This document shows, in pieces, positions 1 through 32,682 of a DNA stretch of 32,682 nucleotides; the first letter of the stretch is position 1; each line of letters opens with the position of its first letter. Source of the stretch: a virus. Both the position numbers and the translations under genes were made by a program. Where the stretch lies: the IMG/VR virus record IMGVR_UViG_3300018084_000008, positions 1 to 32,682 of that record, one strand, 5' to 3'. Under the pieces are notes generated by a model. The model was not told the origin of the DNA. It made no database searches and saw only the letters and a program-made list of their open reading frames with translations.

Positions 1-1037
1 TCGCCGCCGGCGCGACGTTCACGGTGGCCGCGAAGGATAACTTCCACGTCATCCTGCCGGCGCCGCTTCAGGCCACGGTGCTCGGGAGGGCGCTGGACGT
101 CAGCACTGGCGGCGAGGCCGGCGTGGACTGGGCCAACGTGGGGTCGCCGACGACCACGGTCGGGCTCTCCGGCACGACGGTGAAGACCGCGACCGACGTC
201 GAGACGGATACGGCGGACATTCAGACCAGGCTGCCTGCCGCGCTCGGGGCCAACGGCAACATCAAGGCCGACCTGCGAGACATGGGCGGCGTGGCGCAGT
301 CCGCGACCGACCTCAAGGACTTTGCGGACGATGGCTACGACCCAGCCACCAACAAGGTGCAGGGCGTGGTCCTGGCCGACACCGTGACCACGTACACAGG
401 GAACACGCCGCAGACCGGCGACGCATTCGCGCGACTGGGAGCGCCGGCAGGGGCAAGCGTCTCGGCCGACGTGGCGGCCGTGCAGTCCGACACCAATGAC
501 ATCCAGACGCGCCTGCCTGCGGCGCTCGTCTCCGGGCGCATCGACGCTAGCGTCGGCGCGATGGCAGCTAACGTGATGACTGCGGCTGCGGCGGCTGCGG
601 ACCTGACGACGGAGCTACAGGCTGGACTGGCCACGGCTGCTGCGCTCACGACGGCGCAGACGGACATCGACGACATCCAGGCACGGCTGCCAGCCGCGCT
701 CACCGCAGACGGGAACATGAAGTCCGACGCGCTGCGCGTGAGCGGATCGGACACGGCGGCGAACAACCTCGAGGAAGGCGCCAAGGTCATGATGCGCGGG
801 ACGGTGACGACGGGCGCCACGACCACGAGCATCCCGACGAGCGCCATGACGCCAGCGACCAGCGTTGCGGACCAGCTCAAGGACCGCACGGTCATCTTCG
901 ACGCGGCGACGACCACGGCCGGGTTGCGCGGGGCGCAGGCGACGATCTCGGCCAGCACCGCCAGCGCGACGCCGACCCTCACGGTGAGCACGCTGCCGGC
1001 TACGCCGGTCAGCGGCGACCTCTTCACGGTGGTGTGA
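1..1037 (+). CDS. Tail fibre-like virion protein, 5' end missing
   Basis: The frame is open to the left edge, so the GTG at 24 is probably internal and the true start lies outside the window. The visible part is Ala/Thr-rich and low in aromatic residues. It carries three copies of a D-I-Q-(T/A)-R-L-P-A-A-L unit within longer repeats that continue as GxxxAS or GNxK(A/S)D. The C-terminus is a Thr-rich beta segment ending in DLFTVV. Such repeats with MAANVMTAAA-type helices recur in tail fibre or appendage proteins of phages of high-GC proteobacteria (family recollection). The gene follows tail genes in the presumed circular order and precedes small virion or lysis genes. A role as fibre stalk is inference. 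Confidence 0.6.
   Translation, partial: AAGATFTVAAKDNFHVILPAPLQATVLGRALDVSTGGEAGVDWANVGSPTTTVGLSGTTVKTATDVETDTADIQTRLPAALGANGNIKADLRDMGGVAQSATDLKDFADDGYDPATNKVQGVVLADTVTTYTGNTPQTGDAFARLGAPAGASVSADVAAVQSDTNDIQTRLPAALVSGRIDASVGAMAANVMTAAAAAADLTTELQAGLATAAALTTAQTDIDDIQARLPAALTADGNMKSDALRVSGSDTAANNLEEGAKVMMRGTVTTGATTTSIPTSAMTPATSVADQLKDRTVIFDAATTTAGLRGAQATISASTASATPTLTVSTLPATPVSGDLFTVV
216..701 (+). repeat. Three DIQTRLPAAL-coding repeats
   Basis: Thirty-base units at 216-245, 498-527 and 672-701 encode D-I-Q-T/A-R-L-P-A-A-L. They are preceded by T/S-D-T/I-x-D and followed by a short Gly/Ala-rich turn. The copies differ mainly at third codon positions, so selection appears to act on the protein. 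They are likely repeats of a trimeric fibre shaft. Confidence 0.7.
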
Positions 1038-1038
1038 C

Positions 1039-1320
1039 ATGGCAACTCGGATCGGACTCACGGCAACCCCACGCGGCGCCTTCGTCGCGAGCGGCGGACC
1101 GCCCCCGTTCCCTACCCAGTACCCGGGACTGCGCGTTGCGACGCCGGGGGGCGTCGTCGAGCTATGCCTCGTGGCTGAGGGCGACGCCGTGGGCGGCCTG
1201 CGCATCGACAAGAACGGAACCACCTACGGGGTCTACCTCGTGGACACGTCAGACGGCAACGCCTCGCCGTTCCGCATCGAGACGCCGGCGGGCACCAAGG
1301 CCATCCGACTGAAAACATGA
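1039..1320 (+). CDS. Small virion-associated protein following the fibre gene
   Basis: 93 aa. The ATG lies one base after the fibre stop (TGA-C-ATG), so translation is probably coupled. The core reads V-A-T-P-G-G-V-V-E-L-C-L-V-A-E-G-D-A, then a segment containing G-T-T-Y-G-V-Y-L-V and a C-terminal P-F-R-I-E-T. Similar short proteins sit after DIQTRLPAAL fibre genes in other phages (recollection of the family, not searched). There is no TM segment or signal peptide, and a beta-rich fold is likely. It could be a fibre chaperone or a minor virion component. Confidence 0.6.
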   Translation: MATRIGLTATPRGAFVASGGPPPFPTQYPGLRVATPGGVVELCLVAEGDAVGGLRIDKNGTTYGVYLVDTSDGNASPFRIETPAGTKAIRLKT

Positions 1321-1378
1321 CAATGCGCAAGCACGGTATTCCCCTGTCCGGTGGAGGGCGCCTCGCGCGCTTAGTCCC

Positions 1379-1819
1379 ATGAACGGCACCGACGGCTCCC
1401 GTACCAAACTGGACGCACGAACGTGGGTTCCCATCGGGCTCCTCACGGGCATCCTCGCGGCAGCAGTCGCCGGGACGGCATCGGCCGTCGTCTTCTTCAA
1501 GGACATCAACGCCAAGCAAGAGGAGCTAGTCAAGAGCAGCAAGGAAACATCCGAGAGCGTGAAGGATGCGCAGGGCGCCATCCGCGACCTTTCCGACGAC
1601 TTCTACCGCTTTCGAATCGACCAAGCCAGCGCACTGCAAGATCCGTGGCACGGCCAGGACATGAAGTTCTGGACGCTCTCGGCGCAGCAGGCGGTGGACC
1701 GTTGGCTCGGCGCCGTCCAGCAGCAGTTCAACGCGGCCGGCTTCAAGGCGCAACTCCCGACGCTGGAGCTGCCGCCCGTGCAGACAGTTGGCCGTGACAG
1801 TGACAGCCCTAGAAAATGA
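1379..1819 (+). CDS. Membrane-anchored coiled-coil protein
   Basis: 146 aa. A single TM helix at about residues 17-41 (VPIGLLTGILAAAVAGTASA) follows a short charged N-terminus. It is followed by a Lys/Glu/Ser-rich coiled coil (about 44-85) and an aromatic region with W-H-G-Q-D-M-K-F-W. The tail is Pro-rich. N-in/C-out topology with a periplasmic coiled coil resembles inner-membrane spanins, but the length and tail also fit generic phage membrane proteins. It is the first of a run of small membrane genes, so a lysis role is inference. No clear ribosome site precedes the ATG; 58 bp separate it from the previous gene. Confidence 0.55.
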   Translation: MNGTDGSRTKLDARTWVPIGLLTGILAAAVAGTASAVVFFKDINAKQEELVKSSKETSESVKDAQGAIRDLSDDFYRFRIDQASALQDPWHGQDMKFWTLSAQQAVDRWLGAVQQQFNAAGFKAQLPTLELPPVQTVGRDSDSPRK

Positions 1820-1826
1820 GGCGTCG

Positions 1827-2093
1827 ATGCGAAGAGTCATTTGGGGTTCGGTCGCCGCAGCCGTCATCGCCGTGGCCGGCGTCTGGTACGTCGGCCTCGG
1901 GCAACGGCAGATCCTTGCCGCGCTGGAGGCCCAGCCGCGCCAGGCCGCAACTCTCGGCATCGACTACACCGACCGCGACGGCGCGGCCCACCACATCAGC
2001 GTGCAGAGCGAGCGGGGCGAGAGCCCGGAGTACCTCGTGCAGCGGCTCAAAGCCGCACTCGCCGCAAGCGAGAAAGAGTTTCCAAGGAGATAG
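1827..2093 (+). CDS. Small signal-anchored protein
   Basis: 88 aa from ATG 1827, eight bases after the upstream stop. An earlier in-frame TTG at 1788 would add 13 residues inside the previous gene and is less likely. N-terminal MRRVIW is followed by a hydrophobic helix (about 6-22). A soluble part follows with Q-I-L-A-A-L-E-A-Q-P, a short YTDRDG strand and a C-terminal charged helix. It is probably inner-membrane anchored and faces the periplasm. Function unknown; the neighbours suggest lysis or envelope-related genes. Confidence 0.55.
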   Translation: MRRVIWGSVAAAVIAVAGVWYVGLGQRQILAALEAQPRQAATLGIDYTDRDGAAHHISVQSERGESPEYLVQRLKAALAASEKEFPRR

Positions 2094-2096
2094 ACC

Positions 2097-2279
2097 ATGG
2101 CCGCATTAGACCTGAGCAATCCCCAGCACCCGACATTCAACTACACCAGCGACGGCATGGCCGTCAGCGGCGGCGTCGTCTGCAACTGCACCAACGGAGA
2201 CCAGACGTGCCTCGACCGCTGCGCCGGCAAGGCGCAAAAGTACCTCGATGCCGCGCTCATCGTGTTCCCCGAGGATTGA
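2097..2279 (+). CDS. Cys-rich 60-residue hypothetical protein
   Basis: AAGGAG seven bases before the ATG gives a strong ribosome site. The centre holds four cysteines in the pattern C-N-C-(6)-C-x3-C (residues about 29-42), suited to two disulfides or a metal site. A short amphipathic C-terminal helix follows. There is no signal peptide. It lies between membrane-protein genes. Function not recognised. Confidence 0.5.
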   Translation: MAALDLSNPQHPTFNYTSDGMAVSGGVVCNCTNGDQTCLDRCAGKAQKYLDAALIVFPED

Positions 2280-2283
2280 ACCC

Positions 2284-2697
2284 ATGAAGAAGTACCTCGC
2301 CATGCCGCCGCGCCGCACCGTGATCTTGATGCTCGCTATCATCGCCGTGGGCGTGATCGCCTCCGTTGTGCTGTTCGGGTGCGCCGGCCTGCCCGTACAG
2401 GACGAAGCTGGGCAGGACGTGCTGCCGTACTTCGTGCCTGGTACCGACATGCAGATGTTCACGGCTTCGCCCGCCGGCACGCCTGATACCGCACCCACGC
2501 TGCTGGACATCGGCCTCAAGATCGCCGCTGCCGTCACAGGCACGAGCGGCGTGCTGTCGCTGCTGTCCAAGAACGGCCGCAAGGCCGGCGCGGTTGTGGC
2601 CGACCCGCAGGCCGGCGTGGTCGAGAGCATCAAGGCGCTCGGCCACATGCTGACGTTCGGTGCTGTTCCCCCACCCGCTGCCGCCAAGGAGACCTGA
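2284..2697 (+). CDS. Lipoprotein-like membrane protein
   Basis: 137 aa. A basic N-terminus (MKKYLAMPPRR) precedes a long hydrophobic segment (about 12-32) ending in V-L-F-G-C-A-G-L. The Cys at about 33 resembles a lipobox, but Phe at -2 is atypical. A second weakly hydrophobic region lies at about 75-95 (LLDIGLKIAAAVTG), then K-N-G-R-K. It could be an outer-membrane spanin-like lipoprotein or a two-helix membrane protein. The four-base gap after the previous stop indicates co-transcription. Confidence 0.55.
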   Translation: MKKYLAMPPRRTVILMLAIIAVGVIASVVLFGCAGLPVQDEAGQDVLPYFVPGTDMQMFTASPAGTPDTAPTLLDIGLKIAAAVTGTSGVLSLLSKNGRKAGAVVADPQAGVVESIKALGHMLTFGAVPPPAAAKET

Positions 2698-2699
2698 CC

Positions 2700-2873
2700 A
2701 TGAAGCTAGTTTTGGACAACGCCGCCGCGATCCTGTCATGCGCCGGCATCGGCCTGCTGCTGCTCACGCTGCCCACCAAGTGGAAGACGGCCTGCACCGT
2801 CGCCGGGGCGGCGTGCTTGCTCTACGCGGTCATCATGCTCTTCACGTCGTTCAGCGGGAGCGCGAGCGCCTAG
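2700..2873 (+). CDS. Two-TM miniprotein, holin candidate
   Basis: 57 aa. AAGGAG lies nine bases before the ATG. Two hydrophobic helices (about 7-23 and 31-48) flank a short basic turn P-T-K-W-K-T, a helical hairpin of class II holin size. The tail is F-T-S-F-S-G-S-A-S-A. It is the last plus-strand gene before a convergent junction. Its TAG stop overlaps the stop of the opposing gene within the tetranucleotide CTAG. The holin role rests on topology and position only; no endolysin is recognised in the window. Confidence 0.5.
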   Translation: MKLVLDNAAAILSCAGIGLLLLTLPTKWKTACTVAGAACLLYAVIMLFTSFSGSASA

Positions 2874-3205
2874 GGCCGCAGGCTCGCGGGCAGCGCGGCG
2901 CGGATGGCGGCGACGTATTCCATGAACTCCTCCCCCACGACATAACAGCGCTCGGGGCCTAGCCCGCGATTGGCGACTGCCAGCGTCGGCGCATTTGCCA
3001 ACAGCCTGATCGCAGCCGCGGCGAGCGCGGGGGCGGCGTCGGCAAGCGGCCCGACGAGCGGGTCGGCGTCTTTGATGACCTTCGACCACTGGCCGTAGTC
3101 GCTATCTAGTTGGTAGCCCTCCACCTCGTCGGCGCTGAGGCGCCACGGCAGCGGGAACTTCTCGGTCAGGGCGAGGAACTCGTCGGCGTTCATGGCGCCG
3201 ATCAT
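2870..3205 (-). CDS. Hypothetical protein ending the leftward operon
   Basis: 111 aa from ATG 3205, which overlaps the preceding stop in an ATGA; an internal ATG at 3193 is an alternative. The start region contains M-N-A-D-E-F-L-A-L-T-E-K-F-P-L-P-W-R. The middle is acidic with aromatics (Y-Q-L-D-S-D-Y-G-Q-W), followed by a long Ala/Leu helix (about 58-80). The P-W-R/NAP pattern recalls short phage proteins annotated only as hypothetical. Function not recognised. Confidence 0.6.
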   Translation of the reverse strand: MIGAMNADEFLALTEKFPLPWRLSADEVEGYQLDSDYGQWSKVIKDADPLVGPLADAAPALAAAAIRLLANAPTLAVANRGLGPERCYVVGEEFMEYVAAIRAALPASLRP

Positions 3206-4002
3206 AACGCCCCCGCCGCGTCCGGCCGCGTGGCGAGGTAGGCGGCGATGGATTCGATGGGCACTAGGGGGCCAACCTCGTTGGCGTGGAAGGCATCCAA
3301 GTCCTCGCACGCCCGCATCAGCAGGCGGTGGCGCTTATCGCCGCCTTCCAGCGGCTCCCCCGCCGCCTGCGTCTGCTGGGCCGTGGCCGCGTCCCGCTCG
3401 CGCCGCGCGGCATCGCGCTGGGTGGTGAGCCGCTGCACGTAGCCATTCAGGCGCTCCACTTCGGCCTCTGCCTTTGCCAGCGCGTCGTCCGTCTCGCGCA
3501 CCAACTCCACGCGCCGAGCGTTCATGGCCAGCAGGCGCTCCCTCTCCGCCTCGCACTCCGCGCGCACGTGGGCCTCAAGGCGGCGAAACTCGGCAGCTAG
3601 ATTCACTTGCATCGTGATGTCGCCCACGCCGACATCGTTGCGGTCCCACATGCCGATGATGTCGGCTGCGCATTCCTCCATGGTCAACTCCGCCCCGCCC
3701 TCCCGCATCGGCGCGGCGGCTTCGGCGGGGGCGGGCGAGGCGTGGTTGGCGGCGCGGTCCAACGCTCGACACAGCGCGCACGCGGCGCCGGAATACTCAT
3801 CTTCAATGAGCTGGTCGTGCCCGCCGACAGCATGCACAGTTACGTGCGCCGCGGCGTAACGCCAGCGTGTCGCGGCCTCGATTAGCGCCTGCTTCACCGC
3901 GTCGGCGCGGCGGAGGGCGAGGAGTTCGCGGGCCATGACTGCGTACTCCTCGGGCCGGTACTGACAGCCGGCTGCGATGTCATGCAAAGCCTCATCGTCC
4001 AT
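3202..4002 (-). CDS. Coiled-coil hypothetical protein
   Basis: 266 aa. GGAGG lies seven bases before ATG 4002. The N-terminal helical part has A-L-I-E-A-A-T-R-W-R-Y and an H-A-x-x-G-H segment. A long Arg/Glu/Ala-rich coiled coil (about 130-215) follows, with R-R-E-R-D-A-A motifs. The C-terminus is a short globular helix pair (E-D-L-D-A-F-H-A-N). It belongs to the tightly packed leftward operon and overlaps the next gene by ATGA. A structural or scaffolding-type interaction protein is possible; no function is assigned. Confidence 0.6.
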   Translation of the reverse strand: MDDEALHDIAAGCQYRPEEYAVMARELLALRRADAVKQALIEAATRWRYAAAHVTVHAVGGHDQLIEDEYSGAACALCRALDRAANHASPAPAEAAAPMREGGAELTMEECAADIIGMWDRNDVGVGDITMQVNLAAEFRRLEAHVRAECEAERERLLAMNARRVELVRETDDALAKAEAEVERLNGYVQRLTTQRDAARRERDAATAQQTQAAGEPLEGGDKRHRLLMRACEDLDAFHANEVGPLVPIESIAAYLATRPDAAGAL

Positions 4003-4171
4003 CGTGGACCTCCTGCGTAACCTTCAGCGCCCGCGTGCCGCTGCGTCTCAGCGACTTCCAGTGACGAAGCATTGTGCGCCGGTTCGGATACCAGCGAATC
4101 GGAATGCTGCCGCAAGTTACCCACTCAATAGCCGTGACGCCGTAGATGGTGCGCGTTGCCTTGCCGTCCAT
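3992..4171 (-). CDS. Small basic hypothetical protein
   Basis: 59 aa. GAGGAG lies eight bases before ATG 4171, two bases after the previous stop. It has a beta-like N-terminus (T-R-T-I-Y-G-V-T-A-I-E-W-V), P-I-R-W-Y-P-N-R-R, then a basic helix R-H-W-K-S-L-R-R-S. The high basic and aromatic content suggests nucleic-acid or protein binding. It overlaps the next gene by 11 bp. Family not recognised. Confidence 0.5.
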   Translation of the reverse strand: MDGKATRTIYGVTAIEWVTCGSIPIRWYPNRRTMLRHWKSLRRSGTRALKVTQEVHDGR

Positions 4172-4173
4172 GC

Positions 4174-4434
4174 TCACTTCTCCTCGCCGGGCGTGCCGGC
4201 GGCGGCCTTCTTCTCGTCGTACAGCTTCCACGCGCTCTCCTTGATCCAGGTCAGCCCTGACGACTTCCAGCGCGTCAGGCTCGCGCGGTTGATCCGTGGC
4301 CAGTCCACCGGAAGCTGGCCTTGGAAGTGGCGCCACATCGCCAGCGCATACGTCAGCGCGACGTCCTTGCGCGTAAGGCCGGCGGCTACCTCCTGCTCGA
4401 CCACGCCCTCGGGATCTTCGATGTAGATGTTCAC
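4174..4434 (-). CDS. Hypothetical protein, possible HTH-like
   Basis: 86 aa. The GTG start at 4434 is set by a GTGA overlap with the upstream stop. It opens V-N-I-Y-I-E-D-P-E-G. A helix-turn-helix-like stretch follows (G-L-T-R-K-D-V-A-L-T-Y-A-L-A-M-W), then W-P-R-I-N-R-A-S-L-T-R-W-K and a Lys-rich C-terminal helix. DNA binding is a guess from composition. Translational coupling on both sides supports it as a real gene. Confidence 0.55.
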   Translation of the reverse strand: MNIYIEDPEGVVEQEVAAGLTRKDVALTYALAMWRHFQGQLPVDWPRINRASLTRWKSSGLTWIKESAWKLYDEKKAAAGTPGEEK

Positions 4435-4727
4435 GGAGCGCCCTTGGCTGCGGCGGCGACGGCGCCCATCAGCTTGCTGACTTTCGTGATGCACCGCTTC
4501 GGAATAGCAATGTCGCCTTTCCCGTACAGGCGCGTGTTCGCATTCCGCTCGCCTGATATGTGCGACGCGATTACCAAGATCCCCGCGTTCTCCGCGACTA
4601 CCCAGCCAACCGACAGGCAATGCACCGGCTCGGCCGTCGTCTCAATCTCGTCGAGCGGCGACCAGCCACCGCCAGATTGGGAGTGCGAGTCAACCCACTC
4701 CACAACAACGAGTTTGCGCTTACTCAT
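4431..4727 (-). CDS. Conserved small phage protein (VVxWxDS type)
   Basis: 98 aa from ATG 4727 in an ATGA overlap. The order V-V-V-E-W-V-D-S-H-S, G-W-S-P-L-D-E-I, C-L-S-V-G-W-V-V-A-E-N and finally D-I-A-I-P-K-R-C-I matches a small protein recurrent in phage accessory operons. That family starts with V-x-W-x-D-S and ends in I-P-x-x-x-I. Its function is unknown as far as I recall. It is beta-rich, without TM or signal sequence. Confidence 0.6.
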   Translation of the reverse strand: MSKRKLVVVEWVDSHSQSGGGWSPLDEIETTAEPVHCLSVGWVVAENAGILVIASHISGERNANTRLYGKGDIAIPKRCITKVSKLMGAVAAAAKGAP

Positions 4728-5041
4728 GGCTTCCCTCTCGCTGCGGCGGCGACGGCGGTGAGGCGGTCGATAAGGGCGTGGCACTCCGGCCAGTCCGATG
4801 CGAACTCGCTTGAGCGGCTGTGCTTCAGCACGTAGGCCAGTCGCAGCGCGGCCTCACCACACAGCGCCCGCAGCCTCTCCGCCTCGCCCGGCGCGGAAGG
4901 CGCGGGGGCCGACAGGGCAGCGAGAAGGCAGCAGTCCTTAGCGTGTCCCCAACTCGGGTGGCAGTCGCAAGCGACGCAGTAGTCATCGGCTAAGGCGGCC
5001 TTGGCGTACTTATTCAGCAGCGCCCTCAGATCAGCGTCCAT
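4724..5041 (-). CDS. Small zinc-binding-type hypothetical protein
   Basis: 105 aa. ATG 5041 shares one base with the upstream stop (TGATG). A metal-site-like cluster C-V-A-C-D-C-H-P-S-W-G-H-A-K-D-C-C spans about residues 22-38; the CxxC plus HxxxC pattern recurs in small phage proteins. The rest is helical, with R-L-A-Y-V-L-K-H-S and C-H-A-L-I-D-R-L. Zinc binding is inferred from spacing. Partner and role unknown. Confidence 0.6.
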   Translation of the reverse strand: MDADLRALLNKYAKAALADDYCVACDCHPSWGHAKDCCLLAALSAPAPSAPGEAERLRALCGEAALRLAYVLKHSRSSEFASDWPECHALIDRLTAVAAAARGKP

Positions 5042-5673
5042 CACTTCCCCCCCTGCGCGTCGGGCTGGCGAGGCCACGGCATCCAGCGACAGCCGCGGTG
5101 GTAGCCCCTGCCGTGCTCCTCGATGAACGGGAAGACGCGGTGCAGCACGCGCGGAGTCGTCTCGTGGCCGCACACGCATTCGACCAGGATGTCGCCCCCC
5201 GTCGGATCGCCTGTCGGCAAGGTCGCCTCATCGTCGGTCACGCGAGTCCACGCCTGCGCCGCGGCGGGCTGGCCAAGCGCGCGGAGGCGGGCGGCTGCCT
5301 CCAGCAGCCGATTGCCAAGCGCACGGTCGCCATAGCCGCTCGCGTCCACGGCTTCAGCGATGTCGTTGATCTCTGCGCACAGCGCCTCCGCCTCCGCCGT
5401 CGCTGGCGGCGACGCGCGGGCTTCCTCGATTGCTGCGCCGAGTGACTGCCCGGGCTTCACCTTGATCGGCGTGCGCCCGATGCGTCGGCCGTCCGGGCCG
5501 ATCCCCTCCGTCCCCCCGCGCGCTGGCGGCGATGGGGGCGCGCGGCGGGCGATAGCAGCGGCGATCATGTCCACCTTCCGCACGTCGCTGGCCTGCGAGT
5601 AGGCCGAGCATGCCGACAGAGACTCAATGGCCGCCTCCCGCATCCACGGCAGCACCTTCGCCTCGCTGGTCAT
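5041..5673 (-). CDS. Hypothetical protein with C-terminal Cys/His cluster
   Basis: 210 aa from ATG 5673 in an ATGA overlap. The N-terminal helical region has A-I-E-S-L-S-A-C-S-A-Y. A disordered Pro/Gly/Arg stretch (about 45-75) follows, then an Ala-rich helical domain, L-L-E-A-A-A-R-L-R-A-L-G. The C-terminal E-C-V-C-G-H ... H-G-R-G-Y-H-R-G-C-R pattern could bind zinc. It is the largest gene in this part of the cluster. Function not recognised. Confidence 0.55.
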   Translation of the reverse strand: MTSEAKVLPWMREAAIESLSACSAYSQASDVRKVDMIAAAIARRAPPSPPARGGTEGIGPDGRRIGRTPIKVKPGQSLGAAIEEARASPPATAEAEALCAEINDIAEAVDASGYGDRALGNRLLEAAARLRALGQPAAAQAWTRVTDDEATLPTGDPTGGDILVECVCGHETTPRVLHRVFPFIEEHGRGYHRGCRWMPWPRQPDAQGGK

Positions 5674-5909
5674 GGCGCAAGCCGCTGGCTCGGGATGGGT
5701 CCCGGCAGAGTGCGACCGCCAGTCACCTGCCGCACCGGGCGGATGGTCAGCGTCTCCTCGGTGATCGCATCGACAACGAACTCGCGGTCCTTGAAGATGA
5801 CGTGCTCGCCCTGCCGCACGATGAACTCGCCGTGCTTGTCGCGCATCAGGCTGCGCGCGTGGTCCTCGGTGATCGGCTGAAAGGTCCCCTCGGGAGTCAT
5901 CACGGTCAC
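5670..5909 (-). CDS. Small beta-rich hypothetical protein
   Basis: 79 aa if it starts at GTG 5909, which overlaps the stop of the Acb2-like gene as GTGA; ATG 5900 is an alternative giving 76 aa. It has an acidic helix (I-T-E-D-H-A-R-S-L-M-R-D-K-H), then strands E-F-I-V-R-Q-G-E-H-V-I-F-K-D-R-E-F-V-V-D and T-L-T-I-R-P-V. This resembles a small SH3/KOW-like barrel, an inference from strand pattern only. It is translationally coupled to the putative anti-CBASS gene. Confidence 0.5.
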   Translation of the reverse strand: MTVMTPEGTFQPITEDHARSLMRDKHGEFIVRQGEHVIFKDREFVVDAITEETLTIRPVRQVTGGRTLPGPIPSQRLAP

Positions 5910-6130
5910 GCCTCGCGCTCGTTGCACGCGATAGCCGCGTTAGCCCACATGATCGTCTGCTGGACGTTCGTGATCGCCAACGACCGCTCGCGGCTCTCGG
6001 GACACAGATCCACGATGATGTGCGCCAGCGCCATGCCAGCGTCGCGTAGTCGCTCGTAGCGGGCCGCTTGGTTCCCGAACGGCTTGTGATAGGTGAACGT
6101 GTTGGCGAGCTGAGCGGCAATATCAGCCAC
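5906..6130 (-). CDS. acb2: Acb2/Tad1-hairpin family cyclic-nucleotide sponge (anti-CBASS)
   Basis: 74 aa. The GTG start at 6130 has AGGAG seven bases upstream. Landmarks match the Acb2/Tad1 hairpin family: F-T-Y-H-K-P (12-17), R-Y-E-R-L-R (24-29), C-P-E-S-R-E-R-S-L-A-I-T (43-54) and M-W-A-N-A-A-I-A (61-68). Known members are small all-helical oligomers that bind CBASS second messengers (cyclic di- and trinucleotides) and so block effector activation in the infected cell. Here it lies in the leftward operon among small accessory genes, as anti-defence genes often do. The family call is from memory of motif order. Ligand range cannot be read from sequence. No tail or second domain is fused. Confidence 0.82.
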   Translation of the reverse strand: MADIAAQLANTFTYHKPFGNQAARYERLRDAGMALAHIIVDLCPESRERSLAITNVQQTIMWANAAIACNEREA

Positions 6131-6139
6131 GGTGATCTC

Positions 6140-6391
6140 CTAAGCCCGGCCTTCGGCCACGGAGCGACCGAAGTCCCGGCATTCCTTGAGCCATCCATCC
6201 AGCGCCACACACGCGGCCTCGTCGGGAAGCTCAGTCGCTACGGTCGTCATCAGTTGCAGCGCGGCAGCGGCCCCGGAGAAGAACGCGCGCCGCATCTCGC
6301 TGCGCTGCACGTCACCGGCCTCGGACAGCAGCAGGCGATCCCACTCACGCCAGAGCGCCAGCAGCGTGTCACCGCGCAGCTCGCTGGTCAT
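6140..6391 (-). CDS. Conserved small phage protein (AFFxGAAAxLxLM type)
   Basis: 83 aa from ATG 6391 in an ATGA overlap. All helical: L-L-A-L-W-R-E-W-D-R, then M-R-R-A-F-F-S-G-A-A-A-A-L-Q-L-M and a C-terminal helix with W-L-K-E-C-R-D-F-G. A protein with the A-F-x-x-G-A-A-x-x-L core is common in phage early operons, without known function as far as I recall. It ends nine bases before the Acb2-like gene, so the two are probably co-expressed. Confidence 0.65.
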   Translation of the reverse strand: MTSELRGDTLLALWREWDRLLLSEAGDVQRSEMRRAFFSGAAAALQLMTTVATELPDEAACVALDGWLKECRDFGRSVAEGRA

Positions 6392-6585
6392 GGCTTCCTC
6401 CGGCGCGCGGGCAGCACTTCGGTGACGAGCACGCGGATGGGGCGATGCGAAGTCTCCGCGCGACAGGTAAGCATAGCCTTGCTGTTGAACACGAGGAGCC
6501 AGTTGCCATCTGTCATCGAGAGCGGGCATGCCCATGCCTTACACGTCCTCGCCCTCCTCCCCGCGCGCTTGGCCTTGGGCTTCAT
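6388..6585 (-). CDS. Small basic hypothetical protein
   Basis: 65 aa. GGAGGAG lies just before ATG 6585, one of the better ribosome sites in this operon. A very basic N-terminus (M-K-P-K-A-K-R-A-G-R-R-A-R) precedes a beta-rich part (G-N-W-L-L-V-F-N-S-K-A, C-R-A-E-T-S-H-R-P-I-R-V-L-V). The tail R-R-R-K-P is basic. It overlaps the next gene by ATGA. Nucleic-acid binding is possible; family not recognised. Confidence 0.5.
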   Translation of the reverse strand: MKPKAKRAGRRARTCKAWACPLSMTDGNWLLVFNSKAMLTCRAETSHRPIRVLVTEVLPARRRKP

Positions 6586-6649
6586 GCTGCTCCTCCGGCG
6601 CCGCGCTGGGCGGCCTCTCTCGCGCGGTCGAGCGCGGTCGCGGGGGCGG

Positions 6650-6976
6650 TCACGGGAGGTCCGGCCCGGTCGCGACCGGAACCGACACGACCATCGGCGC
6701 CGCGTGGAAGCCCTTGCACTGCCCAGGCACCGGCACCACCGACTGCGTCTGCGGCGGCGGGGGCATCAGCAACTTCTCGATCTCTGCGCGCTTCTCGTCG
6801 ATGCGCACCTGCACGTCAGCGGTCTCGGCCAGCACGTCAGCGATCCGGGCGCGTGTAGCGACGATCTGCAACTCAATGACTCGGATCTCATCGCGCTGTC
6901 GCTCGCGATCGGCCAGCGCGGCGAGCATCACGAGTGTCACGGCGAACGCGAGGCAGGCTGCTGTGAACTTGCTCAC
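6650..6976 (-). CDS. Signal-anchor coiled-coil protein, i-spanin-like
   Basis: 108 aa. GTG 6976 overlaps the previous stop as GTGA and is preceded by GGGAGG. A TM helix at about 6-22 (A-A-C-L-A-F-A-V-T-L-V-M-L-A-A-L) is followed by a 55-residue heptad-rich coiled coil with alternating Arg and Asp/Glu. The tail is Pro-rich with one Cys. This N-in, periplasmic coiled-coil layout resembles inner-membrane spanins. However, no overlapping lipoprotein gene is seen in other frames, so the spanin role is unproven. Confidence 0.5.
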   Translation of the reverse strand: MSKFTAACLAFAVTLVMLAALADRERQRDEIRVIELQIVATRARIADVLAETADVQVRIDEKRAEIEKLLMPPPPQTQSVVPVPGQCKGFHAAPMVVSVPVATGPDLP

Positions 6977-7950
6977 GCTGCACCTCCCACCGCGAACGGG
7001 CTCGCGACAGCCTTGGCCACAATCCCCGTCGCGAACTTCTTGGTCATCACAGCGCACGCCTCCGGGCAGCCCGGTGCGCCGAACCACGCCAGCGGCGCCA
7101 GCGGGTACTTCGCGTGCCCTTCCTCCACCGAGAGCGTCGGCGCCCAGCGGCCGTCGAGCCACGTCCCGAACTTCCAGTCTTCGCTCGCCATGAACATCAT
7201 CCGGCCGCCGTAGCGCGTGAGCAGATCGAAGCACGGCTTGTAATAGTTGAGCCAGGCGGTCTTCCCGCTATCGGCGATGTCCACCACATCGATCACGCCC
7301 GCCTCGTCGAAGCCCAGCAACGGCAGCCCCGCCACCGAGGCTGCCTCCAGGAGCGCCAGTGCGCGCGCTGCGGGCGTCGTGTTGGCCTTCAGCGTGCCGT
7401 CCGCCAGCGTGGTGAAGTCCACGGACTTGAGGCCGTAGGGGTGCAGCGCGAAGAGCTGCGCCGACGGCGGGCGGTAGGCCATCGCGTTCGACAGGCCCTT
7501 CATCGGAGTCAGCGCCCACACGCGCACGAACTCCTTCGGCACCACAGCCGCCACGGCTTCGTAGGCCGCGATGAACGTCGCCGGCGTGATCTTCCAGTCG
7601 TCGCCGCACTCCGACAGGATCGAGGCCCCGCCGCCGAGGCCACCATTGGCGATGTGAGCGCGCAACTGGTCGGCAGCCTTCTTCGCGTCAGCCACCAGCG
7701 CGGGGTCGGTGACCTTGATCTTGCCCGAGGTGATGGCGCCCGCCCCGGGGTAGAACCACGCCTCAAGGAACTGTCCGCGCTGGCGCGCGAGATCAAGCGT
7801 CACCTGCGCGTGCTTGATGTCGCCGTCGATGGTCCCGGCGCCGATGGCGTAGATGACCGTCTGCACGGTACCGACGAAGCCGAGCGCGCGGTCCACGTCC
7901 TGCGCGAAGATCTCGTTGTAGGTGCGGGCGATGTGGATCGGTGCGGTCAT
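6973..7950 (-). CDS. Unknown protein, possible TIM-barrel hydrolase
   Basis: 325 aa. GGAG lies seven bases before ATG 7950. Alternating hydrophobic strands and helices look like a beta/alpha barrel: T-V-Q-T-V-I-Y-A-I-G, F-L-E-A-W-F-Y-P-G, A-S-I-L-S-E-C-G-D-D-W, F-V-R-V-W-A-L-T-P-M, L-F-A-L-H-P-Y-G, P-L-L-G-F-D-E-A-G and G-R-M-M-F-M-A-S-E-D-W. Acidic residues sit at strand ends (SEC, FDEAG, SED), as in retaining glycosidases. No signal peptide or TM segment is visible. The fold is inferred by eye; a tail or substrate-binding protein is an alternative. Confidence 0.45.
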   Translation of the reverse strand: MTAPIHIARTYNEIFAQDVDRALGFVGTVQTVIYAIGAGTIDGDIKHAQVTLDLARQRGQFLEAWFYPGAGAITSGKIKVTDPALVADAKKAADQLRAHIANGGLGGGASILSECGDDWKITPATFIAAYEAVAAVVPKEFVRVWALTPMKGLSNAMAYRPPSAQLFALHPYGLKSVDFTTLADGTLKANTTPAARALALLEAASVAGLPLLGFDEAGVIDVVDIADSGKTAWLNYYKPCFDLLTRYGGRMMFMASEDWKFGTWLDGRWAPTLSVEEGHAKYPLAPLAWFGAPGCPEACAVMTKKFATGIVAKAVASPFAVGGAA

Positions 7951-7992
7951 GTCAGGTCTCCGTGCGGCGCGGGGCCGCGGGGAAGATGTTGT

Positions 7993-9042
7993 TCACGCGC
8001 GCCACCCCCACGTCGGCGCGCAGTAGATCGCCAGCCCCATGGTTTTGGCGTCAACGAAGCCGCTGTCCTTCGGCAGGAAGCGGTTGAGCGCCATGAACCG
8101 CAGCTTGCACCGATCGAGCATCACTTGCGCCCACACCGGCCACGCATCGTCCAGCGCTTCCTTGGCCGCGATCAGCGCCGGCCAGATCCAGGTCTCGGTG
8201 CTCTCGCCCGGCGACTCGTTGAACACGCCCGGCTGGCCCGGCTGGTAGTCGTCGTGGAACGTGCCGTCCTCGCGCTGCGCGTATTGCAGGCAGCGCAGGG
8301 AGTGGATCAGCAAGGACACGAGCGCCGGGTCGTTGGTGTATTCGCTGACCGTGAGCGCGAGCGCCTTGATGGCCGTCGAATCCATCCACGGCGAGCACTC
8401 GTACAGATGCCCGACTTGGCCCAGCGCATTCTTGTTGCGCCAGATGAACGGCACGCCGCCTTCCTCGCCCATCGTGAGCCTGCCCAGCAGCTTCAGCACG
8501 CCGCCGAGGACTTCCGGCTCGGCGGTAGCCAGCACGTCATCGAAGCAGCCCTGCGCCGACCATCCGATGCCGCGTGACGGCCCCATCCAATCGGGCTCCG
8601 TGACAACGCCGTCTTTCAGGATCAGCCCGCGGAGTTGCACGGCTTGCTTGAGCGCCAGCTTGCGCGTCTCCGGGCTCTCTGATGTGGCCGCGATCACGAG
8701 GTGCTGGATGTTCGTGAAGTGGGTGGACTTGTAGACGTCGGTCATCTTCGGCGGATACGGCACGTCGCCACCGAGGCCGCGGTGGTCGCGCTCGAACTCG
8801 ACCCACGCGCGGTACATGGGTTCGATCTCGTGCGCCGTGAACGCCTTGTGGTGCAGGCAATAGGCGTGCGGCAGCGTGCCCGCGAAGTTGCGGTGGCTGG
8901 CCTGCGCGCCCGCGTCCTGCGGGTTGTCCAGCGGGTGCGTCAGCAGCACGTCACGCATGCGCTTGCGTGCTGCCTCGGACGGTGGCACGTTGGCCGTGTC
9001 CCCGAGGTAGGCGGCGATGAAGTTGGCGGCTTGATTGCTCAT
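7993..9042 (-). CDS. Unknown all-helical protein, possible alpha/alpha-toroid
   Basis: 349 aa from ATG 9042 in an ATGA overlap with the HNH gene. Repeated amphipathic helices carry toroid-like signatures: W-S-A-Q-G-C-F-D-D, E-C-S-P-W-M-D-S-T-A-I-K-A-L, R-E-D-G-T-F-H-D-D-Y and S-P-G-E-S-T-E-T-W-I-W-P-A-L-I. The conserved-looking acidic and aromatic residues at helix ends resemble glycoside hydrolase or lyase toroids. It pairs with the possible barrel protein downstream (42-bp gap). Both are much larger than their neighbours. Function is not known; the enzyme idea is inference. Confidence 0.45.
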   Translation of the reverse strand: MSNQAANFIAAYLGDTANVPPSEAARKRMRDVLLTHPLDNPQDAGAQASHRNFAGTLPHAYCLHHKAFTAHEIEPMYRAWVEFERDHRGLGGDVPYPPKMTDVYKSTHFTNIQHLVIAATSESPETRKLALKQAVQLRGLILKDGVVTEPDWMGPSRGIGWSAQGCFDDVLATAEPEVLGGVLKLLGRLTMGEEGGVPFIWRNKNALGQVGHLYECSPWMDSTAIKALALTVSEYTNDPALVSLLIHSLRCLQYAQREDGTFHDDYQPGQPGVFNESPGESTETWIWPALIAAKEALDDAWPVWAQVMLDRCKLRFMALNRFLPKDSGFVDAKTMGLAIYCAPTWGWRA

Positions 9043-9539
9043 GCGACGTGTCTCCAGGTATTGCGGGACACAACGAAGCGAATCGCCGCACGGCTAACGC
9101 CGTGAGCCTCCGCCAGTTGCTCGGGTGTTGCTAGGCCGCGCTTCGCCATGAAGCGGATGACGCGGACAGCGACGTCATTGAGTCGCGCGCGACCATTGCG
9201 CGTGCCGAAGCACGTTCGCTCTCGCTCGTTTCTGTCGCGCATATTGTCGTCGTGGCTGCCGACGTAGAGGTGTGCCGGGTTGCAGCACGGCGGGTTGTCG
9301 CAGTGGTGACAGACGAACTCGTCTCTGCGCAGTTGCGCGCCCGTTGTGAAGATGTACGCCCACCGCTGTGCGGTGCGCTTGTCTTCGCCGCGACGCGCGC
9401 GACCATAACCGCGAGCATCGCGATAGCCAGTCCACGGCCAGCACGTGTCGGGGCCACCGCGCCTGTCAACGAACGACCAGAAGTTCTTGCCGTTGCGGCC
9501 AATGCTCAGATCGGCGGAGTTGTCGAACGAAGGGCTCAC
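9039..9539 (-). CDS. HNH homing-type endonuclease with C-terminal HTH
   Basis: 166 aa. The GTG start at 9539 overlaps the upstream stop as GTGA. The HNH_3-type core is W-P-W-T-G-Y (34-39), G-Y-G-R (44-47), V-C-H-H-C-D-N-P-P-C-C-N-P-A-H-L (76-91) and S-H-D-D-N-M-R-D-R (95-103). It supplies the metal-binding His/Asn residues and zinc cysteines. A C-terminal helix-turn-helix (about 138-156, P-E-Q-L-A-E-A-H-G-V-S-R) probably contacts DNA. Such free-standing phage HNH enzymes nick or cut DNA and spread by homing. Unusually, it is coupled to both neighbours by 4-bp overlaps. Confidence 0.88.
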   Translation of the reverse strand: MSPSFDNSADLSIGRNGKNFWSFVDRRGGPDTCWPWTGYRDARGYGRARRGEDKRTAQRWAYIFTTGAQLRRDEFVCHHCDNPPCCNPAHLYVGSHDDNMRDRNERERTCFGTRNGRARLNDVAVRVIRFMAKRGLATPEQLAEAHGVSRAAIRFVVSRNTWRHVA

Positions 9540-9781
9540 TGCATCACCGCCCTCAAAGTCCCCTCGCCCACCAGGGCCTCGCGCCGCGCCCGCGACTGGC
9601 CGCGCGCGCTGCGGCCGCGTGCGCAGGCGGTACGGGCTGCCGGCGCATGTTGGACGCCGGCCCCGACTGTCTCCGCGTCGCTCAGCGATCCCAAGTCCTC
9701 GGCATGCGGCAGCGCGGCGGGCGCCCGGAGGTTGTGAGGCGCCTGCTCCTGATGGGCAAGGGGAAGGATGTTCACGGCCAT
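9536..9781 (-). CDS. Small hypothetical protein
   Basis: 81 aa from ATG 9781; GTG 9775, overlapping the previous stop as GTGA, is an in-frame alternative. It is Ala/Arg-rich with H-Q-E-Q-A-P-H-N-L-R and a basic region R-T-A-C-A-R-G-R-S-A-R. There is no TM segment or known motif. Low complexity makes the coding call weaker than for its neighbours. It is supported mainly by the overlaps at both ends. Confidence 0.4.
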   Translation of the reverse strand: MAVNILPLAHQEQAPHNLRAPAALPHAEDLGSLSDAETVGAGVQHAPAARTACARGRSARGQSRARREALVGEGTLRAVMQ

Positions 9782-10029
9782 CGCAGCAGCAGCCGGCACC
9801 ACCGCGGCGGGCGCTCGAGCGCGGCGAGGCGGTCGCTCAGAGTTGCGATGCGCGCTTCGTCGCCCTTCAGTTGCGTCTCGGCGCGGGAGCAGCGCTCTGC
9901 GACGGCCGCGACCTCGCGCCGCTGATCGAAGAAGAAGCCCTCCAGCGCGTCAGCCTGTTTCTGCGTGATGGCGACGCCATCGACGCGCGCGACGACGCGC
10001 TTCCGCTTGCCCTTCGCTCTCGGCTTCAT
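9772..10029 (-). CDS. Small basic coiled-coil protein
   Basis: 85 aa from ATG 10029 in an ATGA overlap. A very basic N-terminus (K-P-R-A-K-G-K-R-K-R) precedes G-V-A-I-T-Q-K-Q-A-D-A-L-E-G-F-F. A coiled coil follows (R-A-E-T-Q-L-K-G-D-E-A-R-I-A-T-L-S-D-R-L-A split over two heptad sets). The C-terminus is W-C-R-L-L-L-R-W. Function unknown. Confidence 0.5.
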   Translation of the reverse strand: MKPRAKGKRKRVVARVDGVAITQKQADALEGFFFDQRREVAAVAERCSRAETQLKGDEARIATLSDRLAALERPPRWCRLLLRWP

Positions 10030-10436
10030 GCGGGCGCCTCGTGCGCCTGCGAGTCCGCGAACAACTTGCGCTGCCGCTCCTCGTCGGTGAGCAGCCTCGT
10101 GAAGCTGACCTCGCCGGTGTCGGTGCGCACCTCGCGCACCTTGCCCAGCTCGTAGTCCGCGAGCTGGTCCACCTTGACGTCGCGGTACTCAATACCGCGC
10201 CGTAGCGACGACGCCACGGCCGACCGCTCGGCCTCCAGCGCGGCGAGCCGCGCCTTCATCGTCTCCTTGTGGTCGAGCTGCCGCGCCTTCTCGCTCGTGA
10301 CGTCGTCCTCGATCTGCGCGAGGCGCGCGCCCTTCTCCAGCAACTCGTCGCCCGTCAGCTTGACGGGCAGGGTGCGCGTCGCGAGCCCGAGGCTCACGGT
10401 CTCGGGCGCTTCGTCGGCCTTCTTCTTGGAAACCAC
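10026..10436 (-). CDS. Coiled-coil protein of a recurrent phage family
   Basis: 136 aa. The GTG at 10436 was chosen because GGAG lies eight bases upstream. Layout: basic start V-S-K-K-K, a short strand T-L-P-V-K-L-T-G-D-E-L (about 22-32), a long coiled coil (about 33-80), then a small beta domain. That domain has E-Y-R-D-V-K-V-D, V-R-E-V-R-T-D-T-G-E-V and the tail R-L-L-T-D-E-E-R-Q. The order L-T-x-D-E-L, coiled coil, R-x-D-T-G-E-V, L-T-x-E-E matches a common phage early protein of unknown role, often found near recombination genes. Confidence 0.6.
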   Translation of the reverse strand: MVSKKKADEAPETVSLGLATRTLPVKLTGDELLEKGARLAQIEDDVTSEKARQLDHKETMKARLAALEAERSAVASSLRRGIEYRDVKVDQLADYELGKVREVRTDTGEVSFTRLLTDEERQRKLFADSQAHEAPA

Positions 10437-10498
10437 TCTCGTTCTCCGTGTTGTGTTGAATGGCGCGCGGCAAGGTGGCGACCCAGCCGCGCGCCGTG

Positions 10499-10699
10499 TC
10501 ACTGCGCGGTGCGCCGCTCCCCCGGTTCGGCTTGGTGTCTGACCTCGGATCGGCGGTCGGCCAATGCGCGGAGGTCGCGCTCAGTGGCCGAGAGAAAGTC
10601 AATCGGATGGGGCCCGATGTGCGCGCGGCGTCGGCGCACGAAGCTGTAGAGCGCCACGAGGGCGCAGGCGGCCAGCAGCGCGAGGTACGCCACCGTCAC
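10499..10699 (-). CDS. Single-TM miniprotein
   Basis: 66 aa from ATG 10699, overlapping the upstream 36-residue gene by ATGA. One N-terminal TM helix (about 3-21, V-A-Y-L-A-L-L-A-A-C-A-L-V-A-L-Y) is followed by the positive patch R-R-R-R and a soluble charged C-terminal helix with E-R-D-L-R-A-L-A-D-R-R. N-out/C-in orientation is favoured by the Arg patch. Function unknown; it forms a pair with the preceding TM miniprotein. Confidence 0.5.
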   Translation of the reverse strand: MTVAYLALLAACALVALYSFVRRRRAHIGPHPIDFLSATERDLRALADRRSEVRHQAEPGERRTAQ

Positions 10700-10806
10700 G
10701 GCTGCGCCGCCGGCAACAGGCTCATCGCCAGCCAGAGCGCGTACAGCGCGAACAGCATCAGCGCCGCCTCGCCAACGATGCCGATGGTCGTGTCACGGGT
10801 CTTCAC
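10696..10806 (-). CDS. 36-residue TM miniprotein
   Basis: The GTG start at 10806 has a near-perfect AAGGAGG five bases upstream, the strongest ribosome site in this half of the window. V-K-T-R-D is followed by one TM helix (about 9-32, A-A-L-M-L-F-A-L-Y-A-L-W-L-A-M-S-L-L) and P-A-A-Q-P. It is the first gene after the integrase/hairpin region and so may head its own transcript. The next gene also has one TM segment, and the two may act as a complex. Confidence 0.55.
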   Translation of the reverse strand: MKTRDTTIGIVGEAALMLFALYALWLAMSLLPAAQP

Positions 10807-10832
10807 GAGAGCCTCCTTGGGGGAAAATGTGG

Positions 10833-10924
10833 CCACGGGCCGCGGGCGCCCCCGAAGCGCAGCGACCGGGAAAGCGCCGGGGAGACGGCGGAGGGGAACC
10901 GCTGCGCCGAGGCGCGGCCCGTGG
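10833..10924 (-). other. Large nested inverted repeat (92 bp)
   Basis: A perfect 12-bp outer stem pairs 10833-10844 with 10913-10924 (CCACGGGCCGCG/CGCGGCCCGTGG). Nested inside, a perfect 8-bp stem pairs 10857-10864 with 10900-10907 (GCGCAGCG/CGCTGCGC), with a GC-rich 35-nt apical loop. It lies between the end of the integrase and the ribosome site of the next leftward gene. On the minus strand the last arm is followed by CCACATTTTCCCCC. It may be an elaborate terminator, a structured RNA or a recombination site. Confidence 0.6.
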
Positions 10925-10949
10925 ACCACGAATGAGAGATCAGCGGGCG

Positions 10950-12020
10950 TCAGCCCAGCGGAAGCGCCCTGCGGTAGACGTCGCTCAGGTGCGGCAGCGG
11001 GACGTGCGTGTAGATCGCCGTCGTCGAAAGACACTCGTGCCCGAGCAGCACCTGGATGTGTCGGATGTCCGCGCCGCCCGCGAGCAGATGCGTCGCGAAG
11101 CTGTGTCGCAGGATGTGCGGGTGGACCTTGCGCGCGATCCCGGCGCGCTCGCCGGCCCGCCGCACGAAGCGCTGCACCGCGCACGGGCGCAGCGGCCCGC
11201 CATTCTTGAAGTTCACGAACACGAAGCCGTCCGCCCGCCGCGCCCACTCCGGCCGCGCCAGCACCCGCTCGCGCAGCAGCAGCCAGGCCGTCAGCGCCCG
11301 CCGCGTGCGCGGCCCGAACAGGCAGTAGCGCTCCCGGCGCCCCTTGCCCATGACCCGCAGCACCCCGTGGTGCATGTCGATGGCCTCGACCCGCAACTCG
11401 GTCAGCTCGGTGAGCCTGATCCCGGTCCCGTAGAACACGTGCAGGATCGCGCGTAGGCGCACGTCGTCGTCCGAGGCACTGGCGGGCGCCGCGAGCAATC
11501 GCGTGACGTCCTCGACCGTCAGGAACCGCGGCAGCAGCCTCGGGAGCCTCGGCCGGACCAGCTCCTCGGTGAAGTCGGCCAGCACGTAGCCGGACTTCCG
11601 CAGCCAGCGAGCCAAGGACCGCGCGCTCGTCAGCTGCCGCAGCCGCGCGAAGGCCGAGAGCCGCGGCGCCAGCTCCCGGAAGTACGTCTCGAGCATCGCC
11701 GGCGTGATCGCCCGCGGGTCGTCCAGCCTGTAGCGCTCGGCCAGGAACCGGAACAGCAGCCGCATGTCCGACCGGTACGCGCGCAGGGTCTGCGGCGTCG
11801 CGCGGGCTTCCATCCGGGAAAGCCACGTGGACACGATGGGGTGGAAGGTCTCTTCGGTCGTGGTGGGCACGGGGAGCAGCCGAGGCTGCCCCGACTCGGC
11901 CGTGACGGCTAGGGATTGAGCGCCGTCCGTCTGCACGTCCGACGCCCCCAGCCTCCCCGGCCGCTGGTTGGCCAACCGCCGGAATCCTGTTAGGGTTCGG
12001 CCCCGCGTCGTTTGAAGCAC
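10950..12020 (-). CDS. int: Tyrosine-family integrase (XerC/D-like)
   Basis: Up to 356 aa from GTG 12020, which has no clear ribosome site. The SAM-like core-binding domain begins near residue 58 and spans about 60-145, so a shorter product starting near there is possible. The catalytic residues are complete: R202 (G-T-G-I-R-L-T-E-L), K226 (M-G-K-G-R-R-E-R), H302 and R305 (H-I-L-R-H-S-F), H328 (L-L-G-H) and nucleophile Y337 (A-I-Y-T-H). It catalyses strand exchange between phage and host attachment sites. A minus-strand terminator at 12130-12153 separates it from the early operon. A 37-bp direct-repeat arrangement sits at its 5' end. The first 50 residues use rarer codons and may not be translated. 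Confidence 0.9.
   Translation of the reverse strand: MLQTTRGRTLTGFRRLANQRPGRLGASDVQTDGAQSLAVTAESGQPRLLPVPTTTEETFHPIVSTWLSRMEARATPQTLRAYRSDMRLLFRFLAERYRLDDPRAITPAMLETYFRELAPRLSAFARLRQLTSARSLARWLRKSGYVLADFTEELVRPRLPRLLPRFLTVEDVTRLLAAPASASDDDVRLRAILHVFYGTGIRLTELTELRVEAIDMHHGVLRVMGKGRRERYCLFGPRTRRALTAWLLLRERVLARPEWARRADGFVFVNFKNGGPLRPCAVQRFVRRAGERAGIARKVHPHILRHSFATHLLAGGADIRHIQVLLGHECLSTTAIYTHVPLPHLSDVYRRALPLG
11966..11977. repeat. 12-bp perfect palindrome near integrase 5' end
   Basis: GGTTGGCCAACC lies in the poorly conserved 5' part of the integrase frame. Perfect short palindromes beside integrase genes can be core or regulatory sites, but no second attachment half is available to test this. 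Confidence 0.35.
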
Positions 12021-12044
12021 GACCCAGGAGCGAGGCCCAGGGCG

Positions 12045-12094
12045 GTGAAGCGCGAGCTTCGCGTCGTTCGGGGCGAAGAACGTGAAGCGCGAGC
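12045..12094. repeat. 13-bp direct repeat, 37-bp period, at integrase start
   Basis: GTGAAGCGCGAGC occurs at 12045-12057 and 12082-12094. Read on the minus strand, an ATG at 12117 with GGGAGG five bases upstream leads into the upstream copy but is out of frame with the integrase. Deleting one repeat plus spacer (37 bp) would put that ATG in frame with the integrase codons at 12020. Confidence 0.6.
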
Positions 12095-12129
12095 GGCTGG
12101 CGGCTCATCCCGGCCATCGCGACCTCCCG

Positions 12130-12153
12130 AAAAAATCTGCGCTTTTCGCGCAG
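12130..12153 (-). terminator. Rho-independent terminator of the early operon
   Basis: On the minus strand, CTGCGC-GAAAA-GCGCAG forms a six-pair hairpin (12137-12153), followed by A and six T residues (12130-12135). It lies about 105 bp downstream of the helicase-loader stop and just upstream of the integrase. It should end or attenuate leftward early transcription before int. Confidence 0.8.
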
Positions 12154-12257
12154 CCGCCGCGGCAGGCGTCCACCGGGCCTCCCAGCCCAGCTCCCAGGCG
12201 CCTGTCGCCCGATGGACCGGAGAGTAGCCATCGCGAGGACGGATTCAAGTCGGGGCG

Positions 12258-12872
12258 TCATGGCGCCTGCCTCGGGCCGTCGCCCAAGCCAGAGACGAGC
12301 GCACGCGCGTGGCGTGCCTGGTCGCTGACGCTCTCGCGCCCCGGGTACTGGTCCTCCAGCACGCCGGCGACGTGGTCCTTGCGGCTCGCCTCGAGCTGGT
12401 CGCGCAGCGACTGCGGCAGCAGCAGCCCCTCGCGGACCTTGGCCTGCAGGCTCTCGTAGGCCGCGATGAAGCGCGCGCGGTGGCTCGGCCCGTCCGACAG
12501 CTCCGACGTGCACAAGTCATACCAGCCGATCGTGCACTGCAGCGCACGCTCGATCACGGGGTCGGTGAAGGACGGCTGGCGTGCCCAGCCGAATCTCCGG
12601 ATCGCGTCCAGCACGACGCCCCACGCGGCCTCGGGCGACTCTTCGCCGATGGTGCGCTTGGTGGACAGCGCGGCAGCGCGGACTTCGGCGATGGACGGGC
12701 AGAACTTGTGCGTCGCCAGCAACTTCGTGACGGCCATCTTCAGCGTCGGCACGTCGATGTCGGCCAGCAGTTCGCGCCAGACGGCAGCCGTGTCAGCCGT
12801 GAAGTTGGCGTGCGGGTAGGCCGTGGCCACCGTGGCGATCACGGTCAGCACGGTCTCGTCGCGGTCGTTCAC
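12258..12872 (-). CDS. Replicative helicase loader (G39P-like)
   Basis: 204 aa. GTG 12872 overlaps the upstream stop as GTGA and has AGGAG six bases before it. The N-terminal half matches the SPP1 G39P loader pattern: V-I-A-T-V-A-T-A-Y-P (11-20), W-R-E-L-L-A-D-I (32-39), A-V-T-K-L-L-A-T-H-K-F-C-P-S-I-A-E-V-R (48-66). The family loads DnaB-type helicase at the phage origin. The C-terminal extension (W-G-V-V-L-D-A-I, then Q-S-L-R-D-Q-L-E-A-S-R) is longer than in SPP1. It directly follows the replication initiator, as expected for a loader. Confidence 0.75.
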   Translation of the reverse strand: MNDRDETVLTVIATVATAYPHANFTADTAAVWRELLADIDVPTLKMAVTKLLATHKFCPSIAEVRAAALSTKRTIGEESPEAAWGVVLDAIRRFGWARQPSFTDPVIERALQCTIGWYDLCTSELSDGPSHRARFIAAYESLQAKVREGLLLPQSLRDQLEASRKDHVAGVLEDQYPGRESVSDQARHARALVSGLGDGPRQAP

Positions 12873-13711
12873 GATGGCTCCTGGTCTAGGCGGCGGGCAA
12901 GTTCTTTGACCCCAGCCAGCGGGTCGCGGCCACGCCCGCCCACTACGGCCGGCGCGATCCCGCGCAGCTCGGGCAAGTTGGCCTTGGAAGCGAACAGGCA
13001 GAAGCCACGGTCCGTGCTCGAGATCCACGGGTCCACCGACGTCAGCCAGCGTGTCGCCCTCGAGCGCGCCGTCTCCGGGTCGATCAGCTTCAGCAGCCGC
13101 GTCGCTGCGACGCCGTCGCGGGCCGTGATGCCGTAGGGGGTGCCCTGCGTCGCGAGGTACTCGTCACGGAACCACGAGAGCAGCTCCTGGACCGGCCCGG
13201 ACGGCTTCCGTGGAGGCTTCGCCGCGGGTGGCTCAGGCGGGCCCGACGCCGCAGGCGGCGGAACGTCTTTGTCCTTCCGTTTCTTCTCTTCTCTTCTCTT
13301 CTCTTCTCTGGTCACGCTCGTGCGTGACGGCGGCGTGACGGCAGCGTGACGTCCGGAATTGCGCTCGCGCTCGCGCTTCGCCTTCTGTCTGCGGGCAGCA
13401 TTCAGGCGTTTCTTGGCCGCCTGCGAGAACCACCGATCCCACTTCGGGATGGCGCAACCGCCCTCGCTGTCGATGTCTAGCCACCCGACGCGCGACATCG
13501 CAACGCACAGTCCTGTGACGCGCGCGAGACCGTCGAGGTACGCGGGCGTGACGGCAGCGTGACCGTTACGTGACTGGCGGGAGAACCACGCCCACACACG
13601 CATGAGTCCACCCGCGATCTCGTTCTCGGTCTGCGCCAGGGCCAGCGCCATCGACACGACGGCGGGGTCCTCGTGCAGATCGAGGCGCGCGGGCATCCAG
13701 TCACCAGCCAT
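12869..13711 (-). CDS. O-like phage replication protein
   Basis: 280 aa from ATG 13711; an in-frame TTG at 13738 would add nine residues. The N-terminal domain (about 1-95) looks like a winged helix, with W-M-P-A-R-L-D-L-H-E-D-P and G-L-M-R-V-W-A-W-F. A basic linker of R-E-E-K-R-R repeats and a Pro-rich stretch (about 100-172) follows. The C-terminal domain has L-L-S-W-F-R-D-E-Y and R-A-T-R-W-L. This N-domain/linker/C-domain layout fits replication initiators of the lambda O or DnaD kind. Its gene contains regularly spaced iterons and a pentanucleotide tract, so the origin may be internal. It lies next to a helicase loader. Confidence 0.7.
   Translation of the reverse strand: MAGDWMPARLDLHEDPAVVSMALALAQTENEIAGGLMRVWAWFSRQSRNGHAAVTPAYLDGLARVTGLCVAMSRVGWLDIDSEGGCAIPKWDRWFSQAAKKRLNAARRQKAKRERERNSGRHAAVTPPSRTSVTREEKRREEKKRKDKDVPPPAASGPPEPPAAKPPRKPSGPVQELLSWFRDEYLATQGTPYGITARDGVAATRLLKLIDPETARSRATRWLTSVDPWISSTDRGFCLFASKANLPELRGIAPAVVGGRGRDPLAGVKELARRLDQEPS
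13284..13308. repeat. (TTCTC)5 pentanucleotide tract
   Basis: Five perfect TTCTC units, with a partial unit on each side, encode the R-E-E-K-R-R-E-E-K linker on the minus strand. A gain or loss of one unit would shift the frame of the replication protein. The tract is a strand-asymmetric polypyrimidine run next to the iterons. Confidence 0.85.
13323..13351. repeat. Iteron triplet 1 (CGTGACG, 11-bp pitch)
   Basis: CGTGACG begins at 13323, 13334 and 13345, exactly one helical turn apart, within units of the form nGCGTGACGGC. An inverted GTCACG sits at 13311. The 11-bp pitch is not a multiple of three, so protein repetition does not explain it. Likely initiator-binding sites. Confidence 0.7.
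13547..13574. repeat. Iteron triplet 2 (CGTGAC, 11-bp pitch)
   Basis: CGTGAC begins at 13547, 13558 and 13569, again exactly 11 bp apart. A 19-bp block here (13545-13563) is identical to one in the first triplet (13332-13350). A related TGTGACG sits at 13514. Both triplets are in the same orientation. Confidence 0.7.
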
Positions 13712-13964
13712 CGGCGGTCCCCAATCCGGGCGCGTCAACGCCCGCCGTGCTGCCCACCTTCAGGTCTCGCGGCACGCGCTGGGCCGGCCGCCGGCTCACG
13801 GCCAAGGCGTGCGACCGACGGCGCTCCTTCCGGGCGGCCTTGCGCTCGGTCAGGTACTTGTTCCAGCACGGCAGGCAGAGGCAGCGGCGGCGGGTGGTGC
13901 TGCGCGGCCTGCCGCAGCGCGTGCAGGGCCGCGTGGCGTTGTCGGCGGGGGGCTTGTTGCTCAT
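13701..13964 (-). CDS. Small zinc-finger-like protein
   Basis: 87 aa from ATG 13964 in an ATGA overlap with rusA. Metal-site pattern C-T-R-C (14-17) and C-L-C-L-P-C (28-33) precedes a very basic helix K-A-A-R-K-E-R-R-R-S-H. It ends 11 bp inside the replication gene. Such tiny CxxC proteins are common in phage replication operons. DNA or RNA binding is inferred from charge and cysteines. Confidence 0.65.
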   Translation of the reverse strand: MSNKPPADNATRPCTRCGRPRSTTRRRCLCLPCWNKYLTERKAARKERRRSHALAVSRRPAQRVPRDLKVGSTAGVDAPGLGTADGW

Positions 13965-14404
13965 GGGGTTGGCTCGGCCGCGGCCTGCTCGAGCCAGACC
14001 TGCACGGACGGGCCCTCGTCGCGGCGCGCGTACAGCGACTCCACCTCCTGCCGGACGATCAGCACGTCGTCGCGCAGCACGCCAGCGGCCACAAGGGCGT
14101 CCCCGACGGCCTTGAGCACGTTGTCCCCGTCGGGCTTGGTCGTGCGCCACAGCCGGGCGTCCGGGTCCTTGCGGCGCAGCAGGCGCTTTGGGCGCCCGGC
14201 GATGGCCCGCACCCTCAGGCGGACGGGCGTGCTGTCGAGCGGCCCCCGGACGCCCCACGCCTCGGAGAGCACGGCGGCGGCGTTCGCCTCCCACGTCGCC
14301 GTCTTCGCGGGCGTGTAGGCCCGCGCGAAGCCGCCGATGGTGGTGACGCGCGGGCGCCCCTTGCCGACCGGCTCGCCCAGGATGGACGCATAAAGCAGCG
14401 TCAC
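13961..14404 (-). CDS. rusA: RusA-family Holliday junction resolvase
   Basis: 147 aa. GTG 14404 overlaps the ParB-like stop as GTGA. The RusA signature is clear: G-E-P-V-G-K-G-R-P-R (10-19), then K-P-D-G-D-N-V-L-K-A-V-G-D-A-L (90-104) and G-V-L-R-D-D-V-L-I-V (108-117). The acidic residues D92, D94, D112 and D113 form the metal site. It cuts four-way junctions arising in recombination-dependent replication, before packaging. It sits with the replication genes of the same operon. Confidence 0.88.
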   Translation of the reverse strand: MTLLYASILGEPVGKGRPRVTTIGGFARAYTPAKTATWEANAAAVLSEAWGVRGPLDSTPVRLRVRAIAGRPKRLLRRKDPDARLWRTTKPDGDNVLKAVGDALVAAGVLRDDVLIVRQEVESLYARRDEGPSVQVWLEQAAAEPTP

Positions 14405-15324
14405 CGTGTCGCGCTCCCGCTCGCCGCGCGCCGCGTCTCGGTCAGCTTCTTGCCCGACATGTGGGTGCGCCGGTCGTACTTCGGCGACCCGTAGGGCTCG
14501 GGGATCTGCTCGCCCACCTGCACGTGCGCCAGCGACGCGCCCTCGCAGTGGGCGTTCCAGGCGCGCAGACAGACCTCGGCCTCCAGGTACGAGGTGAACC
14601 GCGCCCCGCCGATCCGGTTCGCGGCGTTCACGTCACCGTGTCGGCGGCGCAGGTACTCGCGCAGCGCCAGCGCTGGGTCGCCGCGGTCCAGGCCCGCCCC
14701 CGTTGAGACGGACATCCAGAACTCATCGGGATCGCACTCGGAGCCAAACTTGCGGCCGACGTAGTGCGCGAAGGCCGCGACGCTGGGCCGCAGGAGCTGC
14801 CGGAATCGCGCTCCCCCGCAGAACTCCATGGACTCGATCATCCGAGGGTGGCGCCCGTGGATCGCCAGCAGCCGGCCCTTGTCGCCGTCCAGGGCGCGGA
14901 AGGCCGCGTGGCTGTAGCCACCCTCCCACCACATGAGGAGCCGCAGGGCAGCGGCAAGCAGCTTCGGCGTCTTGGTGCTGCCGTCCGCGATGGACAGGAT
15001 GTCGGCGTCCGTGCGGTAGCGGCCCTGATCGATGGACACGAACATCGCTGGGTGCACGCCGCGCACAACGACGGTGCGAATCGCCTTGCTCGCTTCAACC
15101 ACGGCCCAGCAGCGATGCTGGCCATCGAGGAGGCGGCCGTCGTCGTCGATGATGATGGACTCGCCGTTCTCGGCCCACTTCCCGGCCTTGATGTCGGCGG
15201 CCATCCGCTCGACGCGCCGCTGAGCCACCGGGCGGTTGCCAGCCATCGACTCCAGCAGTGTGCTCGCGATATCCGGCGTGATGATCTCCCACGTTGTCGT
15301 CGGCTTGGGTTCGGACTTGCTCAT
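14401..15324 (-). CDS. ParB/Srx-like protein with DGQHR motif
   Basis: 307 aa. ATG 15324 overlaps the preceding small ORF as ATGA, and GAGGAG lies three bases upstream. An N-terminal ParB-like domain has R-V-E-R-M-A-A-D-I-K-A-G-K-W (37-50), G-E-S-I-I-I-D-D-D-G-R-L-L-D-G-Q-H-R (54-71) and a following V-V-V-R-G-V strand. The D-G-Q-H-R box is the nucleotide-binding or nuclease-type motif of phage ParB-like proteins. The large helical C-terminal domain has R-L-L-M-W-W-E-G-G-Y and L-R-E-Y-L-R-R-R. The role in phages is not settled; DNA binding or regulation is likely. Confidence 0.7.
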   Translation of the reverse strand: MSKSEPKPTTTWEIITPDIASTLLESMAGNRPVAQRRVERMAADIKAGKWAENGESIIIDDDGRLLDGQHRCWAVVEASKAIRTVVVRGVHPAMFVSIDQGRYRTDADILSIADGSTKTPKLLAAALRLLMWWEGGYSHAAFRALDGDKGRLLAIHGRHPRMIESMEFCGGARFRQLLRPSVAAFAHYVGRKFGSECDPDEFWMSVSTGAGLDRGDPALALREYLRRRHGDVNAANRIGGARFTSYLEAEVCLRAWNAHCEGASLAHVQVGEQIPEPYGSPKYDRRTHMSGKKLTETRRAASGSATR

Positions 15325-15431
15325 GTGCTCCTCGGTGAGCCGCGCGTAGGCGGCCAGGAAATGAAGGTGGCGGAGCTGCGCACGCACGCGCAGCCCCGCC
15401 CACAGTCGAACGTCCACGACAGGTACGGCAC
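15321..15431 (-). CDS. Possible 36-residue Cys-containing ORF
   Basis: GTG 15431 has GGAGG five bases upstream, and the stop overlaps the next start as ATGA, as throughout this operon. The product has V-P-Y-L-S-W-T-F-D-C-G-R-G-C-A-C-V-R. Three cysteines form a compact cluster. Two further in-frame GTG codons (15434, 15437) lie just upstream. Support is only the ribosome site and the overlap. Confidence 0.35.
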   Translation of the reverse strand: MPYLSWTFDCGRGCACVRSSATFISWPPTRGSPRST

Positions 15432-15480
15432 CACCACCTCCAGCCCGCCCCTCCCAGGGCGTTGTCCTCGTTGATCCGGC

Positions 15481-15657
15481 CTAGTTGAGCGATCCCAGCA
15501 GCGCGCTCCCATTCATCGCCGCGCGCAGCACGCGCATGCCGTCGCGGGCCACGCACAGCGGGTGCTCCTGCTCCAGCAGGGCAGCAGCCACCGCCGCGAA
15601 CTGCTCTTCGTGGAGCAGCAGGGCCATGGCGTGCGGGGCGTCGTGTTGCGGGGTCAT
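15481..15657 (-). CDS. Small helical hypothetical protein
   Basis: 58 aa. ATG 15657 shares one base with the previous stop (TAATG). All helical: M-A-L-L-L-H-E-E-Q-F-A-A-V-A-A-A-L-L-E-Q, then R-D-G-M-R-V-L-R-A-A-M-N. The gene between this stop and the next feature is about 50 bp away. No motif is recognised; placement beside the ssDNA-binding-like gene suggests an accessory replication role. Confidence 0.55.
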   Translation of the reverse strand: MTPQHDAPHAMALLLHEEQFAAVAAALLEQEHPLCVARDGMRVLRAAMNGSALLGSLN

Positions 15658-16223
15658 TAGAAGGGGATGTCCACTTCGCTTGCGTCGCCAGCGTTGCCGC
15701 CGGCCACAGCAGCAGCCTCCATCCGTGCCGCATCGCGCTCAGTCATCGCGGCCTTGTTCTTGTCGCGCGAATCAGCGATCCACTTGGGCGGGTCGATGTT
15801 GTGGATGGGCAGCGCCGCTACGCCCTTCGGGAGCGGCACAATGGCAAGAATGGTGGCCTTCTTTCCGCCGCTTTCCTTCACCTTGTGGATGATCTGGAGC
15901 TGGCAGCCGACGCCGCGGATCGTCTCCAGGTCGAAGGCTTCCAGCTCGTTCTCCGTGAACGGTCGGCCGCGCCAGCTTTCGAGGTGGTGGCGCAGCGTCG
16001 CCTTCTCGTTGAGGCTGGCCGTGTAGCGCTGGGAGATCATCCACGGGCGCCCGTCGTCCATCAGCTCGCCCAGCTCCCAGCAGATGACGACCTTGCGCTT
16101 CCACTTGCCATCGTTCTTGAAGTCCTCATCCCCGATGTCCTCGACGAAGGCACAGACGGCTTGGTGCAGCCCGGCGGGCGCCGGATTGCTCTCGGGGGTG
16201 GTGTCGGAAATCATGATGGGCAT
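15657..16223 (-). CDS. NGO0469-family phage replication / ssDNA-binding-like protein
   Basis: 188 aa. AAGGAG lies six bases before ATG 16223. Family pattern: P-A-G-L-H-Q-A-V-C-A-F-V-E-D-I-G near 17-32, V-V-I-C-W-E-L-G-E-L, I-S-Q-R-Y-T-A-S-L-N-E-K-A-T-L-R-H, L-E-S-W-R-G-R-P-F-T, F-D-L-E-T-I, then a beta strand region with L-P-K-G-V. The order matches proteins annotated as phage replication initiation NGO0469 family, which resemble OB-fold ssDNA binders. The acidic C-terminus D-A-S-E-V-D-I-P-F is SSB-like. It follows the exonuclease gene, as in phage recombination cassettes. Confidence 0.78.
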   Translation of the reverse strand: MPIMISDTTPESNPAPAGLHQAVCAFVEDIGDEDFKNDGKWKRKVVICWELGELMDDGRPWMISQRYTASLNEKATLRHHLESWRGRPFTENELEAFDLETIRGVGCQLQIIHKVKESGGKKATILAIVPLPKGVAALPIHNIDPPKWIADSRDKNKAAMTERDAARMEAAAVAGGNAGDASEVDIPF

Positions 16224-16233
16224 TGGAAACTCC

Positions 16234-17124
16234 TTAGAATGGAAGCGATGCGAGCATGGCGGGCCGCTCTTCGGGTGCTGGCGCATGGGCCGCCCACCAC
16301 GAGCAGAAAGCCGAGACAGGGCAGTAGTTGGCGCAGCGAACGTTCTCGCCGGGGCGCTCCACGATTTTCTCCCCGCCCTTCTCGTTGGCCTTGATCCAGC
16401 CTTCGGCTTCCTCGTGGCTGTCGAGCAGGCGCAGGGCGGACTTGCGCCCGTCCTTCATCACGGCGTAGACCGTCGGTCGCTGCCAGCGTTCCTCGGGCGT
16501 GCAGATGGGCAGCTCGCCAGCGCGGGCGGATTCGTGCAGGCGGATGCGCTCATCGAAGAGTCGGCGTACCTCGGCTTCGGGCCAGACCGGCACGGGGATC
16601 ACGGCCACCTGCTGCTGCGGATAGTCGGCGGAGCGGCGGGCCTCCAGCTTGCTCCAGTCGCGCAGGATGGCCACGATCTCTAGCCGCTTGATGTCGTGTC
16701 CAGCGGACCGCGCGATCATCGCGTAGGCGTTTAACTGCGGCGGCCACTCGTCGCGCAACGCGCCGCCCTTCACGGTCCACGCCGTCGTGACCTTCCAGTC
16801 GGACAGCGTGCCCGAGAGCACGTTGAGCGTGTCCAGTTGCCCCGAGACGCGCTTGCCCGCGATGGTCACATGGCCACGCCACTCGGAGAGCGAGGCCCCC
16901 CCAGCGCGCTCCAGGATCGCGTGGGCGCACTGGCCCAGGAGGCTCCAGATGCGCGAGGAGGCGTCCTCGGTCAGCTCGTGCTCGTGCAGCCGGCGCAGCG
17001 CGGAGATCCGCGGGGGCGACAGCAGCTCGGTGACGCTGTAGTCGCACTCGCCGCGGTCGTAGTCGTCATTGGCCACGGCGGCCACGAGCGCTTCCGGGAG
17101 GCCCATCTTGTTGGTGAGCTTCAC
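16234..17124 (-). CDS. Cas4-like PD-(D/E)XK exonuclease with Fe-S cysteines
   Basis: 296 aa. GTG 17124 overlaps the upstream stop as GTGA. RecB-family nuclease core: H68 (Q-C-A-H-A-I-L-E), D98 (S-G-Q-L-D-T-L), D109-x-K111 (S-D-W-K-V-T) and Q130-L-N-A-Y-A. Cysteines C27 and C264/C268/C274 (R-C-A-N-Y-C-P-V-S-A-F-C) are placed like the 4Fe-4S ligands of Cas4/AddB proteins. It likely resects DNA ends to make ssDNA for the neighbouring binding protein. No CRISPR genes are nearby. No annealing protein (RecT/Beta) is recognised. Confidence 0.78.
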   Translation of the reverse strand: MKLTNKMGLPEALVAAVANDDYDRGECDYSVTELLSPPRISALRRLHEHELTEDASSRIWSLLGQCAHAILERAGGASLSEWRGHVTIAGKRVSGQLDTLNVLSGTLSDWKVTTAWTVKGGALRDEWPPQLNAYAMIARSAGHDIKRLEIVAILRDWSKLEARRSADYPQQQVAVIPVPVWPEAEVRRLFDERIRLHESARAGELPICTPEERWQRPTVYAVMKDGRKSALRLLDSHEEAEGWIKANEKGGEKIVERPGENVRCANYCPVSAFCSWWAAHAPAPEERPAMLASLPF

Positions 17125-17564
17125 GGCTCGTCCTCCCGCACGATCCCCGCGCTGTCGCGCTCCACGATCAGCGCGTAGGCGTTGGTGGCCAGCAGGAAGG
17201 CATGCGGCGAGCCCGCAAGCTCCACGCGCAGGAAGTGGACCCCCTCGGCCACGATGGAGCGGATGCAGGGCCACTGCGCGCCCGCGTCCGCCATGCGCTG
17301 GGCGTCGCCCAGCATCCCGAAGCGCAGCATCCCCACGAAGGCGATGACCTCATCGCCAGCGCACAGCGCTGTGACGCCGTGCAGCCCCACAAGGGGGACT
17401 GGGCCGCAGCGCGCCGCGGGCACGCGCTGGGCATCGGCGGCAGGAGCCGCAGGTGATTCGTTCAAAGTTCTCCCGGCTTGCTCGCCAGCAAGCCCGGGAG
17501 GTTCGGCGCAACGGTCAGTGACGTCGGAAGTAGAGCAGATGGCGGCAGGCTGCGCAAGGCTCAT
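17121..17564 (-). CDS. Hypothetical protein of the early operon
   Basis: 147 aa from ATG 17564 in an ATGA overlap. The N-terminal half is low-complexity Ala/Pro-rich. The C-terminal half is folded-looking: V-I-A-F-V-G-M-L-R-F-G-M-L-G-D-A-Q-R-M, W-P-C-I-R-S-I-V and a beta region H-F-L-R-V-E-L-A-G-S. No known motif. It lies between a zinc-ribbon gene and the exonuclease, so a DNA-metabolism role is plausible only by context. Confidence 0.55.
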   Translation of the reverse strand: MSLAQPAAICSTSDVTDRCAEPPGLAGEQAGRTLNESPAAPAADAQRVPAARCGPVPLVGLHGVTALCAGDEVIAFVGMLRFGMLGDAQRMADAGAQWPCIRSIVAEGVHFLRVELAGSPHAFLLATNAYALIVERDSAGIVREDEP

Positions 17565-17818
17565 GGCGCGTCCCCCTCCGCCGCCACGCACGCCGCGCAC
17601 TCAGGCCCGTCGTGGGTCAGCCGACCGTCCCAGCCGACGGCCTCGCCGCAGTAGCAGCAGGCGAGCCAGCCCGTGCCGTCGCACTCGATGCAGTCGCCGC
17701 CGGTGTCGGCCGGGTCCCCGCCGTAGACCTTGCCGTCCTCGCAGTGCTCGCAGCGCGGGTCGAAGCCGTCAGGGCACAGCTTCGCGACGTGGCGCGTGAT
17801 CGGCGCGAGGGCCGGCAG
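17561..17818 (-). CDS. Zinc-ribbon protein, start unresolved
   Basis: The coding evidence is a run of paired cysteines: L-C-P-D-G-F-D-P-R-C-E-H-C-E-D-G-K-V, then G-D-C-I-E-C-D-G-T-G-W, A-C-C-Y-C-G-E and E-C-A-A-C. The CxxCxGxG-like spacing recalls DnaJ-type zinc domains. The stop overlaps the next ATG as ATGA. After the regulator stop at 17824 the first start-like codon in frame is a CTG at 17818. The nearest ATG would lie upstream of the whole regulator gene. Either an unusual start or a start inside the regulator is used; coordinates at the 5' end are therefore provisional. Confidence 0.5.
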   Translation of the reverse strand: MPALAPITRHVAKLCPDGFDPRCEHCEDGKVYGGDPADTGGDCIECDGTGWLACCYCGEAVGWDGRLTHDGPECAACVAAEGDAP

Positions 17819-17823
17819 CGGCG

Positions 17824-18066
17824 CTAGGCTGGCGGGCGCTTCCGGGCGGCCTTGCGCAGCTTCGCCAGCATCGCCACGGCCCGGAACGTGTCCGGCTCGT
17901 TCTTCCCGAGTCGCCAGCGCAGGACCGTGCTGGGCGTCACTCCCAGCAGGTTCGCCAGCCGCAGATCTGTCCAGCGATCCCCGGTCGCTTCCTCCAGCGC
18001 AGCCAGCGCCGGGAGCAGATCGTCCTTGAACGGCTTGCGCGTTGCCATCGCAGCTTGATCGTACAT
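17824..18066 (-). CDS. XRE/Cro-like transcription regulator
   Basis: 80 aa from ATG 18066, with GAGGGG seven bases upstream; an internal ATG at 18048 lacks a ribosome site. A helix-turn-helix is visible: L-R-L-A-N-L-L-G-V-T-P-S-T-V-L-R-W-R-L-G (about 36-55), followed by a regulator-type tail F-R-A-V-A-M-L-A-K-L-R-K. It is the first gene of the leftward operon beside the divergent control region. Its small size without a second domain fits Cro or a minimal repressor rather than a full CI. Likely autoregulated through the TGCAAG sites upstream. Confidence 0.75.
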   Translation of the reverse strand: MYDQAAMATRKPFKDDLLPALAALEEATGDRWTDLRLANLLGVTPSTVLRWRLGKNEPDTFRAVAMLAKLRKAARKRPPA

Positions 18067-18122
18067 CGGCGGGCCCCTCAGTCGAAGCGGTCATGGCGTC
18101 GGTCTCCGTGTGGAACACGAGC

Positions 18123-18151
18123 ACCATAGCACGCTGACGTGCAAGATGCAA
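18123..18151 (-). promoter_or_regulatory. Candidate leftward sigma-70 promoter
   Basis: On the minus strand TTGCAT (18146-18151) and TATGGT (18123-18128) are separated by exactly 17 bp. Matches to consensus are 3/6 and 4/6, so the call rests on spacing and position upstream of the regulator. Confidence 0.4.
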
Positions 18152-18182
18152 GCCACCTTGCCAGTATTCGGCGGAGCTTGCA
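18140..18182. promoter_or_regulatory. Candidate operator half-sites (TGCAAG x3)
   Basis: TGCAAG at 18140-18145 and 18147-18152 are tandem with a 7-bp period. An inverted CTTGCA lies at 18177-18182. The tandem pair covers the -35 region of the candidate leftward promoter, so binding would block it. Confidence 0.4.
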
Positions 18183-18322
18183 GGGAGACTTGAGCGGAGC
18201 GGCTTCAGCCAGGACTCAGTCCGGCGCTGCTCCGCCCGTCCAGCGTGGGAGTAGCTGCATGGGCACTCCGCATGGCGCCAAATGTCGAATGACAATCTCG
18301 TCATCTTCGTCAGACGCCACAC

Positions 18323-18344
18323 TGTTCAGGTTTAAATCTGGACA
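18323..18344. promoter_or_regulatory. 22-bp dyad, candidate rightward operator
   Basis: The dyad has half-sites TGTTCAGGTTT and AAATCTGGACA; 9 of 11 pairs are symmetric about the central TTTAAA. It is AT-rich in a GC-rich context and ends 26 bp before the first rightward start codon. Suitable for a dimeric repressor. Confidence 0.5.
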
Positions 18345-18370
18345 CGGGACATGCAGGCCGTCTAAACAGA

Positions 18371-18676
18371 ATGGGTATGGAGGCGCAGGTCACGGACACG
18401 CGATTCCGCAAGGGCCGCGGCAAGACGGGTGGCCGCAAGCCCGGCACGAGCAACCGCTTCACGATCGAGCTGGACGAGATGATCGACACAGCTCTCGTTG
18501 AGCTTGGTGGCGTGCCCTACCTCGTCAAGACGGCGAAGGCCAAGCCGGAGCTGTTCTTCGGCTTGCTTGGCCGCCGCGTGCGTCGGCGGGTGGACGTGGA
18601 CATCCCAGCTGGCGGCACGCTCGCGCAGTTGGTCGAGGCCGCGCTGGGCGTGACGCCGCAGCCGCCGCCCTCATGA
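18371..18676 (+). CDS. Small DNA-binding protein, terminase small subunit candidate
   Basis: 101 aa from ATG 18371; a second ATG lies at 18377, and neither has a clear ribosome site. A basic N-terminus F-R-K-G-R-G-K-T-G-G-R-K-P-G-T-S-N-R precedes a helical part I-D-T-A-L-V-E-L-G-G-V-P-Y-L and P-E-L-F-F-G-L-L-G-R-R-V. This G-G-R-x-x-G-x-x-N start and L-L-G-R segment is common in small-terminase-like phage proteins. It is the first gene of the rightward operon, 1.2 kb before the large terminase. Another DNA-binding role cannot be excluded. Confidence 0.5.
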   Translation: MGMEAQVTDTRFRKGRGKTGGRKPGTSNRFTIELDEMIDTALVELGGVPYLVKTAKAKPELFFGLLGRRVRRRVDVDIPAGGTLAQLVEAALGVTPQPPPS

Positions 18677-18888
18677 GCGACGAGGCCACGAGCCCCGTGC
18701 TGCTGCGCGAGAGCTGCCCGCGCTGCCTCAAGGGGGCGCGCGGCTGCCACCTGCAGGCGGTTACGTGCGTGCGCTGCGGCCGCGTGTGGACCATCGGCGA
18801 GCGGCAGTCGGTCCCGGCGATTCATGACCTGGGGCGCAACACGGGCCTCCTAGGGAGGCGCAAGGCATTTGGGGATTCACGAGGATGA
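18673..18888 (+). CDS. Small zinc-ribbon protein
   Basis: 71 aa from ATG 18673 in an ATGA overlap. C-P-R-C (15-18) and C-V-R-C-G-R-V-W (32-39) make a treble-clef or ribbon-like zinc site, with an extra Cys at 25. The tail is basic (R-N-T-G-L-L-G-R-R-K). Probably nucleic-acid or protein binding; function unknown. Confidence 0.65.
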   Translation: MSDEATSPVLLRESCPRCLKGARGCHLQAVTCVRCGRVWTIGERQSVPAIHDLGRNTGLLGRRKAFGDSRG

Positions 18889-18931
18889 ATGATCTCGTGC
18901 ACGCGTTCGCGCCGTCCGCGCGGGGCACTTC

Positions 18932-19060
18932 ATGATGCGCGTGGGCGACGCTCACGTGGCTGGCAAGCTTTCGAGCGCGGCTGCTGTCGCCTGCAACATC
19001 GCGTGCCTCACAGCGCTGGTGGCGGCGCTGCGGCTCGCGTGGGGAGCGGTGACGGCATGA
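18932..19060 (+). CDS. 42-residue single-TM miniprotein
   Basis: ATG 18932 (a second ATG follows at once). The product has M-M-R-V-G-D-A-H-V-A-G-K-L, then one Ala/Leu-rich helix with two cysteines (about 16-36). Its stop overlaps the next ATG in ATGA, which supports translation. A 16-residue frame at 18885-18935 links it by ATGA-type overlaps to the zinc-ribbon gene. Function unknown. Confidence 0.4.
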   Translation: MMRVGDAHVAGKLSSAAAVACNIACLTALVAALRLAWGAVTA

Positions 19061-19269
19061 GTCCCATCGAAAAGCACATGCTGTTCATCCAGTCGCTCGT
19101 GGATGCCGGCATCGCGCTCTACCCATGCGCGTCATTGGTGCCAGACGCGCCATGCGACCCGCTCGCGCTCGCCTGCGCCGAGGCTGGCGCGCGCTTCGAC
19201 GCGGCAATCGACAGGCTCGCCGAGGCCGAGTTGCGCGCCGCCGAGTCCCGCGCGCTGGCGGCCACGTGA
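19057..19269 (+). CDS. Small helical hypothetical protein
   Basis: 70 aa from ATG 19057 in an ATGA overlap. M-S-P-I-E-K-H-M-L-F-I-Q-S-L-V-D-A-G is followed by an Ala-rich helix A-C-A-E-A-G-A-R-F-D-A-A-I-D-R-L. No motif known. It shares one base with the next gene (TGATG). Confidence 0.5.
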   Translation: MSPIEKHMLFIQSLVDAGIALYPCASLVPDAPCDPLALACAEAGARFDAAIDRLAEAELRAAESRALAAT

Positions 19270-19547
19270 TGAGCGACCACGACGGGCCGATCCGGCTGCC
19301 GGCGCCGCCGCCGCTCACGCCCGCCACGCGCCCGGCCGCGCCCGAGCGGCTCAAGGACGCGCTAGCTCGCGAGCGGGCGCGTATTACGGCGATCCTCCTG
19401 TGCCCGATCAAGCAGGACGGAGACGTGTTCATCATCCGCATGCCGCGCGACGTATTCGAGCAGGCGCTGATGGGCGATGCCGGCCTACTGCACACAGAGC
19501 CAGAATCCCCGCAGTCCCCCACCGACGCCAACGGCAGCCCGGCGTGA
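19269..19547 (+). CDS. Hypothetical protein
   Basis: 92 aa from ATG 19269, one base shared with the previous stop. A Pro-rich N-terminus (I-R-L-P-A-P-P-P-L-T-P) precedes an Arg-rich helix and a folded piece I-L-L-C-P-I-K-Q-D-G-D-V-F-I-I-R-M-P-R-D-V-F. It ends with Pro/Ser residues. Function unknown. Confidence 0.5.
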   Translation: MSDHDGPIRLPAPPPLTPATRPAAPERLKDALARERARITAILLCPIKQDGDVFIIRMPRDVFEQALMGDAGLLHTEPESPQSPTDANGSPA

Positions 19548-19903
19548 AGCTCACGCACATCGACATGGGCGAGCAGTGGCTGCGCGGGCCCTGCGGCGTC
19601 GGGCGGTACCGCGCCTTCGTCGACACCTGGAGCGTCGTCGCGCCGTGCGGCCGGCACCGGTTTGAGGCGGACTCCATCGTCGATGTGGACATGGTTCACA
19701 GGGTGCCCGACGTCAGCCGGTTCCGGGAGACTTACTCCCAGCGGGTGCGCAGTGCGCTTGAGGAGTACGCCGCGGCCCACGTCTGCAGCGAGATGATGCT
19801 GCCGCTCTCGCCGGGCGTGCGCGTGGTGCCGCTCGCCGACGCGCTGCCGTGGTGGCGCCGCCTCCGGGCGTGGATCGCTGCGAGGGTCGGCCTCGGTGAC
19901 TGA
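19544..19903 (+). CDS. Hypothetical protein upstream of terminase
   Basis: 119 aa. GTG 19544 overlaps the previous stop as GTGA. A beta-rich part (R-Y-R-A-F-V-D-T-W-S-V-V-A-P-C) and a helical part (R-F-R-E-T-Y-S-Q-R-V-R-S) are followed by W-W-R-R-L-R-A-W-I, an amphipathic Trp-rich C-terminal helix. It overlaps the terminase start by 8 bp. Not recognised; possibly a packaging accessory protein by position. Confidence 0.5.
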   Translation: MKLTHIDMGEQWLRGPCGVGRYRAFVDTWSVVAPCGRHRFEADSIVDVDMVHRVPDVSRFRETYSQRVRSALEEYAAAHVCSEMMLPLSPGVRVVPLADALPWWRRLRAWIAARVGLGD

Positions 19904-21401
19904 CAACCCGTTCGCCGGCACCCCCGTCGCCGAAGCGATCCGCGCGTGGCGTCGCAACCCCGTGCAGTTTGTGCGCCAAGTCTGGCCGGGGATCGAGCCT
20001 GACCCGCAGCAGGCCGACGCGCTCATGGAGTTCGGATCGGACGCTCCCATCGTGCGCCAGTCGTTCCAAGGCCCGACCGGCAACGGCAAGTCTGCAACGA
20101 TGGTCTGGTGTGGCCTGAACTTCCTCACGACGCGCGGCGACAAGGACCACCACCCCATCGGGAAATGCCTCGCCGTCACGCGCGAGAACCTTGAGTCCCA
20201 CCTGTGGACCGAGTACCGGCGCTGGATCAGCGCTTCGCCGCTGATGAGCAGGCTGTTCGAGATCAACAGCGAGCGCATCTACGCGCGCGACCATCCAGGA
20301 ACGTGGTGGCTGCAAGCTACCGGCTATCCGAAGGACGCCGACGAGCAGACCCTTGGCCGCACGCTCTCCGGCCTGCACGAGTGGTACGTGTTGGAGCAGA
20401 TCGACGAGTCGGGCGCGGTGCCGCCGCAGCTCATCAACGTCGCTGACCAAGCTGGATCCACGGCGCGAGTGCTGCGCATCCAGCAGGCCGGCAACCCGCT
20501 CTCCCGCAAGGGCATGCTATTCGCGGTTACGCAGGGTGAGCTGCGCGCTCAGTGGACGATCTACGAGTGCACGGCCGACCCGGACGATCCCAAGCGCACG
20601 CCGCGCGTCGACGTGGAGTGGGCCCGCCAGAAGATCGCAGCGGCCACGCGCGGGCGTGATGATGCGTGGGTCCGCGCCTACGTGCTCGGCCGCTTCCCGG
20701 ATGGCGACATCTCAGCGCTCCTCACTGAGGAGGACGTGGACCGTGCGATGAACCGGTCGCCGCAGAAGTCGGACTTCGATTGGGCCGCCAAGGTCGTGAG
20801 CGCCGACGTGGGGCGCGAGATCGACCCGAGCGCTGTCTGCTGCCGACAGGGTTGCTTCGTGCATCCGATCATGGAGCGCGGTGGGCAGACAGGATCGAGC
20901 GGAGCCTCATGGATGGCCGAAGTAGCCAGCGCGTGGGGTGGTGTGGACGCGATGCTCGTGGATGGCACCGGCGGGCACGGCTGGTCGTGGATCGAGCCGC
21001 TGAAGGCGCGCGGGCACCGTGTGATCCCGGTCGTCTACAGCAGCGCGCCGGCAAACCAGCGCTTCGGCAACCTGCGGGCCGAGGGCTGGTGGAAGATGGC
21101 CGAGGCGATCCGGGACAACGTGGCGCTGCCGAAGGACCCGATCCTGCGCGAGGAGTTACTAGCCGTCACGGGCGAGGTCAACGAGCGCAACGACAGGTTC
21201 TATCTTGAGGACAAGAGCGACACCAAGACGCGGCTCAAGCGCTCGCCCAACAGGGCGGACTCGCTGGCGCAGCACTGGATGGTGCCGGTGTCGTCGCGCG
21301 ATGCCCGAGTGGCACGCGGTATCGCGAGTCCCGTGTTGCGTAGTGCAGCACGGACCGAGTTCGACCCGCTCGGCCGTGAAGGCTGGGCCTCTGGGAGGTG
21401 A
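19896..21401 (+). CDS. terL: Terminase large subunit
   Basis: 501 aa from GTG 19896. The ATPase Walker A is G-P-T-G-N-G-K-S (59-66). The nuclease half has the acidic triad expected of RNase H-like terminases: D304 (S-A-D-V-G-R-E), D356 (L-V-D-G-T-G-G) and D455 (N-R-A-D-S-L-A). Length is typical. It powers DNA translocation into the prohead through the portal and cuts the concatemer. A classical Walker B is not obvious; E-W-Y-V-L-E-Q-I-D-E is the best candidate. It lies four genes upstream of the portal. Confidence 0.88.
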   Translation: MTDNPFAGTPVAEAIRAWRRNPVQFVRQVWPGIEPDPQQADALMEFGSDAPIVRQSFQGPTGNGKSATMVWCGLNFLTTRGDKDHHPIGKCLAVTRENLESHLWTEYRRWISASPLMSRLFEINSERIYARDHPGTWWLQATGYPKDADEQTLGRTLSGLHEWYVLEQIDESGAVPPQLINVADQAGSTARVLRIQQAGNPLSRKGMLFAVTQGELRAQWTIYECTADPDDPKRTPRVDVEWARQKIAAATRGRDDAWVRAYVLGRFPDGDISALLTEEDVDRAMNRSPQKSDFDWAAKVVSADVGREIDPSAVCCRQGCFVHPIMERGGQTGSSGASWMAEVASAWGGVDAMLVDGTGGHGWSWIEPLKARGHRVIPVVYSSAPANQRFGNLRAEGWWKMAEAIRDNVALPKDPILREELLAVTGEVNERNDRFYLEDKSDTKTRLKRSPNRADSLAQHWMVPVSSRDARVARGIASPVLRSAARTEFDPLGREGWASGR

Positions 21402-21402
21402 C

Positions 21403-21930
21403 ATGACCAACGACGCCCGAAACCGCATAGCCAACCTGCGCAACGGCGCGCCGGACAAGCTCACCAACGGCCAGGCGCTGCACGGCCAGGATGTGCCGCA
21501 GATACAGCCGGTGGACTTCACCGTGCTGGCGTCGCAGGTGCTGAACCGGCTCTCGCCGCAGTTCCCGACGCCCTACATGAAGGCGCCCGGCGAGGACGCC
21601 GTGGTGGTCAACATGCCGGACTACAGCCAGATGGAGCTGCAGTACCGGGCGCACTTGGAGAAGAACCATGCGGACGGCTCGCCCTTCACGACCATCGAGG
21701 AGGACAAGCTGGCCATGGTGCTGCTCCTGAAGGAGTTCCAGCAGAAGCAGCACGCCTTCGCGCTGCACTGGAACGCGCGGCGCCGGGCCGACGCGGACGC
21801 CGCGAAGGCGATGACGCCGGCGCCCGAGGACAAGCTGCCCGAGGCGCCAACCGAGGACCGCGCGCCGGAGGGGTTCCAGCCGCGCCTGGTCGACGAGTCA
21901 CCGGAAGAAGACTACCCGGCTGCGCCTTGA
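21403..21930 (+). CDS. Hypothetical virion-operon protein between terminase and portal
   Basis: 175 aa. GGGAGG lies just before ATG 21403, one base after the terminase stop. Middle part: F-T-V-L-A-S-Q-V-L-N-R-L-S-P-Q-F and V-N-M-P-D-Y-S-Q-M-E-L-Q-Y, then a charged helix L-L-L-K-E-F-Q-Q-K-Q-H. The C-terminus is acidic and Pro-rich, probably disordered. No homolog is recalled; an assembly factor is a reasonable guess from position. Confidence 0.55.
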   Translation: MTNDARNRIANLRNGAPDKLTNGQALHGQDVPQIQPVDFTVLASQVLNRLSPQFPTPYMKAPGEDAVVVNMPDYSQMELQYRAHLEKNHADGSPFTTIEEDKLAMVLLLKEFQQKQHAFALHWNARRRADADAAKAMTPAPEDKLPEAPTEDRAPEGFQPRLVDESPEEDYPAAP

Positions 21931-21993
21931 TCCGCGGCTCCATGCGGTGTACCGGCATGCCGCGAGCGATCCTCTGCGCGCGGAGTTCTGTCT

Positions 21994-22287
21994 GTGGGAT
22001 TCGGCGACTACTTCGACTCGGTCTCGCACTTCTACACGAAGGTCTTCGACCCGCTTGGGTTTGGGCAGGGGCTGCTCGGCAAGTTCAAGGGCCCCAGCAA
22101 GCCGAAGTTCCCCAAGCCGCCAGCCCTCGATCCAGAGGCCGACGCCAAGAAGGCGCTCTCGGCCGCCGAGCACGCCAAGGCGCTGCAGCTCCAGCAGTAC
22201 GGACTGTACGACCTGATTCTCTCCGGCATGGGCGGGCTCGGCACCATCCCGGGCAAGAACAAGTACACGGGCGGCCTCGGTGGCTAA
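21994..22287 (+). CDS. Small virion-operon protein preceding portal
   Basis: 97 aa from GTG 21994, with GGAG nine bases upstream. The start is aromatic (M-G-F-G-D-Y-F-D-S-V-S-H-F-Y), followed by a Lys/Pro-rich middle F-P-K-P-P-A and a helix A-L-Q-L-Q-Q-Y-G-L-Y-D-L-I-L. The tail is Gly-rich. It overlaps the portal start by 8 bp. Small Gly-rich proteins at this place are common in BPP-1-like podoviruses; role unknown. Confidence 0.5.
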   Translation: MGFGDYFDSVSHFYTKVFDPLGFGQGLLGKFKGPSKPKFPKPPALDPEADAKKALSAAEHAKALQLQQYGLYDLILSGMGGLGTIPGKNKYTGGLGG

Positions 22288-23977
22288 GGCGCTCTCCGGC
22301 AAGAGCAAGTTCCAGTGGCTCGAGGAGCGGCGCGCGGCACGGCTCTACGACCGTGGCAGCTACGAGTCGACGTGGCGCACGCTCGGCGACATCATCGACC
22401 CATTCCGCGTGCGCTTCAGCCTCACGGACAACAATCGGGGCGACCGGCGCTCAACGAGGATCATCCGCAACGTCGCCGGCCAGGCGCAGCGGCGCCTGCG
22501 CGCGATCATGGCCAGCGAGCTGCTGTCGCCTGTCTCGGACTGGTACGAGCTGACGACAGGCGACCCGAAGATCGATGCCGACAAGCAGGCGGCCATCTGG
22601 CTGCGCGAGGAGCGCGACGCCCAGCTCTCGGACGACGACCGCAGCAACTTCTACACCGAAGCCGATCTCACCGTCGGCGACGGCATCAAGTTCGGCACGG
22701 GCGCGCTGTTCGTGGAGGAGTCGCTCGAGACGGTGATCCACTGCAAGGCGCTGCCCATCGGCAGCTACGCCATCGGTGTGTCCGAGAACGACCAGGTCAA
22801 CGAGGTTTCGCGCGACTTCCGGCTCAACACGGCGCAGATGGTGGAGAAGTTCACCTACGAGAAGCTGCCGCGCGTGATTCGCCGCGACTACGACCTGAAG
22901 CAATACAACAGCTTCTGGGACGTGGCCCACCTCGTGTATCCCAACGAGGACTGGAACCCACAGTACCTGCTGGCGTCGAAGCGCTTCCTTGAGTGCTACT
23001 GGTGCCGCAGCGTCAGCGATGTGGAGCAGAAGGGCGGCGTTCTCCGCGAGGGCGGGTACGACGAGTTCCCGATCATGGTGCCGCGCTGGGAAGTGGCGCC
23101 GGGCGACCTGTACGGAACCAACTGCCCCGGCATCACGGCCATGGACGACATCTTGGAGCTGCAGAAGCTCGCGGAGGAGCGCCTGCGGCTGCTCGCGTAC
23201 ATGAGCCGGCCAGCGGTATCAGGACCACCAGGCATCCGCGACGGTGGCATCGACCTGATGCCCGGCGGCGTGACCGAGGAGCCGGCGAGCACGGTCGCGT
23301 CGGCACGCACGCAGCCGATCTTCGAGGTCCAGGCCCAGGCGCTGGTGGCCATCCTGGACGCGATGAAGGACTGCACGGCATCGATCCGCGAGGCGTTCTA
23401 TGCCGACGTGGTCTCGCCGATGCTCGATGACCTGCGAGCGCAGAAGGACACGGCCGCCGCGGTCTACGCCAAGCAGGACGAGCGCAACTCGCTCATGGGC
23501 AGCGTGGTCACGCGCTACAGCGACGACTTCCACGACCCGTATGTGCGCCGACACTTCGGGATCCGCTGGCGGCGCGGACTGGTCAAGCCGCCACCGCCGA
23601 TCCTGCAGGGCAAGAGCATTCACGTCCGCCTGCTGTCGAAGATGGCGTCCGCGCAGCGGTCGGTCGGCCTCTCGCCGGTGATCCGGTTCGGCGCGCAGAT
23701 GCTGGAGATGGCGCCCGCCGTGCCGGGCGTGCTGGATAACGTGGATTGGGACGAGTACGCGCGGACGGCCGGGCGCTTGCAGGGCGTGCCGCCGAAGATC
23801 ATCCGGTCTCCGGAGGAGACGGCCGCGTTGCGCCAGGCGCGCGCCAAGGAGATCGCCAGGCAACAGGCGGTGCAGCAGGCGATGCAGGCGGCCGACACAG
23901 CGAGCAAGCTGTCCAACGTGGACATGAATCAAGACACAGCTGGCAGTCGCATGCTCGCCAGCGCTGGAGGTGCGTGA
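22280..23977 (+). CDS. Portal (head-tail connector) protein
   Basis: 565 aa from GTG 22280. It matches the podoviral head-to-tail connecting family: an N-terminal helical part with W-R-T-L-G-D-I-I-D-P, R-I-I-R-N-V-A-G-Q-A and R-L-R-A-I-M-A-S-E-L. It continues with D-G-I-K-F-G-T-G-A-L-F-V-E-E and, later, A-M-D-D-I-L-E-L-Q-K-L-A-E-E-R. The C-terminal Gln/Ala-rich helix fits the portal barrel. It forms the dodecameric ring at the head vertex through which terminase drives DNA. Length is typical of T7-like and BPP-1-like portals. Confidence 0.9.
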   Translation: MAKALSGKSKFQWLEERRAARLYDRGSYESTWRTLGDIIDPFRVRFSLTDNNRGDRRSTRIIRNVAGQAQRRLRAIMASELLSPVSDWYELTTGDPKIDADKQAAIWLREERDAQLSDDDRSNFYTEADLTVGDGIKFGTGALFVEESLETVIHCKALPIGSYAIGVSENDQVNEVSRDFRLNTAQMVEKFTYEKLPRVIRRDYDLKQYNSFWDVAHLVYPNEDWNPQYLLASKRFLECYWCRSVSDVEQKGGVLREGGYDEFPIMVPRWEVAPGDLYGTNCPGITAMDDILELQKLAEERLRLLAYMSRPAVSGPPGIRDGGIDLMPGGVTEEPASTVASARTQPIFEVQAQALVAILDAMKDCTASIREAFYADVVSPMLDDLRAQKDTAAAVYAKQDERNSLMGSVVTRYSDDFHDPYVRRHFGIRWRRGLVKPPPPILQGKSIHVRLLSKMASAQRSVGLSPVIRFGAQMLEMAPAVPGVLDNVDWDEYARTAGRLQGVPPKIIRSPEETAALRQARAKEIARQQAVQQAMQAADTASKLSNVDMNQDTAGSRMLASAGGA

Positions 23978-24420
23978 TGCCAAAGGGTGGCGTGATTCCG
24001 CCGTTCGGACTCCTCTGCGTGTGGTCGGCATCGTGCGCACAGGCCACGACGACTGTGCTTGGCGTGCCGGACATCTCCAATCAACCAAGCTGGATCTTTG
24101 GTGCCGGCTTCAAGACGCGCATCGTCCAGTGGACAATGCTGTCGCGCGCCGGAGTCATGCCAGCCGGCGAGACAGCCACGGCGATCATCAAGATCGACGA
24201 TGTCGACATGAGCACGAGCTTCCAGGCGCTGCGACTCGACGACGCGCACGGCACGAACGTTAGCTCGCTGCCGCTGGACGCAACCGACGGCTTCGTCATC
24301 GACTCCTCCGCCGCGAGCACCGGCCTGGCGGTATCGGTGCTCACGTCGGCGCTGACCGGCACGTTCGTCTGCCAGATCGCCGCGTGGGGCTACCGCTTCC
24401 ACCCGAGCATGGTGGGGTGA
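23977..24420 (+). CDS. Beta-rich hypothetical virion protein
   Basis: 147 aa. ATG 23977 shares one base with the portal stop (TGATG), and GGAGG lies six bases upstream. Mostly strands: W-I-F-G-A-G-F-K-T-R-I-V-Q-W-T, A-T-A-I-I-K-I-D-D-V-D-M, F-V-I-D-S-S-A and L-T-G-T-F-V-C-Q-I-A-A-W-G-Y-R-F. An immunoglobulin-like decoration or head-fibre protein would fit; this is inference from composition. Confidence 0.55.
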   Translation: MPKGGVIPPFGLLCVWSASCAQATTTVLGVPDISNQPSWIFGAGFKTRIVQWTMLSRAGVMPAGETATAIIKIDDVDMSTSFQALRLDDAHGTNVSSLPLDATDGFVIDSSAASTGLAVSVLTSALTGTFVCQIAAWGYRFHPSMVG

Positions 24421-24701
24421 CCCCGCAGACCGGCAAAGCCGCCGCCGCATGGCGCGCAGTGCTGCGCACGCCCGAGGGCTGCGATGTGCTGCGCGTGATC
24501 CTGTTCAAGATTTGCGAGATGGAGAAGGGTACGCACGAGCCCGGCGCCGACGTGCTGACCGTGCTGAAGCTCGAGGGCCTGCGCGAGGCCGGGCGCAAGA
24601 TCCGCGCGCAGATCGAGGCCGCCGACCCCACCGGCTACGTGATGCTGCTGCAGCAAGACATCGCGGACGCGCAGGCGCGTCGCGGGGGCGCCAGCGCGTG
24701 A
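24417..24701 (+). CDS. Bbp19-like virion-operon protein
   Basis: 94 aa. GTG 24417 overlaps the previous stop as GTGA. Core: W-R-A-V-L-R-T-P-E-G-C-D-V-L-R-V-I-L, then E-G-L-R-E-A-G-R-K-I-R-A-Q-I and a C-terminal helix Y-V-M-L-L-Q-Q-D-I-A-D-A. The T-P-E-G-x-x-V-L and E-G-x-R-x-x-G pattern fits the Bbp19 family of Bordetella phage BPP-1, found between portal and capsid genes. Function in assembly is not established. Confidence 0.6.
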   Translation: MTPQTGKAAAAWRAVLRTPEGCDVLRVILFKICEMEKGTHEPGADVLTVLKLEGLREAGRKIRAQIEAADPTGYVMLLQQDIADAQARRGGASA

Positions 24702-24901
24702 GCCCGCCACGACCCGCACAGCCCGGCGTGGTCTCCTCCATGGGCTTCCGGCGGGCCGCCGTCGGCAAGCGGAAAAACCGGCATGTCAGCGCCTGGATTG
24801 AGGACGAGCTGTACGTCGCGCTGGCGCGCGTGGCGGGTCGCGCCGGCATCACACACTCAGCGGCCGTCGCGGAAATACTCAGGAAAGCCTTGACTCGCTA
24901 G
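24698..24901 (+). CDS. Ribbon-helix-helix-like protein in the virion operon
   Basis: 67 aa. GTG 24698 overlaps the previous stop as GTGA. A basic N-terminus R-R-A-A-V-G-K-R-K-N-R is followed by the RHH-like R-H-V-S-A-W-I-E-D-E-L-Y-V-A-L-A-R-V-A and G-I-T-H-S-A-A-V-A-E-I-L-R-K-A-L. The strand plus two helices fit Arc/CopG-type DNA binders. A transcription regulator inside a structural operon is unusual; it might regulate late genes or bind DNA in the head. Confidence 0.6.
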   Translation: MSPPRPAQPGVVSSMGFRRAAVGKRKNRHVSAWIEDELYVALARVAGRAGITHSAAVAEILRKALTR

Positions 24902-24918
24902 GTTGTGCGGGTTGTCGG

Positions 24919-25572
24919 ATGGCCATGACGCCTCCGACTTCGGCCCCCGAAGCGCCTGCTGCGCCGGCTGCTTCCGCCCCTCCCGTTGCGCCACCGGCCG
25001 CCGCAGCGCCCGCGCCGAGCGCACCTGCGCCGGTCACCGCCGCAGCGCCCGCCGCCGGCCTGCCGTCGGTTGCGCCCACGGTCGCGCCCGTCGCGCACGA
25101 CTACAGCAAGTTGACTGCGCCCGACGGCAGCGGTTTTGACGCAGCCTACGTCGCCAGCGTCGCGGAGTGGGCCAAGTCCGAGAACATGACGCCCGCCGAG
25201 GCGCAGGCCACGCTCAAGCGCGAGTCCGCGAACATCGCGCGCTTCCGCAGCCAGTCAGCCGCGTGGGACGCGGAGCTGCGCAACGACCCCGCGTTCGGCG
25301 GCGCGAAGTACGACGTGACGATCAAGAACCGGGACGCCGCGCTGCAGCGCTTCCCCTCCGGCAAGGAACTCGGAGAGGAACTGCGCGCGACCAACTGGAT
25401 CGCCTACCCGCGCTTCGCGCGCTTCCTCGCGGAGGTCGGCGCGGCCTTCGCTGAGAAGCCCGCGGTGGCCGGGACGCAGTCACCAGCCAAGTCGCTGTCC
25501 TACGCCGAGGCTTTCCCCGCGACATGGGCCGCGCTCACGCCTGCCCAGCGCAAGGAAGTCGGCTTCGAATGA
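24919..25572 (+). CDS. Scaffolding protein candidate
   Basis: 217 aa from ATG 24919 (ATG 24925 possible). Residues about 5-57 are almost only Ala/Pro/Ser/Val. A helical part follows, with D-Y-S-K-L-T-A-P-D-G-S-G-F, Y-V-A-S-V-A-E-W-A-K-S-E-N-M-T-P-A-E-A-Q and R-F-R-S-Q-S-A-A-W-D. The C-terminal helix-rich region ends A-L-T-P-A-Q-R-K-E-V-G-F. A disordered N-terminus with a charged helical C-terminus directly before the capsid gene is typical for podoviral scaffolds. Confidence 0.65.
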   Translation: MAMTPPTSAPEAPAAPAASAPPVAPPAAAAPAPSAPAPVTAAAPAAGLPSVAPTVAPVAHDYSKLTAPDGSGFDAAYVASVAEWAKSENMTPAEAQATLKRESANIARFRSQSAAWDAELRNDPAFGGAKYDVTIKNRDAALQRFPSGKELGEELRATNWIAYPRFARFLAEVGAAFAEKPAVAGTQSPAKSLSYAEAFPATWAALTPAQRKEVGFE

Positions 25573-25592
25573 GCAACCCGGAGACCTGATCC

Positions 25593-26648
25593 ATGGCCAC
25601 TCTTGGCGCAGCCTACGTCACCACTGCCGATATCGAGAAGATGCGGCTCCCCGATGGGACCATCGCCAATCCGGCCGAGCTGCTCGACCAGACCAACGAG
25701 ATGGCGCAGGACATCCCGTGGTACCCGACGAACAAGGACACGAGCAACATCACGGTCGTGCGCACTGGCATCCCGCAGCCAGTGCTCCGCCGGCTGTATG
25801 AGGGCACGCCGCCGACGAAGAGCGCAGTCGCGCAGATCGAGGACGGCGTCTCGCTCATGACCGACGCCGGTGTGATCGACGTCGATGTCCCGCACGGCGG
25901 GAACCTCGGCAAGATCCGCATGAATGAGCGCAAGGCGAAGCTGCAGGGCTTCATGCAGTACTTCCAGTACCTGATGCTCTACGGCACCAACCAGCTCGAC
26001 GAGCGCCAGTTCAACGGCCTCACGATCCGCTACAACGCGATCACCGGCAACGTCAGCTCGCAGGTCCTCAACGCCGGCGGCACGGGCACAGACAACACGT
26101 CCGTCTGGGGCATCGATTGGGACGAGGACAAGGTTTGCGGTCTCTACCCGAAGGGCACGCAGGCCGGCCTCGAAGTCAACGACAAGGGCATCCAGAAGCA
26201 GCCCACGAGCGTGACCGCCGGAGCTGTCGGTACGGGCTTCTGGGCCTACGAAGACGAGCTCAAGTGGAAGTGCGGGCTCGCGGTCAAGAACTACATGAGC
26301 GTCGTTCGCATCGCGAACATCGACGTCAGCGATCTCACGTTCCAACAGCTCGGCACTGGCTCGCAGGCGTCCACGGCCTCGACATACCTGATCGACCTGA
26401 TCGCCGACGCCATCGAGCGCATCCAGAACCCCGGACCGAACTTCCGCTTCTACTGCACGCGCCGCACGCGCACCTGGATTCGCCGGCAGTCGGCGGTCAA
26501 GGGCGGCTCGCAGATCCACTTCGACGCGCCAGCCGGCACAAATCAGATCCCGATCCTGAGCGTGCACGGCGTCCAGGTTCGCATCTGCGACCAGATCCTG
26601 GTTAACACCGAAGACGACGCGCCGGTCCTGCTGTCCGACTTCCCGTGA
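25593..26648 (+). CDS. Major capsid protein (GP7 / Bbp17-like)
   Basis: 351 aa from ATG 25593. It starts with a polar helix (T-T-A-D-I-E-K-M-R-L-P-D-G). Next come D-I-P-W-Y-P-T-N, R-R-L-Y-E-G-T-P-P-T-K-S-A and M-L-Y-G-T-N-Q-L-D-E-R-Q-F-N-G-L. The HK97-like C-terminal part has F-R-F-Y-C-T-R-R-T-R-T-W-I-R and V-H-G-V-Q-V-R-I-C-D-Q-I. The G-x-P-x-P-x-x-R-x-L-x-x-G and F-x-G-L segments match the GP7-type capsids of BPP-1-like podoviruses. It forms the icosahedral shell. The gene sits between scaffold and cement genes as expected. Confidence 0.85.
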   Translation: MATLGAAYVTTADIEKMRLPDGTIANPAELLDQTNEMAQDIPWYPTNKDTSNITVVRTGIPQPVLRRLYEGTPPTKSAVAQIEDGVSLMTDAGVIDVDVPHGGNLGKIRMNERKAKLQGFMQYFQYLMLYGTNQLDERQFNGLTIRYNAITGNVSSQVLNAGGTGTDNTSVWGIDWDEDKVCGLYPKGTQAGLEVNDKGIQKQPTSVTAGAVGTGFWAYEDELKWKCGLAVKNYMSVVRIANIDVSDLTFQQLGTGSQASTASTYLIDLIADAIERIQNPGPNFRFYCTRRTRTWIRRQSAVKGGSQIHFDAPAGTNQIPILSVHGVQVRICDQILVNTEDDAPVLLSDFP

Positions 26649-26674
26649 CCGCCTGACCTAGAGGAAACCGACCA

Positions 26675-27193
26675 ATGGCCTACATCGACAGCCAGAACAA
26701 GTTTGCCAACGCGGCGTCCATCGCGGCGGCCGCCGGCACGGCGGTCATCGGCGACAACTTCGACACGTCAGCGACGGTGCCCGCGAGCGGCGCCGTTGTG
26801 GCGGGCGCCGGCCAGGGCCGCAACATGGGCGTGGGGGAACCGCTGTTCGGCCACATCCTCGTCACCACGGCGCTTGTGCAGGCCAGCACCGATGGCACGG
26901 TCATCTTCCAGCTCGTCTCGGCCGCGACCACGACCCTCACGTCCTCGCCGCGCGTGCATTGGGCGAGCGAGACGTACACGGACGGCGCGTCGCCATCGGG
27001 TGGCGCCGACCTGCTCGCCATCGGCAACCTGATCGAGTTCATCGTGCCGCCGGACGACAAGACGTGGCTGCGGTACATCGGCTTCCTGTGCGTCACCGGC
27101 GTGCAGACGTCCTCGGCCGGCGCGGTCACGATCTGGATCGACCACAGCAAGGCCGGCAAGCCCTTCATCTACGCCAACGGCCTGTCCTACTGA
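26675..27193 (+). CDS. Bbp16-family capsid cement protein
   Basis: 172 aa from ATG 26675, with GAGGAAAC upstream. The start Y-I-D-S-Q-N-K-F-A-N is followed by a beta-rich domain with M-G-V-G-E-P-L-F-G-H-I-L-V-T-T, G-T-V-I-F-Q-L-V-S-A-A and W-L-R-Y-I-G-F-L-C. The end is K-A-G-K-P-F-I-Y-A-N-G. This order fits the Bbp16 cement proteins that bind and stabilise the BPP-1-type capsid surface. Immediate placement after the capsid gene supports this. Confidence 0.75.
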   Translation: MAYIDSQNKFANAASIAAAAGTAVIGDNFDTSATVPASGAVVAGAGQGRNMGVGEPLFGHILVTTALVQASTDGTVIFQLVSAATTTLTSSPRVHWASETYTDGASPSGGADLLAIGNLIEFIVPPDDKTWLRYIGFLCVTGVQTSSAGAVTIWIDHSKAGKPFIYANGLSY

Positions 27194-27219
27194 CACCCAC
27201 TCGCTGAGGAGACAGCTCG

Positions 27220-27576
27220 ATGCCCACAGTCGAAGCGCCAGCCAAGTCGCCCACCAAGCCGCTCCTGCTGCGCGCGATCGAGCGCCGCTGGAAGGGGCAC
27301 TACATGCTTGGCCCTGGCGAGGTGTGTGGCGACCTCTTCTGGCACACGCCGCGCGACAGTGACCGCGTCAAGCCCGGCGACAAGGCCACGAAGTTCAACA
27401 CGACGATCGACGGCGCGGTGTTCCGCCTGCCCACTGGCACCGAGCTCGTCGATCCCGCCACGGCGGACCCCGCCTCCATCCCGAAGCCGCCGAAGGTCGT
27501 GGCCAACACCGCACCCGGCGGCGGCCCGCGCCTGCGCAAGGGCTTCAACTTCGAGACCAACGAGACCACGCCCTGA
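27220..27576 (+). CDS. Hypothetical virion-operon protein
   Basis: 118 aa. GAGGAG lies before ATG 27220. Folded part: L-L-L-R-A-I-E-R-R-W-K-G-H-Y-M-L-G-P-G-E-V-C, D-L-F-W-H-T-P-R-D-S and G-A-V-F-R-L-P-T-G-T. The C-terminus is Pro-rich and disordered. A terminator follows at once, so it ends the head transcript. Function unknown; a head-associated protein is likely. Confidence 0.5.
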   Translation: MPTVEAPAKSPTKPLLLRAIERRWKGHYMLGPGEVCGDLFWHTPRDSDRVKPGDKATKFNTTIDGAVFRLPTGTELVDPATADPASIPKPPKVVANTAPGGGPRLRKGFNFETNETTP

Positions 27577-27598
27577 CGGAACTCCCGACTTGGAACGC

Positions 27599-27640
27599 AG
27601 GCCCCGGTGTCCGGCACACCCGGTCGCCGGGGCCTTTCTG
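27599..27640 (+). terminator. Rho-independent terminator between head and tail genes
   Basis: A perfect 9-bp stem AGGCCCCGG (27599-27607) / CCGGGGCCT (27627-27635) with a 19-nt loop is followed by TTTCTG. It sits between the head genes and the tail tubular genes and may lower expression downstream of the capsid genes. The T-run is short, so leakage is likely. Confidence 0.75.
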
Positions 27641-27654
27641 CTTGAGAGGTAGAC

Positions 27655-28290
27655 ATGGCCACCGAGATCGAGATTGCGAACCGGGCTCTCGGGCTCGTCG
27701 GCATCTCAAAGGTGCTGCCGGGCCTGTCGATCGCGCTCCTCGACGGCGAGGACGACACCGAGGCCCAGGTCATCCTCTGGTTCGCGACCTGCCGCGACGT
27801 GTTGCTGCAGGCTGCGCCGTGGACCTTCGGCATATCGAGCTCCGCGCTGACGTTGCAGGAGACGGCCGACGGCACGCAGACCTGGGCCAACGAGTGGCTC
27901 TACAGCTACCGCTACCCGTCGACGGCCGCGCGCGTCTGGAAGATCATGAGCCGCGCCGGCCGGCGCGCGAATAAGATCCCGATGCAGGTGCGGCGGGACG
28001 ACACCGGCGCCGTTTCGGTGATGACCGACGAGCCTGAGGCACGCGCGCTCATCATGAGCAACGCGGTGACGTTGGCGAGCAACTGGGACGCGACCTTCGG
28101 GATGGCGCTCTCGCACTACCTCGCGTCCATGCTGGCGATGCCGCTTCGGTCCGACAAGGAACTCGCGCGCCAGCAGACGGTGCTCGCGAACGAGTTTGTG
28201 GCACGCGCGCGCGAAGCGGCCGGCATCGAGGTTGAGCCCACCACCGACAACCTGCCGTCGATGTTCCTCGACGCGCGCCGGGGGAGCTGA
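27655..28290 (+). CDS. Tail tubular protein A-like head-tail adaptor
   Basis: 211 aa from ATG 27655, with GAGAGG upstream. Family pattern: E-I-E-I-A-N-R-A-L-G-L-V-G-I-S (4-18), an acidic E-D-D-T-E-A segment, C-R-D-V-L-L-Q-A-A-P-W-T-F (45-57) and E-W-L-Y-S-Y-R-Y-P (79-87). The C-terminal part is helical, with R-A-L-I-M-S-N-A and R-Q-Q-T-V-L-A-N-E-F. The T7 gp11 family forms the ring under the portal. It is followed by the B-like gene with one shared base (TGATG). Confidence 0.82.
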   Translation: MATEIEIANRALGLVGISKVLPGLSIALLDGEDDTEAQVILWFATCRDVLLQAAPWTFGISSSALTLQETADGTQTWANEWLYSYRYPSTAARVWKIMSRAGRRANKIPMQVRRDDTGAVSVMTDEPEARALIMSNAVTLASNWDATFGMALSHYLASMLAMPLRSDKELARQQTVLANEFVARAREAAGIEVEPTTDNLPSMFLDARRGS

Positions 28291-31200
28291 TGGCCGCGCC
28301 GACGCAGCGCAGCTTCGCCGGCGGGATCGTGAGCCCGTCCGTGTGGGCGCGCACAGACCAGGCCAAGCGCGTCTACGGACTCCTCGACGCGCTCAACTTC
28401 AATGTGATGCGCTCGGGCGGCCTGGAGAACCGCGCCGCCTTCGAGTACGCGGCCACGACCAAGGGCAGCGGGATCACGCGCCTCATGCCCTTCGTGTTCG
28501 GCGGCAACGACAGCGCCATGCTCGCGTGGGGCGACCGCACGCTGCGCTTTCTGAATGAGGGCGCGCAGATCGTGGCGACGTCGGGCGACGCGCCGGCCTA
28601 CAGCGCCACGAAGCTCTACAACGTCGGCGATCTCGTCACGAGCGTCGGCATCTACTACTACTGCATCCAGGCGGGCCTGGACAAAACACCGCTGACCAGC
28701 GCGGACTGGTGGTACCCGCTCACGGCCGTGCTGAGCGACGCGCTCTACGAGATCCCGACGCCATACGAAGACACCGAGGTCTTCGAGCTCGTCGCGACCG
28801 GCTACGCCGACGTCACGTTTCTATTCCACCCGAAACACCGGCCGTATGCGCTGAAGCGTTTCGGCGCGGTGACGTGGACGCTGCAGCCCGTGGACTTCCT
28901 GCCGCCCATCGCGGCGCCCAATGGGCTCACATCGACGTCGACCGGTGCGGGCACGCTACGCCGCTTCAAGGTCACGGCGATCAAGAAGGGCAAGCTCGAG
29001 CAGTCGCTGCCTGCCAGCGCGGCGATCGCCTACACCGGCCCGGCGTCGGGTGGCAGCGGCAGCAAGGTGCGTGTGACCACGGTGAACAACATGGACGTCG
29101 ACGAGGACGTGCTGGTCACGGCCGTCTTTGCCATCGGCGCGACGCCGGACGCGGCGTTCGAGGCGGCGCTGCTGGGCAAGGTGTTCAACGTCGGCAACGC
29201 CACACCGGACGCTTCGGGGTACTTGGACCTGGATACCACCGAGGGCGTGACGGTCCCGTCGGGCGGCTACGCCGTCATGGTGTTGCCGCTCACGATCGGC
29301 GGCATCGCCAACGCGCCGCTCGCGAGCATCTCCAGCTACGGGCCGACGAAGGACCTGGTGCTGGACACGCTCGCGGCGCACAACCTGGCCGATGGGGACG
29401 AAATCGCGATCAAGGCCGTCCTGTTCAGCGGCGTGGGGACAGACCAGCCCGAGGTGCGCGCGGCGCTCATCAACAAGGTCTTCGCCGTGAAGGTGATCGA
29501 CGCCACGCACATCATCGTGGTGGACACCAGCGGGCCGACCTACACGGGCGGCATGGACGTGCTGTGGTGCCGCGCGTTCATCGAGGATTCTGGTGGTGCT
29601 GCAGGCGTCGGCACGGGCGATGTGCAGCTCAGTTGGTCCCCGGTCCCCGAGGCGCTTGAGTACTGGGTCTTCAAGCGGTTCGCCGGCACTTATCAGTTCA
29701 TCGCGCGCACGCCAGCGCCAACGTACACCGACGACAACAGCCCGCAGGAGTCGACGGCCGTCTCGCAGGACGGGCCACCGCACTACACCGACCCGTGCCG
29801 CGGGCCCGCGCGCAACCCGCGCACGGCCACCATCTACCAGCAGCGCCTGGTTCTGGGCGGTTCACTCCTTGAGCCCGCGACACTCAAGCTCTCGCGCTCT
29901 GGCGACATCCTGAACTTCTCCCGTAGCCAGCCGCTGCTGGACAACGACGCTTTCGACATCCCGATCATCGGTTCGGGCGTGAACCTCGTGCGGCACCTCG
30001 TGCCGCTCTCGCCCCTGATGGTGCACACGTCGGCGGACGAGATCCAGATCAAGGGCGACGGTGACGGTGTTGTGCGCTGGGACGCGATCAACGCGGACCC
30101 GCGCGACGCCATTGGCGCGTCGACCGTGCAGCCGCTGCGCGTGCGCAACACGGCGCTCTTTGTGCAGGCGCACGGCGGGCTCGTCCACGACTTCGGGTAC
30201 GACCTCGCCGCCGGCGGCATGAAGGGGCGCGACCTCACGGCGTTCTGCCCCTCGCTGTTCGAGGGCGTGAACATCCTCCAGTGGTGCCACCAGAAGACGC
30301 CCCACTCCATCGTGTACGCCGTGCGCGAGGACGGCGACGTCGTCGCGCTGACCTACCTGCCCGAGCAGGGCATCGAGGCATGGCACCGGCACAACACGGA
30401 CGGCGACAGCTTCGAGAGCATCGCCTGCGCGCCGGAGTCCGGCGGGGACTTCGTGTACGCAGTGGTCAACCGGACGATCAACCCGATCTATACCTACGGC
30501 GCGAAGTACGAGCCACCGGCGGGCATGGTGGGCATGGGACTCGGGCAGATACAGCCGAACAACTACGCGTTCCGGGCGCTGCACAACAACACCGGGCTGC
30601 CGATGATCCCGTCTTCCAGCGACGTGACGGGAGGCAACCCGAGCAACGTCAAGATCGCGTCAACCGGCTCGTCCGTCGCCATTGGGTCCGGCGTGAGTCA
30701 CGGCGGGCATGGGGTGTTTGACGGCGACGTGCTCACCTGCACGAACGTGTGGGCCACCGACGCGGACGGTGTCAGCGACGTCACCAAGATCAACAACGCG
30801 TTCAAGGCCGCCATGCTGGCGCAGACGTTCACCGTGACGGGCGTGACGGCCAATACGTTTGAGCTCGACGGGACCACGGCCATCACGGTGCCGGCAAACC
30901 AGCGCCTCGTCTTCATCAAGCGCGGCATCCTCGCCAACACGCCGATGATGAGCGGCGTCGCCAGGAACGTCGGCGCCAATGGCCACGGCAAGCCGGCCTA
31001 CGGCGCACGCGGCACGCTCCAGACGAACAAGGTCCTGTCGGGCGGAGGTGGCGTCAACATTCGCATCACGACCGCGACCCCGCCCTCGGTGGGCAAATGG
31101 ATCGAGGTGGTGGACGTGGACCAGTCCGCGGGAGCGCCGGACCCCGCGTTCGAGGCGCTCCTGGAGGGCAACATTTATCTCGTGTCAGAGATCCTCGCTG

Positions 31201-32682
31201 GAACGTGGTTCGAGATCACCGGCACGTCCGGGATCACGGTGCCGGCCTCGCAGCGGATGGACTACTACGTCCGCGGCACGCTGCCCAGCTGGCCCGGCAC
31301 GCTGGGCACCGCCGTCTTCGACAAGGCGCTCTCGGGCGGCGCTGGCGGCGCGGAAGCCGCGCCGGCCACCGGCTTCCTGCCGCTCGTGATCGACCTTGAG
31401 AAGTTGCTGCCCAGCGGCGTAACGGCGTGGACTGACATCGCCACAACCGTACCGTTCTCCGTGCCACTGCCAGACTTCACGGTGGCGGAGACCGGGGGGC
31501 GCCCTGCACTGCTGCTGACGGCCCCCCTGCCCCCCCTGCGCTGGCAGGCGCGAACGTTGCAGAAGTGGCCGTCCGGCTTCGTGAAGTGGGCGCAGGTGCA
31601 TGCCTACGTGAACCCTTTGAGCGGCACGCCGACGCTGGACATCAGCGCGACGGCCGGCACCGGCGTCTCGACCGGCACCGACATCATCAGCCTGTCCGCT
31701 GGCACGTACACGATCACAACTGGCTTCGTCACGGCCACTGTGAAGACGGGCGCCTTCAACCTCTTTGACACCGTCATCGTCGGGGTGCAGACGATTGTGT
31801 CCACCGGCACGAGCGTCGGCGTCGTTGGCACGATGGCCGACGGGACGACATCGCTGGTCGTGCGCACCAACGCGACGGGGGCCATCGAGGAGAACGGTCC
31901 TGCGCACGCCGTGCTGCGCATCGACGGCGAACTGGCCTCCTCGGCGGCGCCGACCGTGACCGTTGCGCGATTCTCGTGCCGCTTCGCTGCGTCCTACCAC
32001 TCGCCCGACATCGCCGTGACGTTCACGATCAAGAACGACAAGCACCACCTCAACTCCGCTCCGTCCACCGACGACAACAAGCACCTTCAACTCGGCTGGG
32101 TCGAGTTGGAGACGAAGATCATCCCGGGCACCAGCCGCCGCGCGGTGTGCTGCAACCCCGGCACGCAGACCGATCAGGCCCTCGGCGGCGCCGGGCCTGC
32201 GGACGTCTACTGCTACCAGGCGTTCAGCTCGGCGCCGACGACGGACACTGGTGGCGTGGGCGGATCGTACAAGCCCCACATTCTCAAGGACGGCGGCGGT
32301 GCCTTCACGCAGAAGGGATGGGAAAAGCGCGACGACGGCGTGGTCACGGTCGGGGGCGTCGGCCCGAGCGGAAATGAGGCCAGCTTCCCGGCGCACGGCT
32401 ACATGAACCTCAGCGGCGCGTTGGCGGGCTGCACCATCGCGATCCGGCTCATGCCGTACTTCTGGCCGGCGTCGCTGGGCGTGAACGACAACGGCACGGT
32501 GCGCGTCGGCGTCTTCAGCCGGTACAACCCGGACAAATACGTGTTCCCGTGGCGCATGCACGAAAGTCGGCAGGCGTGCTTCTCGTTCCACCAGGCCGCC
32601 TCTGGCTCGCCGGGAGTCGCGCCGCCTGCGGATGTAGCCAAGCGCCTCGACTTCCCAGCCACCGCGCGCTTGCAGGACTACA
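28290..32682 (+). CDS. Giant tail tubular B-like protein, 3' end missing
   Basis: Open from ATG 28290 to the window edge (at least 1464 codons; read through without a stop). The N-terminus matches tubular B/nozzle proteins: Q-R-S-F-A-G-G-I-V-S-P-S-V-W-A-R-T-D, G-G-L-E-N-R-A and T-R-L-M-P-F-V-F-G-G. Two FCCH-like beta repeats (about 268-331 and 364-432), a fibronectin-like segment (about 443-490, L-S-W-S-P-V-P-E-A-L-E-Y-W), and two more repeats (about 807-878 and 935-997) follow. A long beta-rich C-terminal extension follows those. T7 gp12 is about 800 aa, so this is nearly twice as long. It likely forms the tail nozzle plus an exposed, possibly receptor- or glycan-facing part. Confidence 0.75.
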   Translation, partial: MAAPTQRSFAGGIVSPSVWARTDQAKRVYGLLDALNFNVMRSGGLENRAAFEYAATTKGSGITRLMPFVFGGNDSAMLAWGDRTLRFLNEGAQIVATSGDAPAYSATKLYNVGDLVTSVGIYYYCIQAGLDKTPLTSADWWYPLTAVLSDALYEIPTPYEDTEVFELVATGYADVTFLFHPKHRPYALKRFGAVTWTLQPVDFLPPIAAPNGLTSTSTGAGTLRRFKVTAIKKGKLEQSLPASAAIAYTGPASGGSGSKVRVTTVNNMDVDEDVLVTAVFAIGATPDAAFEAALLGKVFNVGNATPDASGYLDLDTTEGVTVPSGGYAVMVLPLTIGGIANAPLASISSYGPTKDLVLDTLAAHNLADGDEIAIKAVLFSGVGTDQPEVRAALINKVFAVKVIDATHIIVVDTSGPTYTGGMDVLWCRAFIEDSGGAAGVGTGDVQLSWSPVPEALEYWVFKRFAGTYQFIARTPAPTYTDDNSPQESTAVSQDGPPHYTDPCRGPARNPRTATIYQQRLVLGGSLLEPATLKLSRSGDILNFSRSQPLLDNDAFDIPIIGSGVNLVRHLVPLSPLMVHTSADEIQIKGDGDGVVRWDAINADPRDAIGASTVQPLRVRNTALFVQAHGGLVHDFGYDLAAGGMKGRDLTAFCPSLFEGVNILQWCHQKTPHSIVYAVREDGDVVALTYLPEQGIEAWHRHNTDGDSFESIACAPESGGDFVYAVVNRTINPIYTYGAKYEPPAGMVGMGLGQIQPNNYAFRALHNNTGLPMIPSSSDVTGGNPSNVKIASTGSSVAIGSGVSHGGHGVFDGDVLTCTNVWATDADGVSDVTKINNAFKAAMLAQTFTVTGVTANTFELDGTTAITVPANQRLVFIKRGILANTPMMSGVARNVGANGHGKPAYGARGTLQTNKVLSGGGGVNIRITTATPPSVGKWIEVVDVDQSAGAPDPAFEALLEGNIYLVSEILAGTWFEITGTSGITVPASQRMDYYVRGTLPSWPGTLGTAVFDKALSGGAGGAEAAPATGFLPLVIDLEKLLPSGVTAWTDIATTVPFSVPLPDFTVAETGGRPALLLTAPLPPLRWQARTLQKWPSGFVKWAQVHAYVNPLSGTPTLDISATAGTGVSTGTDIISLSAGTYTITTGFVTATVKTGAFNLFDTVIVGVQTIVSTGTSVGVVGTMADGTTSLVVRTNATGAIEENGPAHAVLRIDGELASSAAPTVTVARFSCRFAASYHSPDIAVTFTIKNDKHHLNSAPSTDDNKHLQLGWVELETKIIPGTSRRAVCCNPGTQTDQALGGAGPADVYCYQAFSSAPTTDTGGVGGSYKPHILKDGGGAFTQKGWEKRDDGVVTVGGVGPSGNEASFPAHGYMNLSGALAGCTIAIRLMPYFWPASLGVNDNGTVRVGVFSRYNPDKYVFPWRMHESRQACFSFHQAASGSPGVAPPADVAKRLDFPATARLQDY

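Follow-up and report, generated by a model that had tools for sequence, protein, structure and literature searches.

Several phages and plasmids carry replication origins within the gene of the initiator protein. In lambda and Stx phages, iterons and an easily melted tract lie in the middle of gene O (PMC7466680). The phage locus analyzed here resembles them in that iterons and a tract are found inside the initiator gene, with a loader gene next to it. As in lambda O-type origins, one iteron cluster (cluster 2) and the tract come just after the N-terminal domain, while cluster 1 lies within the coding sequence of that domain. The initiator shares no sequence homology with lambda O at the level of Pfam. 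In contrast to lambda, the sites here are short words with a repeat distance of about 11-12 bp. They usually form two arrays, of which one is inside the sequence coding for the N-terminal domain, and they are accompanied by a purine-repeat tract.

The origin oriL of phage SPP1 consists of direct repeats and an AT-rich element within gene 38 and is associated with the loader gp39 (PMC6316719). The initiator gene described here likewise contains repeats, and the next gene matches Inhibitor_G39P. However, SPP1 possesses another origin that lies outside gene 38, of which we saw no counterpart here. No gp38-family label appeared among the Pfam and PHROG matches of our initiator. In the case of pSK41 Rep, the N-terminal domain binds four sites located centrally in rep, and the part of the protein for which the ori codes is dispensable (PMC5703833). 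The Rep boxes within rep are comparable to the iterons within the initiator gene; a Pfam match to RepA_N (PF06970) was found neither for our protein nor for the family members tested. For iteron plasmids, such as those with TrfA acting at oriV, strand-specific binding of the unwinding element has been described, and the iterons adjoin short repeats in that element (PMC4081077). Our iterons also adjoin repeated short sequences in a putative unwinding element, but here the origin would be located within a gene and the unwinding element would be a purine pentamer repeat.

We know of no mapped origin in the PHROG_2509-type initiator family. We also found no description of this family's origin in the published literature, with most subscription papers lying outside the search, and the available parts of PMC8044961 and PMC8951638 contained neither "iteron" nor "repeats". 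Based on sequence comparison, we consider it very probable (about 87%) that the module is the theta-replication origin of the phage, situated inside its own initiator gene and working like the origins of lambda O, SPP1 gp38, and pSK41 Rep. It would be set apart from these by its two arrays, by word changes that affect both gene parts alike, and by the purine tract.

The initiator gene and its repeats

The window, i.e., the whole stretch of DNA analyzed, comprises 32,682 bases from a virus record and has a G+C content of about 68%. The replication initiator gene (12869-13711, minus strand) encodes 280 amino acids when the ATG at 13711 is taken as the start. The open reading frame as listed has 289 codons (12869-13738, minus strand) and starts with a TTG at 13738; we placed the start at the ATG because the relatives, with N-termini of MAGDW or MASSW, begin at MAGDW, which is encoded from that ATG. 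Residues 10-177 matched the profile of phrog_2509, "replication initiation protein", with an E-value of 2.9e-41. No Pfam family was found for the protein at E≤1, and no family occurred in more than one of 42 members of the initiator family at E≤0.1. A second viral contig (L002, IMGVR_UViG_3300021081_000016) encodes a protein identical to the window initiator across all 289 residues.

Directly 3' of the initiator gene lies a helicase-loader-like gene (12258-12872, minus strand), whose match to PF11417 Inhibitor_G39P (E 7.9e-6, 26.8 bits, cut-off 22) indicates that a G39P-type loader adjoins the initiator. It also matched phrog_2289, helicase loader (E 1.6e-6), and its top PHROG, 9804, has no assigned function. 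RusA and a phage-type exonuclease are encoded upstream of the initiator gene according to Pfam and PHROG matches. The open reading frame next after the loader gene (10950-12020, minus strand) is presumably tyrosine recombinase-like, judging from a motif, which suggests a temperate phage.

The N-terminal domain of about 100 residues (coding sequence 13412-13711, minus strand) is predicted to be winged-helix-like. The AlphaFold2 model of residues 1-136, based on 42 sequences, had a mean pLDDT of 89.2 and a pTM of 0.69. It contained helices at residues 29-46, 56-63, and 68-74, followed by short strands at 79-80 and 86-87 and a long basic helix at 97-123, and the helices together with the two strands are predicted to form a winged helix. 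Foldseek retrieved nothing at E≤0.001 with this model, the weak matches being mostly winged-helix regulators, and the best Z-score by VIA-align was 5.8. Two entries that we take to be pSK41-type structures, 4pt7 ("Structure of initiator") and 5kbj ("Structure of Rep-DNA complex"), scored a Z of about 5 amid unrelated winged helices. We rejected the RepA_N-like and ORC rows at this level as evidence of kinship because unrelated winged helices score alike. The only match in the profile search of solved structures, a ferritin at E 0.99, was dismissed as chance.

In the direction of the gene, cluster 1 is followed by a gap of 202 bp, cluster 2, one base, and a purine tract of 30 nt. Cluster 1 (13547-13574, minus strand) comprises three direct sites starting at 13547, 13558, and 13569 with a pitch of 11 and no convergent site; a candidate degenerate site nearby, GTGACG at 13515-13520 (minus strand), was read from the sequence and is one base off the word. 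Cluster 2 (13311-13350, minus strand) has direct sites at 13323, 13334, and 13345 with the same pitch and a convergent site at 13311-13316 with a spacing of 12. Its last two sites read GTCACGC-ACGA-GCGTGAC on the gene strand. Among the tandem arrays listed for the window by TRF, the two with the top scores are neighbors: TCTTC in 5.6 copies (13282-13309, score 56) and GCGTGACGGCA in 2.7 copies (13322-13351, score 53).

The preliminary description of this DNA had located CGTGAC at all six direct sites and the inverted copy GTCACG at 13311, and every coordinate proved exact. The seventh base, G, which it added to the word, is present only at 13323, 13334, 13345, and 13547 and missing from the other two sites. 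The 19-bp block that it had noted in both clusters, starting at 13332 and 13545, is the longest exact block shared between them. It had also proposed a candidate origin inside the replication gene, a reading supported by the outcome of both tests that it had set as possible refutations, the shuffles and the iterons of relatives. Its placement of that origin between two domains suits the cluster at 13311-13351 but not the one at 13547-13574, which falls within the part of the gene that codes for the N-terminal domain. Similarly, the suggested lambda type is reflected in the layout but not in the protein, which lacks any match to a Pfam family. The GC skew around 13.3-13.6 kb, which it had named as a further check, makes no turn there and offered no support.

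The spacing of the sites stands out statistically. The pattern CGTGAC-N5-CGTGAC with at most one mismatch occurs four times in the window, always in these clusters, with 0.70 expected, and none of 100 dinucleotide shuffles reached four. The preliminary description had suggested repeat statistics against synonymous shuffles. When the gene was shuffled 20,000 times among synonymous codons, no shuffle contained four pairs of a 6-mer that share orientation and a single non-codon pitch. A single run of three equal spacings appeared in 294 of the 20,000 (1.5%). Taken alone, the count of the most frequent 6-mer in the gene is ordinary, as 6,938 of the 20,000 synonymous shuffles reached it.

The purine tract (13280-13309, minus strand), the proposed unwinding element, is a 30-nt pure purine run of AGAGA repeats on the gene strand, providing the codons of REEKRREEKK. 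It was absent from the preliminary description and is also part of the origin-like module. The tract begins one base past the last iteron, and no other purine/pyrimidine run in the window is as long, the next having 11 nt. Its 60-base neighborhood from 13262, with a G+C content of 0.467, is tied for the second lowest among separated 60-mers of the window. All three Arg codons in the tract are AGA, compared with 1 of 306 in ten other open reading frames of the window. The 60-mer with the lowest G+C content in the window (18280-18339; 0.417) adjoins a small HTH-like open reading frame (17824-18066) and may be a regulatory region.

Iterons and purine tracts in related genes

A protein search of phage genomes returned 41 records, all with less than 60% identity and matching chiefly the N-terminal third to half. 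Such initiators are common, as each of two scans of viral contigs confirmed more than 500 relatives. We collected loci from 15 of the 41 phage records, the best 80 of at least 559 and the best 80 of at least 575 confirmed relatives from the two scans, 50 loci from genome contigs, and L003. Three loci without a stop codon, the duplicates L001, L002, and L229, and proteins shorter than 150 amino acids were dropped. The 224 complete genes were reduced by shared 3-mers in the first 150 residues to 100 non-redundant genes including the window, a set biased toward genes near two query groups. The contigs of L179-L228 are labeled as Gammaproteobacteria, Planctomycetota, Verrucomicrobiota (Akkermansia), and others, which implies that the module has spread across several phyla.

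The anatomy seen in the window recurs in this family. In the first 150 codons, counted on either strand with purine runs masked, the commonest 6-mer exceeded 300 synonymous shuffles in 74 of the 100 genes at p≤0.01, a number that rises to 87 at p≤0.05. Three word classes, GTAACG, GTCCGC, and GTCACG, cover nearly all genes, the window belonging to the last. Relatives thus retain iterons together with the protein, as expected from the preliminary description, though mostly with another word. Two clusters were found in 84 genes, three in 4, one in 9, and none in 3.

The word in one part of the gene agrees with that in the other. Codons 1-100 and codons 100-150 carry the identical word class in 94 of the 100 genes (49 GTAACG, 38 GTCCGC, and 7 GTCACG); when the second part was shortened by the purine mask, 76 of 100 agreed and 17 had ties in one part. 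The six discordant genes lack a called word in the first part (L217 and L223) or the second (L225), are tied (L016), or are mixed (L218 and L220). On one domain tree with 94 labeled rows, the shared word changed five times by parsimony; the single placements are unsure because several branches, that of the window among them, are long. L063 is about 72% identical in the domain to relatives of the GTAACG class, yet has GTCACG in both parts. Three words on one fold offer natural "specificity swaps" for studying the co-change of initiator and site.

The spacing between direct neighbors is narrowly distributed, being 11 in the GTCCGC and GTCACG classes and mostly 12 in the GTAACG class, and convergent neighbors are mostly spaced by 13, taken over six-base words. 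The earlier argument that a pitch of 11 is not a codon multiple therefore applies to the window and the GTCCGC class but not to the GTAACG class, where the usual direct pitch of 12 is a codon multiple. The first cluster starts mostly at nt 54-71 in the GTCCGC class as opposed to nt 144-152 in the GTAACG class, and L003 has the GTCCGC word at the nt-150 position. From these class-specific starts and L003, it appears that the arrays move within one protein domain and occupy different codons.

In most of the genes printed, a purine tract closely follows the last site, regardless of the word. Exceptions include L003, L063, L183, L185, L220, and L223, in which the automatic search took another stretch or the tract differs in kind; the tract of L003 is made of CAGACT repeats. 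On family average, the G+C content of the tract is about 17 percentage points below that of the gene, and the tract is completely strand-asymmetric.

Explanations for the repeats and a proposed mechanism

Chance and pure codon effects were ruled out by the synonymous and dinucleotide shuffles, the family-wide shuffles, and Arg codon usage. We weighed four further explanations against the origin. The sites could form an operator array, at which a repressor or the initiator itself controls transcription without any origin. Operators, too, typically consist of short inverted and direct sites in arrays. However, the word pairs are confined to the gene: at the 94 concordant loci, 80 of which have at least one pair within the initiator gene, pairs at iteron spacings numbered 256 in 74,130 bases of initiator genes versus 1 in 342,069 flanking bases, which for most loci include about 2 kb upstream, and picking the word as common in the gene creates some bias toward the gene but hardly a thousandfold one. 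The purine tract after the second array in most genes printed also speaks against an operator, and we regard this explanation as unlikely. Slightly less likely still is an RNA-level element, in which the convergent sites would be mRNA hairpins and the tract would act on the message or on translation of the loader. Convergent pairs such as the one ending cluster 2 of the window can form hairpins, and the codon evidence is equally compatible with selection on DNA and RNA. On the other hand, a convergent site is missing from cluster 1 of the window, neither the one-turn direct pitch nor the sharing of a word across about 200 bp has an evident RNA reason, and the annotation of the gene is that of a replication initiator.

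The DNA repeats might also be a by-product of the protein, i.e., of a linker that is charged and flexible, together with repeats of VT/GN peptides. The direct sites of the GTAACG class mostly keep one reading frame (152 of 170), and the residues of the tract are usually charged even where the letters differ. Nevertheless, GTCACG sites occur in all three frames and GTCCGC sites in several, and the 74 genes beyond synonymous shuffles at p≤0.01 also speak against such a cause. In addition, Arg in the REEKR-like motif, present in 68 of the 100 genes, is encoded by AGA in 182 of 183 codons, compared with about 8.5% elsewhere (29 of 337 codons in the basic stretch immediately preceding the motif and 75 of 886 in the remainder). 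The tract is thus under selection as a nucleic acid and not for its amino acids. We had redone this comparison with a protein-defined motif because choosing the tract by purine content favors AGA; defined by purine content, 205 of 223 Arg codons were AGA versus 8.1% outside. A protein-level cause is accordingly very improbable. We give equally little credence to the tract serving mainly as a junction at which N- and C-terminal modules are exchanged. L015, of the GTAACG class, does share a near-identical block from the tract onward with L008, L119, L120, and L121 of the GTCCGC class (385-397 nt at 95.0-96.4%, starting 2-14 nt before the purine window), suggesting that the N-terminal domain and the iterons may travel together against different C-terminal parts. 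Yet only five such pairs were found in the 224 genes, four of them probably representing one event, and the fifth (L012/L064, 75%) starts 112-128 nt past the tract; moreover, exchange leaves the iterons unexplained.

For the intragenic origin, we envisage steps of binding, melting, and loading that are modeled on those of lambda O, SPP1 gp38, and pSK41 Rep. The N-terminal winged-helix domain would bind the 6-bp iterons, which are one helical turn apart, on the same face of the DNA, and the two bound arrays, about 220 bp from each other, could then assemble into a nucleoprotein complex. Strain would be released in the adjacent purine tract, which would melt. The initiator or its C-terminal domain might conceivably hold one of the melted strands, a speculation following the precedent of plasmid Rep proteins (PMC4081077). 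The G39P-like loader from the neighboring gene would subsequently bring a DnaB-type helicase. The anatomy could serve as a sequence rule for finding origins in uncultured phages.

The purine tract outside the initiator family

The purine tract is also a candidate for an unwinding element common to several families. The exact 23-nt tract pattern was found at 80 or more loci in viral contigs. Among the 80 matches listed, 61 belong to the initiator family by profile, and two further loci do so by PHROG (L305 and, more weakly, L289). PHROGs of the replication initiation, O-like, or primosomal type were matched in 10 of the 17 other loci (L231, L240, L242, L246, L249, L259, L278, L287, L290, and L300), and L266, outside the family, has Pfam Phage_rep_org_N. 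The remaining loci outside the family are L252 and L262, with PHROGs of no assigned function, L237 and L288, with no PHROG match, and L261 and L267, whose printed sequences are close to L249. At least 74 of the 80 loci among the matches listed are therefore in replication-initiation-type genes, some of which have a different N-terminal domain (Lin1244_N or Phage_rep_org_N).

By a first statistic, repeats before the tract exceeded those in synonymous shuffles at p≤0.05 in 4 of 17 loci outside the family (3 at 0.01) and in 36 of 61 within it. With another statistic of higher sensitivity, which was selected later, the counts were 11 of 19 outside the profile set and 52 of 61 in the family. These counts are suggestive of repeats before the tract outside the initiator family as well.

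Given the tract loci in other initiator-type genes and the repeats before their tracts, we tentatively raise the possibility, at somewhat less than even odds, that (AGAGA)n is a nucleic-acid element common to sequence-unrelated families of phage initiators. It would be an intragenic, strand-specific element for unwinding or ssDNA loading, a phage counterpart of DnaA-trios and plasmid 13-mers, kept on the coding strand, where it would immediately follow iterons specific to each family. The familiar-looking REEKRREE segment of phage replication proteins would be its translation. If this is true, the tract together with iterons would permit sequence-based origin prediction in many uncultured phages.

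Finally, 15 of the 100 genes (L010, L011, L015, L019, L026, L028, L064, L137, L142, L157, L169, L170, L180, L200, and L213) have an inverted repeat of the form C4+...G4+ within the 75 nt that follow the tract. Such a repeat was present in 2.95% of synonymous shuffles and in none of 400 stretches from the N-terminal part.
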